Assembly (NCBI GenBank): GCA_013327885.1
Contig: JABUMY010000017.1
Location: forward strand, 62,001-126,000
Origin: Flavisolibacter longurius
GTDB taxonomy: Bacteria; Bacteroidota; Bacteroidia; Chitinophagales; Chitinophagaceae
DNA length: 64,000 bases
Reading direction: 5' to 3'
This document shows, in pieces, positions 1 to 64,000 of this stretch. How positions within the stretch are numbered: position 1 is the stretch's first letter; the number at the start of each line of letters is the position of its first letter. The position numbers and the translations under genes were made by a program. The notes below the pieces were generated by a model. That model saw only the letters and a list, made by a program, of their open reading frames with translations, ran no database searches and had not been told where the DNA came from.

Positions 1-1
1 C

Positions 2-655
2 TACAATTTTGCAGAAGACTGGCGCAGCTACGCAAACACGCCGGGCCATGCCATGCAGTTTGAAAAAGGGAAGTACAAGGGCCGGATCTTTATTGCGGCC
101 AATCATTCTGCCGGTGATCCGCAGAACGGGTCTACTGATTACGCGGCACATGGCTATTACACCGATGATCATGGCAAAACATTTCATCTGTCTGCTACGG
201 TCGCTGTTCCCGGCAGTAACGAATCAACGGCTGCTGAATTAAGCGGCGACAGGCTGATGATGAACAGCCGAAACCAAAAAGGGGATGTTAGGGCAAGAAT
301 TGTTTCCATAAGCAGTGACGGCGGGGCTACCTGGGAGAAAACCTATTTTGATTCGACACTGATCGACCCGGTGAACGAAGGCAGTATACTCACCGTTGGA
401 AAAAAAGGCGGGAAAAATATCCTGGCGTTTAGCAATGCTGCAGACACACGTCGGCGCGACAATCTTACGCTGCGCATCAGTTACGATGACGGCCTGACCT
501 GGAAAAAAGCGATCGTGGTGGATAAAAGTGCAGACGGAAAAGGCGACTTTACGGCCTATTCGGACCTGGTAAAGTTGAATAAGAAAAAGGTTGGCATTTT
601 GTATGAGCGGGATGGCTACAAGCAAATCGTTTTTAGTGCCATCAAATGGAAATAA
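2..655 (+). CDS. Sialidase (GH33-type exo-alpha-sialidase), 5' end missing
   Basis: The reading frame is open from base 2, so the gene starts before the window and only the C-terminal 217 or so residues are present. Two Asp-box motifs of the sialidase beta-propeller are visible: SSDGGATWEK and SYDDGLTWKK. The product would release terminal sialic acid from glycoconjugates. The catalytic Arg triad is only partly covered, and the signal peptide and N-terminal Arg lie outside. Its stop codon (653-655) overlaps the start of the next gene, an AGE epimerase (ATG at 646), which fits coupled translation and a sialic-acid theme. The family call is strong. Linkage preference and cell location cannot be judged. 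Confidence 0.87.
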   Translation, partial: YNFAEDWRSYANTPGHAMQFEKGKYKGRIFIAANHSAGDPQNGSTDYAAHGYYTDDHGKTFHLSATVAVPGSNESTAAELSGDRLMMNSRNQKGDVRARIVSISSDGGATWEKTYFDSTLIDPVNEGSILTVGKKGGKNILAFSNAADTRRRDNLTLRISYDDGLTWKKAIVVDKSADGKGDFTAYSDLVKLNKKKVGILYERDGYKQIVFSAIKWK

Positions 656-1908
656 ATTTCAAACCTGCATACAGCGACATCATGGGCTATTCAGCAAACG
701 AGCTTCTTACGCTAAAAGAATTCTATTCTTCCCAACTGTTAAACGATACCATCCCTTTTTGGTTTCCGCGATCGTATGATAACGAGCACGGCGGCTTTTT
801 ATTCATGCGGGATGCCGATGGCTCGCTTATCGATGACGACAAGGCCGTTTGGATACAAGGCCGTGCTACCTGGACCTTGTCAACGCTTTACAACACCGTG
901 GAGAAAAAACAGGAATGGCTGGATGGCGCTAGGCTGGGATACGATTTCTTGAACAAGCATTGTTTCGACAGCGATGGGCAGATGTTTTTTCATGTAACAA
1001 GGGATGGCAAGCCCATTCGCAAGCGGCGCTATTTTTTTTCGGAAACCTTTTATGTGATCGCCGCGGCTGCCTATGCAAAAGCAAGTGGTGATGTAGAGGC
1101 AGCGGCCAATGCACGCAGGGTTTTTGGTGATTGCATTGCCTACGCCAGTGGCGAAAAGTTCTTGCCAAAAAAATATACCGACACCCGGCCTACACGGGGC
1201 ATTGGCATTCCCATGATCATGCTGAACACAGCACAACAGCTCAGGGAAAACATTGGCGATGACCGCTGTGACCTGTGGATCGATAAATGGATAACCGAGA
1301 TCGAATCGTTTTTTGTCAAGGATGATATCCGTTGCGTGATGGAACAGGTAGCGATCGACGGCAGCATCATCGATCATATCGATGGGAGAACCCTCAACCC
1401 GGGACATGCGATGGAAGGTGCCTGGTTTATCTTACACGAAGCGGTTCACCGCAACAATGATCCGCGTCTTATAGACCTTGGCTGCCGCATGCTCGATTAT
1501 ATGTGGGAGCGGGGCTGGGACAAAGAGTACGGTGGTGTTCTTTATTTCCGCGATGTGTACAACAAGCCCGTGCAGGAATACTGGCAGGACATGAAATTTT
1601 GGTGGCCGCACAACGAAGCCATCATTGCCACCTTGCTGGCCTACCTCATTACGGGTAACGAAAAATATGCAGGCTGGCACCGCCTGGTACACGACTGGGC
1701 CTACAAACATTTTCACGATAAAAAAGGGGGCGAATGGTTTGGTTATCTTCACCGCGATGGCACAATAGCACAAACCGCAAAGGGCAATTTGTACAAAGGT
1801 CCTTTTCACCTGCCGCGGCAGGAGTGGTACTGTGCCAAAATTCTCAACGAAACCATTCAGCAGCATGCAGGCAAAAGCAATCTCCACGCACCTTCAGCAA
1901 TCCCATAA
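646..1908 (+). CDS. AGE-family N-acylglucosamine 2-epimerase
   Basis: 420 residues, the usual size for N-acetylglucosamine 2-epimerases, which interconvert ManNAc and GlcNAc in the cytoplasm. Family hallmarks of the (alpha/alpha)6 barrel are visible: LNPGHAMEGAWF near residues 249-260 and WWPHNEAI near 319-326, both holding conserved His and Glu. There is no signal peptide. The start overlaps the sialidase stop by 10 bases, and the 3' end overlaps the transporter gene. Next to a sialidase, the likely job is converting ManNAc from sialic-acid cleavage to GlcNAc. Related AGE-fold enzymes act on mannose or cellobiose, so substrate is inferred from context. No NanA lyase or sugar kinase gene is seen here. 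Confidence 0.85.
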   Translation: MEINFKPAYSDIMGYSANELLTLKEFYSSQLLNDTIPFWFPRSYDNEHGGFLFMRDADGSLIDDDKAVWIQGRATWTLSTLYNTVEKKQEWLDGARLGYDFLNKHCFDSDGQMFFHVTRDGKPIRKRRYFFSETFYVIAAAAYAKASGDVEAAANARRVFGDCIAYASGEKFLPKKYTDTRPTRGIGIPMIMLNTAQQLRENIGDDRCDLWIDKWITEIESFFVKDDIRCVMEQVAIDGSIIDHIDGRTLNPGHAMEGAWFILHEAVHRNNDPRLIDLGCRMLDYMWERGWDKEYGGVLYFRDVYNKPVQEYWQDMKFWWPHNEAIIATLLAYLITGNEKYAGWHRLVHDWAYKHFHDKKGGEWFGYLHRDGTIAQTAKGNLYKGPFHLPRQEWYCAKILNETIQQHAGKSNLHAPSAIP

Positions 1909-2794
1909 AGCCGTTTTTTTCGCAGCGGGTATTTTATTTGCCGCCCTTTGGGCATCAGCATCAACCGCTACAAAAATTGGTCTTACTGCTGGCCAGCCTC
2001 TGGTCATTGCCGTGGTGCGGTTTGGCCTGGCAGCGGCCATCCTGCTGCTTTTGGCTCATGTCATTTTTAAACAGCGTTTACCCTTGCGGCAGGAATGGAA
2101 ACCGCTGGCGATCTATGGCCTATTAAACATTACGGTTTATCTCGGTCTTTACGTGGTAGCCATGCAAACCGTTACCGCGGGTATCGGGGCACTGGCCACT
2201 GCTTCCAACCCGGTTTTTATCGGTGCGCTGTCGGTGGCCTTTCTGAAAAAGCCACTAACCTTACCCGTTATTCTTGCCCTGTTTGTGTGCACCATCGGTG
2301 TGTTGCTGGCCGCCTGGCCGCTTTTAGGCACAGCTGCCGTTACAGCAAGCGGGTTAACGATCCTGCTTGCGAGTATGCTGTCTTATTCGGCGGCAGCCAT
2401 TTATTTTTCTTCCCGGCAATGGAACGGGCTTTCGCTTCTGGCCATCAATGGCTGGCAAACGGCACTCGGCGGTCTTTTCTTATTACCGGTGGCAGCGTTT
2501 TTTTACAAGGCCTCTGCCAACCAGTACAACAGTACTTTCTGGCTTTCGGTAAGTTGGTTGGCGGTTCCCGTTTCTATCGGCGCCGTTCTCTTGTGGCTTT
2601 GGCTTTTGCAAAAAAATGCGGTGCAGGCCGGGCTCTGGCTTTTTCTCTGTCCGCCGTTTGGCTTTGCGCTGGCTGCCTGGCTGGTAAAAGATCCGCTCAG
2701 TTTTTACACCCTTGCCGGTGTATTGCTGGTGATGGTTGGCTTGTTGTTGTCAAAACTAAACAGGAGAAAAAATGAAGTTTTTTTTGATAGATAG
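1865..2794 (+). CDS. EamA/DMT-family permease
   Basis: 309 residues from the ATG at 1865. An upstream in-frame ATG at 1832 would deepen the overlap with the epimerase gene and is less likely. The protein is almost entirely hydrophobic, with about ten predicted transmembrane segments in two EamA repeats, for example AVFFAAGILFAALWASAS at the start and TLAGVLLVMVGLLLSKL at the end, followed by a positive tail. DMT-family members move small metabolites across the inner membrane. Its position inside a translationally overlapping cluster suggests transport of a sugar or sialic-acid derivative, but that is inference. It overlaps the next gene by 23 bases. Confidence 0.82.
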   Translation: MQAKAISTHLQQSHKAVFFAAGILFAALWASASTATKIGLTAGQPLVIAVVRFGLAAAILLLLAHVIFKQRLPLRQEWKPLAIYGLLNITVYLGLYVVAMQTVTAGIGALATASNPVFIGALSVAFLKKPLTLPVILALFVCTIGVLLAAWPLLGTAAVTASGLTILLASMLSYSAAAIYFSSRQWNGLSLLAINGWQTALGGLFLLPVAAFFYKASANQYNSTFWLSVSWLAVPVSIGAVLLWLWLLQKNAVQAGLWLFLCPPFGFALAAWLVKDPLSFYTLAGVLLVMVGLLLSKLNRRKNEVFFDR

Positions 2795-4352
2795 GGTTGA
2801 TGCGAATGAACCGAATGAATGGAGTTTTTCCGCAAGTGAAGGCCGAAGATTGTTTTGGCTTTCTTGCCTGTTATTGCTTTCCATTGTATCCTTTTCGCAA
2901 TCGGGGTTGGCGCCTGTTTTTGCCGATAACATGGTGTTGCAACGCGATGAGATGATCACCGTGTGGGGAAAAGCCGTACCGGGAAAAAAGGTAGAAGTAA
3001 GCTTTGTTGGACAGGTAAAGAAAGTGGCGGTAGCAAAAGATTCTTCGTGGAGCGTTTCTTTTTCAAAACAAAAAGCAACAGGCAAGCCACAAACCATGGT
3101 AGTAAAGACCGGTAGCGAAACAAAAGAGTTGAAAAATATTTTGTTTGGTGATGTGTGGCTGCTTTCCGGCCAATCGAATATGGAATGGCCGATGGCCCGT
3201 GAAATGCATTGGCAAACTGAAAAGAAAGCAGCCCGGCAGCCCCTCATTCGTTTTGCCAATCCGCCCCCGGCCGGACGGTCCGTTTATGGTGTGGCGTATG
3301 TAGATTCCCTCAACAGCCGGTTGACCAAAGAGCGTTTTTATCAATGGAGCAGCTGGCAGATCAGCGATAGCATTACGTTACGAAATATGAGTGCGGTGGG
3401 TTATTATTTTGCCAAAGCCATCGTAGAAAAAGAAGCGATTCCTATTGGACTGATCAACCTTTCCATCGGCGGTGCACCGCTCGAAACCTTTATCAGTCGC
3501 GAAGCCCTGGCAAAAAGCAAGCAGTTTGCCAACAAAGTAAAGGGCAACTGGCTGGAAAATCCCCAACTGCCGGAATGGACAAGAGAAAGAGGAGCGCAAA
3601 ATATTGGGAAAAATCAAACTGGATTCAAAGATGATCTCGGGCTGAACCATGCGTACAAACCCGGTTTCGCCTACGAAAGCGGCGTGGCGCCCTTGCTCCC
3701 TTTTTCCATTAAGGGTGTGCTTTGGTACCAGGGCGAAAGCAATTCGCTGGAAAGAGAACGGGTAGAAGAATACGGCGACCTTCTGCAACTCCTTATCAAC
3801 GATTACAGAAAAGCCTGGAAGAAACCGGCGATGCCGTTTTATTGGGTGCAGCTTTCATCGATCGATACGGCCAATTACAAATCCCAGTTTTGGCCGCAGT
3901 TCCGCGATATCCAGCGGCAGTTGTTAGCCTCAGTTAAAAATAGCGGCATGGCCGTTACCAGCGACATTGGCTTTCGGAACGACGTCCATCCCACCAACAA
4001 AAAAGCAGTAGGCGAACGACTGGCAGGTTGGGCCTTGCGGCAGGTGTATGGATATGATTTGGTGCCTTCCGGTCCCTTGCCGCTGCAGGCGATTTACAAG
4101 CAGGGAAAGATCATTTTATCATTTAACTATGCGACTTCTCTTAAAACCGCAGATGGCAAACCCTTACGCGGTTTTTCATTGGATGGAAAAACAGAAGTGG
4201 TAGCAGTGATCGACAACAAAAAGATCATTATTGTTTCGGGCCAAAAACCAACACATGTTTATTATGGCTGGAAGCCTTTTACAGATGCTAACTTAGCGAA
4301 CGAGGCGAGCCTGCCTGCATCAACCTTTAGACTAAACGTGATAGCACAATGA
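2772..4352 (+). CDS. Sialate O-acetylesterase (SASA/SGNH family), exported
   Basis: 526 residues. It removes O-acetyl groups from sialic acids so that sialidase and lyase can act. The SGNH-type signatures are visible: SGQSNMEWP near residues 131-139 (nucleophile Ser), WYQGESN near 317-323, and DVHPTN near 403 (Asp and His of the triad). The domain begins with GLAPVFADNMVLQR, typical of the family. A hydrophobic export segment sits at about residues 29-44 behind an unusually long N-terminus, so the true start may be a downstream non-ATG codon; no internal ATG fits. It overlaps the permease by 23 bases and the next gene by ATGA, so translation is probably coupled. Confidence 0.88.
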   Translation: MKFFLIDRVDANEPNEWSFSASEGRRLFWLSCLLLLSIVSFSQSGLAPVFADNMVLQRDEMITVWGKAVPGKKVEVSFVGQVKKVAVAKDSSWSVSFSKQKATGKPQTMVVKTGSETKELKNILFGDVWLLSGQSNMEWPMAREMHWQTEKKAARQPLIRFANPPPAGRSVYGVAYVDSLNSRLTKERFYQWSSWQISDSITLRNMSAVGYYFAKAIVEKEAIPIGLINLSIGGAPLETFISREALAKSKQFANKVKGNWLENPQLPEWTRERGAQNIGKNQTGFKDDLGLNHAYKPGFAYESGVAPLLPFSIKGVLWYQGESNSLERERVEEYGDLLQLLINDYRKAWKKPAMPFYWVQLSSIDTANYKSQFWPQFRDIQRQLLASVKNSGMAVTSDIGFRNDVHPTNKKAVGERLAGWALRQVYGYDLVPSGPLPLQAIYKQGKIILSFNYATSLKTADGKPLRGFSLDGKTEVVAVIDNKKIIIVSGQKPTHVYYGWKPFTDANLANEASLPASTFRLNVIAQ

Positions 4353-5680
4353 CAAAGAAATTTTTTTTCCTTTTGCTCCTTGCCGGACAACTCCTAGCAG
4401 CCAATGCACAAAATGGACCTGCCGCCGAAAACCTGGTAGCACGACAAAAGTTCCAGGATAGTAAATTCGGTCTCTTCATTCACTGGGGACTCTTTAGTAG
4501 CCTCGGCCACGGCGAGTGGGTGATGAACAACCGCAACATCACCCGCAACAACTATGCACGGCTTCAGGCAGCATTTATGCCTGTGAATTTTGATGCGGCC
4601 AAATGGGTGGCTGCTGCCAAAAGCGCCGGCATGAAATACATTGTTTTTGTCACCCGTCACCACGATGGATTTTCCAACTGGGATACAAAACATTCCGACT
4701 GGAAGATTACCAATACGCCGTTTGGTAAAGACGTATTGAAACTGCTTGCGGAAGAATGCCGTAAACAGGGCATGCAGCTAGGTCTTTATTATTCGCTGCT
4801 CGATTGGTACCGCGATGACTACCCTTATGAAACCGGCCGGACCGGCAAAGGCAGCGGCCGCACAGCCAAAAGCAACTATGCTTCTTACCTGCAGTTTATG
4901 AAGAACCAGTTAACAGAGCTGCTCACCAATTACGGGCCTATCATGTCTATTTGGCTCGATGGCCATTGGGACCAAACCAACGTAGAAGGCAGCGCCAACC
5001 GGGAGTCGAGGCTTAACTGGAAGTACGAAGAATTGTATGCGCTGATCCACCGCTTGCAACCAGCCTGTCTTATTGGCAACAACCATCATTTGTCACCCTT
5101 CCCCGGCGAAGATTTCCAGATGTTTGAAAAGGACCTGCCGGGACAAAACAAGTCGGGCTTTAATTTCCAGGAGTCCTCCGACGTACTGCCACTGGAAACC
5201 TGCGAAACCATGAACACATCATGGGGTTACAACATCACCGATACGCAATACAAATCCACTAAGGATTTGGTTCACTATATCGTTAACGCTGCAGCACGCA
5301 ATACCAATTTTTTGCTGAACATTGGTCCCATGGGCGATGGCAGCGTACAACCGGAGTTTACCGATACCCTGAAAGCCATTGGCCAATGGATGGCCCAAAA
5401 TGGCGAAACCATTTACGGTACCAGGGGAAATGTAATAAAGCCGCAGGAATGGGGCGTGGTAACGGCAAAGGACAAGTCGCTTTTTGTGCATGTGCTGAAA
5501 GATCCCGGCGCGGATCATTTGTTCCTTCCCGGTCTTACGCAAAAGATCAGCGGCGCCAAAATGTTTAACGGGAAAAGGGTCTTGCGTTTCCGCCAACAAC
5601 CCGAAGGGCTGTTTGTGTACACAGGCAAGCTTTCCAACCCGGGTATGGACACTATCATTGAACTAACCATAGCAAATTAA
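4349..5680 (+). CDS. Alpha-L-fucosidase, GH29
   Basis: 443 residues with a clear signal peptide (MTKKFFFLLLLAGQLLAANAQ region). GH29 motifs are present: HWGLFSSLGHGEW near residue 45, IVFVTRHHDGF near 95-105, and the catalytic nucleophile region SIWLDGHWDQ with Asp near 203. The enzyme hydrolyses alpha-linked L-fucose in the periplasm or at the surface. It lacks an obvious extra binding domain. ATG overlaps the preceding stop (ATGA), and the next gene begins 2 bases after its stop, so it is mid-operon. A second, longer GH29 lies at 13588 and has a different active-site context (VWFDGANG). The two probably differ in linkage specificity. Confidence 0.9.
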   Translation: MTKKFFFLLLLAGQLLAANAQNGPAAENLVARQKFQDSKFGLFIHWGLFSSLGHGEWVMNNRNITRNNYARLQAAFMPVNFDAAKWVAAAKSAGMKYIVFVTRHHDGFSNWDTKHSDWKITNTPFGKDVLKLLAEECRKQGMQLGLYYSLLDWYRDDYPYETGRTGKGSGRTAKSNYASYLQFMKNQLTELLTNYGPIMSIWLDGHWDQTNVEGSANRESRLNWKYEELYALIHRLQPACLIGNNHHLSPFPGEDFQMFEKDLPGQNKSGFNFQESSDVLPLETCETMNTSWGYNITDTQYKSTKDLVHYIVNAAARNTNFLLNIGPMGDGSVQPEFTDTLKAIGQWMAQNGETIYGTRGNVIKPQEWGVVTAKDKSLFVHVLKDPGADHLFLPGLTQKISGAKMFNGKRVLRFRQQPEGLFVYTGKLSNPGMDTIIELTIAN

Positions 5681-5682
5681 GA

Positions 5683-8271
5683 ATGCAAATAGGGAGATCG
5701 TTTTACGGCTTTTTAACCAGCCTGGCATTTCTGTTAGGTACGGCCACCACCTGGTCACAGGCAGCGTTACCACAATATCCAGACTCGCTTTTTTCAACCT
5801 ATTACCACCAACGGGTAGCACATTTCAAAAGCCTTCCGCGAACAAAAGGCGAAGTTGTCTTTTTGGGCAACAGCATCACAGATGGTGGCGAGTGGAGTGA
5901 ATTGTTTTCCGATCTGAAAATAAAAAACCGCGGCATCAGCGGTGATATAACGGCTGGTGTATTGGCCCGGCTGGAGGAGGTGGCGGAGCGAAAGCCGGAC
6001 CGTGTGATTTTGCTGATCGGCACCAACGACCTGGCGAGGGGACTCACACCGGACAGCGTGGTCAAAAATATCCTGCTGACGTCGGCCTACCTCAGAGAAG
6101 CCTCGCCGGCTACCCAGCTTTTTGTACAAAGCATTCTTCCTGTGAATGAAGCATTTGGTAAGTTCGGCGGGCATACAAGCAAAGCTGCGCAGATCAAAGC
6201 TATCAATGCAAAACTTCAGTCAGAAGCCAATGCTCACCGGTATACTTACCTCGACCTGTTTACTGCATTTGCGGATGAAAACGGAAAGCTCAAAAAAGAA
6301 CTGACAAACGACGGTCTTCATCTTACAGGAAAAGGATACCTTTTGTGGAAGCATCTTGTTTTCCCGCATGTGTATGGTCTGCAGAAAGAAGCGGCTCTCC
6401 TGCCACTTCCCCAACAAGTACAATGGGGCGCCGGTTTTTTCCCTTTGCACGAAGCCCGGACCATCGTGGTAAAGGAAGCTTCTCTCCAAAAGGAAGCGGT
6501 GATCTTGCAGGCGGCGATGGCGAAAAAAGGGATTAGTCTCGCCATAAACAACAAAGCCGTTTCCAACGGCGAAAAAGCAATCTTTCTGCAATTGGGCAAT
6601 GTCGCTTCTCCTTTGCAAAAACGGGAAGCCTACCAGCTACGGGTAACCGAAAATGCGGTGGTGCTCACCGGCAATACATCCTATGGCATTTTTAATGGCC
6701 TGCAAACCCTGCTGCAACTGGCAAGAACTGGTGTGATGCTGGATGCCTGCACCATCACCGACTGGCCGGCCTTTGCCTGGCGGGGCTACATGATCGATGT
6801 GGGAAGGAATTATATGTCGATGGAAAGACTGAAGGAAAAGATCGATGTAATGGCGAATTACAAGCTCAATGTTTTCCATTTTCACCCAACAGAAGACGTT
6901 GCCTGGCGCATTGAAAGCAAGCTTTACCCGCAACTGACCGCACCGGAGCACATGCTGCGGAACAAAGGCCTTTATTATACGGAAGCCCAGGTAAAAGAAC
7001 TGATTGCCTATTGCAAGGAGCGCTACATCACTTTTGTTCCGGAGATCGACATGCCGGGTCATAGTGCGGCCTTTCGCAGGGCCATGAAAACAGACATGCA
7101 AAGCGATACCGGTTTGCTCTTTGTCAAAAACATTTTAAAAGAATTTTGTCAAACCTACGATGTTCCGTATGTGCACATCGGTGCCGATGAAGTAAAGATC
7201 ACCAACCAACGGTTTGTTCCCGAAGTAACGGCGCTGCTCGAAAGCATGGGAAAAAAAGTGATCGGCTGGCAACCGGGTGGTAATTTTTCTGGAAGCACCC
7301 TGCGCCAGTTGTGGATGGACGATAACGGCAAGATCACCGGCAGCACGGACATTCAGTACATCGACTCCCGCCATCTTTACATCAACCACATGGACCCATT
7401 GGAGGCGGTGACGACCATCTTCAACCGGCAGATCGCCAATCGTGATGCCGGTGATGCCACGGCGCTTGGTGCCACGCTTTGCACCTGGCACGACAGAGCA
7501 GCCGGCACCGAAGATGATGTAATGCAAATGAATCCTGTTTATCCCGGCATGCTGGCCTTTGCCGAACGAACCTGGAGAGGCGGTGGACAAGTGGGCTGGA
7601 TTGCCAATGTAAGCGACGGCAATGCAGAAGCCTTCCAGAATTTTGAAAACAGGTTGCTGGCGCAAAAAACGCTCTATTTTAAGAACAAACCTTTTCCTTA
7701 TGTAAAGCAGGCCGGCATTGTCTGGAATTTATATGGGCCCTACGCCAACGAAGGAAAGTTGACAAAATCCTTTGTGCCGGAACACGGCCCTGTGGAAATA
7801 CGAAAACCGGTCAAACAGGTAACTGGCGGTACTATCGTGTTGCGACACTGGTGGGCACCGCTCATAAAAGGTGCAGTGGAAGCGCCGGCGGATAGCACGA
7901 CCTGGTATGCATCGCGACAGGTTTGGAGTGATGAGGAAGGCGAAAAAGCATTCTGGATCGGCTTCAACAACCTTTCCCGTTCGCCTTCCACTGATTCGCC
8001 GCCGGTGGGTGAATGGAACAACGAGGGATCAAAAGTTATGGTGAATGGAGCAACAGTACCGCCGCCATCATGGACAAGGGGCGGACAAAAAGGAAATTCG
8101 GAGATACCCTTAACAGATGAAGGTTACGAATACCGGTCGCCAACAAAGATCTACTTGCAGAAAGGATGGAATTCTGTTTTGATCAAAGCACCGGTGGGGA
8201 GCCTCAAGGGTCGCGACTGGCACAACCCGGTTAAATGGATGTTTACGTTTGTGGAAGCACCGCGGGAGTGA
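5683..8271 (+). CDS. SGNH/GDSL esterase fused to GH20 beta-hexosaminidase
   Basis: 862 residues with an N-terminal export signal. Residues about 55-230 form an SGNH hydrolase: GNSITDGGEW near 62, GISGD, GTNDLA near 113, and DGLHLTGKGY near 210. Residues about 240-370 match the small GH20b domain (the YGIFNGLQTLLQL segment). The GH20 barrel follows, with DMPGHSAAF near 456 and the catalytic Asp-Glu pair in HIGADEVK near 501-502. The last 180 residues form an unrecognised beta-rich tail ending in a GWNSVLIK segment. The likely role is removal of acyl groups and terminal GlcNAc/GalNAc from the same chain. The fusion is continuous, with no frameshift. Activity of the esterase half is inferred. 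Confidence 0.87.
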   Translation: MQIGRSFYGFLTSLAFLLGTATTWSQAALPQYPDSLFSTYYHQRVAHFKSLPRTKGEVVFLGNSITDGGEWSELFSDLKIKNRGISGDITAGVLARLEEVAERKPDRVILLIGTNDLARGLTPDSVVKNILLTSAYLREASPATQLFVQSILPVNEAFGKFGGHTSKAAQIKAINAKLQSEANAHRYTYLDLFTAFADENGKLKKELTNDGLHLTGKGYLLWKHLVFPHVYGLQKEAALLPLPQQVQWGAGFFPLHEARTIVVKEASLQKEAVILQAAMAKKGISLAINNKAVSNGEKAIFLQLGNVASPLQKREAYQLRVTENAVVLTGNTSYGIFNGLQTLLQLARTGVMLDACTITDWPAFAWRGYMIDVGRNYMSMERLKEKIDVMANYKLNVFHFHPTEDVAWRIESKLYPQLTAPEHMLRNKGLYYTEAQVKELIAYCKERYITFVPEIDMPGHSAAFRRAMKTDMQSDTGLLFVKNILKEFCQTYDVPYVHIGADEVKITNQRFVPEVTALLESMGKKVIGWQPGGNFSGSTLRQLWMDDNGKITGSTDIQYIDSRHLYINHMDPLEAVTTIFNRQIANRDAGDATALGATLCTWHDRAAGTEDDVMQMNPVYPGMLAFAERTWRGGGQVGWIANVSDGNAEAFQNFENRLLAQKTLYFKNKPFPYVKQAGIVWNLYGPYANEGKLTKSFVPEHGPVEIRKPVKQVTGGTIVLRHWWAPLIKGAVEAPADSTTWYASRQVWSDEEGEKAFWIGFNNLSRSPSTDSPPVGEWNNEGSKVMVNGATVPPPSWTRGGQKGNSEIPLTDEGYEYRSPTKIYLQKGWNSVLIKAPVGSLKGRDWHNPVKWMFTFVEAPRE

Positions 8272-8272
8272 G

Positions 8273-8302
8273 AAGGATAAGGATAAGGTTAAGGATAAGG
8301 AT
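8273..8302. repeat. Five tandem hexamers AAGGAT in intergenic DNA
   Basis: Units are AAGGAT, AAGGAT, AAGGTT, AAGGAT and AAGGAT, starting just after the stop codon of the SGNH-GH20 gene. There is no inverted partner nearby. The rest of the 166-base gap before the GH16 gene shows no convincing promoter or terminator. Confidence 0.8.
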
Positions 8303-8437
8303 GATTCCACTATTTAGAGAAGCGAAATGCCAATGTTTATAGCCCCCAATAAAACGTATAAGTCTCCTTTAAAAAACACCATCAACAGCTGGTCTGCACA
8401 AAGCTGGCCTACGGCTACACACAATAGTTATATACTC

Positions 8438-9250
8438 ATGGTGAGACAACTTCCTCTATTTGCTGCCAGCCTGCTTCTTTTTTCATGCGCCACTACACGG
8501 AAAGCGGAAACGTTCGCTACCAGCCCTGGCAATGTTGCATCTTATAAACTTATTTTTCAGGATAACTTCAATGTAAAGGGAGGCTTTGATACCAGCAAAT
8601 GGAGTTTTTCTCCGCGAGGAAATGTTGCCTGGAATAAATACCTAACACAACAGCAAGATTATGCTTTTGTCGACGGAAGCAATCTTGTTTTACGGATGGA
8701 TAATATACAAATCGCCGGCGATCCGATGCCGTATCATTCCGGTGGTATCCAAACAAAAGGGAAGTTCAGTTTCCGGTACGGAAAAGTAGAGGTCAGGGCC
8801 AAATTCGACAGGGGCAGGGGTGCCTGGCCGGCTATCTGGATGATGCCCGAAAAAGATACGTTTGGCGGGTGGCCGGCAAGTGGCGAGATCGATATCATGG
8901 AACATGTAAATACGGAAAGCGTTGTTCACCAAACCGTACACAATGCCGCCGTTACCAACGCTGCCGGCGGGTCAACGGTGAGCAAAAGCGTTGCCTACAA
9001 GCCGGATGATTATAATGTTTACGGCCTTGTCTGGACAAATGACAGGCTTGTATTTTATGTGAACGAGGTGCTTACACACATGTATCATAAACCTACAAAC
9101 GCCAGCGCTAAGGAATGGCCGTTTGACCAGCCGTTTTACATTATCCTGAACCAGTCGGGTGGTGCCGGTTGGCCGGGCCCGATCACTGATACTGACCTGC
9201 CGTTTACCATGCAGGTTGATTGGGTAAACGTGTACGCTGAAAACGAATAG
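8438..9250 (+). CDS. GH16-family glycoside hydrolase, lipoprotein
   Basis: 270 residues from the ATG at 8438. A more upstream ATG (8327) would put 37 non-signal residues in front and is rejected. The start gives a lipoprotein signal (LPLFAASLLLFSCATT; lipobox Cys). The GH16 catalytic motif E-I-D-I-M-E is intact (residues 150-155, nucleophile and acid/base Glu). Family members cleave beta-1,3/1,4-glucans or galactans, and some GH16 enzymes of mucin degraders are endo-acting O-glycanases. The neighbours here all act on sialylated, fucosylated or amino-sugar glycans, so an endo-beta-galactosidase-like role on LacNAc chains is plausible but unproven. Laminarinase activity is the main alternative. 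Confidence 0.85.
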   Translation: MVRQLPLFAASLLLFSCATTRKAETFATSPGNVASYKLIFQDNFNVKGGFDTSKWSFSPRGNVAWNKYLTQQQDYAFVDGSNLVLRMDNIQIAGDPMPYHSGGIQTKGKFSFRYGKVEVRAKFDRGRGAWPAIWMMPEKDTFGGWPASGEIDIMEHVNTESVVHQTVHNAAVTNAAGGSTVSKSVAYKPDDYNVYGLVWTNDRLVFYVNEVLTHMYHKPTNASAKEWPFDQPFYIILNQSGGAGWPGPITDTDLPFTMQVDWVNVYAENE

Positions 9251-9592
9251 AATAACCTGATTTGTATTGCTGGTAACGGTGCAAACGTTTGTTCAAGTTG
9301 CAAAAGCGGGCCGAAGTTGTATTGGATAGGTCTAATTTTGAGGACGCAGGAATCAACGAGATGCCAGGCCCTTTGATGAACAACCGGAACAGGTTTCTGC
9401 CCGTAGAAAGAAGGAAATAAGATTGATTGCACTGCTTGCATTTTTTAACCGTAAAACAAAAGGTCGCGATTTCAGTATGAGTGACAGAAATGGAAATTTT
9501 TCTCCCTTGTGATTAGATGGACAACGCACCTTTTGTTTCAGGCTCAAAATAACACACACAAATCGCTATTATCACCGTATAATCTACTTACT
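9251..9592. other. 342-base gap between GH16 and GH109 genes
   Basis: No convincing coding sequence is seen. A TAATTTTG match to the Bacteroidota -7 box lies at 9333-9340, about 250 bases before the GH109 start, so a separate transcript with a long leader is possible. No strong terminator hairpin was found. Confidence 0.4.
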
Positions 9593-11020
9593 ATGAGTTC
9601 AGATCGCAGAAAGTTTCTTCGCAACCTGGCATTTGGTTCGGGTGCTCTTGCTGTCGGTATTCCGTCCTGGGGTGCCACCGATGCCGAAAAGGACGAAGCC
9701 CTGCAGCGTACCTATGAATGGGCCGGACAAGGCCAGCGTTTTAACATGAGTGGCTATGCCGCACCCAGGATAGACAAGGTTCGCATTGGCTTTATTGGTT
9801 TGGGCATGCGCGGACCCGGAGCGGTTGAACGCATGTCGTATATAGAAGGAGTGGAGATAAAAGCCCTTTGCGATAAATATCCTGAAAGGGCTACCAAGGC
9901 GCAGGACTACTTAACCAAAAAAGGTTTGCCAAAAGCAAAAGAATATAGCGGCGAAGATGGCTGGAAAGCGATGATCCAGAACGAAGACCTGGACCTGGTG
10001 TACATCTGTACGCCATGGCACCTGCATACACCCATGTCGGTGTACGCTATGCAGCACGGCAAGCACGTTGCCTGCGAAGTGCCCATTGCGGTTACCATGG
10101 ACGAATGCTGGCAACTGGTGGAAACATCGGAAAAGACCCGCAAGCATTGTATGATGCTGGAGAACTGCTGCTACGACTTTTTTGAGATGCTGACCCTGAA
10201 CATGGCCCGCAACGGAATGTTTGGTGAACTGGTTCATGCCGAAGGTGCCTACATCCATGACCTTCGTGACCTGAACTTCAGCAAAACAGGCTATGCCGAT
10301 ATGTGGCGCTTAAAGCAAAACATGACCCGCAACGGCAGCCTGTATCCCACACACGGATTAGGTCCCATCGCACAATGCATGGACATTAACCGTGGTGATA
10401 AATTCAGTCACCTGGTTTCAATGTCAACCAACGATTACCAGATGGGAGAGATGGCAAAGGAAAAAGCAGCAAAGGACCCGTTTTACCAGCCTTTTGTTGG
10501 CAAGCAATACCGCGGCAACATGAACACAACGCTTATTCGTACCGACAAGGGAAAAACGGTGATGGTACAACACGATGTAACAACACCAAGGCCTTATTCA
10601 CGCATTCACCTGTTGAGCGGTACAAAAGGAGTTGCGCAAAAATACCCGGCACCCGAACGCATTGCCTTTGGCCATAGCTGGGTGAAAAGTGAAGAGTTGA
10701 AAGACCTGTATGCCAAACACACGCCACCTATTATCAAGCATGTGGGTGATATTGCCAAAAAGATTGGTGGTCATGGCGGCATGGACTTTATCATGGACTG
10801 GCGCCTGATCGATTGCCTGCGAAACGGTTTACCGCTCGACCAGGATGTGTATGATGGGGCTCTTTGGAGTTCTGTATTCCCGCTCAGCGAACGGTCTGTG
10901 GCCAAGCAATCCCGTACGGTTGATGTTCCGGATTTTACCCGTGGCGCGTGGAAAACAAACAAGCCGGTAAACCTGACGCTGGATGGTGGCGGCAATACAA
11001 CGGTTCGCCAAAAAGCATAA
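9593..11020 (+). CDS. GH109 alpha-N-acetylgalactosaminidase-like, Tat-exported
   Basis: 475 residues from the ATG at 9593. This start places a twin-arginine signal at the N-terminus (SSDRRKFLRNLAFGSGALAVG region); the longer upstream frame lacks a signal. The NAD-binding Rossmann motif GFIGLGMRG is near residues 66-74, followed by the Gfo/Idh/MocA fold with CTPWHLH and CEVPIAVTMDECW, which matches GH109. These enzymes cleave terminal alpha-GalNAc (blood group A type) by an NAD-dependent oxidation-elimination mechanism. Tat export fits, because cofactor is bound before export. Gfo/Idh/MocA oxidoreductases of other specificity are the alternative. The context of hexosaminidases and fucosidases supports a glycan role. 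Confidence 0.82.
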   Translation: MSSDRRKFLRNLAFGSGALAVGIPSWGATDAEKDEALQRTYEWAGQGQRFNMSGYAAPRIDKVRIGFIGLGMRGPGAVERMSYIEGVEIKALCDKYPERATKAQDYLTKKGLPKAKEYSGEDGWKAMIQNEDLDLVYICTPWHLHTPMSVYAMQHGKHVACEVPIAVTMDECWQLVETSEKTRKHCMMLENCCYDFFEMLTLNMARNGMFGELVHAEGAYIHDLRDLNFSKTGYADMWRLKQNMTRNGSLYPTHGLGPIAQCMDINRGDKFSHLVSMSTNDYQMGEMAKEKAAKDPFYQPFVGKQYRGNMNTTLIRTDKGKTVMVQHDVTTPRPYSRIHLLSGTKGVAQKYPAPERIAFGHSWVKSEELKDLYAKHTPPIIKHVGDIAKKIGGHGGMDFIMDWRLIDCLRNGLPLDQDVYDGALWSSVFPLSERSVAKQSRTVDVPDFTRGAWKTNKPVNLTLDGGGNTTVRQKA

Positions 11021-11057
11021 CACAATCGCCCGGCATTGGCCAAGACTGTATTCTACC

Positions 11058-11084
11058 AAACAGCTTCCATTCAGGGAGCTGTTT
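11058..11084 (+). terminator. Hairpin after the GH109 gene
   Basis: AAACAGCT (11058-11065) pairs with AGCTGTTT (11077-11084), extended inward by TCC/GGG with one wobble. It lacks a long T-run on the + side, so it is a weak terminator or processing site. It sits in the 246-base gap before the second GH20 gene. Confidence 0.45.
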
Positions 11085-11220
11085 GTATATTGAATGTGTT
11101 CATTTTTCGGAAGAAAGATGTGTAATTGAATCTAAGTGTTGTGACGGCTGTTCCGTTTCTTTGCAATTGAAATTTGCAAAGCACGAAGCCTTATTTGCTA
11201 ACGACATCTGGCTTGTCGTT

Positions 11221-11243
11221 CAACTAAAATTTTTTGTTAGTTG
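11221..11243. repeat. Small palindrome upstream of the second GH20 gene
   Basis: CAACTAA and TTAGTTG form a perfect 7-base inverted repeat with a T-rich loop, ending 23 bases before the GH20 start codon. It could be an operator or a leader hairpin. Nothing in the window identifies a cognate regulator. Confidence 0.35.
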
Positions 11244-11266
11244 CGTATAACTAAGAATAAAAAACA

Positions 11267-13576
11267 ATGAACAATAAACTAAGAACCTATTTTGCAGCAA
11301 TATTATTCTTGCTGACGGTTGCCTGCTTTGGGCAGGAACCAGCTATTATTCCAAAGCCGGTACAAATGGAAAATGGTGAAGGCCATTTTACTATCGATAA
11401 AGAAACCGCTCTCCATTTTCAACAGGGAAATAAAGACCTGCAGGCGGCGGCTGCATATTTAACTGCGGCCGTTCAAGCTGTTTCCGGCATTAAGCTTTCA
11501 CAGAAAGCAAAAGCAGGAAAGCGGATTAGTCTCCGGTTGGCAAAAACAGCTGACATCGGGACCGAAGGATACCTTTTGCAAGTGGCACCGACTGCCATCA
11601 CGCTTACCGCTAATACCAAAGCCGGAATTTTTTATGGCATGCAAACGCTTTTGCAAACCCTTCCGGCCATTCGCACCAATGCGCCCCTGCTTGTTCCGGC
11701 CATGACGGTGAAAGACTATCCACGCTTTACCTGGCGGGGCATGCACCTGGATGTAAGCCGTCACTTTTTTTCACCCGAGCTGGTAAAGCAATACATCGAC
11801 CTGATGGCGGCGTATAAAATGAACACCTTTCACTGGCACCTGTCGGATGACCAGGGCTGGCGCATCGAGATCAAAAATTACCCGAAGTTGACAAGCGTTG
11901 GCGCCTGGCGGGTAGATCAAACCGAAAAGGTATGGGCCGACAGGCCACAGGCAAAAGAAGGCGAGAAACCCACTTACGGCGGCTATTATACACAAGAGCA
12001 GGTAAAAGAAATTGTTCGCTACGCGGCGGCAAGGTCCATTACCATTGTGCCGGAACTGGATGTTCCGGGTCACAGTGCAGCGGCTATTGCTGCTTACCCT
12101 GCCCTGAGCTGTTCGCAAAAACCGCAGTTGCCCATGACCGGCGGCAATTACACCGGTGTTTCCTCCAATCTCTGCCCGGGTAACGACAGCGTGTACACGT
12201 TTTTGCAAACTGTTTATGGCGAGTTAATGGCGCTGTTCCCTTCCCAATACATTCACGTTGGCGGCGACGAGGTGGATAAAACGGCTTGGAAAGGATGTGT
12301 CAAATGCCAGGCAAGAATGAAGCGGGAAGGACTGAAAAACGAAGAAGAGCTGCAGAGCTATTTTATCCGGCGCATGGAGAAGATCATCAATGCAAAAGGA
12401 CGGAAAATGATCGGCTGGGACGAGATCCTCGAAGGCGGACTGGCACCTTCGGCCACTGTTATGAGCTGGCGCGGAGAGGCTGGTGGCATTGAAGCAGCGA
12501 AGATGGGACATAACGTGGTGATGACCCCGGGTAATCCTGTTTACTTCGATCATTACCAGGGCGACCCCGCATCGGAACCAATCGCGTTTGGCGGTTTTAA
12601 TACGTTGCGAAGCGTTTATAACTATGAACCCATTCCCAAAGAGCTGACAGCAAAAGAAGCCGGATATGTGCTGGGAGCGCAAGCCAATTTATGGGCTGAG
12701 TTTATCACCACGCCATCGCATGTTTTGTACATGGTGCTGCCGCGCATGCTGGCCCTGTCGGAAGTGGTATGGAGCCCGAAAGAAAGCCGCAACTGGGAAG
12801 GTTTCAATGAGCGGTTGCAAACGCATTTCACAAGCTTTGAACAAAAAGGATTGCCGCACAGCAAGGGCAATTTTAAAGTGGAGATAAAGCCTGTATCACA
12901 ATCGGGGCAATTGCTGGCCCAACTCTCCACCGAAGCCTACAAAGGCGAAGTGTATTATACTACAGACGGCTCGCAACCAACCATGCTAAGCAATCGCTAT
13001 ACAGCACCGGTACCCGTTACGGCTACAATGGATCTAAAAGCGGTTACTGCCGTTAACGGTAAGGTGATGAGCGCTATACCATCAAAACAATCCTTCGCGG
13101 TGCACAAAGCCATTGGCCGTACGGTTACCTACACCCACCCGATCAGCCGCTATTACATGGCGGATGGTCCCAACTCACTTACCGATGGTATAAAAGGTAC
13201 CGAAGCTGTTGGCAAGTACTGGCACGGTATCTCAGGAAAAGACCTGGTTGCGACGATTGATCTTGGCAGTGAAACAAGCGTGCAGCAAATTTCATTGGGT
13301 TGTTTGCAGGCCTACCGCGACTGGATCATGATGCCGCAATGGGTGTCGTTTGAAGTGTCGGCGGATGGCAAAAAATTTACCGAAGTAGGAAGGGTTGCCA
13401 ACAACATTCCTGTAACCGAAGTGTCTTCGGTGATGAAGGATTTTGTGGCCAGCTTCCCCGAGCAGAAAGCAAGGTATGTGAGAGTGACGGCCAAGGTGCT
13501 GGAAGCTTTACCCAAAGGGCATTCTGGCGAAGGAAAACCGGCCTGGTTATTCGCCGATGAAATAGTTGTAAAGTAA
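11267..13576 (+). CDS. GH20 beta-N-acetylhexosaminidase with C-terminal F5/8-type domain
   Basis: 769 residues with a signal peptide (FAAILFLLTVACFGQ). Order of parts: GH20b domain, then the catalytic barrel with HWHLSDDQGWRIEIK, LDVPGHSAA and the Asp-Glu pair in HVGGDEVD near residues 334-335. A short chitobiase-type beta segment (YYTTDGSQPT) follows, and a C-terminal discoidin-like module of about 150 residues (SLTDGIKG, VATIDLG, FEVSADGKKF). It removes terminal beta-GlcNAc or beta-GalNAc outside the cytoplasm. The F5/8 module may bind galactose- or fucose-containing glycans. The next gene (GH29) starts 11 bases downstream, so the two are co-transcribed. Confidence 0.92.
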   Translation: MNNKLRTYFAAILFLLTVACFGQEPAIIPKPVQMENGEGHFTIDKETALHFQQGNKDLQAAAAYLTAAVQAVSGIKLSQKAKAGKRISLRLAKTADIGTEGYLLQVAPTAITLTANTKAGIFYGMQTLLQTLPAIRTNAPLLVPAMTVKDYPRFTWRGMHLDVSRHFFSPELVKQYIDLMAAYKMNTFHWHLSDDQGWRIEIKNYPKLTSVGAWRVDQTEKVWADRPQAKEGEKPTYGGYYTQEQVKEIVRYAAARSITIVPELDVPGHSAAAIAAYPALSCSQKPQLPMTGGNYTGVSSNLCPGNDSVYTFLQTVYGELMALFPSQYIHVGGDEVDKTAWKGCVKCQARMKREGLKNEEELQSYFIRRMEKIINAKGRKMIGWDEILEGGLAPSATVMSWRGEAGGIEAAKMGHNVVMTPGNPVYFDHYQGDPASEPIAFGGFNTLRSVYNYEPIPKELTAKEAGYVLGAQANLWAEFITTPSHVLYMVLPRMLALSEVVWSPKESRNWEGFNERLQTHFTSFEQKGLPHSKGNFKVEIKPVSQSGQLLAQLSTEAYKGEVYYTTDGSQPTMLSNRYTAPVPVTATMDLKAVTAVNGKVMSAIPSKQSFAVHKAIGRTVTYTHPISRYYMADGPNSLTDGIKGTEAVGKYWHGISGKDLVATIDLGSETSVQQISLGCLQAYRDWIMMPQWVSFEVSADGKKFTEVGRVANNIPVTEVSSVMKDFVASFPEQKARYVRVTAKVLEALPKGHSGEGKPAWLFADEIVVK

Positions 13577-13587
13577 AAAAGCGGAGA

Positions 13588-15099
13588 ATGAAAAAAGCAA
13601 GTATATACCTGTTGCTGTTAATTGCCTTGAAAGGTTGGGCGCAACCGGCAAAAGAAGGACAAAATTTTGTGTTGATCGATCCTGCCGATTCGGAAGCAGC
13701 GATCGTTCGCAAGGCAGCACAGGTAGTGCCTACGCCGCGGCAGTTGAAATGGCAGCAGATGGAGCTGACCGCATTTTTTCATTTTGGCGTGAACACCTTC
13801 ACCGGTCGCGAATGGGGCGATGGAAAAGAAGACCCGAAAGTGTTCAATCCAACAGCGCTGGATGCAAGGCAATGGGTGCGGGAAGCAAAAGCAGCGGGTT
13901 TTAAACTTGTAATTCTAACGGCAAAGCACCACGATGGTTTTTGCCTTTGGCCTACAGCCACAACATCACATTCGGTAAAAAACAGCTTGTGGAAAGAGGG
14001 CAAAGGTGACGTGGTGAAAGAAGTGGCCGAAGCCTGCAAGGAATACGGTATTTCCTTCGGCGTTTACCTCTCGCCCTGGGACCGCAATGCGGCGGTGTAC
14101 GGCACCGAAGCTTACAATGATTTTTTTATTGCACAACTCACCGAGTTGCTGACTGGCTACGGAAAAGTGGACGAAGTTTGGTTTGACGGGGCCAACGGCG
14201 AAGGGCCAAACGGCAAAAAGCAGGTCTATGATTTTGAACGGTATTACAAACTCATTCGCAAGCTACAACCGCAGGCCGTTATCGCTGTGATGGGACCGGA
14301 TGTGCGTTGGGTGGGAACCGAAACAGGCTATGGCCGTGAGCAGGAATGGAGCGTGGTACCCGCCAATAACCTGAACCCCGAAAGCATTGCCGCGAACTCG
14401 CAGCAAGGCCTTGCCTTTAAGCCGCAAGGTGATATGATGGGCAATGACCTTGGCAGTCGCGAAAAGATTAAAACGGCAAAAGGCCTGGTGTGGTACCCCG
14501 CCGAAACCGATGTGTCGATCCGGCCAGGATGGTTTTACCACGAAAAGGATGATGAGAAAGTAAAAACGCCGGAAAAGCTGCTGGATATTTATTACAGCTC
14601 CGTGGGCAGAAACGGTGTGTTGCTCTTGAACCTGCCGCCCGACAAACGTGGCCTCATTCACGAAGCGGATGTAAAGAGCTTACGGGAATGGCGCCGGCAG
14701 ATTGACGCCACCTTTGCAAAAAACCTGGCGAAGGGTGCCAAAGTGAGAACGGCCAATGGTCGCAATGGTGCGGCCATGCTGGATGGGAAAAATAACAGCT
14801 ATTGGACGACGAAAGCTGCGGATACAACAGCGGTGATCGAAGTTGACTTAAAGGCATCTGTCACCTTTGATGTTTTGCTCCTGCAGGAAGCTATCCCGGT
14901 TGGCCAACGGATCGAAAAATTTGTGCTGGAATACAGGGATGGAAATGAATGGAAAAAAATAACCGAAGGAACTACGGTTGGGTATAAACGTTTATTACGT
15001 TTTGAGCCTGTTACCACCGCCAAAGTTCGCCTGCGCATTTTGTCTTCCAGGCTGAACCCAACTTTATCTGAATTCGGCTTGTACAAACAGGCAAAATAA
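13588..15099 (+). CDS. Alpha-L-fucosidase, GH29 (subfamily B-like) with C-terminal F5/8 domain
   Basis: 503 residues with a signal peptide (IYLLLLIALKGWAQ). GH29 motifs: FFHFGVNTF, ILTAKHHDGFCLWPT near residues 107-121, and the nucleophile in EVWFDGANG (Asp near 200). After the barrel, the last 120 residues (TANGRNGAAMLDGKNNSYW to the end) form a discoidin-like beta module with VIEVDLKASVTFDVLLLQE. The spacing resembles the GH29 group that acts on branched alpha-1,3/1,4-fucose in Lewis structures; that is inference from motif style. It follows the GH20 gene by 11 bases and precedes the sulfatase by 80. Confidence 0.88.
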   Translation: MKKASIYLLLLIALKGWAQPAKEGQNFVLIDPADSEAAIVRKAAQVVPTPRQLKWQQMELTAFFHFGVNTFTGREWGDGKEDPKVFNPTALDARQWVREAKAAGFKLVILTAKHHDGFCLWPTATTSHSVKNSLWKEGKGDVVKEVAEACKEYGISFGVYLSPWDRNAAVYGTEAYNDFFIAQLTELLTGYGKVDEVWFDGANGEGPNGKKQVYDFERYYKLIRKLQPQAVIAVMGPDVRWVGTETGYGREQEWSVVPANNLNPESIAANSQQGLAFKPQGDMMGNDLGSREKIKTAKGLVWYPAETDVSIRPGWFYHEKDDEKVKTPEKLLDIYYSSVGRNGVLLLNLPPDKRGLIHEADVKSLREWRRQIDATFAKNLAKGAKVRTANGRNGAAMLDGKNNSYWTTKAADTTAVIEVDLKASVTFDVLLLQEAIPVGQRIEKFVLEYRDGNEWKKITEGTTVGYKRLLRFEPVTTAKVRLRILSSRLNPTLSEFGLYKQAK

Positions 15100-15179
15100 A
15101 ATGGATAGTTGCCAGCGGGCAGATTGAAAGCTGCAGTGTGATCAAATCAACTTTTGGCAAATCAGCATAAATATTACGG

Positions 15180-16739
15180 ATGAAAAGTTTCCAGAAAAAT
15201 AACTGGCTTTTAGGAATGGTGTTGTTAATGGCGCTGCAGGCAACGGCCCAAAAGCGGCCCAACATCCTGATCATTGTTTCGGATGATCATGCCTTCCAGG
15301 CCATTGGTGCTTACGGCAGTAAGCTGATGCAAACGCCAGCCATCGACCGCATTGCGAAAGAGGGAACGGCGTTCAACAAAGCCTATGTTACCAATTCTAT
15401 TTGCGGTCCCAGCCGCGCCGTGATCTTGACTGGTAAATACAGTCACAAGAACGGTTTTAAGGACAACGAGAATTCAAGCTTTGACGGCTCGCAAAACACC
15501 TTTATCAAAGAGCTTACCCGCAGCGGTTATCAAACAGCATGGATCGGCAAATGGCATCTTGAAACACAGCCGCAGGGTTTTTCGTATTGGCAGATCCTTC
15601 CGGGACAGGGACAGTATTACAACCCCGATTTTATACAGATGGATGGCAGTCGCAAGCGCATAGAAGGCTATGCCACAAACGTAGTGGAAGACCTGGCCGA
15701 ATCCTGGTTGGATGGGCGGGATACGACAAAACCATTTTGCCTTGTGATCGGCCATAAGGCCACGCACCGAACCTGGCTGCCGGATACGGCCGACATGGGA
15801 CGATTTGATCAAATAAAATTTCCGCTGCCACCAAGTTTTCGTGACAATTACGAAGGCCGGCAGGCAGCAGCGGTGCAGGACATGAGCATCGATAAGACAA
15901 TGATCATGGGTTACGACCTGAAGATGTTTGCGAGTAAAGAACAAGCTGATAAGGAGGGAAGCGTCAAGCGCATGAACGAAGCGCAGCGGGCAAAATTTGA
16001 TGCCTACTATGGCGCTGTTTATTCTGACTTTAAAAAGCAAAACCTCACCGGCGCTGCGCTGGCAGAATGGAAATACCAGCGTTATGTAAAAGATTACCTG
16101 GCAACGGCAGCTTCGCTTGACCGCAACATTGGCCGGGCCCTCGATTACCTGGATCAAAACGGTCTTGCCAGCAATACCTTGGTAGTTTATTTGTCCGACC
16201 AGGGATTTTTTATGGGAGAACACGGTTGGTTTGACAAACGGTTTATGTACGAGGAATCGTTTCGTACACCAATGGTGATGCGGTATCCCGGCGTGGTAAA
16301 ACCGGGAACAAAAACGGATGCCTTTGTGATGAACCTTGACCTGGCGCCAACCATGCTGTCGGCAGCCGGTGTTCCGGTCCCTGGTGATATGCAAGGCAAA
16401 TCCATCTTGCCCCTTATTATTAAGAAAAAAGAGAAGGGCCGCGATGCCATGTATTACCATTATTACGAAAATGGTGAGCATTCCGTGTCGCCGCATTTTG
16501 GCATCCGCACGGCACGCTACAAGTTGATACGGTTTTACAAACGAGTGGAAGGCTGGGAGCTTTATGACCTGAAAAAGGACAAGGCGGAAATGAAAACCCT
16601 TTTTGGTAAAAAGGGGTATGAAAAGATCACAGCTACGCTGATGCAGCAGTTACAGGGATTGATTGGTGAATACGAAGACAACGATGCAAACACCATCCTG
16701 CAAAAAGAAAATGGCAAAAAATACCCGCCTGCGTTTTAA
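15180..16739 (+). CDS. Secreted sulfatase (S1 family, Cys-type)
   Basis: 519 residues with an export signal (LLGMVLLMALQATAQ). The family starts with RPNILIIVSDDHAFQAIG (metal-binding Asp-Asp). The modification signature CGPSRAVILTG begins at Cys75, which would be converted to formylglycine. It ends with typical sulfatase segments GEHGWFDKRFMYEESFRTP and GWELYDLKKD. It would remove sulfate esters, plausibly 6-O-sulfate from GlcNAc or Gal in mucin-like glycans given the neighbours, but the substrate is not readable from the motif. No formylglycine-generating enzyme is encoded in this window. Confidence 0.9.
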   Translation: MKSFQKNNWLLGMVLLMALQATAQKRPNILIIVSDDHAFQAIGAYGSKLMQTPAIDRIAKEGTAFNKAYVTNSICGPSRAVILTGKYSHKNGFKDNENSSFDGSQNTFIKELTRSGYQTAWIGKWHLETQPQGFSYWQILPGQGQYYNPDFIQMDGSRKRIEGYATNVVEDLAESWLDGRDTTKPFCLVIGHKATHRTWLPDTADMGRFDQIKFPLPPSFRDNYEGRQAAAVQDMSIDKTMIMGYDLKMFASKEQADKEGSVKRMNEAQRAKFDAYYGAVYSDFKKQNLTGAALAEWKYQRYVKDYLATAASLDRNIGRALDYLDQNGLASNTLVVYLSDQGFFMGEHGWFDKRFMYEESFRTPMVMRYPGVVKPGTKTDAFVMNLDLAPTMLSAAGVPVPGDMQGKSILPLIIKKKEKGRDAMYYHYYENGEHSVSPHFGIRTARYKLIRFYKRVEGWELYDLKKDKAEMKTLFGKKGYEKITATLMQQLQGLIGEYEDNDANTILQKENGKKYPPAF

Positions 16740-16948
16740 TTGATCTTGCAATCAATAAAAAACTACGCTCAGTTGCAATAAAATCAGTAACTACTATCAC
16801 CAATGGCATTCTCCTTCCGGCTTTGGTGATGGATGCACTACATACCGCCAATGCTCACCTGTATTTGTTGCGGTGGTTTCTCCGAAATAGCGGAAATTGC
16901 AGGTACGCGAAAAATAATTCGTTAGAGCACAGCCATCACCAACGCCAT

Positions 16949-17566
16949 ATGAAGAGTGAATTTTTAAGCCTTATCGACCTGCTGGGCATCATCTCCTTTG
17001 CCATATCGGGAGTGTTTGCTGCCATGCAACGCAAGCTCGATATTTTCGGTATACTCGTTATTGCTTTCACCACGGCGCTGGGTGGCGGAACCATCCGCGA
17101 TATGCTGATCGGCGACCTGCCCGTGCAGTGGATGCGCAACCTGGACTACACCATCGTTATTTCTGTTACAACCGGCATCACCATTGTTTTTCATAATATC
17201 ATCCGTAACCTGGAAAAGCCGCTTTTTGTTTTTGATGCCCTCGGGCTTGGCTTCTTTACCATTCTTGGTATTCAGAAAGGATTGGCCTGGGGACTACACC
17301 CCGGCATCTGCATTATTTTGGGAACCATTACCGCATGTTTTGGCGGCGTTATCCGCGATATTGCGTTGAACAAAATTCCGCTTGTTTTTCAGCGGGAGAT
17401 CTATGCCACGGCTTGCATTGCCGGCGCAGGACTTTACTTTCTTTTGGGACAAACCGATATCAACAAAAGTTGGTTGGATGTGATCTGCATTTCCGTCATC
17501 TCCGGTATCCGCATCCTGTCGGTGTTTTTTAAGCTGGAGCTTCCCGGGTTTTATAAAAGCGAGTGA
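16949..17566 (+). CDS. UPF0126/YicG-type membrane protein (TRIC-like cation channel family)
   Basis: 205 residues from the ATG at 16949. The upstream 42 residues of the open frame are polar and unlike the family, so they are excluded. There are about seven transmembrane segments and two copies of the family repeat: GGGTIRDMLIGDLPVQW and FGGVIRDIALNKIPLVF. Homologues form a TRIC-like fold or act as small amino-acid channels; glycine uptake has been proposed for some. It is unrelated to the preceding sulfatase and is a likely single-gene unit. The 209-base gap before it holds nothing clear. Confidence 0.82.
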   Translation: MKSEFLSLIDLLGIISFAISGVFAAMQRKLDIFGILVIAFTTALGGGTIRDMLIGDLPVQWMRNLDYTIVISVTTGITIVFHNIIRNLEKPLFVFDALGLGFFTILGIQKGLAWGLHPGICIILGTITACFGGVIRDIALNKIPLVFQREIYATACIAGAGLYFLLGQTDINKSWLDVICISVISGIRILSVFFKLELPGFYKSE

Positions 17567-17689
17567 AGTTTTTTAAACGGCATATCCCGGTTTTTAAGAT
17601 CAGATTGCGTCAACCTTCTTCCCTACACATTTCAATGTAATCCTTCCAAATTTGCATAGGAACGGCTCTTTGCAAACTACCGAACCGCT

Positions 17690-17697
17690 TATCTTCA
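17690..17697 (+). promoter_or_regulatory. Variant -7 box (TATCTTCA) for the SNF2 gene
   Basis: TATCTTCA is a relaxed match to TAnnTTTG, 21 bases before the SNF2 start, with TTTG at 17669-17672 as a possible -33 element. The same octamer precedes the SET gene at 51825. Confidence 0.4.
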
Positions 17698-17718
17698 CGG
17701 CTTAAGAGAACATGCCGA

Positions 17719-20595
17719 ATGCAAGCCATCAGTGAACTGGAGAATTTGTTGCTGCCAAAAGAAGAGCCGCCGTTTTTTACCGAGAACGGCAACGGCATCC
17801 GCATTGTGGTATTGAAGTATTTCCGTTTTCACAAAAGCCTTTGTATAGAACTGTATGATGCGGCAACAACGCAGGCCGGAAAGATCAAAAACCCGCTTTC
17901 GGCCGTATCGGCAAGCGATGCCGCTTTGTTTGCCAGCAATCCGGATGCCTTGCTTTGTTACACGGCTATCAGTCGTTTTCAAAACAACCCAACCGTTACA
18001 AAGTCCGGCGCTGATATTCGTGCTTTAAAAACGATCATTAAGAATCCCCTGGGACTTCGTTTTTTTTGTCACAACCCTGAATTCTCTGAAAACGTCAGTG
18101 CCGGCTCACTTGAAGAAGTTGGCGTTGGCGGCATCCTGCATAAATTTTCCCTCCTGGTCAACAAGGTAGAGGCCTTTTACCAGGTCATCCCGCAACTGCA
18201 CCTTGAGCAGCAGGTCCTGCATCCACGGCAGGTTGAGCACCGCTTTGATTATTTTGTTCTCCACGGTGGCCGCATTTACCTCGCGGCCAACCTGGCAGTA
18301 GTAAAACTCTTGCAGTACTTTTTAAGTCGCAACGTACTGCAGCTCCACGAACAGCAGTTTGGCGATTTTCAGCAAAAGATCCTGTCGAAACTAGAAGACC
18401 AGGTGGAGGTGGTGCATGCCTACATTGCAGCGGCAACGGATAGCCAGGTTGCCGAAGCAGGCCTGCAAGGTGCCACGGAACGTATCATCTATCTCTCTGA
18501 CCTTAATCAATACGTGATCATCAACCCGGTGATGCGTTATGGCAGCGTTGAAGTGCCGGTGCGTAGCAAAAAATCCGTTTACCTGCCCGATGCCCGTGGC
18601 CGCCTGATGGCCATGCCACGCGACGAAAGAGCTGAGGACAATTTCCTGGGTTTTTTGCTTCGCCAGCACCCGCTTTTTTATGAGCAGTTGGAAGATGGCC
18701 TGACCTATTTCTACCTGCACCGTGACCGTTTTTTAGATGAAGCCTGGTTTACCGAAGCGTTTGAACAGTGGCGGGCTGCCGGCATTTCCATTTATGGCTT
18801 TAACCAGCTAAAAGGCAACAAGCTGAATGCGCACAGGGCCAGCATTTCGGTGCAGGTGCAAAGCGGTTTGAATTGGTTCAATACAAAATTAAAAGTGGCG
18901 TATGGCAAGCAACAGGCTTCGCTAAAACAATTGCAGCAGGCGGTGCGAAACAAGAGCCGTTATGTGCAGTTGGATGATGGCACCCTTGGTATTTTACCTG
19001 ATGCTTGGATAGAACGCATGGCGCAGTTCTTTTTTGCTGCGGAAGTGGTGGGAGAAGACCTGGTGACGCCAAGAATGCATTTTGATGCCATTGCGCAAAT
19101 CTTTACCGAGGAAGAATTGGACGATGAAGTAAAAGAGTCCGTTCGGCATTACCAGGCAACGCTTGCCAACCTCGAAAGCATCGAAACCGTTGCGCCGCCG
19201 CAAGGCCTGCAGGCTGCCTTGCGGCCTTACCAGTTGGAAGGACTTTCGTGGCTGCGCTTTTTGGACGACCACCAGTTTGGTGGCGTGCTGGCCGATGACA
19301 TGGGACTTGGTAAAACCTTGCAGGTAATTGCCCTGATGTTGTTGCGAAAAGAAAAAGAGCTTTCTGACACGCACCTGGTGGTAGTGCCTACTACCTTGTT
19401 GTTTAACTGGCAGGCCGAATTAAAACGGTTTGCGCCTTCGCTAAAGGTTCACATCCTGCACGGCGCCGGGCGAAAAAAAGACCGGAGCGAATTTGACCAA
19501 TACGATGTGGTAATCACTTCGTACGGCACCCTGCTTTCGGATATCAACTACCTCCGCTATTACCAGTTTGGCTATGTTTTCCTGGATGAATCGCAGCAGG
19601 TAAAAAATATCGGTTCGCAACGCTACCATGCTGTGCGGCTCCTGCGGTCGAAAAACCGGTTGGCCATCACCGGTACACCGGTGGAAAACAACACGCTGGA
19701 TCTTTATGCACAGATCTCGTTTGTAGCACCGGGATTGCTGGGCAACAAGCAGTATTTTAAAGATGTGTATTCAACGCCTATCGACAAATTTGAGGACAGC
19801 CGGCGGGCTGCCGAACTAAAGCGAAAAGTGGCGCCCTTTATCCTGCGGCGAACAAAAGAAGCCGTGGCAAAGGAATTACCGGATAGAACAGAACAGGTTT
19901 TGTATTGTCCGATGGGCGATGCGCAGCGGTCGCTTTACGAGATGTATGAAAAAGAACTCCGCGATTACCTCGAAGGAAAGATAGAAGACGAAATCCTGCG
20001 TAACTCTATTCATGTGCTGCGTGGACTGACGCAGCTGCGCCAGATCTGCGATGATCCGCGGTTGGTGAATACAGAGCCGGGCTTGGGTTCTGCCAAGATA
20101 GAGGCGCTAATGGAACAGATCGACAGCAAATCGGTACAGCACAAGATCCTGGTGTTTTCACAGTTCGTTTCCATGCTTGACCTGGTAAAGGAAGAGTTGG
20201 AAAAGACAGGGATTGGTTATGTGATGCTGACAGGGGCTACAAAAAACAGGGAAGCGGTTGTTGAGCGTTTTCAACAAGACCCGGCGACAAGAGTTTTCCT
20301 GCTAAGTCTGAAAGCCGGCGGCACAGGCTTGAACCTCACCGCGGCCAACTATGTCTACCTCCTTGATCCCTGGTGGAACCCGGCCGTGGAAGCGCAGGCA
20401 ATTGACCGTGCTTACCGCATCGGGCAGCATAAAAATGTACAAGCTATCCGCTTAATTTGTCCTGGTACGGTGGAAGAGAAAATGATGCTTTTGCAGGAAA
20501 GCAAAAAGGCCCGCTTTGCGGACCTGGTTGGGACCGGTCAAACCCTGTTTCAAGCCATGACCAAAGAAGAATGGAAGGGGTTGTTGGGCGGCTAA
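17719..20595 (+). CDS. SNF2-family DEAD/DEAH-box helicase
   Basis: 958 residues. The N-terminal 480 residues are a bacterial SNF2-associated region without a zinc SWIM motif. The ATPase core starts at LRPYQLEGLSWLRFL, with motif I DDMGLGKT near 526, motif II FLDESQQVKN, motif III ITGTPVENN, then the C-terminal helicase half with VFSQFVSMLDL and motif VI RAYRIGQHKN. Such proteins translocate on duplex DNA and probably remodel RNA polymerase or DNA-protein complexes, but the bacterial group is poorly characterised. It is complete. The flanking genes do not suggest a defence island. Confidence 0.92.
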   Translation: MQAISELENLLLPKEEPPFFTENGNGIRIVVLKYFRFHKSLCIELYDAATTQAGKIKNPLSAVSASDAALFASNPDALLCYTAISRFQNNPTVTKSGADIRALKTIIKNPLGLRFFCHNPEFSENVSAGSLEEVGVGGILHKFSLLVNKVEAFYQVIPQLHLEQQVLHPRQVEHRFDYFVLHGGRIYLAANLAVVKLLQYFLSRNVLQLHEQQFGDFQQKILSKLEDQVEVVHAYIAAATDSQVAEAGLQGATERIIYLSDLNQYVIINPVMRYGSVEVPVRSKKSVYLPDARGRLMAMPRDERAEDNFLGFLLRQHPLFYEQLEDGLTYFYLHRDRFLDEAWFTEAFEQWRAAGISIYGFNQLKGNKLNAHRASISVQVQSGLNWFNTKLKVAYGKQQASLKQLQQAVRNKSRYVQLDDGTLGILPDAWIERMAQFFFAAEVVGEDLVTPRMHFDAIAQIFTEEELDDEVKESVRHYQATLANLESIETVAPPQGLQAALRPYQLEGLSWLRFLDDHQFGGVLADDMGLGKTLQVIALMLLRKEKELSDTHLVVVPTTLLFNWQAELKRFAPSLKVHILHGAGRKKDRSEFDQYDVVITSYGTLLSDINYLRYYQFGYVFLDESQQVKNIGSQRYHAVRLLRSKNRLAITGTPVENNTLDLYAQISFVAPGLLGNKQYFKDVYSTPIDKFEDSRRAAELKRKVAPFILRRTKEAVAKELPDRTEQVLYCPMGDAQRSLYEMYEKELRDYLEGKIEDEILRNSIHVLRGLTQLRQICDDPRLVNTEPGLGSAKIEALMEQIDSKSVQHKILVFSQFVSMLDLVKEELEKTGIGYVMLTGATKNREAVVERFQQDPATRVFLLSLKAGGTGLNLTAANYVYLLDPWWNPAVEAQAIDRAYRIGQHKNVQAIRLICPGTVEEKMMLLQESKKARFADLVGTGQTLFQAMTKEEWKGLLGG

Positions 20596-20676
20596 GAAAA
20601 AGGGAGAAATCTTGATTCAAATACTTTTCACGAAGCGAGAACACCGTTATGGCATAAATTTTTTCTCACTTTCGGT

Positions 20677-21291
20677 ATGGAAGAAAAAAATCAATCCGGT
20701 GTTATCCCGCCACAACATACGGGAACCGTCATCGATACGGTTGAAACCATTGAACTGCCGGATCTGCCAACGGCGCAGGCTTTTTTTCAAACGGTAAAAC
20801 AGCGGTTACTACAAGTAAACAAATGGCACGACGTGGCCGGAGCCGCTTCGGCAGAATTTCAGTTGGTAAATGAAAGGGGAGACGAAGTTGACCGGCCGGT
20901 TCAAAAAGGCGATTTTTTTAAAATTGATATTCCCGGTCCGGGACCTTCAGCCGGTGATGGTTATGATTGGGTGAATGTGGAAGAGATTAGTGAAGTAAAA
21001 GATGGCGAAATAGAAAGTGTCGGGATTCGTGTTCGTCCCACCTTGAGCCCCCTGAACAACAGCAAAGACGTGGCTCATTTTTATTCGCCGGAATCAACCA
21101 GTAGTTTCACTGTTACCCGTGAAGGCACTCGCATCACGGCAGGCATCTACGACCGCAATACCAAGCCCAACCAAACCCCGGAAACATTGGTGGATAAGAT
21201 AAGAGACCTGGCGGTGGGTGCAGGAGCTGTCACTGCCTTTTCAAAAATGCAGTGGACCGGTCTTGCCAAAGGGCTGCTCAAGCAGGCGTAA
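20677..21291 (+). CDS. Conserved-looking protein of unknown function (204 aa)
   Basis: I do not recognise the family. The 204-residue protein is soluble, acidic in its first half and has no signal peptide. A central segment (GDFFKIDIPGPGPSAGDGYDWVNVEEI) looks like a small beta-barrel, and the C-terminus is a short Ala/Gly-rich helix (VGAGAVTAFSKMQW). It carries many Thr/Val beta-strand stretches such as SSFTVTREGTRITAGIYDRN. It lies 81 bases after the SNF2 gene on the same strand and 150 before an SDR, so co-transcription is possible but not evident. Confidence 0.65.
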   Translation: MEEKNQSGVIPPQHTGTVIDTVETIELPDLPTAQAFFQTVKQRLLQVNKWHDVAGAASAEFQLVNERGDEVDRPVQKGDFFKIDIPGPGPSAGDGYDWVNVEEISEVKDGEIESVGIRVRPTLSPLNNSKDVAHFYSPESTSSFTVTREGTRITAGIYDRNTKPNQTPETLVDKIRDLAVGAGAVTAFSKMQWTGLAKGLLKQA

Positions 21292-21441
21292 CAATATTTT
21301 TCTTTTAGAATCGAAAACGAAAAGGTTTCCTAGTGGATGCATTTCCGGACCTATTTTAAGAAATCCCTTGGTACAACTGTTGCTTACCGATGCCAGCGTT
21401 CAAAATTTAATTAGCAAATACTGTCAGCATAAATCATAGCC

Positions 21442-22449
21442 ATGCAAAAAGATCAGTTTAAAAATAAAGTCATTGTGATCACCGGTGCTTCCGGTGGTGT
21501 AGGAAGGGCAACAGCCTGGGCCTTTGCCGAGCAAGGGGCAAAGATTGCCCTGCTGGCCCGAGGCGCAGAAGGCCTGGAAGGTGCCAAAAAAGAAGTGGAA
21601 GAAAGGGGCGGGACCGCATTGGTGATAACGGTAGACGTGGCGGATGCCGCAGCCGTTGAAGCAGCGGCGGAAAGGGTGGAAGCTGAATTGGGATTGATTG
21701 ATGTGTGGGTAAACAATGCGATGAACAGCGTGTTTGCACCGGTGAAGGAAGTAACGCCGGAAGAATACAAAAGGGTAACCGAGGTCACCTACCTGGGACA
21801 GGTATACGGCGCCAAGGCAGCACTAAAGCGCATGCTTCCCCGCGACAGGGGATCGATCGTTTTTGTGGGCTCCGCATTGGCTTACAGGGGCATTCCGTTA
21901 CAGTCGGCTTACTGCGGGGCAAAACATGCCACAGAAGGATTTTATGATTCGCTGCGTACCGAGCTTCAGCACGACAAAAGCAATGTAAAGATCAGCATGG
22001 TGCAATTGCCGGCGCTGAACACAACACAGTTTGGCTGGGTGCTGAACAAGTTGCCCAACAAGCCGCGGCCAATGGGCAAAGTTTATCAACCCGAAGTGGC
22101 GGCAAGAGCGATCGTGTTTGCTGCTGCCAATAACCGCAGGGAAATCCTGGTGGGCTTTCCTACCTACAAAGCAATTGTGGGGAACAAAATTGCGCCCTGG
22201 TATGCCGACTGGGTGCTTTCACGTACCGGTTACAAAGGGCAGCAAACCGATTTTCCGGTTGATCCTGCCCAAAAGAACAATGTTTGGGAACCAGTGCCCG
22301 GTGACCAGGGTACCTATGGAAAATTTGGCAACATCGCCACCGGCAAAAGCATCACCCTATGGGCATCGATGAACCGCACCTGGGTAAGAACCGGTTTGGG
22401 CCTTTTGCTTGCCGGCGTTGTGCTGGCAGCCACGTCCCGGAAAGATTGA
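21442..22449 (+). CDS. Short-chain dehydrogenase/reductase with C-terminal membrane anchor
   Basis: 335 residues. The Rossmann motif TGASGGVGRA is at residues 13-22, the NNA motif in VNNAMNS, and the catalytic Tyr-Lys in YCGAKHATEGF near 157-161. It is longer than classical SDRs: residues about 250-300 form an extra domain and the end is a hydrophobic helix (GLGLLLAGVVLAATSRKD), suggesting membrane attachment. The substrate is unknown. It converges with the SPW/VKOR pair, and a 21-bp hairpin lies between. Confidence 0.88.
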   Translation: MQKDQFKNKVIVITGASGGVGRATAWAFAEQGAKIALLARGAEGLEGAKKEVEERGGTALVITVDVADAAAVEAAAERVEAELGLIDVWVNNAMNSVFAPVKEVTPEEYKRVTEVTYLGQVYGAKAALKRMLPRDRGSIVFVGSALAYRGIPLQSAYCGAKHATEGFYDSLRTELQHDKSNVKISMVQLPALNTTQFGWVLNKLPNKPRPMGKVYQPEVAARAIVFAAANNRREILVGFPTYKAIVGNKIAPWYADWVLSRTGYKGQQTDFPVDPAQKNNVWEPVPGDQGTYGKFGNIATGKSITLWASMNRTWVRTGLGLLLAGVVLAATSRKD

Positions 22450-22483
22450 TAGTTCAACTTAACACGTAAGCGATAATTCAAAG

Positions 22484-22527
22484 GCTATCTCTCCAAATAC
22501 AACTTTAGTTGTATTTGGAGAGATAGC
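22484..22527. terminator. Perfect 21-bp hairpin between convergent genes
   Basis: Bases 22484-22504 and 22507-22527 are exact reverse complements (GCTATCTCTCC... paired with ...GGAGAGATAGC), a long near-loopless stem. There is no strong T-run on either side, so it may act as a bidirectional RNA 3' end or be a repeat element. It is directly followed by heptamer repeats at 22531. Confidence 0.6.
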
Positions 22528-22530
22528 TTG

Positions 22531-22558
22531 CTTATTGCTTATTGTCTATTGTTAATTG
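22531..22558. repeat. Four degenerate heptamers (CTTATTG type)
   Basis: Units are CTTATTG, CTTATTG, TCTATTG and TTAATTG. The last unit contains the stop codon of the SPW-repeat gene (22552-22554, minus strand). A related array (GACAATA type, the opposite orientation) is at 63973-64000. Confidence 0.7.
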
Positions 22559-22917
22559 CCGTCCCCCATATGCACCGGGTTCTTTTCAAATAAGGACGAC
22601 CAACCGCCGCCATAGCGGTGTTTTGTTTTGCCTTTGAAGATGGAAAAAAGAATAAGCGGGAGGGCCGTTAGTATGCTGATGCTGGCGACGCTTCCTTTGC
22701 TTCCCAAAACAAAAGGTGATACCAGGAGCCAGGCCCCGATCAATACATTCAACCAGCGGATGCCGCGGTTAAATTCCCAAAGTGCTATGATGGCGTTGGT
22801 GATAACCAATGGACCGACGATATAAAAATGGTTGCTGTCGGCTTTGTCAAAGGTGTAAAGCGATGGTGCAGCCATCAAAAACAGACCAATAACGATATTG
22901 ATGATTTGTGCCCACAT
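22552..22917 (-). CDS. SPW-repeat membrane protein
   Basis: 121 residues with four hydrophobic segments arranged as two repeats. The second repeat shows the WLNVLIGAWLLVSPFVLG pattern typical of the SPW family. The role is unknown; homologues often accompany membrane redox or stress genes. It starts 6 bases after the VKOR gene ends and is surely co-transcribed with it. Its last codons run into a heptamer repeat array. Confidence 0.75.
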   Translation of the reverse strand: MWAQIINIVIGLFLMAAPSLYTFDKADSNHFYIVGPLVITNAIIALWEFNRGIRWLNVLIGAWLLVSPFVLGSKGSVASISILTALPLILFSIFKGKTKHRYGGGWSSLFEKNPVHMGDGN

Positions 22918-22923
22918 AAATTT

Positions 22924-23484
22924 TTATTTGACCTGGAGATAGATCTCGTCTTTTCCCCAGAATGCTTTCCAAAAAGAATAGCCGCCTTTTTTTGCCCGTT
23001 GCAGGTACTGCAGGCTGGCAAGCATTTCGTCCACGGCCGGGCTTATCATGACAACAGACAAAACCGCTGTCACCAGGCAAAGTGTGCACCAGGCCCCTAC
23101 CAGCACCGGTTGCAAGATCACGAGCAAAACACTGATCAATCCCAGCGGTCCGATGGCGATCCCAAAAACCACTACGATCCAAGGCATGCGTTTCCAGCGA
23201 TTGGTGCCGCCAATAACGCCGGTCACAGCATCCAGCACATAACCAAAAGCGCCGAGGATAGCATCTGGAACGGGGAGGGCTTTGGATACACTCGAGGTAA
23301 GTACTTTTCGGGTGCCATCGCCAAAGAACGGATCCCAAACGGTGTCTAGCACTTCCAATTGGAAAAGCCCCATGTACAGGGCAATAACAAAACCAACAAC
23401 GGCAATAACGATCAGCGGCATGCGCTGGCCCCAGGAAGAAGGGTTGTAATCCCAGGCAGGAGGGATGTGCTCTTTTTTGTCCAT
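22924..23484 (-). CDS. Vitamin K epoxide reductase (VKOR)-family membrane protein
   Basis: 186 residues, with several transmembrane segments. The active-site CxxC of VKOR enzymes is present as GAWCTLCLVTAV (Cys133 and Cys136) near the start of a helix, and PVPDAILGAFGYVLD matches the loop after the first helix. The second, loop Cys pair used in disulfide relay is missing and there is no thioredoxin domain, so it may use a separate partner or have a different quinone-linked role. It is the first gene of a two-gene unit with the SPW protein. Confidence 0.78.
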   Translation of the reverse strand: MDKKEHIPPAWDYNPSSWGQRMPLIVIAVVGFVIALYMGLFQLEVLDTVWDPFFGDGTRKVLTSSVSKALPVPDAILGAFGYVLDAVTGVIGGTNRWKRMPWIVVVFGIAIGPLGLISVLLVILQPVLVGAWCTLCLVTAVLSVVMISPAVDEMLASLQYLQRAKKGGYSFWKAFWGKDEIYLQVK

Positions 23485-23623
23485 TTCAACAAAATTCCAA
23501 TGGTTGATATACGGACATAAAAAATTGAACCGTGGCTAGCAGAAACGCGGTTGCCCAGCCTACTAATGACGGAATAAATTTGAAAATGACAATTAGAAAG
23601 GTGAGATTCTTGGAGGCAAAAAT

Positions 23624-24478
23624 TTATGACTTGTGCCGGTTCATCGTCTTCCAGTGCCTGAGCGCATCCTTGAACCGCAGTTTCCGGATGTCGTTTTTAA
23701 AGCAAAAGCGAGCATAAGTCTGAATAGCTGCATCCAGCTTTTTGGAATTTGTATAGGGCAGGTTTTTTTTGATGGATTCAAAAAAACGAATGTGTTTCTC
23801 CTGGTTGTTGTATTCGGAAGCTCCCGACCAGGCACCACCGCCATGCACCCGGTACACACCCATGGTCTCATTCAGGTATTTTGCCTTTCCCTGTTGCAGG
23901 AGCAGGAAATAGATGCCGAGATCAGGGAAGGGCAATTCATAATACCAATCGGGGAGAGTAGGGCCTAATACGTTTCGCATGACAACTGAAAGTGTGTCCA
24001 CAGGATTGATGTCAGCAATAAAATCTTCCACGGTCAAGGTATCACGATTCAACTCTTCGTTGATGCTGTAAGGCTCGTGCAAAACTCCTGTTGACTGCTC
24101 CAAGAACTGCACTTTGTGAAAGCAGAAGGAATAGTCCGGGTTAGCTTCCAGGAAGTCCACCTGTTTTTGTAGTTTCAGGGGATCTGTCCAGTAATCGTCG
24201 CCATCGAGAAATGCTAGGTATTTACCGGTACACATTTCATAAGTGGCTTTGAACATAGGAATCATTCCCATGTTCTTTTCGGGTAACAGGAGTCGAAACT
24301 TACCCGGGTATTTTGCATGGTATTCCAAAACAACAGCCCTTGTGCCATCCGTCGAAAAATCTTCGCCCAAAACAATCTCGAATGTATGAGAGGTTTGCTG
24401 ATTCAGGACGCTGTCTAACGCAGCAGCAATGTACTTTTCATGATTGTAAGCCGTCATCCATACTGTTACATCGTACAT
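23624..24478 (-). CDS. Glycosyltransferase family 2
   Basis: 284 residues. GT-A fold signs: VTVWMTAYNHEKYIAAALDSVLNQ at the N-terminus (residues 4 on) and the metal-binding FLDGDDYWTDP. There is no membrane segment, so it acts at the inner membrane face on a nucleotide sugar and lipid-linked or protein acceptor. It is the last gene of the minus-strand surface-glycan operon, 31 bases after the methyltransferase. Donor and acceptor are unknown. Confidence 0.88.
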   Translation of the reverse strand: MYDVTVWMTAYNHEKYIAAALDSVLNQQTSHTFEIVLGEDFSTDGTRAVVLEYHAKYPGKFRLLLPEKNMGMIPMFKATYEMCTGKYLAFLDGDDYWTDPLKLQKQVDFLEANPDYSFCFHKVQFLEQSTGVLHEPYSINEELNRDTLTVEDFIADINPVDTLSVVMRNVLGPTLPDWYYELPFPDLGIYFLLLQQGKAKYLNETMGVYRVHGGGAWSGASEYNNQEKHIRFFESIKKNLPYTNSKKLDAAIQTYARFCFKNDIRKLRFKDALRHWKTMNRHKS

Positions 24479-24509
24479 ACCCGTAGTTTACATAAGTAAT
24501 ACCTTGTTA

Positions 24510-25208
24510 TCAGGGTTTAGTTGCGTAGTAAAGTCCTCGCCCAAAAAAACCCTTGGCGTCATAATGCGCTTCCAATCCTACATTTTTAAATGCTTGCCTG
24601 TATTCTTCATCTGTCCATAAGCCCATTACATGCTTCTCATTAAATTGATCGATACCAGATGGCGTGCCTACCATGTAGTGAATATCAAAAATCGATTTTT
24701 TGTCTTCGATCTCACTTGTGTACATCCAAGCAATTTTTAGTTCTGGCTGATCGACAAAATTGGCTGTTACCTTACCAACCCAATATTTTTCTGGTGTGAT
24801 CCATGGCTCAATAAGCAGTAAACCTTTTGGATTCAAATGCTTTTCCATAGCAGCCACTGCCTTGTTCAAACCTTCTAACGTTTGTACATAAGCGATGGAA
24901 CTAAATAAACAGGCAACTACATCAAAGGTCTTGTCTAGTTGAAATGCAGTCATATCACCATGGTGAAAACTAACATCGGGACAACGTTCCCTGGCAACAC
25001 CCAATAATTCCTTATTCAGGTCCAAGCCTTCTACAGCAAAGTTTTCTTTTAAATAAGCGAGGTGTTTACCGGTTCCACAACCAACATCTAAAAGGGTTGC
25101 CGCGTTTGAATCCTTTTCTTTGATAAAAGCTGTGATTTTATTGCAGGCCTCGTTGTAATCTTTAAACTGGTAGATAGCATCGTAGTAGTCAGCAGTTTTG
25201 GTAAACAT
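24510..25208 (-). CDS. TylM1/DesVI-like amino-sugar N-methyltransferase
   Basis: 232 residues. The SAM-binding motif is LLDVGCGTGKHLAYL. Several segments resemble the nucleotide-amino-sugar N,N-dimethyltransferases TylM1 and DesVI: the CLFSSIAYV segment, HLNPKGLLLIEPWITPEKYWVGKV, and the C-terminal GFFGRGLYYAT. The likely reaction is mono- or dimethylation of an amino group on a dTDP-deoxysugar. A VioA-like aminotransferase in the same operon could supply the amine. A generic class I methyltransferase is the cautious alternative. Confidence 0.78.
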   Translation of the reverse strand: MFTKTADYYDAIYQFKDYNEACNKITAFIKEKDSNAATLLDVGCGTGKHLAYLKENFAVEGLDLNKELLGVARERCPDVSFHHGDMTAFQLDKTFDVVACLFSSIAYVQTLEGLNKAVAAMEKHLNPKGLLLIEPWITPEKYWVGKVTANFVDQPELKIAWMYTSEIEDKKSIFDIHYMVGTPSGIDQFNEKHVMGLWTDEEYRQAFKNVGLEAHYDAKGFFGRGLYYATKP

Positions 25209-25250
25209 ATTTCGAATTGTTTTTGCTTTTATAAATAGGTGATAAATTAA

Positions 25251-26234
25251 TTAAAGCGATTTTTCTATCTGTTGAATAATTTGAATAACCTGTTCGCAAT
25301 CTGCTTTTTCGTACCGGTGATCAACGGGCAAGGGCAGCAGGTTACTTGCCAACTGTTTTTCAAATTCGAATCCCGTAATGTTTCTATTAAAGACATCCGG
25401 CCACAAAGTAGGGACAAAAATGTTTAATTGATGCAGTCGTTTTTTATCAATTGCTGTATTCAAAGAAAGGGGATAACAAAATGGTGTTTCTATCACATCA
25501 ATCGCTGCTGCTAAGCGGTTGCTTGAACGAAATGCATTTTCATAGCATGTAAAATTCTCCCTTCTTTTTTGTCTTATTAGCTTCATGTCAAGATGGTTCA
25601 AAAGCCAATTGGCGACATTGGATATTTTATAAATGCCTGCGGTCAATGACCGTTCGTAAAGGCTGAAAAGTTCATAAGAACGTTGCTGATCGCCAAACTT
25701 GCGTTCCAGCAAATGGTTACATTGATAAAACGGATTTGTTTTTAGGCCATCATTAGACAGTTCTGGCCCGTATAAATAAGCGCCATCCGGTACGCCAAAA
25801 AATTTCCGTGCAGAGTTAAACGACCATGTTTTGCTGTTGCCTATTGTGAAAAACGATTGGGTATTATCGAGTATCAGCTTTTCACCAAACTGTTCGATAA
25901 GCTCATTGCTATACTCCGTCTTTATACCGAAATAATTGATATAGACAATGTATTCGTCTTCACCTAGTTTAATGTTCTCCGCTAATTCCAGGTTTTTGTT
26001 GATCGAATAGAACTCAAAATCGATCTTGTTTTCAAGCAGTGGCTGCAGCAAAGCATCACAAGTATAAAATGGTACAAATATTTTTTTTATGGTTCGTTTG
26101 GTGCAAATTAAATGCAGGCATGCCCTTCCCGTGCTTAAGGACAGCGCTCCTTGATGGTATTGCTGTTCGGTTTCCAGCAAAAAATCTGATTCCAGCTCAA
26201 AAAAACCGCCAATGGAAGATTTAGGAGATTTCAT
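25251..26234 (-). CDS. PLP-dependent DegT-like enzyme of a glycan pathway
   Basis: 327 residues with fold type I aminotransferase features: FVPFYTCDALLQPLL, YINYFGIKT, LILDNTQSFF and the probable Schiff-base Lys in SFNSARKFFGVPDGAYLYG. This is a divergent DegT/DnrJ-like protein, shorter in the C-terminal part than VioA-type enzymes. It may transaminate a keto sugar or act on a non-sugar substituent. Its ATG (26232-26234) overlaps the 3' end of the wbqC-like gene by 14 bases, so translation is coupled. Composition is noticeably A/T-rich. Confidence 0.72.
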   Translation of the reverse strand: MKSPKSSIGGFFELESDFLLETEQQYHQGALSLSTGRACLHLICTKRTIKKIFVPFYTCDALLQPLLENKIDFEFYSINKNLELAENIKLGEDEYIVYINYFGIKTEYSNELIEQFGEKLILDNTQSFFTIGNSKTWSFNSARKFFGVPDGAYLYGPELSNDGLKTNPFYQCNHLLERKFGDQQRSYELFSLYERSLTAGIYKISNVANWLLNHLDMKLIRQKRRENFTCYENAFRSSNRLAAAIDVIETPFCYPLSLNTAIDKKRLHQLNIFVPTLWPDVFNRNITGFEFEKQLASNLLPLPVDHRYEKADCEQVIQIIQQIEKSL

Positions 26235-26931
26235 ATTGTTTTAAAAGCTGGCGGACTGTTTCAGGTGAATTATGCATAAGCACATGAATCATTGAAAGAT
26301 GGCTATGCATTTCCTCCCCATTTTGCCCTGTAGTGTTTATGTTAATTGATGGCCTTATAAAATACAGCGCAATTGATTCCAGTTCAAAATCTGATTTGTT
26401 GTACAAACTTTTCCCGCCAATCAAGTTGTAGTAAGAGCTCGCCTTTTCTTTTTTGCAAATATCGAGTATTCGTTCCTGGCTAGTCAAATCGTTATTGTGG
26501 TAAACTGAAGAAGTAGATCCGAGTTGCGTTTGCAGGTTCAAATAATGTATAACAAATTGCAGGCTTTTCAGCAATACAGTGGTTAACGAATCAGCGTTAC
26601 TGTCAAACACTTTTTTAATGCCTTCAAAAACAGGATTGAAAAATGGTGCTTTCTGATAATTCAATTGCACTGTTCTCAAAAATTTCTCCTGCCATTTCGG
26701 GTAAACAGCCTGGTTGATGCATGTTTCATTTATTTTTTTAAAGGAACTGATATTGGCAATGGGGATAGTAAACAACAGCGGCTTGTTGTTTGCCAGAATA
26801 TAATTCCTGTTGATCCAGCCTTGCTTGATAAAGCTTACATCGTCATAAACGATAAACTTGTCAACTACGTTCAGGAGCTGAAAATACCCTATGTAGGGAA
26901 AAATGTAAGGCTGCATGATGGCAATCTTCAT
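26221..26931 (-). CDS. WbqC-family protein
   Basis: 236 residues from the ATG at 26931. The open frame extends upstream, but the family starts at MKIAIMQPYIFPYIGYFQLL. Other typical segments are FIVYDDVSFIKQGWINRN and LDICKKEKASSYYN. WbqC-like proteins occur in O-antigen and glycan loci and are thought to modify amino sugars, but the reaction is not settled. It is placed 11 bases after the FemAB-like gene. Composition is A/T-rich. Confidence 0.83.
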   Translation of the reverse strand: MKIAIMQPYIFPYIGYFQLLNVVDKFIVYDDVSFIKQGWINRNYILANNKPLLFTIPIANISSFKKINETCINQAVYPKWQEKFLRTVQLNYQKAPFFNPVFEGIKKVFDSNADSLTTVLLKSLQFVIHYLNLQTQLGSTSSVYHNNDLTSQERILDICKKEKASSYYNLIGGKSLYNKSDFELESIALYFIRPSININTTGQNGEEMHSHLSMIHVLMHNSPETVRQLLKQYEIS

Positions 26932-26942
26932 AACCTGTTGCG

Positions 26943-27926
26943 TCAGTTTTTTCGATACAAAGGAAAGTATGATTGCCTGTCTTGCGGATCCAAACCTTTC
27001 TCGATGCAAAGTTTTGCATAGGTTTCAACATTGAATACTTGCTTGGCGGCATTTAATGGATAGACAACTGGGCCAAAGCGCATTTTAAACTGGGCAATCG
27101 AATCGCCCGGTTGAACACCGCCGCCAAGGTTCAAGTAATTTACTTGTTTGGATTTAAAATAATGGACGGCATACCAAATAAGTGGAACTGCATAAGCCCG
27201 GCCTTCTTCCACAGAAATATTGTACAGGTAGTCAGCCACATAAGGCGTATGTGAAAAGACAGAAACTGCTTTGACTTCGCCATTCTCTTCGTATCCTATC
27301 ATCAGAACCTGCTCAAGCCCTAACAAAAATTTCAACGTTTCCACAGAAAAGCCTGTCATAAAATCTGCATCTTTCTGCGCAAAGAAATCAAAATAGTTGG
27401 CCAGGAAAAATTCTGTCAACCTTGCTTTGTCGAAAACAAAATTTTTCTGAGCAAAATCGAAATTCTTTAATTGACGCTTCCGGTTTTGTGACAAATTGTT
27501 GAATAACTCAATCAGGCTATTTTTTAAGTGGAATACATAAAGGGTGTTGCTGGTGGAGATGTCTGAAGCATCCAAGTAAGGTCGAGCGTCAATTACCGGG
27601 TTCAAGCCAATATAGCCACAGACATACTTTCTCTCGCGGGCAAAGTTGTTCCAATTTTGTTGAAACTTGTCATCTTCACCCCTTCCAGTAAAACCTGAGA
27701 AACCGTAAGGCGTGACAATATCCTTGAAGCCCTTGTAATCTCTTTCCGAAATTGGGCAGACTACCTTTGCACGTTCGGATTCATAGACGTATAAATAGGT
27801 GTTGTTCCGCGTTGTCAAGTTCATTGCATAATTGTTCTCCCAGGTATGGGCAAACGAATGCTGCAATCCCGCTAGTGCCTGTCGCCACTTTTCAGGAGAA
27901 GTGAGTGGTATGAGTTCTCCGTACAT
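26943..27926 (-). CDS. FemAB/GNAT-like acyltransferase
   Basis: 327 residues. The central region (LSQNRKRQLKNFDFAQKN and VLMIGYEENGEVKAVSVFS) and the C-terminal YLNLGGGVQPGDSIAQFKMRFG segment are characteristic of the FemAB/BioF2-like GNAT superfamily in polysaccharide clusters. It probably transfers an acyl or aminoacyl group to an amino sugar made by the neighbouring aminotransferase. Donor and acceptor are unknown. It ends 11 bases before the WbqC start. Confidence 0.75.
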   Translation of the reverse strand: MYGELIPLTSPEKWRQALAGLQHSFAHTWENNYAMNLTTRNNTYLYVYESERAKVVCPISERDYKGFKDIVTPYGFSGFTGRGEDDKFQQNWNNFARERKYVCGYIGLNPVIDARPYLDASDISTSNTLYVFHLKNSLIELFNNLSQNRKRQLKNFDFAQKNFVFDKARLTEFFLANYFDFFAQKDADFMTGFSVETLKFLLGLEQVLMIGYEENGEVKAVSVFSHTPYVADYLYNISVEEGRAYAVPLIWYAVHYFKSKQVNYLNLGGGVQPGDSIAQFKMRFGPVVYPLNAAKQVFNVETYAKLCIEKGLDPQDRQSYFPLYRKN

Positions 27927-28005
27927 TCTTTTGACTGTAAATTGGATAAGTTCAATCTTTTCCTAATAGAAAAATAGGTCTAAAAAAACGATCTGAGTGA
28001 TACGA

Positions 28006-29109
28006 TTAATTTGAATCAACAATGGCATTTGCATGTTGAAAATGCTTCTGAATGACGCTAATAACCTTTTGCACATCCTCTGCCGTTAATTCGTGGCTCA
28101 GGGGAAGACATAACATCCGGGAAGAAATGTCTTTGGTTATAGGTACGCTTTGTTTTTTTACATACACCAATTCGGAAAGAGAAGGATAAAAATATCTCCT
28201 GGGGAAAATATCGGCAGCATTCATTTCCTTCCGGAGGTCTACCACATCATCCTCACTTGGCAGAAGAACAGGGTAGTAGGCATAATTGTAAGTAAGCCTG
28301 CTATCCATCAAAGGGCGTTTTATTGGCAGTGTTTCCAGTGATTCATCGTAAAGCCGGGAGATTTTTTCCCGGTGGGCGATAAGATCAGCAACTTTCGGAA
28401 GAAGACACAGCCCCATCGCCGCATGAAATTCCGACAACTTTGCATTGGTACCCAGCCCTACAAAATTTTCCGGTCCATCATGACCAAAATTGCACATGTA
28501 CGAAAGCTTTTCTGCCAAGGCATCATCGTTGGTGATAAGGGCTCCGCCTTCTACTGTATGAAAAAGCTTGGTGGCATGAAAGCTAAGCGTTGAAACATCC
28601 CCGAAATTCAGGATAGATTGAACATCGAGCTGAACGCCAAAAGCATGGGCGGCGTCATAAATAACTTTCAGGTTGTGCTTTTTGGCAATCTTTTCAATGG
28701 CTTCCACGTCACAGGCATTGCCATATACATGGGTGGCAAGGATGGCGGTAGTTTTGGATGTGATCGCTGCTTCTATACGTTGTGGATCCATGCAAAATGT
28801 TTCGGGATCGATGTCAACAAAAACAGGTTCGCAGCCTTCCCACACGATGCTTGCCGTGGTAGCCACATAGGAAAACGGCGTGGTGAGAATTTCGCCTTTC
28901 AAATCAAGACCCTTAATGGCCATCTGCAAGGCGATGGTCCCATTGTTGACAACGAAAAGGTGCTTAACTCCCAGGTATTGCTTTAATTTTTCTTCAAGCT
29001 CAATTAGCAACGGGCCATAATTGGTGAGATGACACCGGTCCCAGATGCCCTGGAGGTTTTGAATATATTCCTCGATGGGAGGCAAAAAAGGTTTTGTTAC
29101 GTTGATCAT
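28006..29109 (-). CDS. VioA-like DegT/DnrJ/EryC1 sugar aminotransferase
   Basis: 367 residues. The N-terminus INVTKPFLPPIEEYIQNLQ and the block KVIYDAAHAFGV strongly resemble VioA, which makes dTDP-4-amino-4,6-dideoxyglucose (Qui4N). The PLP Lys is in SFHATKLFHTVEGGALIT. Expected reaction: glutamate-dependent amination of dTDP-4-keto-6-deoxyglucose in the cytoplasm. The RmlA/RmlB enzymes supplying the substrate are not in this window. Other DegT enzymes aminate at C3, so regiochemistry is inferred from the VioA-like motifs. Confidence 0.85.
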   Translation of the reverse strand: MINVTKPFLPPIEEYIQNLQGIWDRCHLTNYGPLLIELEEKLKQYLGVKHLFVVNNGTIALQMAIKGLDLKGEILTTPFSYVATTASIVWEGCEPVFVDIDPETFCMDPQRIEAAITSKTTAILATHVYGNACDVEAIEKIAKKHNLKVIYDAAHAFGVQLDVQSILNFGDVSTLSFHATKLFHTVEGGALITNDDALAEKLSYMCNFGHDGPENFVGLGTNAKLSEFHAAMGLCLLPKVADLIAHREKISRLYDESLETLPIKRPLMDSRLTYNYAYYPVLLPSEDDVVDLRKEMNAADIFPRRYFYPSLSELVYVKKQSVPITKDISSRMLCLPLSHELTAEDVQKVISVIQKHFQHANAIVDSN

Positions 29110-29221
29110 ATAGAGTACTCCTTCAAAAATGCGATTGCATGCGCCTGGTTAAAATTTTCTCTTTCGAACAATATTCAAATCTGGCGCAAGCCGCAATTGC
29201 TAAACAATATATTCTTTTTTA

Positions 29222-29271
29222 CGCTTATCTCATAAACCACGGAAGGCTTTCAGCCTGTAAGGTTATAAGCG
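29222..29271. other. Structured intergenic hairpin between exporter and sugar genes
   Basis: CGCTTAT (29222-29228) pairs with ATAAGCG (29265-29271), AACC (29235-29238) with GGTT (29261-29264), and AGGCT (29244-29248) with AGCCT (29252-29256), nested with one asymmetric bulge. There is no U-run in the direction of the operon. It sits in the 202-base gap after the ABC ATPase gene and may be an RNA processing or attenuation structure. Confidence 0.4.
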
Positions 29272-29311
29272 CAAAGGTTTTTGATTTCAAATCGGAAACT
29301 GACTTGTTACC

Positions 29312-30598
29312 TTATTCGGCCAAACAAAGGTCCTGTTCAATGGAAAACGGGAAATGCGGCCTGATGGCCCCGTACCACTTACCAAAATATTGCGTTCCGC
29401 CCCTGTAATCTTCAATGTCAAACGGCAGCAGTTCATAATCTTCAAACAAAGCCGTGGTGGTATCTTTTGTAATGCAAATGCCCAGGTTGTAAGACCCATT
29501 GTTCAGCAAGTTGCCAGGTATACGGCAAAGGCCTTGCACCACACCTTTCTGGCAGCGGAGCACGGGTGAAGACACCGCAAAAATACATTCGCCGCTATAG
29601 GTCATCAACGAAATATCGATACTTAGTTCGGCATCGTCCAAATAATTCCAGAACGCAATTTTAAGGTCAATCGGCGTTCGCACATCTAGGATGCCAGCTT
29701 CATCAACAAAATGGGGGATTACTTCAAAATGCTTTAACCGCACTTTTTCGTTGCCCGGAGCCGTGTCTGGACTCTGCCATTCCAGTTCAAATTTTTGATC
29801 ATGCTGAAGACCAGAGAGGTAAGCGTTTACCGTACTTACCACATTCCCGATCTGTTTTACGCGGCCGTGTTGCAGCCAAATGGCGCGGTCGCAGAGGTTG
29901 CGTACCGCCTGCATATTATGGCTCACGAAAAGAATGGTCCGCCCTTCTTTTTGCGAAACATCTTTCATTTTTCCCATGCACTTTCGCTGGAAATCGGCAT
30001 CGCCAACCGCCAGCACTTCATCAATGATCAATATCTCCGGTTCAAGGTGGGCGGCCACGGCAAAAGCAAGACGCACATACATACCGCTGCTGTAACGCTT
30101 CACCGGCGTGTCGATATAGCGCTCCACACCAGCAAAATCAATGATCTCGTCAAGCTTATCCCTGATCTCCCGCTTGGTCATGCCAAGGATGGCACCGTTG
30201 AGAAAGATATTTTCGCGGCCTGTCAATTCAGGATGAAAACCCGTGCCTACTTCCAGCAAAGAGGCAACATTACCGTTGATGCGAATCGCACCTGTTGTCG
30301 GCGCTGTAATTTCAGAAAGGATCTTGAGCAGGGTAGACTTGCCGGCGCCGTTACTTCCCACAATGCCTAAAACTTCTCCTTGCGCCACATCGAAATTGAT
30401 ATCCTGCAAGGCCCAGGCAAAGGCTTTGTCTGTTTTGGTGGTGCGGTCGTTTACTTCATCAACTTTGAGGAAAGGGTCTTCTTTGCCACGAACTTTTGCA
30501 AACCACCGGTTCAGGTCATGGCTCAGTGTACCTGTGCCGATCTGGCCAAGCCGGTAAAGCTTGCTTATATTCTCCACTTCAATAATTACGTTACGCAT
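29312..30598 (-). CDS. Polysaccharide ABC exporter ATPase (Wzt-like) with C-terminal glycan-binding domain
   Basis: 428 residues. Walker A is GIVGSNGAGKSTLLKIL, the ABC signature RYSSGMYVRLAFAVA, and Walker B EILIIDEVLAVGDADFQ. Residues about 250-428 form a beta-rich domain (PIDLKIAFWNYLDDAELSID region) like the O-antigen end-recognition domain of Wzt proteins. It powers export of undecaprenyl-linked polysaccharide together with the permease directly upstream (33-base gap). The extra domain suggests chain-terminus recognition. Confidence 0.92.
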   Translation of the reverse strand: MRNVIIEVENISKLYRLGQIGTGTLSHDLNRWFAKVRGKEDPFLKVDEVNDRTTKTDKAFAWALQDINFDVAQGEVLGIVGSNGAGKSTLLKILSEITAPTTGAIRINGNVASLLEVGTGFHPELTGRENIFLNGAILGMTKREIRDKLDEIIDFAGVERYIDTPVKRYSSGMYVRLAFAVAAHLEPEILIIDEVLAVGDADFQRKCMGKMKDVSQKEGRTILFVSHNMQAVRNLCDRAIWLQHGRVKQIGNVVSTVNAYLSGLQHDQKFELEWQSPDTAPGNEKVRLKHFEVIPHFVDEAGILDVRTPIDLKIAFWNYLDDAELSIDISLMTYSGECIFAVSSPVLRCQKGVVQGLCRIPGNLLNNGSYNLGICITKDTTTALFEDYELLPFDIEDYRGGTQYFGKWYGAIRPHFPFSIEQDLCLAE

Positions 30599-30631
30599 TT
30601 TCTCTTGTTGGTTTCAAAGGGAATGTTCAGA

Positions 30632-31525
30632 TTAAACAGTATCGGAAAAGGTCTTTTGCACCCTGTTGAATATGATTACACCCAGGGTTAGTATCACCAA
30701 GGTTACGCCAAAGCTATAGCCCAGGTGTTTCCAGCTAAAAAAGCCAACACCCAAAAATGCATACCGGAATGTTTCCACTACCGGTGTGATGGGGTTGGCC
30801 AGGATAAGGTTTAGGTATTTAGGCGGTATGCTGCTTACCGGGTAGATGACTGGCGTTGCATACATCAGCAATTGCGTTCCAAAGCTCAACAGGAAACTCA
30901 GGTCTTTGTATTTATTGGTAAGCGACGTAAAGATCAGTCCAAGGCCCAACCCCAGCAATCCCATGATAAGCAGGAGGACGGGAAGTAGTAAAATGTGCAG
31001 ATTGGGTTTCACCACATCGCCTTGGGCATAGAAATAAAAAAAGAAGACCAGGAAAAGCAAAAACTGGATGCCAAAACGAAAGAGGTTGGAGATGACAACC
31101 GACACTGGCAATGTCAGCCGCGGAAAATAAACCTTACCAAAAATATCCTGGTTCTCCGTAAACACATTGGAAGTTCTTGTCATCGTTTCAGAGAAATAGT
31201 TCCAGATGGTGATGCCTGACAGGTAAAAAAGGAGCATGTTCATGCCATCGGTGGACAACTGGGCAATCCGCCCAAAAATGAAAACGTAGGTAATGGTGGT
31301 CAGCAATGGCTGGATAAAAAACCAAAGCGGTCCAAGGATGGTTTGCTTGAAGTTAGCGACAAAATCGCGTCGTACAAACATGCCGATGAGGTCGCGGTAG
31401 CGCCAAAGCTCGTTCAGGCGTAAATCAAGGAGATGAAACTTGGGCTCTATAACTTTTGCCCATTGTTTTGGTGGTAGATTTGGTTGCACGACCCGGCTCG
31501 CTTTCACTTCAGAATTCGTTTCCAT
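30632..31525 (-). CDS. Polysaccharide ABC exporter permease (Wzm-like)
   Basis: 297 residues with about six transmembrane segments of the ABC-2 type. The family segments are RDLIGMFVRRDFVANFKQTILGP (amphipathic helix before TM1) and ISGITIWNYFSETM-like sequence in the middle. It forms the channel for lipid-linked O-antigen-type polysaccharide. First gene of the minus-strand glycan operon; a TATATTTC sequence about 11-18 bases upstream of the start is a relaxed -7 box. Confidence 0.9.
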   Translation of the reverse strand: METNSEVKASRVVQPNLPPKQWAKVIEPKFHLLDLRLNELWRYRDLIGMFVRRDFVANFKQTILGPLWFFIQPLLTTITYVFIFGRIAQLSTDGMNMLLFYLSGITIWNYFSETMTRTSNVFTENQDIFGKVYFPRLTLPVSVVISNLFRFGIQFLLFLVFFFYFYAQGDVVKPNLHILLLPVLLLIMGLLGLGLGLIFTSLTNKYKDLSFLLSFGTQLLMYATPVIYPVSSIPPKYLNLILANPITPVVETFRYAFLGVGFFSWKHLGYSFGVTLVILTLGVIIFNRVQKTFSDTV

Positions 31526-31828
31526 AAAAGAAGCCCGAAATATACACTTTGTTTGGGAAAGATTATAATGTATGGCCGTTAAGCGGTCGAGTCTCGTTAT
31601 TAGTTGTCATATTATTCAACGGACAAAGTCCCGAATCTGCTGCTGATTATTCCTGGTTTGATTTCGATACAGAACGACGTCAAGCGCAAAAAAGCGCTTT
31701 CTAAAATCATGCAAATAGTTCGCAATGCGTGTTTGGCTATCATATCAGGAAGGTATGCTAACGTTTGCTATGCAACCTTGTTGAAAAAATAAAACCTCTC
31801 TTAACGTTTCCGAAAAAGATAATCCCTA

Positions 31829-31836
31829 TATATTTG
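31829..31836 (+). promoter_or_regulatory. -7 box (TATATTTG) for the sulfate assimilation operon
   Basis: An exact TAnnTTTG match lies 18 bases before the first base of the riboswitch P1 stem. Transcription would begin near 31841, producing an RNA that carries the whole S-box aptamer. Confidence 0.65.
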
Positions 31837-31853
31837 CTAGAGATCTTACAATG

Positions 31854-31954
31854 CTTATCAAGAAAGGTGGAGGGATTAGGCCCCGCGAAACCTTAGCAAC
31901 CGTGGCAATTGCCAAAAGGTGCTACATCCGTCCCGCTGTTGCGGGAGAGATAAG
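31854..31954 (+). ncRNA. SAM-I (S-box) riboswitch aptamer
   Basis: P1 is CTTATC (31854-31859) with GATAAG (31949-31954). Between them are the conserved S-box blocks: GGTGGAGGGA, GGCCCCGCGAAACC, TTAGCAACC and AAGGTGCTACATCC, in canonical order. The 3' P1 strand and following bases (GATAAGTCAGA, 31949-31959) can instead pair with TCTGATTTATC (32001-32011), which includes part of the terminator 5' arm. This gives a textbook SAM-dependent transcription switch: SAM bound, terminator forms; SAM absent, antiterminator forms. It controls the cysH-TSUP operon downstream. Confidence 0.95.
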
Positions 31955-31994
31955 TCAGATGCCGGGTAATTTGTTTTAACACAAAATAATACTG

Positions 31995-32030
31995 AGCACT
32001 TCTGATTTATCGGAAGTGCTTTTTAATTTT
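31995..32030 (+). terminator. Riboswitch expression-platform terminator
   Basis: AGCACTTC (31995-32002) pairs with GAAGTGCT (32013-32020), followed by TTTTAATTTT. The bases between overlap the 11-nt antiterminator partner described for the S-box, so the two structures exclude each other. Confidence 0.9.
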
Positions 32031-32068
32031 AGCGAACGCAAAAAAGGCATCCTGGTAAATTTTGATAA

Positions 32069-32086
32069 GTGATTGAGACCAATCAC
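32069..32086 (+). other. Small hairpin before the poly-Cys leader ORF
   Basis: GTGATTG (32069-32075) and CAATCAC (32080-32086) form a perfect 7-bp stem with loop AGAC, 16 bases before the leader ORF start. It may shape ribosome access to the leader start. Confidence 0.45.
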
Positions 32087-32102
32087 GCATAATTCAAAAG
32101 AA

Positions 32103-32213
32103 ATGAAAAAGACAACAACAAACCAGTTCAAGACAACCGTTAGCAAGCGTTCCAATGCGGCCGCTGCATGTTGTTGCTGTTGTTGTACACCTTCTTGTTG
32201 TTGTACGCTCTAA
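32103..32213 (+). CDS. Poly-cysteine leader peptide (36 aa) of the sulfate/cysteine operon
   Basis: The ORF is ATG at 32103 to TAA at 32211-32213. The peptide begins MKKTTTNQFKTTVSKRSN and ends AAAACCCCCCTPSCCCTL: six consecutive Cys codons (32169-32186), then three more (32196-32204). It has no signal sequence. It lies between the S-box terminator and cysH, 72 bases before the cysH start. Its second Cys run and stop codon are in a hairpin (32200-32231). Such Cys-codon runs are the hallmark of leader peptides that sense charged tRNA-Cys by ribosome stalling; poly-Cys leaders are known in mycobacteria. A metal-binding or stored-sulfur peptide is a less likely alternative. Confidence 0.82.
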   Translation: MKKTTTNQFKTTVSKRSNAAAACCCCCCTPSCCCTL

Positions 32214-32231
32214 GGCAGCCTTCCGTACAAC
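32182..32231 (+). promoter_or_regulatory. Candidate cysteine attenuator with alternative pairings
   Basis: GTTGTACG (32200-32207) pairs perfectly with CGTACAAC (32224-32231), and an inner AAGG/CCTT stem sits around 32212-32222. An earlier copy GTTGTAC (32182-32188) could take the same partner, and ACAACAACA (32112-32120) near the ORF start is complementary to TGTTGTTGT in both Cys runs. The position of a ribosome on the Cys codons would therefore choose between structures. There is no T-run after the hairpin, so control may be translational or Rho-dependent rather than intrinsic termination. Confidence 0.6.
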
Positions 32232-32285
32232 GATAACCTCACTCTCGATTGCTTCTATCCATTTATTGACGTTTAATTTATTGCT

Positions 32286-33014
32286 ATGTCTGCTGACGTT
32301 AAAGACGGTTTCCTGTCTTTGCAGGATAGGATAGCGCAGTTGTCTATACAGGATGCGCTGAATTTGCTGGAAGAATCGTTTCCGGGTGGCCTTACGTTCT
32401 CCACCAGTTTTAGCATGGAAGACCAGGTGATCACCGACCATATTCATACCTCCGGTGTAAAGAGCGCCATTTTTACCCTGGATACCGGCCGGCTTTTCCC
32501 CGAAACCTATTCTACCTGGAGCCGTACCCTGGAGCGTTACCCGGTAACTATTGATGCTTATTACCCCAACACCGAAAAGATTCAGGAGTTTGTCCGCCAC
32601 TACGGGCCCAACTCATTTTACGAATCCGTTGACCGCCGTAAAGAGTGCTGCCACATCCGGAAAGTTGAGCCGCTCAAACGAGCCCTGGCTGGTAAAGCCG
32701 TTTGGATAACAGGGTTGCGGGCTGAGCATTCGCCCAATCGCAACGACATGCAGCTTTTGGAGTGGGACGAAGTGAACCAGGTTATTAAGTACAACCCGCT
32801 TTTGCATTGGTCAACCGACGACGTGTGGGCCTATATCAATAAGCAAAACGTTCCGTACAATTCCCTGCACGACAAAGGTTTTATCAGCATTGGCTGTGCC
32901 CCCTGCACAAGGGCGGTAAGGGCTGGTGAGGATTTTCGTGCCGGCCGCTGGTGGTGGGAAGACCAAAGCAAAAAAGAGTGCGGATTACATGTTCATCAAG
33001 TAGCAACGAATTAA
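32286..33014 (+). CDS. cysH: Adenylyl-sulfate (APS) reductase, CysH family
   Basis: 242 residues. It reduces activated sulfate to sulfite in the cytoplasm. The PAPS/APS reductase fold shows FSTSFSMEDQVITD and DTGRLFPETY. It carries the four Cys of the [4Fe-4S] cluster: KECCHIRK and GCAPCTR, which mark the APS-using type, plus the C-terminal catalytic ECGLH. The operon has no cysC (APS kinase), consistent with direct APS use. First enzyme gene after the S-box and poly-Cys leader; cysD follows after 10 bases. Confidence 0.93.
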   Translation: MSADVKDGFLSLQDRIAQLSIQDALNLLEESFPGGLTFSTSFSMEDQVITDHIHTSGVKSAIFTLDTGRLFPETYSTWSRTLERYPVTIDAYYPNTEKIQEFVRHYGPNSFYESVDRRKECCHIRKVEPLKRALAGKAVWITGLRAEHSPNRNDMQLLEWDEVNQVIKYNPLLHWSTDDVWAYINKQNVPYNSLHDKGFISIGCAPCTRAVRAGEDFRAGRWWWEDQSKKECGLHVHQVATN

Positions 33015-33024
33015 GAATAACGAT

Positions 33025-33930
33025 ATGAGTTTTCAATTAGATTACCTGGACCAGTTAGAAGCAGAAGCGATCTATATCATGCGGGAAGTGGCAGGTCAGT
33101 TTGAAAAGCCGGCCCTGCTTTTTTCGGGAGGAAAGGATAGCATCACGCTGGTACATCTTGCGCTCAAGGCATTCCGCCCCGGCAAGTTCCCGTTCCCGCT
33201 GGTGCACATCGATACCGGTCATAATTTTCCCGAGGCACTCCGGTTCCGCGATGAATTGGCGGCTTCGCTGGGCGAACAACTGATTGTTCGCAACGTAGGC
33301 GATACCATCAAGGCAAAAGGCCTGAAAGAAACGACCGGCAAACTGGCAAGCCGCAATGCGCTGCAGACATTTACCCTTTTGGATACCATTGAAGAATTTG
33401 GCTTTGATGCCTGCATTGGCGGTGCCCGTCGCGATGAAGAAAAAGCAAGGGCCAAGGAAAGAGTGTTCTCCATCCGCGATGAATTTGGCGGCTGGGACCC
33501 AAAGCGGCAGCGTCCCGAACTCTGGAATATTTATAATGGCAAGATCAACAAGGGTGAGAATGTCCGGGTGTTTCCCATTTCTAACTGGACGGAACTGGAT
33601 GTTTGGAATTATATCCGCAGGGAGAAGATAGACCTGCCTTCCATTTATTTTTCACATGAACGCGAAATACTGGAATATGATGGCCAGTTGATCGCCACGT
33701 CGGAATTTATCCGCATAGATGAAGGTGACCAGGTTTCCCGCAGAAAAGTTCGTTACCGCACGGTTGGCGACATGACCTGTACGGCCGCCGTGGAAAGCAC
33801 CGCGTCAACGCTGGATGATATCATTGCAGAAATTACGGCTACGCGTATCAGTGAGAGGGGTGAGACCCGCATTGATGACCGCATTTCCGAAGCCGCCATG
33901 GAAGACAGGAAAGTGAATGGATATTTTTAA
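33025..33930 (+). CDS. cysD: Sulfate adenylyltransferase subunit 2
   Basis: 301 residues. It is the ATP-PPi-type subunit that forms APS from sulfate and ATP with CysN. The PP-loop FSGGKDSITLVHLAL is near residue 30, and HIDTGHNFPEALRFRD and GGARRDEEKARAKERVFS are conserved CysD blocks. It ends with KVNGYF, the usual CysD C-terminus. Separated from cysN by 83 bases that contain a mirrored heptamer array. Confidence 0.96.
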   Translation: MSFQLDYLDQLEAEAIYIMREVAGQFEKPALLFSGGKDSITLVHLALKAFRPGKFPFPLVHIDTGHNFPEALRFRDELAASLGEQLIVRNVGDTIKAKGLKETTGKLASRNALQTFTLLDTIEEFGFDACIGGARRDEEKARAKERVFSIRDEFGGWDPKRQRPELWNIYNGKINKGENVRVFPISNWTELDVWNYIRREKIDLPSIYFSHEREILEYDGQLIATSEFIRIDEGDQVSRRKVRYRTVGDMTCTAAVESTASTLDDIIAEITATRISERGETRIDDRISEAAMEDRKVNGYF

Positions 33931-33994
33931 CGTGAAACGTAAAACGACAAACGTGAAATGGAGCTAACTACGTCTCACTTCTCACGTTTGACAT
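33930..33994. repeat. Mirrored heptamer arrays between cysD and cysN
   Basis: Left arm (33930-33957): ACGTGAA, ACGTAAA, ACGACAA, ACGTGAA. Right arm (33967-33994): ACTACGT, CTCACTT, CTCACGT, TTGACAT, whose reverse complements have the same A-x-GT core. CAAACGTGA (33948-33956) and TCACGTTTG (33982-33990) are exact partners. The element begins inside the cysD stop codon and ends 19 bases before the cysN ATG, so the mRNA would carry an intercistronic hairpin. Confidence 0.75.
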
Positions 33995-34013
33995 TTTGCT
34001 CAAAATAAATACA

Positions 34014-35255
34014 ATGGACCTTTTAAGATTCATAACCGCCGGCAGTGTAGATGATGGAAAAAGCACCCTCATTGGCCGCTTGCTGTACGATAGCAAAAGC
34101 ATTTTAGTTGACCAACTGGAAACACTGAAAAAGCAAAGCAAGAACACCGGCAAAGCAGACATCGACCTGGCGCTCCTTACCGACGGTCTCCGTGCCGAAC
34201 GGGAGCAAGGCATCACCATTGATGTTGCCTACAAGTACTTCTCTACGCCCAAGCGTAAGTTTATCATTGCCGATGCGCCGGGGCATATCCAGTACACCCG
34301 CAACATGATCACCGGTGCGTCCAATGCCGATTGCATTGTGATATTGGTGGATGCCCGTAACGGCGTGGTAGAACAAACGCGGCGCCACTCCATCATTGCT
34401 TCGCTGCTGCGCATTCCCCATGTTGTTATTGCTATCAACAAGATGGATATGGTCGACTATGACAAGGTGGTGTTTGATGCCATTGTTGAACAATACAAGG
34501 CGCTTGCCATTGAGCTTAAGCTGAACGATGTGTATTACATCCCGATGAGTGCACTGAAAGGTGACAATATTACGGCTACATCAGAAGAATTTCCCTGGTA
34601 CAAAGGAGAGGCCTTGCTGCCTTACCTCGAAAGCCTGGAAGTATCGCATGGTTATACCGATTCGCCATCCCGATTTCAGGTGCAGTATGTCATCAGGCCG
34701 CAGGTAGAAGAGCTGCACGATTACCGCGGTTATGCGGGGCGGATCAGCAATGGTTCTTACAAAGTTGGAGATGCCGTTCGTATTCTCCCTTCGGGCCAAA
34801 CAACAACCATCAGTGCCATTGAAGTGAACGGCAACAAAACGGAAGCGGCTTTTGCCGGACAAAGCGTTGTGCTGCACCTGGCAGATGACCTGGATGTAAG
34901 CCGGGGCGACGCCATCGTTAAAATAGGAGAGTTGCCTCGGTTGGAGCAGGAGTTTGACGCCCTGATGTGCTGGATGGATACAAAAGAATTGCAGGAAGGT
35001 TCTAAATACCTTTTGCAGCAAGGCAGTCGGCGTGTAAAGGCAATTGTAAAAGAGATCACGTACAAGCTTGATGTCAACACGCTGGAGCAGCAGGTTTCAC
35101 CATCGGCAGCAGCGTTGAATGATGTCGTGAAAGTTCGCATCAAAACAGCAGAGCCGCTGGCTTATGATGCCTATCAAAAGCTGTCGGCCAATGCAACGGC
35201 AATCCTTATCGACCAGACAAGCAATATGACAGCGGGCGCCCTGCTTTTACAATAG
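34014..35255 (+). CDS. cysN: Sulfate adenylyltransferase subunit 1 (GTPase)
   Basis: 413 residues from the ATG at 34014; an in-frame TTG at 33996 is not needed. GTPase motifs: GSVDDGKSTLIGRLL, DAPGHIQYTRNM, and NKMD. It is an EF-Tu-like protein whose GTP hydrolysis drives APS synthesis by CysD. There is no C-terminal APS kinase domain, in agreement with an APS reductase pathway. The serine acetyltransferase gene starts 5 bases after its stop. Confidence 0.95.
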   Translation: MDLLRFITAGSVDDGKSTLIGRLLYDSKSILVDQLETLKKQSKNTGKADIDLALLTDGLRAEREQGITIDVAYKYFSTPKRKFIIADAPGHIQYTRNMITGASNADCIVILVDARNGVVEQTRRHSIIASLLRIPHVVIAINKMDMVDYDKVVFDAIVEQYKALAIELKLNDVYYIPMSALKGDNITATSEEFPWYKGEALLPYLESLEVSHGYTDSPSRFQVQYVIRPQVEELHDYRGYAGRISNGSYKVGDAVRILPSGQTTTISAIEVNGNKTEAAFAGQSVVLHLADDLDVSRGDAIVKIGELPRLEQEFDALMCWMDTKELQEGSKYLLQQGSRRVKAIVKEITYKLDVNTLEQQVSPSAAALNDVVKVRIKTAEPLAYDAYQKLSANATAILIDQTSNMTAGALLLQ

Positions 35256-35260
35256 AAAAT

Positions 35261-36091
35261 ATGAGCGAAGCGGAATTTCTTTATACGTTAATGCAAAACA
35301 AATCCGGCGAGATCGAACGCTTTCCGGACAGGCTGGCCGCTGGGCATTTTATTACAGAACTTTTCCAGTTCCTCTTTATCAGTTGCCACAAAAGCCTTGA
35401 TTATACCAGCATCGATGCGGAATACAAGCGGTTGAAACAAAGCTTCGACAACCTGCTTTCGCAAACAGGGCTGGCAGAAAAGGAAAGAGCGCAGCAGGCA
35501 GAGAAATTTTTTAAAAGGCTGCCGTTTATTTACAAGGCTCTGCAACATGATGCGCAGGCGATCCTGGAGTTTGACCCGGCAGCGCAAAGCCTTGCCGAAG
35601 TGATCGTGGCGTATCCCGGTTTTTATGCAACGGTGGTGTATCGGTTATCGCACCAATTGCAGGTTCAAGGCGTGAAACTATTGCCGCGACTTTTCAGCGA
35701 GTATGCCCACAGTAAAACAGGCATCGACATCCATCCCGGCGCCACTATCGGCGAAGCCTTTGCCATCGATCATGGAACTGGCATCGTGATTGGCGAAACA
35801 ACGGTCATTGGCAACAATGTGAAAATTTACCAGGGAGTAACGCTGGGTGCATTGAATGTGTCGAAGGAATTTGCCAGCACCAAGCGCCACCCCACCATTG
35901 AAGATGGCGTTGTGATCTATTCCGGTGCAACCATTCTTGGCGGACAAACAACTGTTGGCAAAGGAAGCATTATTGGTGGGAATGTGTGGCTCACCAGCAG
36001 CGTGCCTTCGTATTCGGTGGTATACCACAAAAGCGAAGTAAAGATCAAGGACAAAGACCCGTTTCCCGAACCCATCAACTTTATTATTTAA
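35261..36091 (+). CDS. epsC: Serine O-acetyltransferase (EpsC type)
   Basis: 276 residues. It makes O-acetylserine, the carbon skeleton for cysteine. The C-terminal left-handed beta helix has hexapeptide repeats (HPGATIGEAFAIDHGTG, VIGETTVIGNNVKIYQGVTLGALN) with the catalytic His in IDHGTG. An N-terminal helical half of about 130 residues precedes it, as in EpsC. The C-terminus that usually docks to cysteine synthase ends in NFII. Nine bases separate it from the cysteine synthase gene, so the pair is co-translated. Confidence 0.92.
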   Translation: MSEAEFLYTLMQNKSGEIERFPDRLAAGHFITELFQFLFISCHKSLDYTSIDAEYKRLKQSFDNLLSQTGLAEKERAQQAEKFFKRLPFIYKALQHDAQAILEFDPAAQSLAEVIVAYPGFYATVVYRLSHQLQVQGVKLLPRLFSEYAHSKTGIDIHPGATIGEAFAIDHGTGIVIGETTVIGNNVKIYQGVTLGALNVSKEFASTKRHPTIEDGVVIYSGATILGGQTTVGKGSIIGGNVWLTSSVPSYSVVYHKSEVKIKDKDPFPEPINFII

Positions 36092-36100
36092 AAACAAACG

Positions 36101-37015
36101 ATGAAAGCAAATTCGATACTGGATACGATAGGCAATACGCCACATGTACGCTTGAATAAATTATTTCCACCCGACTATGAAGTGTGGATAAAACTGGAGC
36201 GAAGCAATCCCGGCGCCAGCATCAAAGATCGCATAGCCCTGGCAATGATCGAAGATGCCGAAGCAAAAGGCATCCTGCAAAAAGACAGTGTGATTATCGA
36301 GCCAACTTCCGGAAACACCGGTATTGGTTTGGCCCTGGTGGCAGCTGTAAAAGGTTACAAGCTAATTCTCGTGATGCCGGAAAGCATGTCGGTTGAACGG
36401 CGCCGGCTGATGTCGATATATGGAGCTGAGTTTGTGCTGACGCCCCGCGAAAAAGGAATGAAAGGCGCCATTGAAAAAGCACAGGAGCTGGCAAAAGAAA
36501 CACCTAATGCCTGGATCCCGCAGCAGTTCGACAATCCTTCGAATACAGAGATTCACCGCACGACAACAGCACAGGAGATCATCAATGATTTTAAGGACGG
36601 ACTGGATTATGTGATAACAGGTGTGGGAACCGGTGGCCACATCACCGCCATCGCCGAAGTGGTGAAAGATGCCATTCCCGGGTTAAAAGTCCTTGCGGTA
36701 GAACCCGAGCTCTCGCCTGTGCTGAGTGGCGGTTCACCCTCACCGCACCCGTTGCAGGGACTGGGCGCTGGCTTTGTGCCATCGATCTTAAATAAAGATG
36801 CACTGGATGGTGTGGTAACGGTAAGCAAAGAAGAAGCGTTTCTCTACACGCAGCGACTGGCAAAAGAAGAAGGCATTCTTGCCGGCATCTCCACCGGTGC
36901 AGCGCTTGCGGCTGTGGCAAAAAAGCTGGTTGACATTCCAAAAGGCGCAAAGATATTAACCTACAACTACGACACGGGCGAACGCTATTTGTCAATCGAA
37001 GGACTGTTTCAATAA
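36101..37015 (+). CDS. cysK: Cysteine synthase A (O-acetylserine sulfhydrylase)
   Basis: 304 residues. It is a PLP enzyme forming cysteine from O-acetylserine and sulfide. The PLP Lys is in [11 protein letters not shown] near residue 43; the substrate loop is [13 protein letters not shown]; the phosphate loop is TGVGTGGHI. It ends with [15 protein letters not shown], typical of CysK. It lies between epsC and SUMT within the operon. CysM is the closest alternative, but the spacing to the SAT gene favours CysK. Confidence 0.94.
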
Positions 37016-37021
37016 ACGTAC

Positions 37022-37858
37022 ATGACAACGCAATTTCAAAAGGGAAAAGTGATACTGGTTGGTGCCGGCACCGGCGATCCGGAGCTGTTAACGGTGAAGG
37101 GTATGCGCTACCTGCAACAAGCTGATGTGATTCTCACGGACAGGCTGGTGAGCCCTGCCATTCTTGAAAACTTTGCTTCGCCGAATGCCCGTGTTATCTA
37201 CGTGGGCAAACAGTGCCGTAAAGGTGCTTCCACGCCGCAGGCGACTATCAACGAATTGATGGTGTTGTATGCCCAGGATAACAAACGGGTAGTGCGATTG
37301 AAGGGCGGTGATGTTTCTGTTTTCTCTAACATTTTAGACGAATTGCAAACCCTTGTTGAAAACGGGATTCCCTACGAAATTGTGCCTGGTATTACCGCTG
37401 CTTTGGGTGCCGCCGCTTATGCAGGCATGCCGCTCACAGCCCGTGGCTATGCAACGGCTGTTCGCTTATTGACGGCCTATAAATCCGACGTGGTGTCGGA
37501 AAGTTATTGGCAGGAACTGGCCCAGACGGATGATACGCTTGTTTTTTACATGTCGTCGGAGACCGTTGCACATGTGGTGAAGCAATTGACCAAATATGGG
37601 ATTGCTGCTGAAAAACAACTGGCCATTGTTGAACAGGCAACAACGCCTTACCAGCAAGTGTATACTACTTCGCTTTACCGGTTTGCCGAAACCCTGGGCA
37701 ACCGAACGTTCCTGTCGCCTTCGCTGGTGGTGATTGGAAAAGTAGTGGACCTGCATGCGCAGTTTCAATGGCTGCCAAAAACCAGCCAGGCCGCAGCATA
37801 TTTTTCTTCCGAAACAACGGTGGTATCTGAAAACGAACAATTAGCCTTAACAGCATAA
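37022..37858 (+). CDS. cobA: Uroporphyrinogen-III C-methyltransferase (SUMT)
   Basis: 278 residues. It adds two SAM methyl groups to uroporphyrinogen III, giving precorrin-2 for siroheme. Motifs are VILVGAGTGDPELLTVKGM, VRLKGGDVSVFS, and VPGITAALGAAAYAGMPLT. It corresponds to the C-terminal half of E. coli CysG as a stand-alone protein. The N-terminal (dehydrogenase/ferrochelatase) half of CysG is encoded separately at 41408 as a fusion. Siroheme is required by CysI in the same operon. Confidence 0.94.
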   Translation: MTTQFQKGKVILVGAGTGDPELLTVKGMRYLQQADVILTDRLVSPAILENFASPNARVIYVGKQCRKGASTPQATINELMVLYAQDNKRVVRLKGGDVSVFSNILDELQTLVENGIPYEIVPGITAALGAAAYAGMPLTARGYATAVRLLTAYKSDVVSESYWQELAQTDDTLVFYMSSETVAHVVKQLTKYGIAAEKQLAIVEQATTPYQQVYTTSLYRFAETLGNRTFLSPSLVVIGKVVDLHAQFQWLPKTSQAAAYFSSETTVVSENEQLALTA

Positions 37859-37867
37859 ACGAACAAC

Positions 37868-39574
37868 ATGATTGCACAAGCAAAAATCAAAATCATACAG
37901 GAGATGGTTGTCGACCTCACTAAAGAGGAGATCATCTGGCTGAGCGGCTACCTGTCCGGCATTGCTGGTGCCGATACAAAACTGATCCCCGGTGAAGCCA
38001 CGCAGGGGACAGCCGCCGCTGTTCCTTCGGTACAAAAGATCACCATCGCCTATGGCACGGAAACAGGCAATGCAAAAAAGCTCGCTTCCAATTTTGCGGC
38101 GAAGGCAAAGAAAAAAGGCATTCAACCCAAATTGGTAAGCCTGGAGCAATACAAGCTGACGGACTTGCCAAAAGAAGAATGGTTCTTTACCATTATCAGC
38201 ACACAAGGTGATGGCGAACCCCCGGCCGGCGCCAAAAAATTCTATGATTTTGTGCACCAGGATTCGGTGACACTTTCCAAATTGAATTATGGCGTGCTGG
38301 CCCTTGGCGATACCGCTTATCCTTTGTTTTGCAAGGCGGGAGAAGATGTGGACAACCAGTTGCAAAAGCTGGGTGGCAAACGCATTGTTCCGCTGCAAAA
38401 ACTGGATACGGATTACGAAGAAGAAGCAGAACAGTGGATTGCTAACCTCCTGCAATCGCTTACGGCTCCTTCTGCAGCCGCCGCTCCTGCAGTTGTTGTA
38501 CCGGCAAAAAAAACCGGAAAAAAGACATACACGGGAACCATTCAAACAAAGATCAACCTCAACGGACGCGGGTCGCAAAAAGAAACCTATCACATCGAGA
38601 TCGCTGCGGAAGATGTCCAGTTTGAACCTGGTGATGCGGTTGGCATTGTTCCCCGCAACAAGCCGGAACTGGTGCAGAAAATTATTTCCCTAAGTGGCCT
38701 GACAGAAGAAGCCCTTGTTCCTTACCGCAATGAAACGGCACCACTCGGCAGCCTGTTTGCTCAAAAGCTGTCGTTGGTAAATCTTTCAGAGAACACGGTA
38801 AAAAAATATGCGGCCATCGTTAAGCAGGAGATACCCGCTACGCGGATGGATTTTTCCGATCTTTTGCGCATTTATCCTGTCAGTAACAGCGAGCAGTTTT
38901 TAGAGGCCATCCAGGTACTGGATCCCATTGCACCGCGGTTGTATTCCATTGCTTCTTCACCCGAAGCGCATGGCAGCGAAGTGCACATTACGCTGGGCAT
39001 GCACCGCTATTGCGTAAACGATTCCCTGCGTGATGGTCTTTGTTCTTACTACCTATCGCAAATGAAAGAAGGCGAAGAAATTGATTTTTACATACACAAG
39101 AATCACCTGTTCAAATTGCCGGCAGAGGATAAAGACGTGATCATGGTAGGACCGGGAACCGGCATTGCACCGTTCCGCTCTTTTGTGGCGCATCGCGATG
39201 CCACCGGCGCTTCTGGTCGCAACTGGCTCTTTTTCGGCGACCAGCATTTCACCACCGATTTTCTTTACCAAACAGAATGGCAAAGCTGGATTGAGACCGG
39301 TGTGCTGACGAAAATGAATGTTGCGTTTAGTCGCGACCAGGAAGAAAAGCTTTATGTGCAACACAAGTTGTGGCAACACCGGCAGGAGCTTGTTCAGTGG
39401 CTCGATGATGGCGCCAGCTTTTACATCTGTGGTGCCAAGAATCCAATGAGCGTGGATGTAGAAAATATACTGGTAAAGATCATCAGCGAGCAGAAGGGAT
39501 TCACGGAGGAAGCGTCCATCGAATACCTGGATGCACTGAAAGAAGAAGGTCGGTACCTGAAAGATGTTTATTAA
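37868..39574 (+). CDS. cysJ: Sulfite reductase flavoprotein subunit
   Basis: 568 residues. It passes electrons from NADPH through FAD and FMN to CysI. The flavodoxin domain has ITIAYGTETGNAKKLA near residues 58-75 and STQGDGEPPAGAKKF. A Pro/Ala-rich linker follows (PSAAAAPAVVVPA), then the FAD domain (PRLYSIASSPEAHGSEV) and the NADPH domain (GPGTGIAPFRSFV and YICGAKNPMSVDV). It ends with the aromatic EEGRYLKDVY typical of this family. The first 50 residues are an extra helical region as in other Bacteroidota CysJ. Confidence 0.94.
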   Translation: MIAQAKIKIIQEMVVDLTKEEIIWLSGYLSGIAGADTKLIPGEATQGTAAAVPSVQKITIAYGTETGNAKKLASNFAAKAKKKGIQPKLVSLEQYKLTDLPKEEWFFTIISTQGDGEPPAGAKKFYDFVHQDSVTLSKLNYGVLALGDTAYPLFCKAGEDVDNQLQKLGGKRIVPLQKLDTDYEEEAEQWIANLLQSLTAPSAAAAPAVVVPAKKTGKKTYTGTIQTKINLNGRGSQKETYHIEIAAEDVQFEPGDAVGIVPRNKPELVQKIISLSGLTEEALVPYRNETAPLGSLFAQKLSLVNLSENTVKKYAAIVKQEIPATRMDFSDLLRIYPVSNSEQFLEAIQVLDPIAPRLYSIASSPEAHGSEVHITLGMHRYCVNDSLRDGLCSYYLSQMKEGEEIDFYIHKNHLFKLPAEDKDVIMVGPGTGIAPFRSFVAHRDATGASGRNWLFFGDQHFTTDFLYQTEWQSWIETGVLTKMNVAFSRDQEEKLYVQHKLWQHRQELVQWLDDGASFYICGAKNPMSVDVENILVKIISEQKGFTEEASIEYLDALKEEGRYLKDVY

Positions 39575-39737
39575 GGCCCCCTCCGGCTACCCCGGTGAGG
39601 GAGTGACCTTGAGTACCACCCTCGCTTGTGCGAGAAGCTGCACGTTAGCAGTTGCTTAGTAAAGCAAGGACAGAACGACAGATGGCCTTCCGTCCGCATG
39701 AGGCGGTCGGGATGGGCTAAAAAACACAAATCGAATT
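39575..39737. other. 163-base intercistronic spacer between cysJ and cysI
   Basis: This is the longest gap in the operon and is G/C-rich. It begins with a CCCCCTCCGGCTACCCCGG-type stretch at the cysJ stop and includes an imperfect palindrome around CCGTCCGC and GGCGGTCGG (39691-39712). It resembles the G/C-rich repeats at 48386 and 52243. No internal promoter or T-run terminator is evident. Confidence 0.5.
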
Positions 39738-41408
39738 ATGGCGGAACAAAAGAATATATCAGCAGTTGAAAAAATAAAATTAGCCAGTGATGCCTTGCGG
39801 GGAACACTGAAAGACAGCTTGCAGGACGAACTTACGGGTGCCGTGCGGGAAATGGATCATGCCCTTGTGAAGTTTCATGGTATGTATGAGCAGGATGACC
39901 GCGACCTGCGGGAAGAACGTGCTGCGCAAAAACTGGACAAGCTTTATTCCTTTATGATTCGATTGCGTATTCCCGGTGGATTAATCACACCGGAGCAATG
40001 GATCATGGCGCACCACGTGGCGGGAAATTATACAACCGGTGTCATTAAAATTACCACGCGGCAAACCATCCAATTACATGGGATTCTTAAGCGGCACATC
40101 AAACCCACCTTGCAGGATTTTAATACAGTTGGACTGGATTCCATCGCTGCTTGCGGTGACGTCAACCGCAATGTGATCGCCAGCAGTCATCCTTCCATTT
40201 CGCCCCTGCATGCACACATTCACGACTACGCCAAAAAGATCAGCGAAGCCCTGTTGCCCAAAACAAGGGCGTTTTACGAAGTGTGGCTGGATGAACAACC
40301 GCTGACCGATAAAAAAGCAGAGGAAGATCCGCTGTATCAGAAACATTACCTGCCCCGGAAATTTAAAGTGGCTATTGCCATTCCGCCCAACAACGATGTG
40401 GATGTGTTTGCAAACGATGTTGCCATCATTGCCGTTATTGAAGCCGGCAAGCTGCTTGGTTTTAACATTGGTATCGGCGGCGGATTGGGTGCTACACATG
40501 GCAACCCGGCTACCTACCCGCGGCTGGCAAGCATCATTGGATTTGTGCCCGAAGAAAAATTGATTGAAACCGTTTACCAGATCGCCGCCGTGCAACGGGA
40601 TAATGGCAACCGTAGCGACCGCAAGTTATCGCGGTTGAAATATACTGTCGATAACATGGGGCTGGATGTATTCAAAGCTGAATTGGAAAAGCGTCTCGGC
40701 TTTCAGCTTGAACCGGAAAAGCCTTATGTTTTTACAGAACGCAGAGACCATTTTGGATGGGAACAAAGTTCGGATGGTGCCTGGCATTATACCATCTTCG
40801 TTGAGAATGGCAGGGTTACGGATGAAGCAAACCTTCCGTTAAAAACAGCGCTTTTAAAGATCGCAGAAACGGGCAAGGCAAACTTCCGGTTCACCACCAA
40901 TCAAAACCTTACCCTCGGTGACATTGCAGAAGGCGACAAAGCCGTCGTTGAAGCCATATTGAACAGCTATAACGTTATCGATCACACGGAAAGGGCAGGA
41001 GGTATGCGCCGGAATGCTGTTGCTTGTGTGGCGTTTAATACCTGTCCGCTTGCCCTGGCTGAAGCGCAGCGTTACCTGCCAACGCTTATCTCCAAAATAG
41101 AACCGCTGCTTTCAAAACACGGCTTGCAGGAGGAAGAGATCAGCATACGCATGACGGGTTGTCCAAACGGTTGCGGACGATCCACGCTGGCCGAAATCGG
41201 CTTTATCGGAACGGCTTATGGGCGGTATAATTTACAGCTCGGTGGCGACAGGTTGGGGCACCGGCTCAATGCCAAATACAAGGATAACGTGGATGAAGCA
41301 ACGATCCTTTCGGAACTGGACCAGTTGTTTGCTTTTTACAGCAAAGAGCGCAGCAGGGGCGAAAGTTTTGGTGATTTTGTTGTTCGAAAAGAACTGGTGA
41401 AAGCCTAA
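39738..41408 (+). CDS. cysI: Assimilatory sulfite reductase hemoprotein subunit
   Basis: 556 residues. It reduces sulfite to sulfide with siroheme and a [4Fe-4S] cluster. The cluster and siroheme Cys are in CVAFNTCPLALAEAQ and MTGCPNGCGRSTLAEIGFIG; the GRYNLQLGG block matches CysI closely. Two repeats of the sulfite/nitrite reductase ferredoxin-like domain are present. The stop codon overlaps the next ATG by one base (TAATG), so translation is coupled. Confidence 0.95.
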   Translation: MAEQKNISAVEKIKLASDALRGTLKDSLQDELTGAVREMDHALVKFHGMYEQDDRDLREERAAQKLDKLYSFMIRLRIPGGLITPEQWIMAHHVAGNYTTGVIKITTRQTIQLHGILKRHIKPTLQDFNTVGLDSIAACGDVNRNVIASSHPSISPLHAHIHDYAKKISEALLPKTRAFYEVWLDEQPLTDKKAEEDPLYQKHYLPRKFKVAIAIPPNNDVDVFANDVAIIAVIEAGKLLGFNIGIGGGLGATHGNPATYPRLASIIGFVPEEKLIETVYQIAAVQRDNGNRSDRKLSRLKYTVDNMGLDVFKAELEKRLGFQLEPEKPYVFTERRDHFGWEQSSDGAWHYTIFVENGRVTDEANLPLKTALLKIAETGKANFRFTTNQNLTLGDIAEGDKAVVEAILNSYNVIDHTERAGGMRRNAVACVAFNTCPLALAEAQRYLPTLISKIEPLLSKHGLQEEEISIRMTGCPNGCGRSTLAEIGFIGTAYGRYNLQLGGDRLGHRLNAKYKDNVDEATILSELDQLFAFYSKERSRGESFGDFVVRKELVKA

Positions 41409-42922
41409 TGAAAAGAATGGAAACAGTACAAGTAGATTCAAGCGTAGCGTCGAAGGTGGAAGGGGCAAACCATCTTTTCCCGGTTTTTTTGAAGCTGGAA
41501 GAAATGCAGGTTTTGCTGGTTGGTGGCGGAAAAGTGGCGCTCGAAAAGCTGTCTGCTATCCTGAAGAATTCGCCTGCCACCAACATACGACTGGTAGGGA
41601 CGGAAATAAGCACCGATATAAAAGAGCTGGCAGCAACGCACCCTTCGCTTCAGTTATGGGAACGGCCTTTTGAGGCCAGCGATCTCCAGGGAGCAGAAAT
41701 TGTTCTCATTGCCATCGACGACAAAGACCAAAGCGAAGCCATTCGCCTTTTGGCAAAGAGCGAAGGCAAGCTGGTGAACGCTGCCGACAAGCCGGATCTT
41801 TGCGATTTTTATCTCGGATCCATTGTACAAAAAGGCCATGTAAAAATTGCTATTTCCACCAACGGAAAATCGCCAACCATGGCCAAGCGGTTGAAGGAAA
41901 TTCTCAACAATGCCATTCCAGCCGAGATCAGCGGCATTACCGATAACCTGAACATGATACGAAACCGCTTGAACGGAAACTTTTCGCAAAAGGTAAAAAA
42001 GCTTGATAAGATCACGCAGGTGCTGGTGGAAAACGAGACAGCCGAAGTAGAGAAATGGCGCAAGATCGCTACTTACATTCTCATTGCGTTTGGACTGATG
42101 TTGCTGGGACATTTTATCTTCTCCTACATCCCCCTGCAAACAGTTGCGGATAGCACTGTCTCTTTTTATCACAGCTTAGACCAGGCATTTCTGCTGATGA
42201 TACTCGCCGGCTTTTTGGCACAAATGGTAGATGGTGCTACCAGCATGGGCTATGGCGTTACTAGTGCCATTGTGTTGATGTCGGCCAACGTTAGCCCCGC
42301 GGCCATCAGCGGCAGCATTCACACAGCGGAGATCTTTGCCAGCGGTGCATCGGGATACAGCCATTACAAGTTTGGCAACGTCAACAAAAAAATGTTCAAG
42401 GCTCTGCTTATACCGGGTGTGTTGGGCGCCGTAGCAGGTGCTTTCCTGCTGGTAAAGTTTGGCGAAACACATATTGCTTATGTACGTCCTATCATGGCCG
42501 TATACACGCTTTTCCTGGGCATTAAAATCTTCATCAATGCCTTCCGGAATACCCTTATAAAAAAGAAGTTCAGGCACTACGGATGGCTTGCAGGTGTCGG
42601 CGGGTTTTTAGATTCATTCGGTGGCGGGGGATGGGGACCGATCGTGACGTCAACCCTCATTACCAAAGGCAGAACGCCTCGTTTTGTTGTCGGTTCCGTA
42701 AGCCTTACCGAATTTTTTGTGACGGTTGCCAGTGCATTCACCTTCTTTACGCTTATCGGTGTTCAGCACTGGCAGGTAATCTTGGGGTTAGTGATTGGTG
42801 GCTTGATCGCATCGCCTTTCGCCGCAAGATTAAATGGCAAGATCCCGAAAAAAGCCTCGTTTATTTTGCTGGGAACTGTTGTGGTAATTTGGAGCATACG
42901 TATCCTGGTGAATGTTTTGTAA
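41408..42922 (+). CDS. Precorrin-2 dehydrogenase/ferrochelatase fused to TSUP (TauE/SafE) transporter
   Basis: 504 residues. Residues about 20-215 match the N-terminal half of CysG/Met8p: LLVGGGKVALEKL (NAD site), VNAADKPDLCDFYLGSIV and STNGKSPTMAKRLKEIL. After a helix (RKIATYILIAFGLMLLGHFIF) the rest is a TauE/SafE-type membrane protein with about eight more transmembrane segments and the repeat signature MVDGATSMGYGVTSAI and GGFLDSFGGGGWGPIV. The one protein would finish siroheme synthesis and move sulfate, sulfite or another sulfur anion. Last gene of the operon, followed by a terminator. Direction of transport is not readable from sequence. Confidence 0.9.
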   Translation: MKRMETVQVDSSVASKVEGANHLFPVFLKLEEMQVLLVGGGKVALEKLSAILKNSPATNIRLVGTEISTDIKELAATHPSLQLWERPFEASDLQGAEIVLIAIDDKDQSEAIRLLAKSEGKLVNAADKPDLCDFYLGSIVQKGHVKIAISTNGKSPTMAKRLKEILNNAIPAEISGITDNLNMIRNRLNGNFSQKVKKLDKITQVLVENETAEVEKWRKIATYILIAFGLMLLGHFIFSYIPLQTVADSTVSFYHSLDQAFLLMILAGFLAQMVDGATSMGYGVTSAIVLMSANVSPAAISGSIHTAEIFASGASGYSHYKFGNVNKKMFKALLIPGVLGAVAGAFLLVKFGETHIAYVRPIMAVYTLFLGIKIFINAFRNTLIKKKFRHYGWLAGVGGFLDSFGGGGWGPIVTSTLITKGRTPRFVVGSVSLTEFFVTVASAFTFFTLIGVQHWQVILGLVIGGLIASPFAARLNGKIPKKASFILLGTVVVIWSIRILVNVL

Positions 42923-42952
42923 GCAGTTATTCCGGGGTAAATATTTAAACAG

Positions 42953-42990
42953 ACAGCAGATGGGTTTTCCATTCTGCTGTTTGTTTTTTT
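42953..42990 (+). terminator. Rho-independent terminator of the cys operon
   Basis: ACAGCAGA (42953-42960) pairs with TCTGCTGT (42973-42980), extended inward by TGG/CCA, and is followed by TTGTTTTTTT. It lies 31 bases after the TSUP stop. Confidence 0.9.
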
Positions 42991-43108
42991 AAAACTTGAA
43001 TAGAATAATCTGCGGGTTTTGGTTAGTGCGGATTAAAGAAAATTGCCCGTTGATTTCGAAAAATCAAACTACAAAATGTGAAGAGGTTAGTCTGAAATGA
43101 CTACAAAC

Positions 43109-43133
43109 AAAAAACCCCCGGAAGAACCGAGGG
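43109..43133 (-). terminator. Terminator after the initiator tRNA gene
   Basis: On the minus strand CCCTCGG and CCGGGGG pair (one wobble) around a TTCTT loop, followed by a T-run. It begins 9 bases after the tRNA 3' end. Confidence 0.85.
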
Positions 43134-43142
43134 TTGTTGTAG

Positions 43143-43214
<72 letters not shown>

Positions 43215-43318
43215 ATATAAAGTTTATAAGAAAGATCTGTTTTGAACCGGCGTTAATCGCTGATTGGAGTGCAAATATAGCGTCTCTTCTAATTGCAGCC
43301 AAACATTTTTTTATCGTC

Positions 43319-43326
43319 TACCTTTG
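43319..43326 (+). promoter_or_regulatory. -7 box (TACCTTTG) for era
   Basis: An exact TAnnTTTG match 22 bases before the GTG start of era, preceded by a T-rich run at the -33 distance. Confidence 0.7.
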
Positions 43327-43348
43327 CGACCTAAATCTTTAACAAAGC

Positions 43349-44215
43349 GTGAAGGCAGGATTCGTCAACATTTTTGGAAAACCCAATGCAGGAAAGAGCA
43401 CCCTGCTCAATGCATTGATGCAGGAAAAGCTGGCCATTGTGTCGCCCAAAGTGCAAACCACCCGGCACCGTATCAAGGGCATTCTTACCACCGACCAGTA
43501 CCAGATCATCTTCTCTGATACGCCGGGTATCATTGAGCCCAAATACAAGCTGCACGAAAAAATGATGCAGGCAGTAAGAAGTGCCCTGGAAGATGCTGAC
43601 CTGGCCTTGCTCCTGGTGGACATCAATGACAATTGGGAAGAAGCCGATACTATTTTTTCGTCCCTTCGGCTGAAAGTGCCCGCACTGGTTGTGCTGAATA
43701 AGATCGATAGTGTAAAAGCCGATAAGCTGGATGAAGCCATTGCCTTTTTCTCCGGAAAAAAATATGCGAAAGAAGTTGTTTCGCTTTCTGCCCTGACAGG
43801 AAAAGGCAAAGAAAATTTGCTGGAGAAAATTGTTGCCGCATTGCCGGAAGGCGATCCCTTTTATGCCGAAGACGAACTTTCTGATTTGCCCACCAAATTT
43901 TTTGTAGCGGAGATCATCCGCGAAAAGATCTATTCCTTGTTTGAAGAGGAAATTCCCTACCAGGCCACGGTGGTGGTGAATGAGTTCAAGCAAAAATCAA
44001 CCCTGATCAAAATACGGGCAGAGATCATTGTACAACGCGAATCGCAAAAAGCGATCATGATTGGAGAAGGCGGGAAGATGATACGGCAGATCGGGACCCT
44101 GGCAAGAGGGGAGATCGAAAAGTTTGTGGACCAAAAGGTTTTCCTGGAACTGTTTATCAAGGTGCGGCCCAAGTGGCGCGACAATGATCTCTACCTGAAA
44201 GAATATGGTTATTAA
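43349..44215 (+). CDS. era: GTPase Era
   Basis: 288 residues, GTG start at 43349; the protein begins MKAGFVNIFGKPNAGKSTLL, which fits Era with no upstream alternative. G motifs: GKPNAGKS, DTPGII, NKID. The C-terminal KH domain has the RESQKAIMIGEGGKMIRQIG segment. It assists 16S rRNA and 30S maturation at the membrane. It is followed by der after 95 bases. Confidence 0.96.
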   Translation: MKAGFVNIFGKPNAGKSTLLNALMQEKLAIVSPKVQTTRHRIKGILTTDQYQIIFSDTPGIIEPKYKLHEKMMQAVRSALEDADLALLLVDINDNWEEADTIFSSLRLKVPALVVLNKIDSVKADKLDEAIAFFSGKKYAKEVVSLSALTGKGKENLLEKIVAALPEGDPFYAEDELSDLPTKFFVAEIIREKIYSLFEEEIPYQATVVVNEFKQKSTLIKIRAEIIVQRESQKAIMIGEGGKMIRQIGTLARGEIEKFVDQKVFLELFIKVRPKWRDNDLYLKEYGY

Positions 44216-44270
44216 CGATTCACCAACACCGCGCAGGCTTTATGATCAGGGGCATGTGCAAGGGATGGTG

Positions 44271-44278
44271 TAATTTCG
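44271..44278 (+). promoter_or_regulatory. Variant -7 box (TAATTTCG) for der
   Basis: A one-base variant of TAnnTTTG, 32 bases before the der ATG. A similar TTCG variant precedes the nucleotidyltransferase at 63061. Confidence 0.45.
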
Positions 44279-44310
44279 CACTCTTTTTTAAAGGCTAAAT
44301 TTTTGGCGAC

Positions 44311-45618
44311 ATGGCATTTACCGTAGCAATTGTAGGACGACCCAATGTAGGGAAAAGCACCATTTTTAACCGCTTGCTGGAACAGCGCAAAGCGATTGTG
44401 GAAGACACGCCTGGCGTGACCCGCGACCGGCAATATGGCATTGCGGAATGGAATGGCAAATCGTTTTACGTGATCGATACCGGTGGTTTTGTGCCGGAAA
44501 GCGACGATCATTTTGAACGGGAGATTCGCAAGCAGGTACGCATTGCCATGGATGAAGCCAGTGTGATTCTTTTTGTGGTGGATGCCGCCACGGGCATGAC
44601 AGACCTCGACGATTCGATGGCCGACATTCTTCGCCGTGCCACCAAGCCTGTTTGCCTGGTGGTAAATAAAGTGGATAACAACGAACGCCTGCTGGAGGCT
44701 TCCGAATTTTATAGCCTTGGTTTTGAAACGGTGCATTTTATTTCGGCCATGAGCGGGAGTGGTACCGGCGACCTGCTGGATGATGTTACAGCCCATGTAA
44801 AAGAAGATGGTGATGCCTCCGAAGAAGAAGGTTTGCCAAAGTTTGCCATCATCGGCCAGCCCAATGTTGGCAAATCATCTTTGCTGAATGCACTGACGGG
44901 TGAAGAACGCACTATCGTAAGTGACGTGGCCGGAACCACCAGGGATACGATCCACACACGGTATAACTTGTTTCAAAAAGATTTTGTCCTGATCGATACG
45001 GCTGGTATTCGCCGCAAAGCAAAAGTGCACGAAGACCTGGAATTTTATTCCGTGATCCGTGCGATAAAAGCTTTGGACGAAGCCGATGTTTGCCTTTTGT
45101 TGCTCGACGCCGAAAAAGGTGTTACGGCGCAGGACTTGACCATTTATAGCCTGGCTGGCCGCAAGGGAAAAGGGTTGGTAGTGCTCGTGAACAAATGGGA
45201 CCTTGTACAAAAAGAAACCAATACGGCAAGGGATTATGAAAAGGTGCTGAAGCAACGTCTTGCACCGTTCAACGATGTGCCCATCCTGTTTATTTCCGCA
45301 AAGGAAAAAACAAGGATCTACCAGGCCATTGAAATGGGATTGAAGGTGTACGAGAACCGCAGCAAAAAAATACCGACGTCAAAATTGAACGAAGTGATGC
45401 TGAAAGCGATCGAAGCTTACAACCCTCCGGTCGTTCGAGGGCATCCCGTTCGGATAAAATACATTACACAGTTGCCAACGCACATACCATCGTTTGCATT
45501 TTTCACCAATTACCCCGAAGACATCAAAACACCTTACAAGAATTACCTGGAAAATAAACTGCGGGAAAACTTTGATTTCAAAGGCGTACCGGTACGCATC
45601 TTTTTCCGTAAGAAATAA
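44311..45618 (+). CDS. der: Ribosome-assembly GTPase Der (EngA)
   Basis: 435 residues with two tandem G domains: GRPNVGKSTIFNRL and DTPGVTRDR in the first, and GQPNVGKSSLLNAL and DTAGIRRK in the second. A C-terminal KH-like domain follows (PPVVRGHPVRIKYITQ). It is required for 50S subunit assembly. The two domains are separated by an acidic linker (EDGDASEEEG). It shares a bidirectional terminator with the DUF4954 gene. Confidence 0.96.
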   Translation: MAFTVAIVGRPNVGKSTIFNRLLEQRKAIVEDTPGVTRDRQYGIAEWNGKSFYVIDTGGFVPESDDHFEREIRKQVRIAMDEASVILFVVDAATGMTDLDDSMADILRRATKPVCLVVNKVDNNERLLEASEFYSLGFETVHFISAMSGSGTGDLLDDVTAHVKEDGDASEEEGLPKFAIIGQPNVGKSSLLNALTGEERTIVSDVAGTTRDTIHTRYNLFQKDFVLIDTAGIRRKAKVHEDLEFYSVIRAIKALDEADVCLLLLDAEKGVTAQDLTIYSLAGRKGKGLVVLVNKWDLVQKETNTARDYEKVLKQRLAPFNDVPILFISAKEKTRIYQAIEMGLKVYENRSKKIPTSKLNEVMLKAIEAYNPPVVRGHPVRIKYITQLPTHIPSFAFFTNYPEDIKTPYKNYLENKLRENFDFKGVPVRIFFRKK

Positions 45619-45619
45619 T

Positions 45620-45652
45620 TTTCAAACGGCCTGCTTGTCAGGCCGTTTGAAA
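45620..45652. terminator. Bidirectional terminator shared by der and DUF4954 gene
   Basis: TTTCAAACGGCCTG (45620-45633) and CAGGCCGTTTGAAA (45639-45652) are a perfect 14-bp stem with loop CTTGT. The right arm encodes the last codons and stop of the DUF4954 protein on the minus strand, so the convergent genes overlap in one hairpin. Confidence 0.85.
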
Positions 45653-47842
45653 CCCAAATTCCTTTTTTATTTTGGCAACCAATGATTGGAACGTTTCCAA
45701 TTCTGCCTGTTGTTGCTTGATAAAGCTGTTGTCTTCAAAACGGCCAATTACTTCTTCCATTTCCTTTTCGTTATCGTAGACCATTTTGCGAAAGCTGTTC
45801 TGGTAGTCTTTTGCACGGGAAGCCGTAATGCCTTCTACCATGTAGGCTTTAAATTCGCGGGCTTCTTCCAAATGCTGCAAAAACATTTCGGTAGTATAAT
45901 CTGCAGCGGTTAGGTGCAGAAGTTCTAAGAGGCTTGCGTAAGCATGCTGCAGCTTTTGGTCCGGGTAGGCTTTGCTGTTGTCAACATAAAAACTGTGTAC
46001 CCCGTTCCACCCATTGATCTTTCCCGTTTTGATGTCGTGCAATAAGGATTGAATGCTTTTTTGTGGCAGCAACTGCCCGCCAATATTTTGCCAGGCCGTC
46101 CGCTCTGTATCTGTCGGCAATGCTTTTTGCAGGTCGTCAAATGATGTAATGCGCTTGCGATCGATCAGCAGGCATAGTTGCTCCATCGCATAATAAACCA
46201 CCAGCTTTTTATAGATGTTGTAGGCTTCTTTTACTTTGATGATCTGGGTGGGCCGATTGGTGCACTCAAAGCCTTCGGCATAAACTTCCAGCTTTTTCCA
46301 ATCCACAGAAGGATCGTTCAGCAATCTTTCGCCTTCCTGGATTACGAAAGCATCCGGTTGCCTGTTCAATTCCGAATTCACAGCAATGGCTGAATATTTG
46401 CGCAACAGGTCGAGGGCTGTAAAAATTTCGTTGACGCTGTCCGGCGCCAAAAAGCTGTACTCAATGTGCTGCAGTTTTTTGGTTCGTTTGTCCCTGTCGG
46501 CATATTTGTACGAATTGCGGGTAAGCGCATAAAGATTGTACTGAAACCAATACGCCGGCATTACCACCAGCTTGTTGTTGGTAACATCATTGCTCACAAG
46601 GCAAAAGGGCATAGGAATATTCAACTCTGCCGGAAAATCGCCTTTTGAAAGAAGCGTGAACGTGGCAAACAGTGAATTGTGTTTTAGGCTGACGCATAAC
46701 CCCGGCCAAAAGCCGCGGCCTGTCAGCAGTTCCCCGTCGGCTGCACGGCTGTTGTGGTTCGATCCCAACGTAGCGCCGGCAGCAATATTGCTTTGTCCCA
46801 TTACGGTTGCCGCAATCAGAAACGAATTGTTATGATGCTGCTCGTGAAACGGATAAATGAGTGAATTCAAGACCTCGCAGCAGGAGATCGTAGCGTTGTT
46901 GCCAAGAAAGGAGTTGATCAGCCGTGCGCCATATTTTAGTTGCGAATGCGAAGCCATAAAAAAGCGAACAGCTTTCACACCGTAAAATATACGGCAGCCA
47001 AAACCAATGATGCCATTCACCAACTCGCAGCCTTCGCCGATTTGCGATGGTGCCTCGGTGGAAGAATTGATGGTAAGATTTTTTAGCTTGTTGGCGCCTT
47101 TTATATAGGCTTCATTACCTACCCACACATCCTTGATGATGGCCGTGTTTTTGATTACGCAGTTGTCGCCGATCTTGCCATAATAACCGCGTTGCTTGTC
47201 AAATTTTTTCTCGGTGAATTCTTTGAATTTATCCAGCAGTTCTTTGTCGTCTCGATATTTGCTCCAGAGATAGGCATCCCCGGGCAGCATGCCGTTAAAC
47301 GGCAAAATCTTTCTGCCACCATTTTCGTTGGAAACTTCGAGCCAGATGCGAATATCTTCTTCTTCACCTTCTTTGATGATACCGTTGCCAAACTTGGCGT
47401 GATCGGTTACATGCAGTTCGTTCACATTGGCGATCATTACCTCGTTGCCAATGATATAGTGCGACATGTATTTTACATTGTTGATGATAACATTGTCGCC
47501 AAAATCGCAACTGATGATGGTGCTGTCGTAAAGCCCTACCGGCATGGTGAGATTATGATATTCGAGTGCAATGCTTTCCAACTTGCCGATGCGCACCAGG
47601 CCAAAGAACTTGCAGTTCTTTACCAGTTCGGGATTGAAAGCATCCGAAACCTGGATCTTGTTCCAGTCGTCGGACGTATTGCGGTTGCGAACCAGTACCT
47701 CAATTTCATAAGCACTTAGGTTACGATAATTGATACCATTGCGGTTTTGAAAATTTCGCAGGTGGTATTCATTTTTTCCCTCCGGGAGGTGGTCGGGATG
47801 AATAAAGTCGTAACCGATTGATCGCAGGGGCTTTTTATTCAT
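45638..47842 (-). CDS. DUF4954-family protein, left-handed beta-helix type
   Basis: 734 residues from the ATG at 47842 (a TTG at 47851 is rejected as start). I recognise it as the DUF4954 family found in Bacteroidota. The central 300 residues contain hexapeptide-like turns (IGDNCVIKNTAIIKDVWVGNEAYI and GATLGSNHNSRAADG) as in sugar acyl- or nucleotidyltransferases. The last 200 residues are helical, with a coiled C-terminus (RKMVYDNEKEMEEVIGRFED). The function is unknown. It has a TATATTTG box 6 bases before the start. Confidence 0.85.
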   Translation of the reverse strand: MNKKPLRSIGYDFIHPDHLPEGKNEYHLRNFQNRNGINYRNLSAYEIEVLVRNRNTSDDWNKIQVSDAFNPELVKNCKFFGLVRIGKLESIALEYHNLTMPVGLYDSTIISCDFGDNVIINNVKYMSHYIIGNEVMIANVNELHVTDHAKFGNGIIKEGEEEDIRIWLEVSNENGGRKILPFNGMLPGDAYLWSKYRDDKELLDKFKEFTEKKFDKQRGYYGKIGDNCVIKNTAIIKDVWVGNEAYIKGANKLKNLTINSSTEAPSQIGEGCELVNGIIGFGCRIFYGVKAVRFFMASHSQLKYGARLINSFLGNNATISCCEVLNSLIYPFHEQHHNNSFLIAATVMGQSNIAAGATLGSNHNSRAADGELLTGRGFWPGLCVSLKHNSLFATFTLLSKGDFPAELNIPMPFCLVSNDVTNNKLVVMPAYWFQYNLYALTRNSYKYADRDKRTKKLQHIEYSFLAPDSVNEIFTALDLLRKYSAIAVNSELNRQPDAFVIQEGERLLNDPSVDWKKLEVYAEGFECTNRPTQIIKVKEAYNIYKKLVVYYAMEQLCLLIDRKRITSFDDLQKALPTDTERTAWQNIGGQLLPQKSIQSLLHDIKTGKINGWNGVHSFYVDNSKAYPDQKLQHAYASLLELLHLTAADYTTEMFLQHLEEAREFKAYMVEGITASRAKDYQNSFRKMVYDNEKEMEEVIGRFEDNSFIKQQQAELETFQSLVAKIKKEFGFQTA

Positions 47843-47848
47843 AGGGAA

Positions 47849-47856
47849 CAAATATA
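47849..47856 (-). promoter_or_regulatory. -7 box (TATATTTG) for DUF4954, leaderless-like
   Basis: Minus-strand TAnnTTTG match ending 6 bases before the ATG, so the mRNA should begin at or next to the start codon. Confidence 0.65.
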
Positions 47857-48306
47857 ATAAACGGGGGTGGGGATGGGGAGATTGTGTGGTAAGGGAAGTC
47901 AGTTACCTTCAGTTCGGAGATTCTTTTCGTTAGGCCGTTTTCCCCCTTTTCTCTTGAAAGAAAAGGGGGAGCCAAAAGTTCAAGGAAAAAGCAAACGCTC
48001 CGCTGCTTTTCCCAAGGCCAGCGCACAATAGCCATTCTTCATTGGTTGCACTATTCTCTTTGCATACAATTCTTCTCTTCAACTTCATTCTTCACTGCAT
48101 GTTGCATGATGCAATAATCTTGGTCGGCCTATAATGCAATAATCTAAAGGCGCTGTATTGCGCTAGCCTTTTCCTAAAGCAAATAGAAGTGTTAACCAAT
48201 GCGCAATAAGGCGCTAGACCAGCGGGTTGAGGGAAATGGTTGGAAGACTTGTTTTCGCATTTGAGGACTGATTATTTAAAATTGCGTATTGGAAACTAGT
48301 TTACCA
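47857..48306. other. Gene-free region with short repeats
   Basis: No supported gene is seen. Bases 48096-48116 are three heptamers (TGCATGT, TGCATGA, TGCAATA). TATTGCGC (48156-48163) and GCGCAATA (48201-48208) are inverted partners; GGCGCT occurs at 48149 and 48210; ATGCAATAATCT occurs twice (48109 and 48134). It may hold a small structured RNA or repeat debris. Confidence 0.45.
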
Positions 48307-48342
48307 AACAAAAAGCCTCCACCAAAAAAACTGGCAGAGGCT
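48307..48342 (-). terminator. Terminator of glmS
   Basis: On the minus strand AGCCTCTGCC pairs with GGTGGAGGCT (one mismatch) around a T-rich loop, then TTTTTG. It lies about 80 bases after the glmS stop, beyond a G/C-rich palindrome. Confidence 0.88.
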
Positions 48343-48385
48343 AAAAATGTATCGTACAAAAGCGTGGCGCTGCGTGTTGGCTGTT

Positions 48386-48404
48386 CCTCCCCCGTTGGGG
48401 GAGG
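48386..48404. repeat. G/C-rich palindrome at the glmS 3' end
   Basis: CCTCCCCC (48386-48393) and GGGGGAGG (48397-48404) pair perfectly around GTT, followed by GTTAGGTGGGGGTC up to the glmS stop region. It is the same style as the repeats at 52243 and 52498. Confidence 0.7.
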
Positions 48405-48422
48405 TTAGGTGGGGGTCGCCAC

Positions 48423-50258
48423 CTATTCCACCGTTACCGACTTCGCCAGGTTTCTTGGCTTATCCACATCCAGTCCTTTGGCTACTCCCACATGATAAGA
48501 GAGCAGTTGCAGCGGTATCACACTGATCATCGGCGCCATGATTTCATCGGCTTCCGGTACCACAATGACGTCGCTGGCAAGAGCGGTGCTTTGGTTATCA
48601 CCGTCATTGATCACGGCAATCACACGGCCTTTCCGCGCCTTTATTTCCTGCATGTTGGAAATCACTTTTTCGTGGTAAGAATCCTTGGTAGCCACAAAAA
48701 CTACCGGCAGATTTTCATCCACCAGGGCAATGGGGCCGTGCTTCATTTCCGCTGCCGGATAACCTTCGGCATGGATATATGAAATTTCTTTCAGCTTTAA
48801 AGCACCTTCCAACGCTACCGGGAAGTTATAGCCTCTACCGAGGAAAAGGGCATCAGAGGAGTCTTTGTATTTTTCGGCCAGTGCTTTTATTTTTTCGTCC
48901 TGTTCCAATGCTGTTTTTACTTTTTCCGGAACGGCGTCCAATTCCCGTAAAAGGTTCATATAACGCTCCTGGCTAAGCGAACCCTTGATATGTGCGATCT
49001 TTAAAGCAATCATCGTGAGCACGGCCAGTTGTGCGGTAAATGCTTTTGTAGAGGCAACACCAATCTCTGGACCGGCATGGGTATAAGCACCTGCATGCGA
49101 TGCACGGGCAATAGAGGAACCTACAACATTCACAACGCCTAAAATTATAGCGCCTTGGTTCTTTGCATTTTCAATAGCAACCAGGGTATCAGCCGTTTCA
49201 CCGCTTTGCGAAATGGCAATGATCACATCGCCTTTGTTGATGACAGGATTGCGGTACCGAAACTCGGAAGCATATTCCACTTCCACGTTGATGCGGCAGA
49301 GTTCTTCAAATATATACTCGGCGACAAGGCCAGCATGCCAGGAAGTGCCGCAAGCCACCATCACGATGCGGTTGGCACTGATAATCTGTTCAGCATATTT
49401 TTCAATACCGCTCATGGTAATGGTCCCTTTTTCTGCATCCAATCGGCCACGCAAACAGTCGTAAATGGTTTGCGGCTGCTCAAATATTTCTTTTAGCATA
49501 AAATGGTCGTAACCGCCTTTTTCAATGGCGGCCAGTTCCATATCCAGCTTGGTGATGTAGGGAGTTTGCCGCTCGTTGCCCAGGTTTTTTAAGATCAGTT
49601 CATCGGGTTTGATAATGGCAACTTCGTAATCATTGACATAAACTACTTCTTTAGTGTATTCAACAATGGGGGAAGCATCGGAGGCCAGGAAATGCTCGTT
49701 TTTTCCAATGCCAATCACCAACGGGCTACCCTTGCGGGCAGCAATGAGGGTGTCGGGTGTTTCTTTGTCAATCAGTACGATCACATAAGCACCCACCACC
49801 CGTTTCAGGGCAATACGAACCGCTTCTTCCAGCGGGCAGTTGTTGTTCACCTGGATGTCTTCAATAAAGTTCAGGAGAACTTCCGTATCGGTATCGCTGT
49901 GGAATTTGTAGCCTTTGTTGAGTAGTTCCTGTTTCAGCAAAGCATAGTTTTCGATGATGCCGTTGTGGATCATTGCCAGGCGACCGCTGTTGGAAAGGTG
50001 CGGATGCGCATTGCTGTCATTGGGTTCGCCGTGTGTAGCCCACCGCGTATGGCCAATACCAATGTGCGCATGCAGGTCTTTGCCGACAATATTTTCTTCC
50101 AAATCAGCAACGCGACCTTTCTTTTTATACACTTTCAAGCCACTGTTGAGCAGGGCAACACCCGAACTGTCATAGCCACGGTATTCGAGTCTTTTTAGTC
50201 CTTTCAGGATAACGGGGTAGGCTTCGCGGGGTCCGATATACGCTACAATTCCACACAT
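48423..50258 (-). CDS. glmS: Glucosamine-6-phosphate synthase
   Basis: 611 residues. It makes glucosamine-6-phosphate from fructose-6-phosphate and glutamine for peptidoglycan and LPS. It starts MCGIVAYIGPREAYPVILKG, with the nucleophile Cys at position 2 exposed after Met removal; GHTRWATHGEPNDSNAHPH is the glutaminase site. Two SIS domains follow (VACGTSWHAGLVAEYIFEE and LGRGYNFPVALEGALKLKE), and the C-terminus is DVDKPRNLAKSVTVE. No glmS ribozyme is visible upstream; instead a mirrored octamer array lies there. Confidence 0.96.
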   Translation of the reverse strand: MCGIVAYIGPREAYPVILKGLKRLEYRGYDSSGVALLNSGLKVYKKKGRVADLEENIVGKDLHAHIGIGHTRWATHGEPNDSNAHPHLSNSGRLAMIHNGIIENYALLKQELLNKGYKFHSDTDTEVLLNFIEDIQVNNNCPLEEAVRIALKRVVGAYVIVLIDKETPDTLIAARKGSPLVIGIGKNEHFLASDASPIVEYTKEVVYVNDYEVAIIKPDELILKNLGNERQTPYITKLDMELAAIEKGGYDHFMLKEIFEQPQTIYDCLRGRLDAEKGTITMSGIEKYAEQIISANRIVMVACGTSWHAGLVAEYIFEELCRINVEVEYASEFRYRNPVINKGDVIIAISQSGETADTLVAIENAKNQGAIILGVVNVVGSSIARASHAGAYTHAGPEIGVASTKAFTAQLAVLTMIALKIAHIKGSLSQERYMNLLRELDAVPEKVKTALEQDEKIKALAEKYKDSSDALFLGRGYNFPVALEGALKLKEISYIHAEGYPAAEMKHGPIALVDENLPVVFVATKDSYHEKVISNMQEIKARKGRVIAVINDGDNQSTALASDVIVVPEADEIMAPMISVIPLQLLSYHVGVAKGLDVDKPRNLAKSVTVE

Positions 50259-50263
50259 AATTT

Positions 50264-50359
50264 ATAAGTTGAGACGTTGATAAGTTGATTAGTTAATAAG
50301 TGGATGTGATGGTGATAGAAAAGCGATCAACCAGGCAACGAGTCAACTTATCAACTATT
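50264..50359. repeat. Mirrored octamer arrays upstream of glmS
   Basis: Left arm: ATAAGTTG, AGACGTTG, ATAAGTTG, ATTAGTTA, ATAAGTGG (50264-50303). Right arm: CAACCAGG, CAACGAGT, CAACTTAT, CAACTATT (50328-50359), i.e. the GTTG core reversed, with four variable bases per unit. GTTGATAAGTTGA (50276-50288) and TCAACTTATCAAC (50343-50355) are exact partners. In glmS mRNA it would form a hairpin just before the start codon. Confidence 0.8.
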
Positions 50360-50419
50360 TTAAGGATGCGAAAATGGTTAAAAAGCCGCAGAAAAAGAAA
50401 TGTACTGTTCTGCTTTATG

Positions 50420-51796
50420 TTACAGCAGTTTGCCTTTTAAAATCATTAAGGCAACTGAAAAATAAATGATCAATCCGGTAACGTCAACCAGTGTTGCTAC
50501 AAACGGTGTGGAAGATGCCGCCGGGTCGGCGCCCAGTTTTTTTAAGATAAGGGGCAGCATCGAACCTACCAGGGTTCCCCACAACACTACACCGATAAGC
50601 GAAATGCCGATAACAGCGCCGATACTGATATAATATTCGCCGAATGGATTGGCAATTAGGTGCCAGATCGTGATCATCGAAAAACCCAAAATGCAAAGCG
50701 TAAAGCCTAACAGCAGGCCGGAAACGATTTCACGGCGCATAATGCTCCACCAATCGGCGATGGAAATCTCCCGCAACGCCATTGCCTGGATGATGAGCGT
50801 AGCGGCCTGCGAGCCACTGTTGCCGCCGCTGGAAATGATCAACGGAATGAACGTAGCCAGGATGACCACTTTTGCAATTTCGTCTTCAAACTGGTGCATG
50901 GCCGATATGGTGATCAGTTCACCAATGAACAGCACGATCAGCCACACCACCCGCTTTTTGAAAAGTGATACGAGCGATATTTCGAGGTAGGGTTGGTCGA
51001 GGGCCTCCGTACCACCGATCTTTTGAATGTCCTCAGTGAATTCTTCGTTGGCCACCCAAAGAATGTCATCGATGGTAACAATGCCCAATAGTTTGTTGCT
51101 GTTGCTCACAACCGGCAGGGCCACGCGGTTGTTCATTTTAAACGCTTCGTTGGCTTCTTCCTGGTCGGCATAAGCATTCAGGGAAATCACCCTGTCGTCC
51201 ATCAATTCGCTCACTTTTTTATCTGGCTGCGCCAAAATAAATTCACGAATACGGATGTCATCCAGCAACTCGCCTTTTTCATTGATCACATAAATGACAT
51301 CGATCGTTTCGCTGTTTTTGCCAACCCGGCGGATCACCTCCAGCACCTGCCGCACGGTGTTGTTTTCGTATACATACACATAATCCGGCGTCATCAGTCG
51401 GCCCACACTGTTCTCCGGGTAACCGAGAAGTGATAACGTAATTTTTCTCTCATCAGGATTGAGCAGCTTGATCAGTTCCCGCACCACATCGCTGGGTAAA
51501 TCTTCCAAAAGAGCGGTACGGTCATCGGGGGGAAGTTCGTTCAGCAGTTCCGCCGTTTTACCGGGCGGAAGCTTTTGGATAATGTCCTGCTGCGTGGGTG
51601 TTTCCAGTATTTTAAAAACACCCGACGCCCGGTGAATGGACATGTACATGATAATGGAAGCGTCGTGGTCAGGTTCCGAATAGATCAATTCTGCCACATC
51701 ACTGATGTTCTGCTGATCGAGGAATTGCCTGATCTCTTCCGGGTCGCCATCCGCCAGCACATGCTCCAGTTCTGCCTGTAACGTTTCCAATGTCAT
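50420..51796 (-). CDS. mgtE: Magnesium transporter MgtE
   Basis: 458 residues. It has the N-terminal MgtE domain (helical, LLNELPPDDRTALLEDLPSD), two CBS domains (residues about 135-255, LLGIVTIDDILWVANEEF), then five transmembrane segments with SSGGNSGSQAATLIIQAMAL, the conserved pore-region motif. A Mg2+-gated channel of the inner membrane. A TATTTTTG box ends 4 bases before its ATG. Confidence 0.95.
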   Translation of the reverse strand: MTLETLQAELEHVLADGDPEEIRQFLDQQNISDVAELIYSEPDHDASIIMYMSIHRASGVFKILETPTQQDIIQKLPPGKTAELLNELPPDDRTALLEDLPSDVVRELIKLLNPDERKITLSLLGYPENSVGRLMTPDYVYVYENNTVRQVLEVIRRVGKNSETIDVIYVINEKGELLDDIRIREFILAQPDKKVSELMDDRVISLNAYADQEEANEAFKMNNRVALPVVSNSNKLLGIVTIDDILWVANEEFTEDIQKIGGTEALDQPYLEISLVSLFKKRVVWLIVLFIGELITISAMHQFEDEIAKVVILATFIPLIISSGGNSGSQAATLIIQAMALREISIADWWSIMRREIVSGLLLGFTLCILGFSMITIWHLIANPFGEYYISIGAVIGISLIGVVLWGTLVGSMLPLILKKLGADPAASSTPFVATLVDVTGLIIYFSVALMILKGKLL

Positions 51797-51800
51797 CGTT

Positions 51801-51808
51801 CAAAAATA
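51801..51808 (-). promoter_or_regulatory. -7 box (TATTTTTG) for mgtE, leaderless-like
   Basis: Exact TAnnTTTG on the minus strand, ending 4 bases before the mgtE ATG. Confidence 0.65.
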
Positions 51809-51824
51809 ATGCAGGTTTTCCGCC

Positions 51825-51832
51825 TATCTTCA
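51825..51832 (+). promoter_or_regulatory. Variant -7 box (TATCTTCA) for the SET gene
   Basis: Relaxed TAnnTTTG match 13 bases before the SET-domain ATG, in the 49-base divergent gap with mgtE. Confidence 0.4.
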
Positions 51833-51845
51833 CCCTTATTTAACT

Positions 51846-52271
51846 ATGGCAGAAAACGCACAGAGTTTTTTATTAGAAGGTGTGTATGTGGCAGGAACAA
51901 AAAAAATGGGCCGCGGTGTGTTTACGGAAGTTCCGATTGCTGCCGGAAAACTGATTGAGTTGGCACCTGTCATCGTTATGGCACCAGAAGCTCGGTTACT
52001 CCTCGACCAAACCTTGTTGCACGATTATATTTTTGAATGGGGAAAGGACAGCAAGCAATGCGCCGTAGCGCTGGGACTGGTGTCGATGTATAACCATTCT
52101 TACACGGCCAACTGCAATTACGGCATGTATTTTAAAAAGGCTGCTATCAGTATCATCTCTGTCCGCGACATCAAAGCAGGCGAAGAGCTTTTTATCAATT
52201 ACAACGGAACATGGGATGATGAGAAGAGGGTTTGGTTTGATCGCCCCCTGTCCCCCGGTGGGGGAACTTAG
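51846..52271 (+). CDS. SET-domain protein
   Basis: 141 residues. It has the compact bacterial SET fold: GVYVAGTKKMGRGVFTEVPI, ALGLVSMYNHSYTANCNYGM (the NHS motif that binds SAM and substrate) and AGEELFINYNGTWDD. It could methylate a lysine of a ribosomal or other protein, but the target is unknown. The last nine residues (RPLSPGGGT) are encoded by the G/C-rich repeat at 52243, so the original stop was probably lost or shifted when the repeat arrived. Confidence 0.82.
   Translation: MAENAQSFLLEGVYVAGTKKMGRGVFTEVPIAAGKLIELAPVIVMAPEARLLLDQTLLHDYIFEWGKDSKQCAVALGLVSMYNHSYTANCNYGMYFKKAAISIISVRDIKAGEELFINYNGTWDDEKRVWFDRPLSPGGGT
52243..52264. repeat. 22-nt G/C-rich repeat, copy 1
   Basis: A REP-like sequence with internal CCCCCGGTGGGGG palindrome that runs through the 3' end of the SET gene. 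It is the exact reverse complement of copy 2 at 52498-52519. Confidence 0.85.
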
Positions 52272-52403
52272 GCCGATGTATCCTTACTATACAATGCTTT
52301 TCCTATAGTAAAACGTTTTGTTTTCTTGCTGAATAAATTCACAGGTGTACAAGTGTGCGACGCAACAGAAGTAAAATAGTAGCAATTCAGCTCAGTACAT
52401 AAA

Positions 52404-52440
52404 ACAAAAAAATGCCTGTTATCAACGGGCATTTTTTATT
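52404..52440. terminator. Bidirectional terminator between SET and mutS genes
   Basis: AATGCCTGTT (52411-52420) pairs with AACGGGCATT (52424-52433), one wobble, with A-run before and T-run after, so it works in both directions for the convergent genes. Confidence 0.88.
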
Positions 52441-52497
52441 ATATAAAGTTATTGCTAAATGAAAGACTGAAAAAGAAAAGCATCACAGACCTACGTG

Positions 52498-52519
52498 CCC
52501 CCACCGGGGGACAGGGGGC
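52498..52519. repeat. 22-nt G/C-rich repeat, copy 2 (inverted)
   Basis: Exact reverse complement of copy 1, ending 3 bases before the mutS stop codon region. Together the copies bracket the intergenic terminator. Confidence 0.85.
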
Positions 52520-52522
52520 CGC

Positions 52523-55123
52523 CTACTTCAACAACCCTTTGATCTCATTTAATTTCAGCAAAGCTTCAACGGGTGTAAGACGGTTTATGTCGATGCCTTC
52601 CAGCATTTTACGGATATCATCAAAAGTTTGACTGTGTGCATCAAATATGCTCAACTGAAGTTTAGGCGCCGAAAGATTTTTTACATTCTGCGCCAGCGAG
52701 CTATCGCCGTGTTTTTCTTCCAGGCTTTTTAAAATTTCGTTGGCACGATTGAGCAGGCTGGGTGGCATGCCGGCCATTTTGGCCACATGAATGCCAAAGC
52801 TGTGCGTACTGCCGCCCGGCGCCAGCTTGCGCAGGAAAATGATCTTGTTACCTACCTCTTTATTGGTCACATGAAAGTTGCGCACCCTTTGAAGGCGTGC
52901 TTCAAGTTCATTCAACTCGTGGTAGTGCGTGGCAAAAAAAGTTTTCGGTTGTTCGGCTGCATTGTGCAGGTGTTCCGCTATGCTCCAGGCAATGGAAATC
53001 CCATCGTAGGTAGAGGTGCCGCGACCGATTTCATCCAACAGTATCAGGCAGCGGGAAGAAACGTTGTTGATAATGGAAGCCGTTTCATTCATTTCCACCA
53101 TAAATGTGCTTTCGCCGGCACTCAGGTTATCCGATGCACCAACACGGGTAAAGATCTTATCCGTTAGCGGCACTTGCGCTTCGGCGGCCGGCACAAAAGA
53201 ACCCATGTGTGCCATTAGGGTGATCAGCGCTGTTTGTCGGAGTAAGGCTGATTTACCGCTCATGTTCGGACCCGTGAGGATAATGATCTGCTGGTCGGTT
53301 TTGTTCAGCACAAGGTCATTGCTGATAAAGGGTTCGGCAGGCGGCAGCGAACGTTCAATAACGGGGTGGCGACCTTCTTTAATGGAAAGCTCATCACCTT
53401 CGTGTAACACCGGCTTTTTGTAGTTGTGCTGAAGCGCAATGTAGGCAAAGCAGCAAAGACAGTCCAGCGTTGCAGCAATCTGCGCATTGGCTTGCACAGG
53501 TGCAATAAAATCGTGCAGCTCATTCAGCAAAGCGTCAAAAAGCCTTAGCTCAATGGCCAGGATCTTTTCTTCGGCGCCTGTTATCTTTTCTTCGTATTCT
53601 TTTAATTCGGGAGTGATGTAGCGTTCGGCATTGGCAAGGGTTTGCTTGCGCATCCAGGCTGCCGGCACTTTTGCTTTGTGCGAATTGGTGACCTCGAGGT
53701 AATAACCAAACACGTTGTTGAAGCCAATCTTCAGCGAAGAGATGCCCGTTGCATCGCTTTCCTTTTGCTGCAATTGCAGCAGGTATTCCTTGCCGTTATG
53801 CGCTATCTGGCGCAGGTTGTCCAGCTCTTCATCCAGGCCTTTGTGGATAAAGCCTCCTTTTGCTGCCACCGCCGGCGGGTTCTCGGCAATGGAGGTGAGA
53901 ATTTTATCCGTGATGTAATGACAGGGATTCAGGGTTTCGCTCAGGCGCTTCAGGTAGGCATTGCCGTTTTCGGCACAAAGCTGCTTAATGGCATCAATTT
54001 GCTTTAAGGACCGGGCCAGTTGCAAAAGCTCCCGTGGGTTGATCTTTTTCAGCGGAATTTTCGAAACAAGTCTTTCCAGGTCGCCGCATTGTTTTAGGGC
54101 ATGCAGCACCTGGTTGCGTAGATCCGTTTGCAGGATAAAATGTTCAACGGTCTGCAGCCGTTCATTGATCTTTTGAATGTCTTTCAACGGGAATACGATC
54201 CACCGCCGTAGAATGCGGGCACCCATCGGCGTTACCGTTGCGTCCAAGACATCCAGCAAGGTTTGTGCGCCTTCGCTGCTTTTGTGAATCAACTCCAGGT
54301 TGCGAATGGTAAACCGGTCCATCCACAGGTGGTCGGTCTGCACCAGGTGCTGTATGGATGTGATGTGCTGCAGGTTAGGATGCTCGGTTTCTTTCAGGTA
54401 ATGAAGGATGGCGCCTGCAGCCACTACACCCTGGTCGGAGCCATCGATACCAAAGCCTTTCAGCGAATGCGTATCAAAATGTTTCAGCAGGCTTTCTTCG
54501 GCATACTGCCGGCTGAAGATCCATTCGTCCAGTGTGTAAGTATAAAACCGCGAGCCAAATTCTTCTTTGAACCGCCGCTGGTGGTGGCGCTGAAAGATCA
54601 CTTCGGCGGGCTTAAAACCCATGAGCAGCTTGTCGGCATATTCGCGGTCACCTTCGGCTATTAAAAATTCGCCGGTGGAAATATCCAGGAAAGAAAGTCC
54701 GTACCGGTCGTTTTGAATGTGAACGGCTGCCAGGAAATTATTGCTGTTAAAATCAAGTAGTTTGTCGTTAGTAGCCGTACCTGGCGTCACCATTTCCGTT
54801 ACGCCGCGTTTGACAATGCCTTTTACGGTTTTCGGATCTTCCAGCTGATCGCAGATAGCGACGCGGTACCCAGCTTTTACCAGTTTGTGGAGGTAGGTAT
54901 CAAGGGCATGGTGGGGAAAACCGGCCAGTTCGCTGTCGGAGGAGCCGCCGTTATTGCGCCTTGTCAGGGTAATGCCCAAAACCTGCGAAGCAATGATGGC
55001 ATCGGGACCAAAAGTTTCATAAAAATCACCCACACGAAACAACAGGACAGCATCAGGGTATTTGGCCTTGATAGCTTTGTGCTGTTGCATCAGGGGTGTT
55101 TCTGCAGGCTTTGTTTTACTCAT
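52523..55123 (-). CDS. mutS: DNA mismatch repair protein MutS
   Basis: 866 residues. The mismatch-recognition Phe-x-Glu is in VLLFRVGDFYETFGPDA, the Walker A is TGPNMSGKSALLRQ, and the ATPase has LILLDEIGRGTSTYDG. The clamp and lever domains are present and the C-terminus contains the MutS dimer region (LTPVEALLKLNEIKGLLK). It is full length. A -7 box lies 11 bases before the start, and it converges with the SET gene. Confidence 0.97.
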   Translation of the reverse strand: MSKTKPAETPLMQQHKAIKAKYPDAVLLFRVGDFYETFGPDAIIASQVLGITLTRRNNGGSSDSELAGFPHHALDTYLHKLVKAGYRVAICDQLEDPKTVKGIVKRGVTEMVTPGTATNDKLLDFNSNNFLAAVHIQNDRYGLSFLDISTGEFLIAEGDREYADKLLMGFKPAEVIFQRHHQRRFKEEFGSRFYTYTLDEWIFSRQYAEESLLKHFDTHSLKGFGIDGSDQGVVAAGAILHYLKETEHPNLQHITSIQHLVQTDHLWMDRFTIRNLELIHKSSEGAQTLLDVLDATVTPMGARILRRWIVFPLKDIQKINERLQTVEHFILQTDLRNQVLHALKQCGDLERLVSKIPLKKINPRELLQLARSLKQIDAIKQLCAENGNAYLKRLSETLNPCHYITDKILTSIAENPPAVAAKGGFIHKGLDEELDNLRQIAHNGKEYLLQLQQKESDATGISSLKIGFNNVFGYYLEVTNSHKAKVPAAWMRKQTLANAERYITPELKEYEEKITGAEEKILAIELRLFDALLNELHDFIAPVQANAQIAATLDCLCCFAYIALQHNYKKPVLHEGDELSIKEGRHPVIERSLPPAEPFISNDLVLNKTDQQIIILTGPNMSGKSALLRQTALITLMAHMGSFVPAAEAQVPLTDKIFTRVGASDNLSAGESTFMVEMNETASIINNVSSRCLILLDEIGRGTSTYDGISIAWSIAEHLHNAAEQPKTFFATHYHELNELEARLQRVRNFHVTNKEVGNKIIFLRKLAPGGSTHSFGIHVAKMAGMPPSLLNRANEILKSLEEKHGDSSLAQNVKNLSAPKLQLSIFDAHSQTFDDIRKMLEGIDINRLTPVEALLKLNEIKGLLK

Positions 55124-55134
55124 AGCGATTGCGG

Positions 55135-55142
55135 CAAAAATA
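55135..55142 (-). promoter_or_regulatory. -7 box (TATTTTTG) for mutS
   Basis: Exact TAnnTTTG on the minus strand, ending 11 bases before the mutS ATG; predicts a leader of about 5 nt. Confidence 0.6.
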
Positions 55143-55193
55143 GCAGCAGTGGGTTTTATCAGCTTCCTTTTTTATCCACGAAAAGATGCGGCT

Positions 55194-55201
55194 TACATTT
55201 G
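55194..55201 (+). promoter_or_regulatory. -7 box (TACATTTG) for the SpoU methyltransferase gene
   Basis: Exact TAnnTTTG match 80 bases upstream of the ATG at 55282. Confidence 0.6.
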
Positions 55202-55281
55202 CGGCGAAAACGAGTAGCCGGTAAGGCGGCAAGACGCTTAGCATTTTAACGTCTTTCTGTCTTGCCGGCCAAAACAAATCT

Positions 55282-55815
55282 ATGCGCAAACTAAGCATGG
55301 CCGAATTGGGCCGGAAGTCGGTGGAAGAGTTTAAGCAGTCGGAAAAGCTCCCCGTGATCGCTGTGCTGGAAAACATTCGCAGCGCTTACAACGTGGGCTC
55401 CGTATTTCGTACAGCCGATGCATTTTTACTCCAAAGCGTCTTTCTCTGCGGGTATACTGCCTTTCCTCCGCACAAAGAGATCAAAAAAACAGCACTGGGA
55501 GCGGAGGATTCCGTCACCTGGAAGCATTTCAAAAATATTGCAGAAGCTATTGACGAGATACGGTCGCAAGGCTACAAAGTTTATGCAGTGGAGCAGGCCG
55601 TAGATAGCTGGAAACTGGGTTCTTTTACGGTAGAAGGCGACAAGATAGCCGTCATCTTCGGCAACGAAGTTACCGGCGTAGAACAAAGCACCATTGCCTT
55701 GTGCGATGGCGTGATCGAGATTCCGCAACTGGGCATGAAACATTCGTTGAACGTGGCTACGGCCGCAGGAGTGGTTTTGTGGGAACTGATCCGTGAACGG
55801 ATGAAAGCCGATTAG
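55282..55815 (+). CDS. SpoU/TrmH-family RNA 2'-O-methyltransferase
   Basis: 177 residues. SPOUT-fold motifs: VIAVLENIRSAYNVGSVFRTADAF (motif 1), IAVIFGNEVTGVEQ (motif 2) and EIPQLGMKHSLNVATAAGVVLWE (motif 3, trefoil knot). It methylates a ribose in tRNA or rRNA using SAM; the target is unknown. The family typically forms dimers. A TAnnTTTG box lies 80 bases upstream. Confidence 0.9.
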   Translation: MRKLSMAELGRKSVEEFKQSEKLPVIAVLENIRSAYNVGSVFRTADAFLLQSVFLCGYTAFPPHKEIKKTALGAEDSVTWKHFKNIAEAIDEIRSQGYKVYAVEQAVDSWKLGSFTVEGDKIAVIFGNEVTGVEQSTIALCDGVIEIPQLGMKHSLNVATAAGVVLWELIRERMKAD

Positions 55816-55832
55816 GACGTATTTTTGCCCTT

Positions 55833-55988
55833 ATGGAACACCGTAAAAAAGAACCAAAGATCAAACCGGTGCGCCGCTTGAAAACGGCTGTTGACAGGGG
55901 TGTTGATACAAAAAAGTTTTGTGGTGTTCTTAAATTAAGGGAAGATCCGATGGCGATTCAAAAACGATTACGTGATGAATGGGCCTAA
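55833..55988 (+). CDS. VapB-like antitoxin fragment (51 aa)
   Basis: 51 residues, ATG at 55833. The basic first half (MEHRKKEPKIKPVRRLKTAV) and the end KFCGVLKLREDPMAIQKRLRDEWA resemble the C-terminal, toxin-binding part of Bacteroidota VapB-type antitoxins, which end in LRDEW-like sequences. The DNA-binding N-terminal half seems short. It overlaps the start of the truncated PIN toxin frame, as in vapBC operons. Confidence 0.5.
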   Translation: MEHRKKEPKIKPVRRLKTAVDRGVDTKKFCGVLKLREDPMAIQKRLRDEWA

Positions 55989-56190
55989 GGACCTTCGTAG
56001 TACGAATATTATCCATGATATTGATCGAAGCATAAAGGAAAAAGCAATTTCACTCAGAAAAACCTATAACTTAAAATTACCAGACTGCATAATTGCAGCC
56101 GCGGCCATTAAACTTCAGCTAACGTTAATTACCGCCGACAAACAATACCGGCAGATTGAAAATCTCCCACTTGAACTAGTGGAATTTTAA
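55972..56190 (+). pseudogene. vapC: Truncated VapC (PIN-domain) toxin
   Basis: The frame encodes IDRSIKEKAISLRKTYNL, KLPDCIIAAAAIKLQLTLIT and ADKQYRQIENLPLELVEF, which match the C-terminal half of type II VapC toxins, including the PD and TADK acidic residues. The N-terminal half with the first catalytic Asp (usually DTNILI) is missing: full-length relatives have about 130 residues. An internal deletion fused the antitoxin region directly to the toxin's second half. It is almost certainly inactive. Confidence 0.78.
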
Positions 56191-56191
56191 A

Positions 56192-57136
56192 ATGAGTACA
56201 GTAAAAAATTATCTCTCCCTCATCAAATTTTCGCATACAATTTTTGCAATGCCGTTTGCGTTGATTGGATTTTTTCTTGCACTGCAAACCTACCAAGACA
56301 ATGGTTTTTCAAATGGTACAGGACAATGGAACCTAAATAAAACAATTGGATGGGGTTGGGAAAAACCCGTTTTCGAAGACATTAGTCCGTTTTTAATAAA
56401 ATTCCTATTAGTCCTCATTTGCATGATCACTGCCCGTAGTTCGGCCATGGCCTTTAACCGCTATCTCGACCGGAAATGGGATGCCATGAACCCGCGTACG
56501 GCCATCCGCGAAATTCCAAAAGGCATCATCACCCCAAAGAACGCCTTGTTATTTACAATCATTAGTTGCCTGATTTTTATTGCTGCTACCTTCTTTATAA
56601 ACCCAATTTGTTTTTACCTCTCGCCGGTTGCGCTGGCGGTGGTTTTGGGTTATAGTTATACCAAGCGGTTTACACCGCTTTGTCACCTCGTCCTCGGATT
56701 AGGCTTGTCCCTGGCGCCCATTGGCGCATACCTCGCCGTTACCGGCGTTTTTCACTGGTTGCCCATTTTGTTTTCATTGGCTGTCATCTTTTGGGTAAGT
56801 GGCTTCGACATTATTTATGCCCTGCAGGATGAGGAGTTTGACCGGACGAACCAACTTTATTCCATCCCGGCCTGGCTGGGCAAAGCAAGGGCCCTGCGGG
56901 TTTCAGAGGTCCTTCATCTTTTTAGTGCGGCGGCCGTGGTGGCTGCCGGAAAGTTGGGCGGTTTTGGCTGGCTCTACTGGATTGGTGTACTGGTGTTTGG
57001 CGGCATGTTGCTTTACCAGCATTCCATTGTTAAGCCGAATGACCTGCGACGGGTAAACCTGGCTTTTATGACGGCAAACGGCATTGCCAGCGTGGTTTTT
57101 GCCGTGTTTGTCATTGCAGACCTTTTTCTCAACTAA
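56192..57136 (+). CDS. UbiA-family prenyltransferase
   Basis: 314 residues with about eight transmembrane segments. The two Asp-rich motifs are intact: NRYLDRKWDAMNPRT and DEEFDRTNQLYSIPAWLG, which bind the prenyl diphosphate through Mg2+. It attaches an isoprenoid to an aromatic acceptor. Sequence style fits 4-hydroxybenzoate-type prenyltransferases; in Bacteroidota such genes often serve menaquinone synthesis (MqnP-like). It begins 1 base after the VapC remnant stop. Confidence 0.88.
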   Translation: MSTVKNYLSLIKFSHTIFAMPFALIGFFLALQTYQDNGFSNGTGQWNLNKTIGWGWEKPVFEDISPFLIKFLLVLICMITARSSAMAFNRYLDRKWDAMNPRTAIREIPKGIITPKNALLFTIISCLIFIAATFFINPICFYLSPVALAVVLGYSYTKRFTPLCHLVLGLGLSLAPIGAYLAVTGVFHWLPILFSLAVIFWVSGFDIIYALQDEEFDRTNQLYSIPAWLGKARALRVSEVLHLFSAAAVVAAGKLGGFGWLYWIGVLVFGGMLLYQHSIVKPNDLRRVNLAFMTANGIASVVFAVFVIADLFLN

Positions 57137-57155
57137 CGTAAAAAAGCAAAACCGC

Positions 57156-57566
57156 ATGGGCCGCATCTTATCCATCGATTACGGAAAAAAGCGAACAGGC
57201 CTGGCCGTGACCGACCCGTTCAAGATCATTGCCACAGGCCTTACTACAGTGGAAACGCCAAAGCTGGTAGCTTACTTGAAAGAGTACTTTGCCAAAGAAA
57301 CGGTGGAGGAAGTGATCATTGGCATGCCCACCAACATGGATGATACCGATACGCATGCAACGCCGCTTGTCCGGCAATTTATTCTCCAGTTTAAAAAAGC
57401 CTTTCCCGCCATTCCCATTGCCGAAGTGGATGAACGTTTTACCTCCAAAATGGCCAGCCGCGCCATGATCGACATGGGCCTTAAAAAAAAGCAGCGCCAA
57501 AACAAAGCCCTGGTGGATGAAATTGCCGCCACCATCATGCTGCAGGAATACATGAACAAATTTTAA
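57156..57566 (+). CDS. ruvX: Holliday junction resolvase-like RuvX/YqgF
   Basis: 136 residues from the ATG at 57156; the upstream 24 residues overlap the UbiA gene and are rejected. The RNase H-fold motifs are ILSIDYGKKRTGLAVTD, EEVIIGMPTNMDDT, VDERFTS and DEIAATIML. YqgF is implicated in pre-16S rRNA 5' processing. It follows the UbiA gene closely and precedes def. Confidence 0.93.
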   Translation: MGRILSIDYGKKRTGLAVTDPFKIIATGLTTVETPKLVAYLKEYFAKETVEEVIIGMPTNMDDTDTHATPLVRQFILQFKKAFPAIPIAEVDERFTSKMASRAMIDMGLKKKQRQNKALVDEIAATIMLQEYMNKF

Positions 57567-57599
57567 GGTTTAGAAACCGAAAAGCCCCCTCGTATAAAT

Positions 57600-57607
57600 T
57601 ACCTTTG
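57600..57607 (+). promoter_or_regulatory. -7 box (TACCTTTG) for def
   Basis: Exact TAnnTTTG match 60 bases before the def ATG. Confidence 0.65.
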
Positions 57608-57627
57608 CACACGTAAAAATGCACGAT

Positions 57628-57662
57628 TCAAAAATTCGTGCAATTCGTGTCAAAAATTCGTG
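57628..57662. repeat. Direct repeats in the def leader
   Basis: TCAAAAATTCGTG occurs at 57628-57640 and 57650-57662 with CAATTCGTG between, so AATTCGTG appears three times just before the def start codon. Confidence 0.7.
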
Positions 57663-57667
57663 ATTAA

Positions 57668-58255
57668 ATGATCCTTCCGATAGTAGCATATGGCCATCCT
57701 GTTTTGCGCAAAGTGGCTGAAGACATCACTCCTGATTATCCCGGCCTGCAAACGCTGATTGAAGACATGTGGGAAACCATGTATGGCAGCAGCGGGGTAG
57801 GACTGGCGGCACCACAGATCAATAAGCCCATCCGGCTTTTCGTGGTGGACAGTGCGCAGATTTTTGAGAATATGGATGAAGAAGAAAAAGCGGAAGGAAC
57901 CTACCCGGATGCTCCCGGCATCAAGCAGGTATTTATCAATGCGCACATTGTAGAGGAAGGCGGTGATGACTGGGCTTACAACGAAGGCTGCCTGAGCATT
58001 CCCAAGATCCGTGAAGATATCTACCGGGCGGAAGAAGTCACGCTGAGCTACCTAGATGAAAATTTTATTCAGCAAACAAAAACCTTTGATGGCATCACCG
58101 GAAGGGTGATCCTGCATGAATATGACCACATTGACGGCAAGCTTTTCATCGACCACATTTCTCCGCTAAAACGTAAACTTTACAAGCGCAAGCTTGATGA
58201 TATTGCAAAAGGCTCTATCCGGGTTGATTACAAAATGCTGTTCCCCAAAAAATAA
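57668..58255 (+). CDS. def: Peptide deformylase
   Basis: 195 residues. The three metal/active-site motifs are GVGLAAPQI, EGCLSIP and HEYDHIDG (HExxH). It removes the N-formyl group of nascent proteins. The insertion ENMDEEEKAEGTYPD between motifs 1 and 2 is usual for Bacteroidota enzymes. It ends in KMLFPKK. Confidence 0.96.
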   Translation: MILPIVAYGHPVLRKVAEDITPDYPGLQTLIEDMWETMYGSSGVGLAAPQINKPIRLFVVDSAQIFENMDEEEKAEGTYPDAPGIKQVFINAHIVEEGGDDWAYNEGCLSIPKIREDIYRAEEVTLSYLDENFIQQTKTFDGITGRVILHEYDHIDGKLFIDHISPLKRKLYKRKLDDIAKGSIRVDYKMLFPKK

Positions 58256-58257
58256 AA

Positions 58258-58305
58258 AACCGGTAGCTGTTATTTGCCAATTAACAGCTACCGGTTGTGC
58301 TCTTT
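58258..58305. terminator. Perfect 15-bp terminator hairpin after def
   Basis: AACCGGTAGCTGTTA (58258-58272) pairs exactly with TAACAGCTACCGGTT (58282-58296), followed by GTGCTCTTTTT. A-run on the left also suits the convergent NmrA gene. Confidence 0.9.
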
Positions 58306-58334
58306 TTAGAGTTAGAATGTTGGTGGCAAACTGA

Positions 58335-58355
58335 CCACTCACCATTCACCACTCA
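58335..58355. repeat. Three heptamers (CCACTCA type)
   Basis: CCACTCA, CCATTCA, CCACTCA, ending just before the stop codon of the NmrA-like gene. No mirrored partner nearby. Confidence 0.65.
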
Positions 58356-58357
58356 CG

Positions 58358-59308
58358 CTAGTCCATCGGAATGCTTTGCGCATTTTTTCCCAGCCACTGG
58401 TCAAAGGACTGCAACTCGGGATTCAGCTCTTTTGAGCGTGACACATCTCTTACCGAATTGCATTCTTTTTCAAAATCGCGGTAAAACTGGAACATGTTGC
58501 CCAGGTCATCGGCACCCGGGAAGCCAAACCCACGGTAGGTTTCGGGTGTGACGTTGTTGTAGGAGACCTGTTGGCCCAGGGCAGCCGACATTTTCTGCGC
58601 CATTTCTTCGCCGCTCAGGTGTTCGCCGGCAATACCAACGGTTTGTCCCACCATTTCTTGGCCGCGTTTAAAAATGCCAAAAGCACATTTGCCAATGTCT
58701 TCTGCTGCTATGCCGGCCATTTTTTTGTCATCCAGGGGAAAGGTGAGATAGTAGCGGCCGTCGGGTCCTTTTTTAGGACCGCTGCCAAAATGAATAAAAT
58801 TGTCCCAGTAAAACGAAGCCCGTAAAAACGTTGTGGGTACGTCCAGGTCTGTAAAGAAATGATCCGATTCGCCCTTGGCATCAAAATGCGGCACTTTGTA
58901 TTTTCCCTGGAGCGTTGGCATGCGGTCGTCGTCCAGCGGTACAAATTTGCGGGTATCCTCCAGCGTTGACCAGATGACATGCTTTATGCCGGTTTCCTTG
59001 GCAGCTTCGGCAAAACGTTTTGCTTCCTCCATTTCTTTTTCGGGGGAGAAATGATCCCAGAAAAAGGTGACGCAAAAAGCGCCATGGGCTCCCTGCATGG
59101 CGGCAGCAATGCTTTGCTTGTCGTCGATGTTGCCGGCAAATACCTCGGCGCCTGCTTCCGCAAGGGCTTTGGCTTTGTCGGAATCGGGGTTACGGGTAAC
59201 GGCACGTACCGCAAACGTTCCTTCACTGTCGTTTAAAATAGCCCTGACAAGACTCCCGCCCTGGGCGCCGGTGGCGCCAAATACTGTAATGATCTTTTTT
59301 GTGCTCAT
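58358..59308 (-). CDS. NmrA-like NAD(P)-binding protein
   Basis: 316 residues. The Rossmann motif is ITVFGATGAQGGSLVRAIL at residues 6-24; the middle HAFCVTFFWDHF-like and HVIWSTLEDTR segments fit the NmrA/HSCARG group, which binds NADP(H) without the catalytic Tyr-Lys of SDRs. It may be a redox sensor or an enzyme such as an isoflavone-reductase-like protein. Its substrate is unknown and it is monocistronic by context. Confidence 0.85.
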   Translation of the reverse strand: MSTKKIITVFGATGAQGGSLVRAILNDSEGTFAVRAVTRNPDSDKAKALAEAGAEVFAGNIDDKQSIAAAMQGAHGAFCVTFFWDHFSPEKEMEEAKRFAEAAKETGIKHVIWSTLEDTRKFVPLDDDRMPTLQGKYKVPHFDAKGESDHFFTDLDVPTTFLRASFYWDNFIHFGSGPKKGPDGRYYLTFPLDDKKMAGIAAEDIGKCAFGIFKRGQEMVGQTVGIAGEHLSGEEMAQKMSAALGQQVSYNNVTPETYRGFGFPGADDLGNMFQFYRDFEKECNSVRDVSRSKELNPELQSFDQWLGKNAQSIPMD

Positions 59309-59503
59309 GATGAATGGCTTTTAATAAGTAATTAAAATGATTGGTGTTCAGCCGGTCAGCAGCATGGCATCAAAAGGCAGGATTGAAAAACAAAACGTCT
59401 ACACGATTCTGTTATCTCTTCAGCATACAAATAACAATCGCTTGCAATATTACTCGAAGTGCTGATTTTTTACAAACAAAGAAAGCCGGTAAAGGTTTGG
59501 ACT

Positions 59504-60559
59504 TTATTCGGGTTTCATGTGCTTTACATAGCCTCGCCATTTTTCAATGACTTGTGCCAGGTCATCGGGAAGCTCGGTGTCAAAATAAACCTCTTCGCCG
59601 GTGGAAGGATGGGTAAAGCCGAGGGTTTTGGCGTGCAGGGCCTGCCGGGGACAAATGGCAAAACAGTTGTCGACAAACTGCTTGTATTTGCTGAAAATGG
59701 TGCCCTTTACAATGCGGTCGCCGCCGTAAAAATCATCGTTGAAGAGAGGGTGGCCAATGTACTTCATGTGCACCCTTATCTGGTGCGTTCGGCCGGTTTC
59801 CAGCACACATTGCACCAGCGTTACATAATTGAACCGCTCCAGTACTTTGTAATGAGTGATGGCTTCTTTACCGTGATCACCGTCGGGGTAGGCTTCAAAC
59901 AATTTGCGGAACCGCTGGTTACGACCCACGTGTGCGATGATGGTGCCCTCATCCTGTTCCATATCTCCCCAAACAAGGGCAATGTATTGGCGTTTTACCG
60001 TGTGGTCGTAAAACTGCTTGGCCAGTTGCCGCATGGCTTTGTCGGACTTGGCCAGCACCAACAAGCCGCTGGTGTTTTTATCAATGCGGTGCACCAGCCC
60101 AAACCGGGGCAGGACTTCTTCATCAATGGCCGGGTTCTTTTCTTTCAGGTAGTAAGAAATGCCGTTCAGCAAGGTACCGCTGTAATTGCCGCTGCCGGGG
60201 TGTACCACCATCCCCGGCGGTTTGTTGATGATGATTAGATCGTCATCTTCAAAATGAATATTCAGTGGCATTTTCTCCGGGACGATATCCGTGGATTCAG
60301 GAGAAAGATCCGAATAGACAATGATCTGGTCAAAGGCCTTGATCTTGTAGTTCTGCTTTACTTCTTTGCCGTTTACAAGCACCAGGCCAGCGTTGATGGC
60401 CCGCTGCAATTTATTGCGGGTGGCACCTTCGATCCGGTTCATTAAAAACTTATCGATGCGGTACGGTTCCTGGCCTTTGTCAGCATTGAACTGAAACCTC
60501 TCGTATAACTCGTCGCTGCTTTCCTGCTCGTCGGAAGTTGAAATCTGATCTTCGGCCAT
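59504..60559 (-). CDS. rluD: RluD-family 23S rRNA pseudouridine synthase
   Basis: 351 residues from the ATG at 60559; the longer upstream frame starts inside the divergent promoter area and is rejected. The S4 domain is at residues 30-90 (IDKFLMNRIEGATRNKLQRAI) and the catalytic Asp in GLVHRIDKNTSGLLVLAK. The C-terminal block GRTHQIRVHMKYIGHPLFND is typical. It modifies large-subunit rRNA helix 69 or a tRNA. The -7 box lies 5 bases before the start. Confidence 0.92.
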   Translation of the reverse strand: MAEDQISTSDEQESSDELYERFQFNADKGQEPYRIDKFLMNRIEGATRNKLQRAINAGLVLVNGKEVKQNYKIKAFDQIIVYSDLSPESTDIVPEKMPLNIHFEDDDLIIINKPPGMVVHPGSGNYSGTLLNGISYYLKEKNPAIDEEVLPRFGLVHRIDKNTSGLLVLAKSDKAMRQLAKQFYDHTVKRQYIALVWGDMEQDEGTIIAHVGRNQRFRKLFEAYPDGDHGKEAITHYKVLERFNYVTLVQCVLETGRTHQIRVHMKYIGHPLFNDDFYGGDRIVKGTIFSKYKQFVDNCFAICPRQALHAKTLGFTHPSTGEEVYFDTELPDDLAQVIEKWRGYVKHMKPE

Positions 60560-60564
60560 AGGTG

Positions 60565-60572
60565 CAAAAATA
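60565..60572 (-). promoter_or_regulatory. -7 box (TATTTTTG) for rluD, leaderless-like
   Basis: Exact TAnnTTTG on the minus strand, ending 5 bases before the rluD ATG. Confidence 0.65.
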
Positions 60573-60580
60573 AAGGAGCT

Positions 60581-60588
60581 TACTTTTG
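60581..60588 (+). promoter_or_regulatory. -7 box (TACTTTTG) for lipB, leaderless-like
   Basis: Exact TAnnTTTG on the plus strand, ending 7 bases before the lipB ATG; the divergent gap to rluD is only 36 bases. Confidence 0.65.
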
Positions 60589-60595
60589 CAACACG

Positions 60596-61333
60596 ATGGA
60601 AAAGCAAAAAGTCCTGTTCCGGGATTTAGGCAGCATGGAATACAAAGAAGCCTGGGATTACCAGGAGGCCTTGTTACAGGAGAATTTGAAGGTGAAAGCC
60701 GTTCGCAGTTCACAGTTGGAAGTTGATAGTCAGAATAAATCAGAAGTAGTCGCTGAACTATCGACTAAAAACTATTTACTCTTTGTGGAGCATCCGCCGG
60801 TTTATACGCTTGGCAAAAGCGGTAAAATGGAAAATGTGCTGATCAGCGAACGGGATCGGGAAGAAAAAGGCATCGGCTTTTTTCAAACAAACAGGGGAGG
60901 AGACATTACGTTTCACGGACCTGGGCAAATCGTTGGTTATCCCATCTTAGACCTGGAAAAATTTTATACCGACATTGGCCGCTACCTGCGGGAACTGGAA
61001 GAAGTGATCATTTTAACCCTGGCCGAATATGGTATCACGGCAGGCCGTTCTGCCGGCGAAACCGGTGTTTGGATCGATGCCGGTGTCAAAGGAAGCGAAC
61101 GGAAGATCTGTGCGATGGGCGTTCGTTGCAGCCGGTGGATCACCATGCATGGCTTTGCCCTAAATGTCAACACCGATCTTTCTTATTTCGGACACATTAT
61201 TCCATGCGGCATCCAGAATAAAAAAGTAACATCGATCAAAGAAGAATTGGGGAGAGAGGTTGTTATTGCTGATGTAAAGGAAAAGCTCAAACGAAACTTT
61301 GAAAAAGTATTCAAAGCTGAAACAATAGCCTAA
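60596..61333 (+). CDS. lipB: Octanoyltransferase LipB
   Basis: 245 residues. It moves octanoyl from ACP to lipoyl domains. Motifs: FVEHPPVYTLGKSG, NRGGDITFHGPGQIVGYPI, KICAMGVR (Lys), and HIIPCGI with the catalytic Cys. Between the first helix and the EHPP block is an extra stretch of about 20 residues (SSQLEVDSQNKSEVVAELST) encoded by mirrored heptamer arrays (60707-60780). The insertion keeps the frame and seems not to disturb motifs, so the enzyme is probably active. Confidence 0.93.
   Translation: MEKQKVLFRDLGSMEYKEAWDYQEALLQENLKVKAVRSSQLEVDSQNKSEVVAELSTKNYLLFVEHPPVYTLGKSGKMENVLISERDREEKGIGFFQTNRGGDITFHGPGQIVGYPILDLEKFYTDIGRYLRELEEVIILTLAEYGITAGRSAGETGVWIDAGVKGSERKICAMGVRCSRWITMHGFALNVNTDLSYFGHIIPCGIQNKKVTSIKEELGREVVIADVKEKLKRNFEKVFKAETIA
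60707..60780. repeat. Mirrored heptamer arrays inside lipB
   Basis: Left arm: AGTTCAC, AGTTGGA, AGTTGAT, AGTCAGA (60707-60734). Right arm: CTGAACT, ATCGACT, AAAAACT, ATTTACT (60753-60780), i.e. NNNNACT mirrors AGTNNNN. The spacer is 18 bases. The element lies in coding sequence of a loop that is variable in LipB. Confidence 0.8.
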
Positions 61334-61373
61334 GGTTTTTCAGAAAAAATGCATCCAGCTCTTTTCGCTTTAC

Positions 61374-62060
61374 TTAGAAATCCTTGCTCAGGTAAAACTT
61401 GTGCTTTTCTACCAGCTTTTCGTCGTTATACAACTCAAAATTAAACCAACCGGCGTGGTGAAAATTGGCCTTGTCCAGCGTTAGTGCCGGCTGCTTTACA
61501 TTTTTCAATTCAAACAACAAGGTGTTGTCTTCCTCAAAAAACTTCAGGTGATACTGTTGCTTTTCGGCATCGGGGAGATTGATAAAAACATAGCCGTCCT
61601 TGTTGGTGTACACATAAAACGAAGGAACAAAACCGGGATTTTTGATGGCTGGATTTTCCGGTACTTTTTTCGCCACGGCGGTTTCAATGGGCGTGTAGGT
61701 CCGCGCCGTATCCAGATAAGGCTTTTTTGCGACGGTGAAAAAATACTCACCGTTTCCTTTCACCACAAAAAGGCGGTAAAACATATGCCCGTTTGGTGCC
61801 CGCTTATCGGCAAAGCCATTCATTTTCGCATTCGGGTCGGTCAGGCTGATAAGGGTGCGGTAGTTCCGGATGCTGTCGTGCGAGGTTTGAATACTTACCT
61901 GCTTCAGGCTCTCAAACGGGTTTATCCAGCTGATCACTACGTTGGGGACGTTGTCGCTACTATTCCCAAGGTTTTTTACGGTAAACTTTGGCAAGGTGTC
62001 CTGGCCAAAGAGAGAAGTAAGGGAAAATAAAACGGTGGCAGATAGAATTAGGCGCTTCAT
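61374..62060 (-). CDS. Secreted protein of unknown function (228 aa)
   Basis: I do not recognise the family. A signal peptide is clear (MKRLILSATVLFSLTSLFG). The mature part is beta-rich with a fibronectin-like start (VPNVVISWINPFESLKQVSIQ) and several aromatic strands (FYVYTNKDGYVFINL, GWFNFELYND); there are no Cys residues or transmembrane segments. It has its own -7 box and lies 57 bases after the PLP enzyme gene on the same strand. Confidence 0.7.
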   Translation of the reverse strand: MKRLILSATVLFSLTSLFGQDTLPKFTVKNLGNSSDNVPNVVISWINPFESLKQVSIQTSHDSIRNYRTLISLTDPNAKMNGFADKRAPNGHMFYRLFVVKGNGEYFFTVAKKPYLDTARTYTPIETAVAKKVPENPAIKNPGFVPSFYVYTNKDGYVFINLPDAEKQQYHLKFFEEDNTLLFELKNVKQPALTLDKANFHHAGWFNFELYNDEKLVEKHKFYLSKDF

Positions 62061-62093
62061 CTTTCACATAACGGATTCTGGGCCCGAGCCCTG

Positions 62094-62101
62094 CAAATAT
62101 A
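62094..62101 (-). promoter_or_regulatory. -7 box (TATATTTG) for the secreted unknown gene
   Basis: Exact TAnnTTTG on the minus strand, 33 bases before the ATG at 62060. Confidence 0.6.
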
Positions 62102-62117
62102 AAAGGCCGGTCCTATA

Positions 62118-63011
62118 TCAGTCGAAAATTAACGTTCCCTTTGGCAGTGAACGATTGCCTTGCAAGCCGCCACTGTGGATGAGCAACACATTGGATCCGG
62201 GCGGGAAATAATTCTTTTTCGCCAGGTGGAACGCAGCATAAAATGCTTTGCCCGTATAAACAAAATCGGTGGGGATGCTTGTCTTTTTGTAAAAATCATT
62301 CATGAAAAGGAGCAGCTCTGTTGACTTTTTAGCATAGCCACCAAAATGATAGTCGTGCAGGAGTGTAAATGCATTTTTCTTCCTCACCGGGATGAGGTGC
62401 GCAACTTCTCCCTGAAGCGACAAATTATTTTTTAAGACAGAAATGCCAATCACCTGCTGGGACTCTTTTGCAGCAGTGGCCAGTCCGGCCAGGGTGGTGC
62501 CGGTACCCACGGCAGAAAGAATATGTGTGAAGTTTCCGGTTTGGTTCCCTGATAAAATTTCGCTGGCGCCAAGCATTCCCCGATGTCCGTAACCGCCTTC
62601 GGGAATCACATACAATTCTTCCTGGCGACTGCTAATCTCCACCGGGATAATTTTCTCAGCATACAATTGACGGCTGACAAAAACCATTTCCATCCCGAGG
62701 CTCTTTGCCTGCAAAATGGTTGGCGAAAGATGTGGTGCTTCTTCGCCGCGAATGATGCCAATGCAAGGCAAGCCGGCTTCGTTTGCCGCTGCAGCCGTTG
62801 CTACAATGTGGTTGCTAAAAGCGCCGCCAAATGTTACGATGGTTTTTTGAGACGCCACGGCTTCCGCCAGGTAAAATTTTAGCTTGAACCATTTGTTGCC
62901 CGATACAATGGGGTGCAGTCGGTCAAGACGCAATACCGAAAACGAAACACTGTTTTCCGCCGGTAGCGGCAGCGGATCGATGCGGCAGGATGGGTTAAAG
63001 AGGGGTATCAT
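62118..63011 (-). CDS. D-cysteine desulfhydrase / ACC deaminase-family PLP enzyme
   Basis: 297 residues from the ATG at 63011; the longer open frame overlaps the divergent promoter and gene and is rejected. The PLP Lys is in VSGNKWFKLKFYL, with the substrate motif TFGGAFSNHIVATAAAA and AVGTGTTLAGLA for the phosphate. Family members break D-cysteine to pyruvate, H2S and NH3 or open 1-aminocyclopropane-1-carboxylate; the sequence alone does not decide. No link to the cys operon is visible. Confidence 0.85.
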   Translation of the reverse strand: MIPLFNPSCRIDPLPLPAENSVSFSVLRLDRLHPIVSGNKWFKLKFYLAEAVASQKTIVTFGGAFSNHIVATAAAANEAGLPCIGIIRGEEAPHLSPTILQAKSLGMEMVFVSRQLYAEKIIPVEISSRQEELYVIPEGGYGHRGMLGASEILSGNQTGNFTHILSAVGTGTTLAGLATAAKESQQVIGISVLKNNLSLQGEVAHLIPVRKKNAFTLLHDYHFGGYAKKSTELLLFMNDFYKKTSIPTDFVYTGKAFYAAFHLAKKNYFPPGSNVLLIHSGGLQGNRSLPKGTLIFD

Positions 63012-63031
63012 CAAGTCGGGGGAAAAGTAGT

Positions 63032-63039
63032 TAAATTCG
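63032..63039 (+). promoter_or_regulatory. Variant -7 box (TAAATTCG) for the nucleotidyltransferase gene
   Basis: TTCG variant of the TAnnTTTG box, 21 bases before the ATG at 63061. Confidence 0.4.
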
Positions 63040-63060
63040 CACCAATTTAAAAAAGGACAT

Positions 63061-63960
63061 ATGAGACCTACCTTAGTAATTATGGCTGCAGGCATGGCAT
63101 CACGGTATGGCAGCATGAAGCAGATACAACAGTTCGGACCCAGTGGCGAAACCATCATGGATTATTCCATCTACGATGCGATCAAAGCCGGATTTGGAAA
63201 AGTTGTGTTTATTATCCGCAAAGATTTTGCGGATGACTTCAAAGCCATTTTCGAACCAAAGCTGAACGGCAAGATCGAAACCGAATATGTTTACCAGGAA
63301 CTGGACGCCTTTGTTGGCCAGCATAAAATACCCGAGGACCGCAAAAAGCCTTGGGGTACGGCACACGCCATTTTATGTGCACACGAAGCGGTGCAAGGTC
63401 CCTTTGCCGTTATCAATGCAGATGATTTTTATGGTACGGACGCTTTTGCAAAAGCCAACAACTTCCTGGTGCTGGAGTGCAAAGAAGATGTGTACGGCAT
63501 TGTTGCCTACCAACTGAATAAAACCTTGTCGGAGCACGGCTCTGTAAGCCGCGGTGTGATAGAGGTGGATGATAACGAACGCCTGGTGGCCATCAACGAA
63601 AGGGTAAAGCTTTACCGCGACAATGGCCAGATCGTTTATGAAGAAGGCGAGGGGGCAAAACACCCTGTAAAAGAAGAGTCGCTTTCGTCCATGAACTTCT
63701 GGTGTTTTCACCCATCGATCTTCCAGTTTATCCGCGAGGAATTTGCAACCTTCCTGGGCAAAAACCTGAACGATCCCAAAGCGGAGTTCTTGATTCCTTT
63801 TGTGGCGGACCAGTTCATCAAGCAAAACAGGGGCAGCATCAAAGTAATCCCGACATCGGCTCCCTGGTTTGGCGTTACCTACAAAGAAGATGCACCCATC
63901 GTTCAGCGAAACTTAAATTCACTGATCGAAACAAACGAATACCCCAATCGTTTGTGGTAA
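63061..63960 (+). CDS. Sugar-phosphate nucleotidyltransferase-like protein
   Basis: 299 residues. It starts with the nucleotidyltransferase loop LVIMAAGMASRYGSMKQIQQFG and has the metal Asp in AVINADDFYGTDAF. It belongs to the NTP_transferase group and probably activates a sugar-1-phosphate with a nucleotide; specificity is unclear. A usual G-x-G-T-R/S-x13-K pattern is present with MASRYGSMKQ in place of the canonical loop. It is the last gene in the window. Confidence 0.82.
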   Translation: MRPTLVIMAAGMASRYGSMKQIQQFGPSGETIMDYSIYDAIKAGFGKVVFIIRKDFADDFKAIFEPKLNGKIETEYVYQELDAFVGQHKIPEDRKKPWGTAHAILCAHEAVQGPFAVINADDFYGTDAFAKANNFLVLECKEDVYGIVAYQLNKTLSEHGSVSRGVIEVDDNERLVAINERVKLYRDNGQIVYEEGEGAKHPVKEESLSSMNFWCFHPSIFQFIREEFATFLGKNLNDPKAEFLIPFVADQFIKQNRGSIKVIPTSAPWFGVTYKEDAPIVQRNLNSLIETNEYPNRLW

Positions 63961-63972
63961 GCTCGTTTGATA

Positions 63973-64000
63973 GACAATAGGCAATTGACAATAAACAAAT
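63973..64000. repeat. Four heptamers (GACAATA type) at the window end
   Basis: GACAATA, GGCAATT, GACAATA, AACAAAT. It is related in reverse orientation to the array at 22531-22558, and may continue beyond the window or have a mirrored arm there. Confidence 0.65.

Follow-up and report, generated by a model that had tools for sequence, protein, structure and literature searches.

Before cys operons of Actinobacteria, Cys leaders without terminators have been predicted, with Rho suggested to be involved (Seliverstov 2005, PMC1262725, accessible text). In mycobacteria, leaderless short ORFs with poly-Cys runs (Canestrari 2020) are reported to be cysteine-responsive, as related in the accessible parts of PMC9031893, PMC9094748 and PMC13236596. 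Cys codons in the short ORF of the uORFC-8-2 motif, found before cysS in Rhodobacterales, have been proposed to serve a ribosome-mediated attenuator that includes a terminator (PMC8632094, accessible text). For Bacteroidota, the available portions of the literature tabulate the Bacteroid-trp RNA (RF01692) as a likely cis-regulatory motif (PMC2864571), give clues to leader peptides before amino acid operons of a flavobacterium, with cysteine not among them in the accessible text (PMC9723704), and note short ORFs in long 5′ UTRs of B. thetaiotaomicron (PMC7366714). No Cys leader was found in the accessible text of PMC2864571 and PMC4833913. A sequence-only reading of the DNA analyzed here had called poly-Cys leaders known from mycobacteria and was aware of no description of them in Bacteroidota or in tandem with an S-box. 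The precedents bear out the first half, and our literature search, which covered titles and the openings of abstracts, returned no description of a Cys leader in Bacteroidota; subscription papers lay mostly outside its coverage, and absence from print is not proven.

The leader considered here lies in a stretch of 64,000 nucleotides, which we call the window, from a Flavisolibacter genome of 5.75 Mb in 52 contigs (G000). As far as the available sources describe the Actinobacterial and mycobacterial ORFs, the window resembles them in having a short ORF with contiguous Cys codons near its stop, placed before cysteine genes and with no evident terminator. It differs from them in belonging to another phylum and in having a hairpin at the stop codon; moreover, the Bacteroidota leaders serve several target operons, one type of which carries intrinsic terminators. 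With uORFC-8-2, as described in its accessible text, the window shares the use of Cys codons in a short ORF as the sensor of an attenuator, but that motif has two conserved Cys codons, a cysS target and an alphaproteobacterial host, whereas the window leader contains nine Cys codons, is not followed by a terminator and precedes a biosynthetic operon. The Bacteroid-trp RNA, which is read as a Trp leader, is likewise a cis-regulatory leader of an amino acid operon in the same phylum, to judge from the portion of its description available, with Trp there in place of Cys. A classical trp-type attenuator also has a leader peptide with regulatory codons, but the window lacks the intrinsic terminator that would follow such a leader, and its cysM-like relatives have one. 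Based upon these comparisons, and on those that follow, we put the probability that the window ORF does the sensing in a ribosome-mediated attenuator for cysteine at roughly 85%.

The leader and its surroundings in the window

The features of the locus, all on the plus strand, are as follows.

31852–31956, SAM riboswitch aptamer (S-box, RF00162), 81.2 bits, E 1.5e-17, above the gathering score
31994–32021, intrinsic terminator of the S-box, a 12-pair stem followed by TTTAATTTT
32069–32086, 7-bp hairpin GTGATTG-AGAC-CAATCAC, downstream of the S-box terminator and upstream of the leader, z −3.9 (32060–32102)
32103–32213, leader ORF, 36 codons plus TAA, predicted peptide MKKTTTNQFKTTVSKRSNAAAACCCCCCTPSCCCTL
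32112–32120, ACAACAACA (Thr4–6 of the leader), complementary to the Cys runs
32169–32186, first Cys run, six codons TGT TGT TGC TGT TGT TGT
32196–32204, second Cys run, three codons
32195–32236, stop-codon hairpin, a 13-pair stem of 32195–32207 with 32224–32236, G-U pairs included
32214–32285, C-rich, G-poor stretch from the leader stop to cysH, a candidate Rho-loading region
32242–32270, CTCTCGATTGCTTCTATCCATTTATTGAC, between the leader stop and cysH
32286–33014, cysH, phosphoadenylyl/adenylyl-sulfate reductase
33025–33930, cysD
34014–35255, cysN
35261–36091, cysE-like serine O-acetyltransferase (TIGR01172 below its cut-off)
36101–37015, cysK, cysteine synthase A
37022–37858, uroporphyrinogen-III C-methyltransferase (cobA/cysG)
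37868–39574, cysJ-like sulfite reductase flavoprotein (TIGR01931 below its cut-off)
39738–41408, cysI, sulfite reductase hemoprotein (NF010029 above, TIGR02041 just below its cut-off)

The window letters bear out the 36-codon ORF with six and then three Cys codons between an S-box and cysH, as first read from the sequence. On its 5′ side stand the S-box and a terminator whose region (31990–32025) folds with a z of −7.0 relative to shuffles; on its 3′ side stands cysHDNEK-cobA-cysJI, apparently a complete pathway from sulfate to cysteine. A leaderless start, as in the mycobacterial ORFs, is argued against because the S-box and its terminator lie 82–251 nt upstream of the leader ATG, so that the window leader probably begins inside a 5′ UTR after the S-box. 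The leader itself has no match in Rfam at the gathering score. The CysH encoded in the window shares 89% identity with the F. longurius protein and 81% with its counterpart in F. nicotianae.

Below, genus counts refer to Flavisolibacter and family counts to Chitinophagaceae. CysH was found in 12 of 18 genus genomes, six of which have the leader (G000, G154, G150, G004, G104 and G159), each with an S-box upstream (6/6); in the other six, CysH is more distant (53–56% identity) and has no leader. Together with two leaders at tonB loci, these six cysH leaders form the Flavisolibacter sample. Loss of the ORF, frameshifts or non-Cys codons in close relatives had been named as signs against a Cys-codon leader. 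The close relatives keep the ORF: the cysH leaders have 33–36 codons and differ in length only in frame. When six leaders (four cysH, two tonB) are compared in 15 pairs, the third codon position is the most variable one in 13 of them, and Cys is exchanged for non-Cys at 0–4 positions per pair. The element ACAACAACA is unchanged in G154, G150, G004 and the tonB paralogue of G000. The GTGATTG/CAATCAC hairpin can be read in five of the six leader-bearing genomes (also G154, G150, G104 and G159, not G004), and could alternatively pair with a downstream CGATTGC element. In the interval from leader stop to cysH, three species (G000, G154 and G150) share CTCTCGATTGCTTCTATCCATTTATTGAC almost letter for letter, and its core CGATTGCTTC is found after both tonB leaders as well.

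The paralogous poly-Cys leader in the window genome, MKKTTTKFNRTKDRKPVNFLASCCCCCSSSSCCCTV followed by a stop (L021:10033–10191, equal to G000:C1:207032–207190, minus strand), is 75% identical to the window leader over 159 nt and has the same length and geometry. It ends 349 nt before a gene for a TonB-dependent receptor; behind that gene lies one for a YeiH-type transporter (PF03601; TIGR00698 scores below its cut-off), and a divergent Rrf2 gene stands alongside. This arrangement suggests a cysteine-linked uptake locus. The receptor was found in 3 of 18 genus genomes and has the leader in two of the three. Neither of the two tonB loci scanned (L258 and L259) gave an S-box match; in the window the upstream gate is a SAM-I riboswitch, from which the poly-Cys leader further downstream is distinct. 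No poly-Cys leader precedes the metY homologue of the window genome itself (L247, G000:C49:283434–284720), though one is present at half of the family metY loci read. A DNA search with the leader returned many weak chance matches; beyond the genome's own paralogue, relevant loci were recognized, among the 30 loci listed, only in G004, G002, G029, G036 and G043.

Cys leaders before sulfur genes in the family and the class

Leaders were counted under a strict criterion, namely at least four Cys in the last 14 codons, a Cys pair and an in-frame upstream ATG, within 300 nt; looser leaders, such as L090 and L091, fall outside these counts. CysH was found in 72 of 117 family genomes, and the 70 upstream regions taken first contain 29 strict Cys-tail leaders, leaving 41 loci without one; the two remaining loci have no leader. 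For comparison, 100 dinucleotide shuffles of the 70 regions gave a mean of 0.16 and a maximum of 2, the reverse strand gave 1/70, and the same criterion applied to other residues gave 12 for Leu and 0–2 for the rest. Among named genomes outside Flavisolibacter, drawn from the best 80 of 294 relatives, 0 of 78 have a leader. Over the class, CysH was detected in 59 of the 295 genomes, and 55 of these belong to other families. There the leader is present in 5 of the 54 loci read, all in one genus of family f5 (5/6 of its genomes), and it is also present at the 55th locus (G365, family f3). Two loci, L317 (28 nt) and L302 (80 nt), have too little upstream sequence to enter the leader count.

The leaders extend to other sulfur genes. 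Homologues of metY were found in 26 of 60 family genomes, with a leader in 13 of 26 (shuffle maximum 1), and elsewhere in the class 29 of 39 places were read, with a leader in 11 (shuffle maximum 1). The metY leaders end in a hairpin round the stop, often GTATGCC-loop-GGCATAC; among the 14 leaders with at least three Cys, the mean z is −1.85, six reach p ≤ 0.05, and the combined p is 1.5e-6. A cysM-like/JAMM operon occurs in 10 of 117 family genomes, one copy being cut by a contig end, and all nine others have a leader, counted here with a 25-codon window. Outside the family the operon occurs in 9 of 247 genomes, with leader and terminator in three of the nine; the remaining six loci lie, by eye, inside or close behind another gene. 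In the 12 leader-bearing cysM-like loci the leader is followed by an intrinsic terminator hairpin, whose stem is immediately adjoined by a T-run in 11; in L266 the T-run lies about 9 nt further from the stem. A stretch within or behind the leader, frequently GGTGG, could pair with the 5′ arm of the terminator, as an antiterminator would, with a combined p of 3e-4 and p < 0.05 singly in only 3 of 12.

It might be asked whether the window ORF is simply a TGY repeat that arose by chance and has no function. Such repeats are common, since the window genome holds 21 matches to five TGY codons, most of which are not leaders. Yet the shuffles and reverse strand (cysH, metY), the paralogue and the recurrence before sulfur genes all contradict this explanation, and we regard its likelihood as negligible. 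Alternatively, the function could lie in the leader peptide itself, which might for instance sense metals or thiols, and not in its codons. Cys-rich peptides do bind metals in general, and the MKKTT start is preserved in close relatives and in both tonB leaders. However, the family leaders vary in length (mostly 13–36 codons) and in sequence, except for the Cys runs near the stop, the genes they target belong to cysteine and methionine sulfur metabolism, and the layout of the cysM-like loci is that of a terminator. A working peptide is thus highly improbable. Comparison among genomes establishes the ORF, its Cys runs, their place before cysteine genes, the paralogue and the relatives with classical terminators, and by the same comparison Cys-codon attenuation in Bacteroidota is well supported.

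A six-Cys pattern is found in 33 of 295 genomes over the class, the window genome and family genomes included. Most of its matches proved to be either TGT repeats that equaled the reversed control or coding repeats read in antisense, and among ten loci inspected only that of G365 is clearly a leader. Two loci have a short ORF with no clear cysteine gene right behind it, MFSYNYCCCCCC before the stop in L203 (G006:C55:287606) and an ORF ending in HSTDCCCCCCSDNSD in L284 (G450:C1:1370619). Upstream of the family genes, a GTCTAC-N-GTAG-like dyad is present at cysH (12/70), metY (4/26) and cysM-like (4/9) loci, with an average of at most 0.07 in 30 shuffles. The dyad lies near promoter-like TAnnTTTG boxes. 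It is possible that the dyad is an Rrf2-type operator and forms a further layer of control.

Possible routes from sensor to output

We infer that ribosomes would stall at the Cys codons when tRNA-Cys is uncharged, as follows from established attenuation. With ample charged tRNA-Cys, ribosomes would translate past the Cys codons and come off the RNA at the stop; the hairpin there would then close, the C-rich RNA before cysH would be exposed and the operon would be turned down. With scarce charged tRNA-Cys, stalled ribosomes would keep the 5′ arm of the hairpin unpaired and cover the first part of the C-rich stretch, and the cysteine operon would be made. In Flavisolibacter, the Cys attenuator would form a second gate, after the SAM-sensing terminator of the S-box.

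A Cys-codon leader before a sulfate assimilation operon and in tandem with an S-box, as proposed by the sequence-only reading, agrees with the counts across the family and the genus, but the part of the hairpin as the switch is not established by them. In the window this hairpin is strong (−15.9 kcal/mol, z −4.1, equaled by none of 200 shuffles), and the perfect 8-bp stem first described (32200–32207 with 32224–32231) is present within the 13-pair stem, although the stop codon (32211–32213) lies in the loop and a small inner stem and not in the 8-bp stem itself. However, a hairpin of this kind is not general at family cysH leaders, where 5 of 32 reach p ≤ 0.05 (median z about 0, combined p 0.015), and in four other cysH leaders of the genus p is 0.83 (G004), 0.69 (G159), 0.075 (G150) and 0.035 (G154), the two tonB leaders lying outside the scored region. 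The whole stretch 32103–32285 folds unremarkably (z −0.88, 34 of 200 shuffles as good). Competing pairings had also been suggested. The earlier GTTGTAC copy (32182–32188) and the ACA-rich ACAACAACA are both there, but the pairing of the latter with the Cys runs is no better than composition predicts (p 0.43), and pairing of the Cys run with upstream codons (1 of 32 cysH leaders) does not rise above shuffles.

Such a strong hairpin, in a locus whose cysM-like relatives do carry intrinsic terminators, could be taken for an intrinsic terminator itself, which would make the window a trp-type attenuator. Yet no U-tract or T-run follows it, and the only terminator-like sites between 31700 and 32320 are that of the S-box and a weak 6-pair site inside the leader; we therefore consider this explanation very unlikely.

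The composition of the RNA after the leader points elsewhere. After the stop of cysH leaders (n = 30, two of 32 having been dropped for lying 30 nt or less before the assumed gene start) C makes up 25% and G 11%. The corresponding values are 19% and 19% at the 41 leader-less family loci (p 3e-8), some of whose regions may be coding, and 13% and 22% at the 78 named loci (p 1e-14). A paired test against the 50 nt before the leader gives p 2e-6 (n = 30), and comparison with 31 5′ regions of the same genome (window plus L021) gives p 5e-4, although the C–G excess of the window itself is equaled or exceeded by 3 of these 31. At metY leaders the contrast is weaker (p 0.025). As a property of the set, a C-rich, G-poor region after the leader stop is shared with Rho-dependent (tna-like) attenuators; its resemblance to a Rho-loading site hints at such a mechanism, composition being no proof, and the C-richness may also serve to keep a ribosome-binding region unstructured. 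For the OFF step at cysH-type leaders, which we infer, Rho-dependent termination is our tentative preference over blocked cysH translation, at somewhat below an even chance. That the OFF state in the window arises by neither of these two routes is rather doubtful.

Blocked translation keeps the same sensor and changes the output: translation of the leader would govern access of ribosomes to the cysH start through RNA pairing, with transcription unaffected. In five family loci (L064, L071, L075, L078 and L079) the leader start pairs with RNA just before cysH, four of them at p < 0.02, and the arms of this long-range stem co-vary (CGTTG/CAACG versus CATTG/CAATG). At two loci of family f5 (L327 and L328), inspection by eye shows the Cys run to be complementary to AACAGCAAC, which immediately precedes the ATG of cysH. 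Mycobacterial poly-Cys ORFs, for their part, are described in the accessible text of PMC9031893 as controlling translation of downstream genes. Against this, pairing of the Cys tail with the gene start reaches p ≤ 0.05 in only 3 of 32 family leaders, not above shuffles, with p 0.85 in the window, and among the f5 leaders tested in one of four, at p 0.05 (L331, nearly a copy of L330, was excluded, and L334 had a misplaced gene start). Translational attenuation is thus possible, if somewhat unlikely.

Returning to the cysteine attenuator as a whole, we consider it fairly probable that a leader regulon sensing Cys-tRNA (cysH, metY, cysM-like/JAMM and the TonB/YeiH-type locus) is widespread in one GTDB class of Bacteroidota. 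One sensor, the Cys-run ORF, would there feed at least three outputs: an intrinsic terminator, a stop-codon hairpin with C-rich RNA, and a long-range stem to the gene start. In Flavisolibacter, placed in series behind the SAM riboswitch, it would form a two-input gate for the whole sulfate-to-cysteine operon.

If this is true, leader-peptide attenuation by cysteine extends to a phylum for which our literature search found no description, and these bacteria would appear to sense cysteine as charged tRNA. It would also flag short ORFs that gene annotation may easily overlook. Moreover, the series arrangement with a SAM riboswitch, and the use of one sensor with several outputs, would open attenuator evolution to direct tests in cultured soil bacteria.
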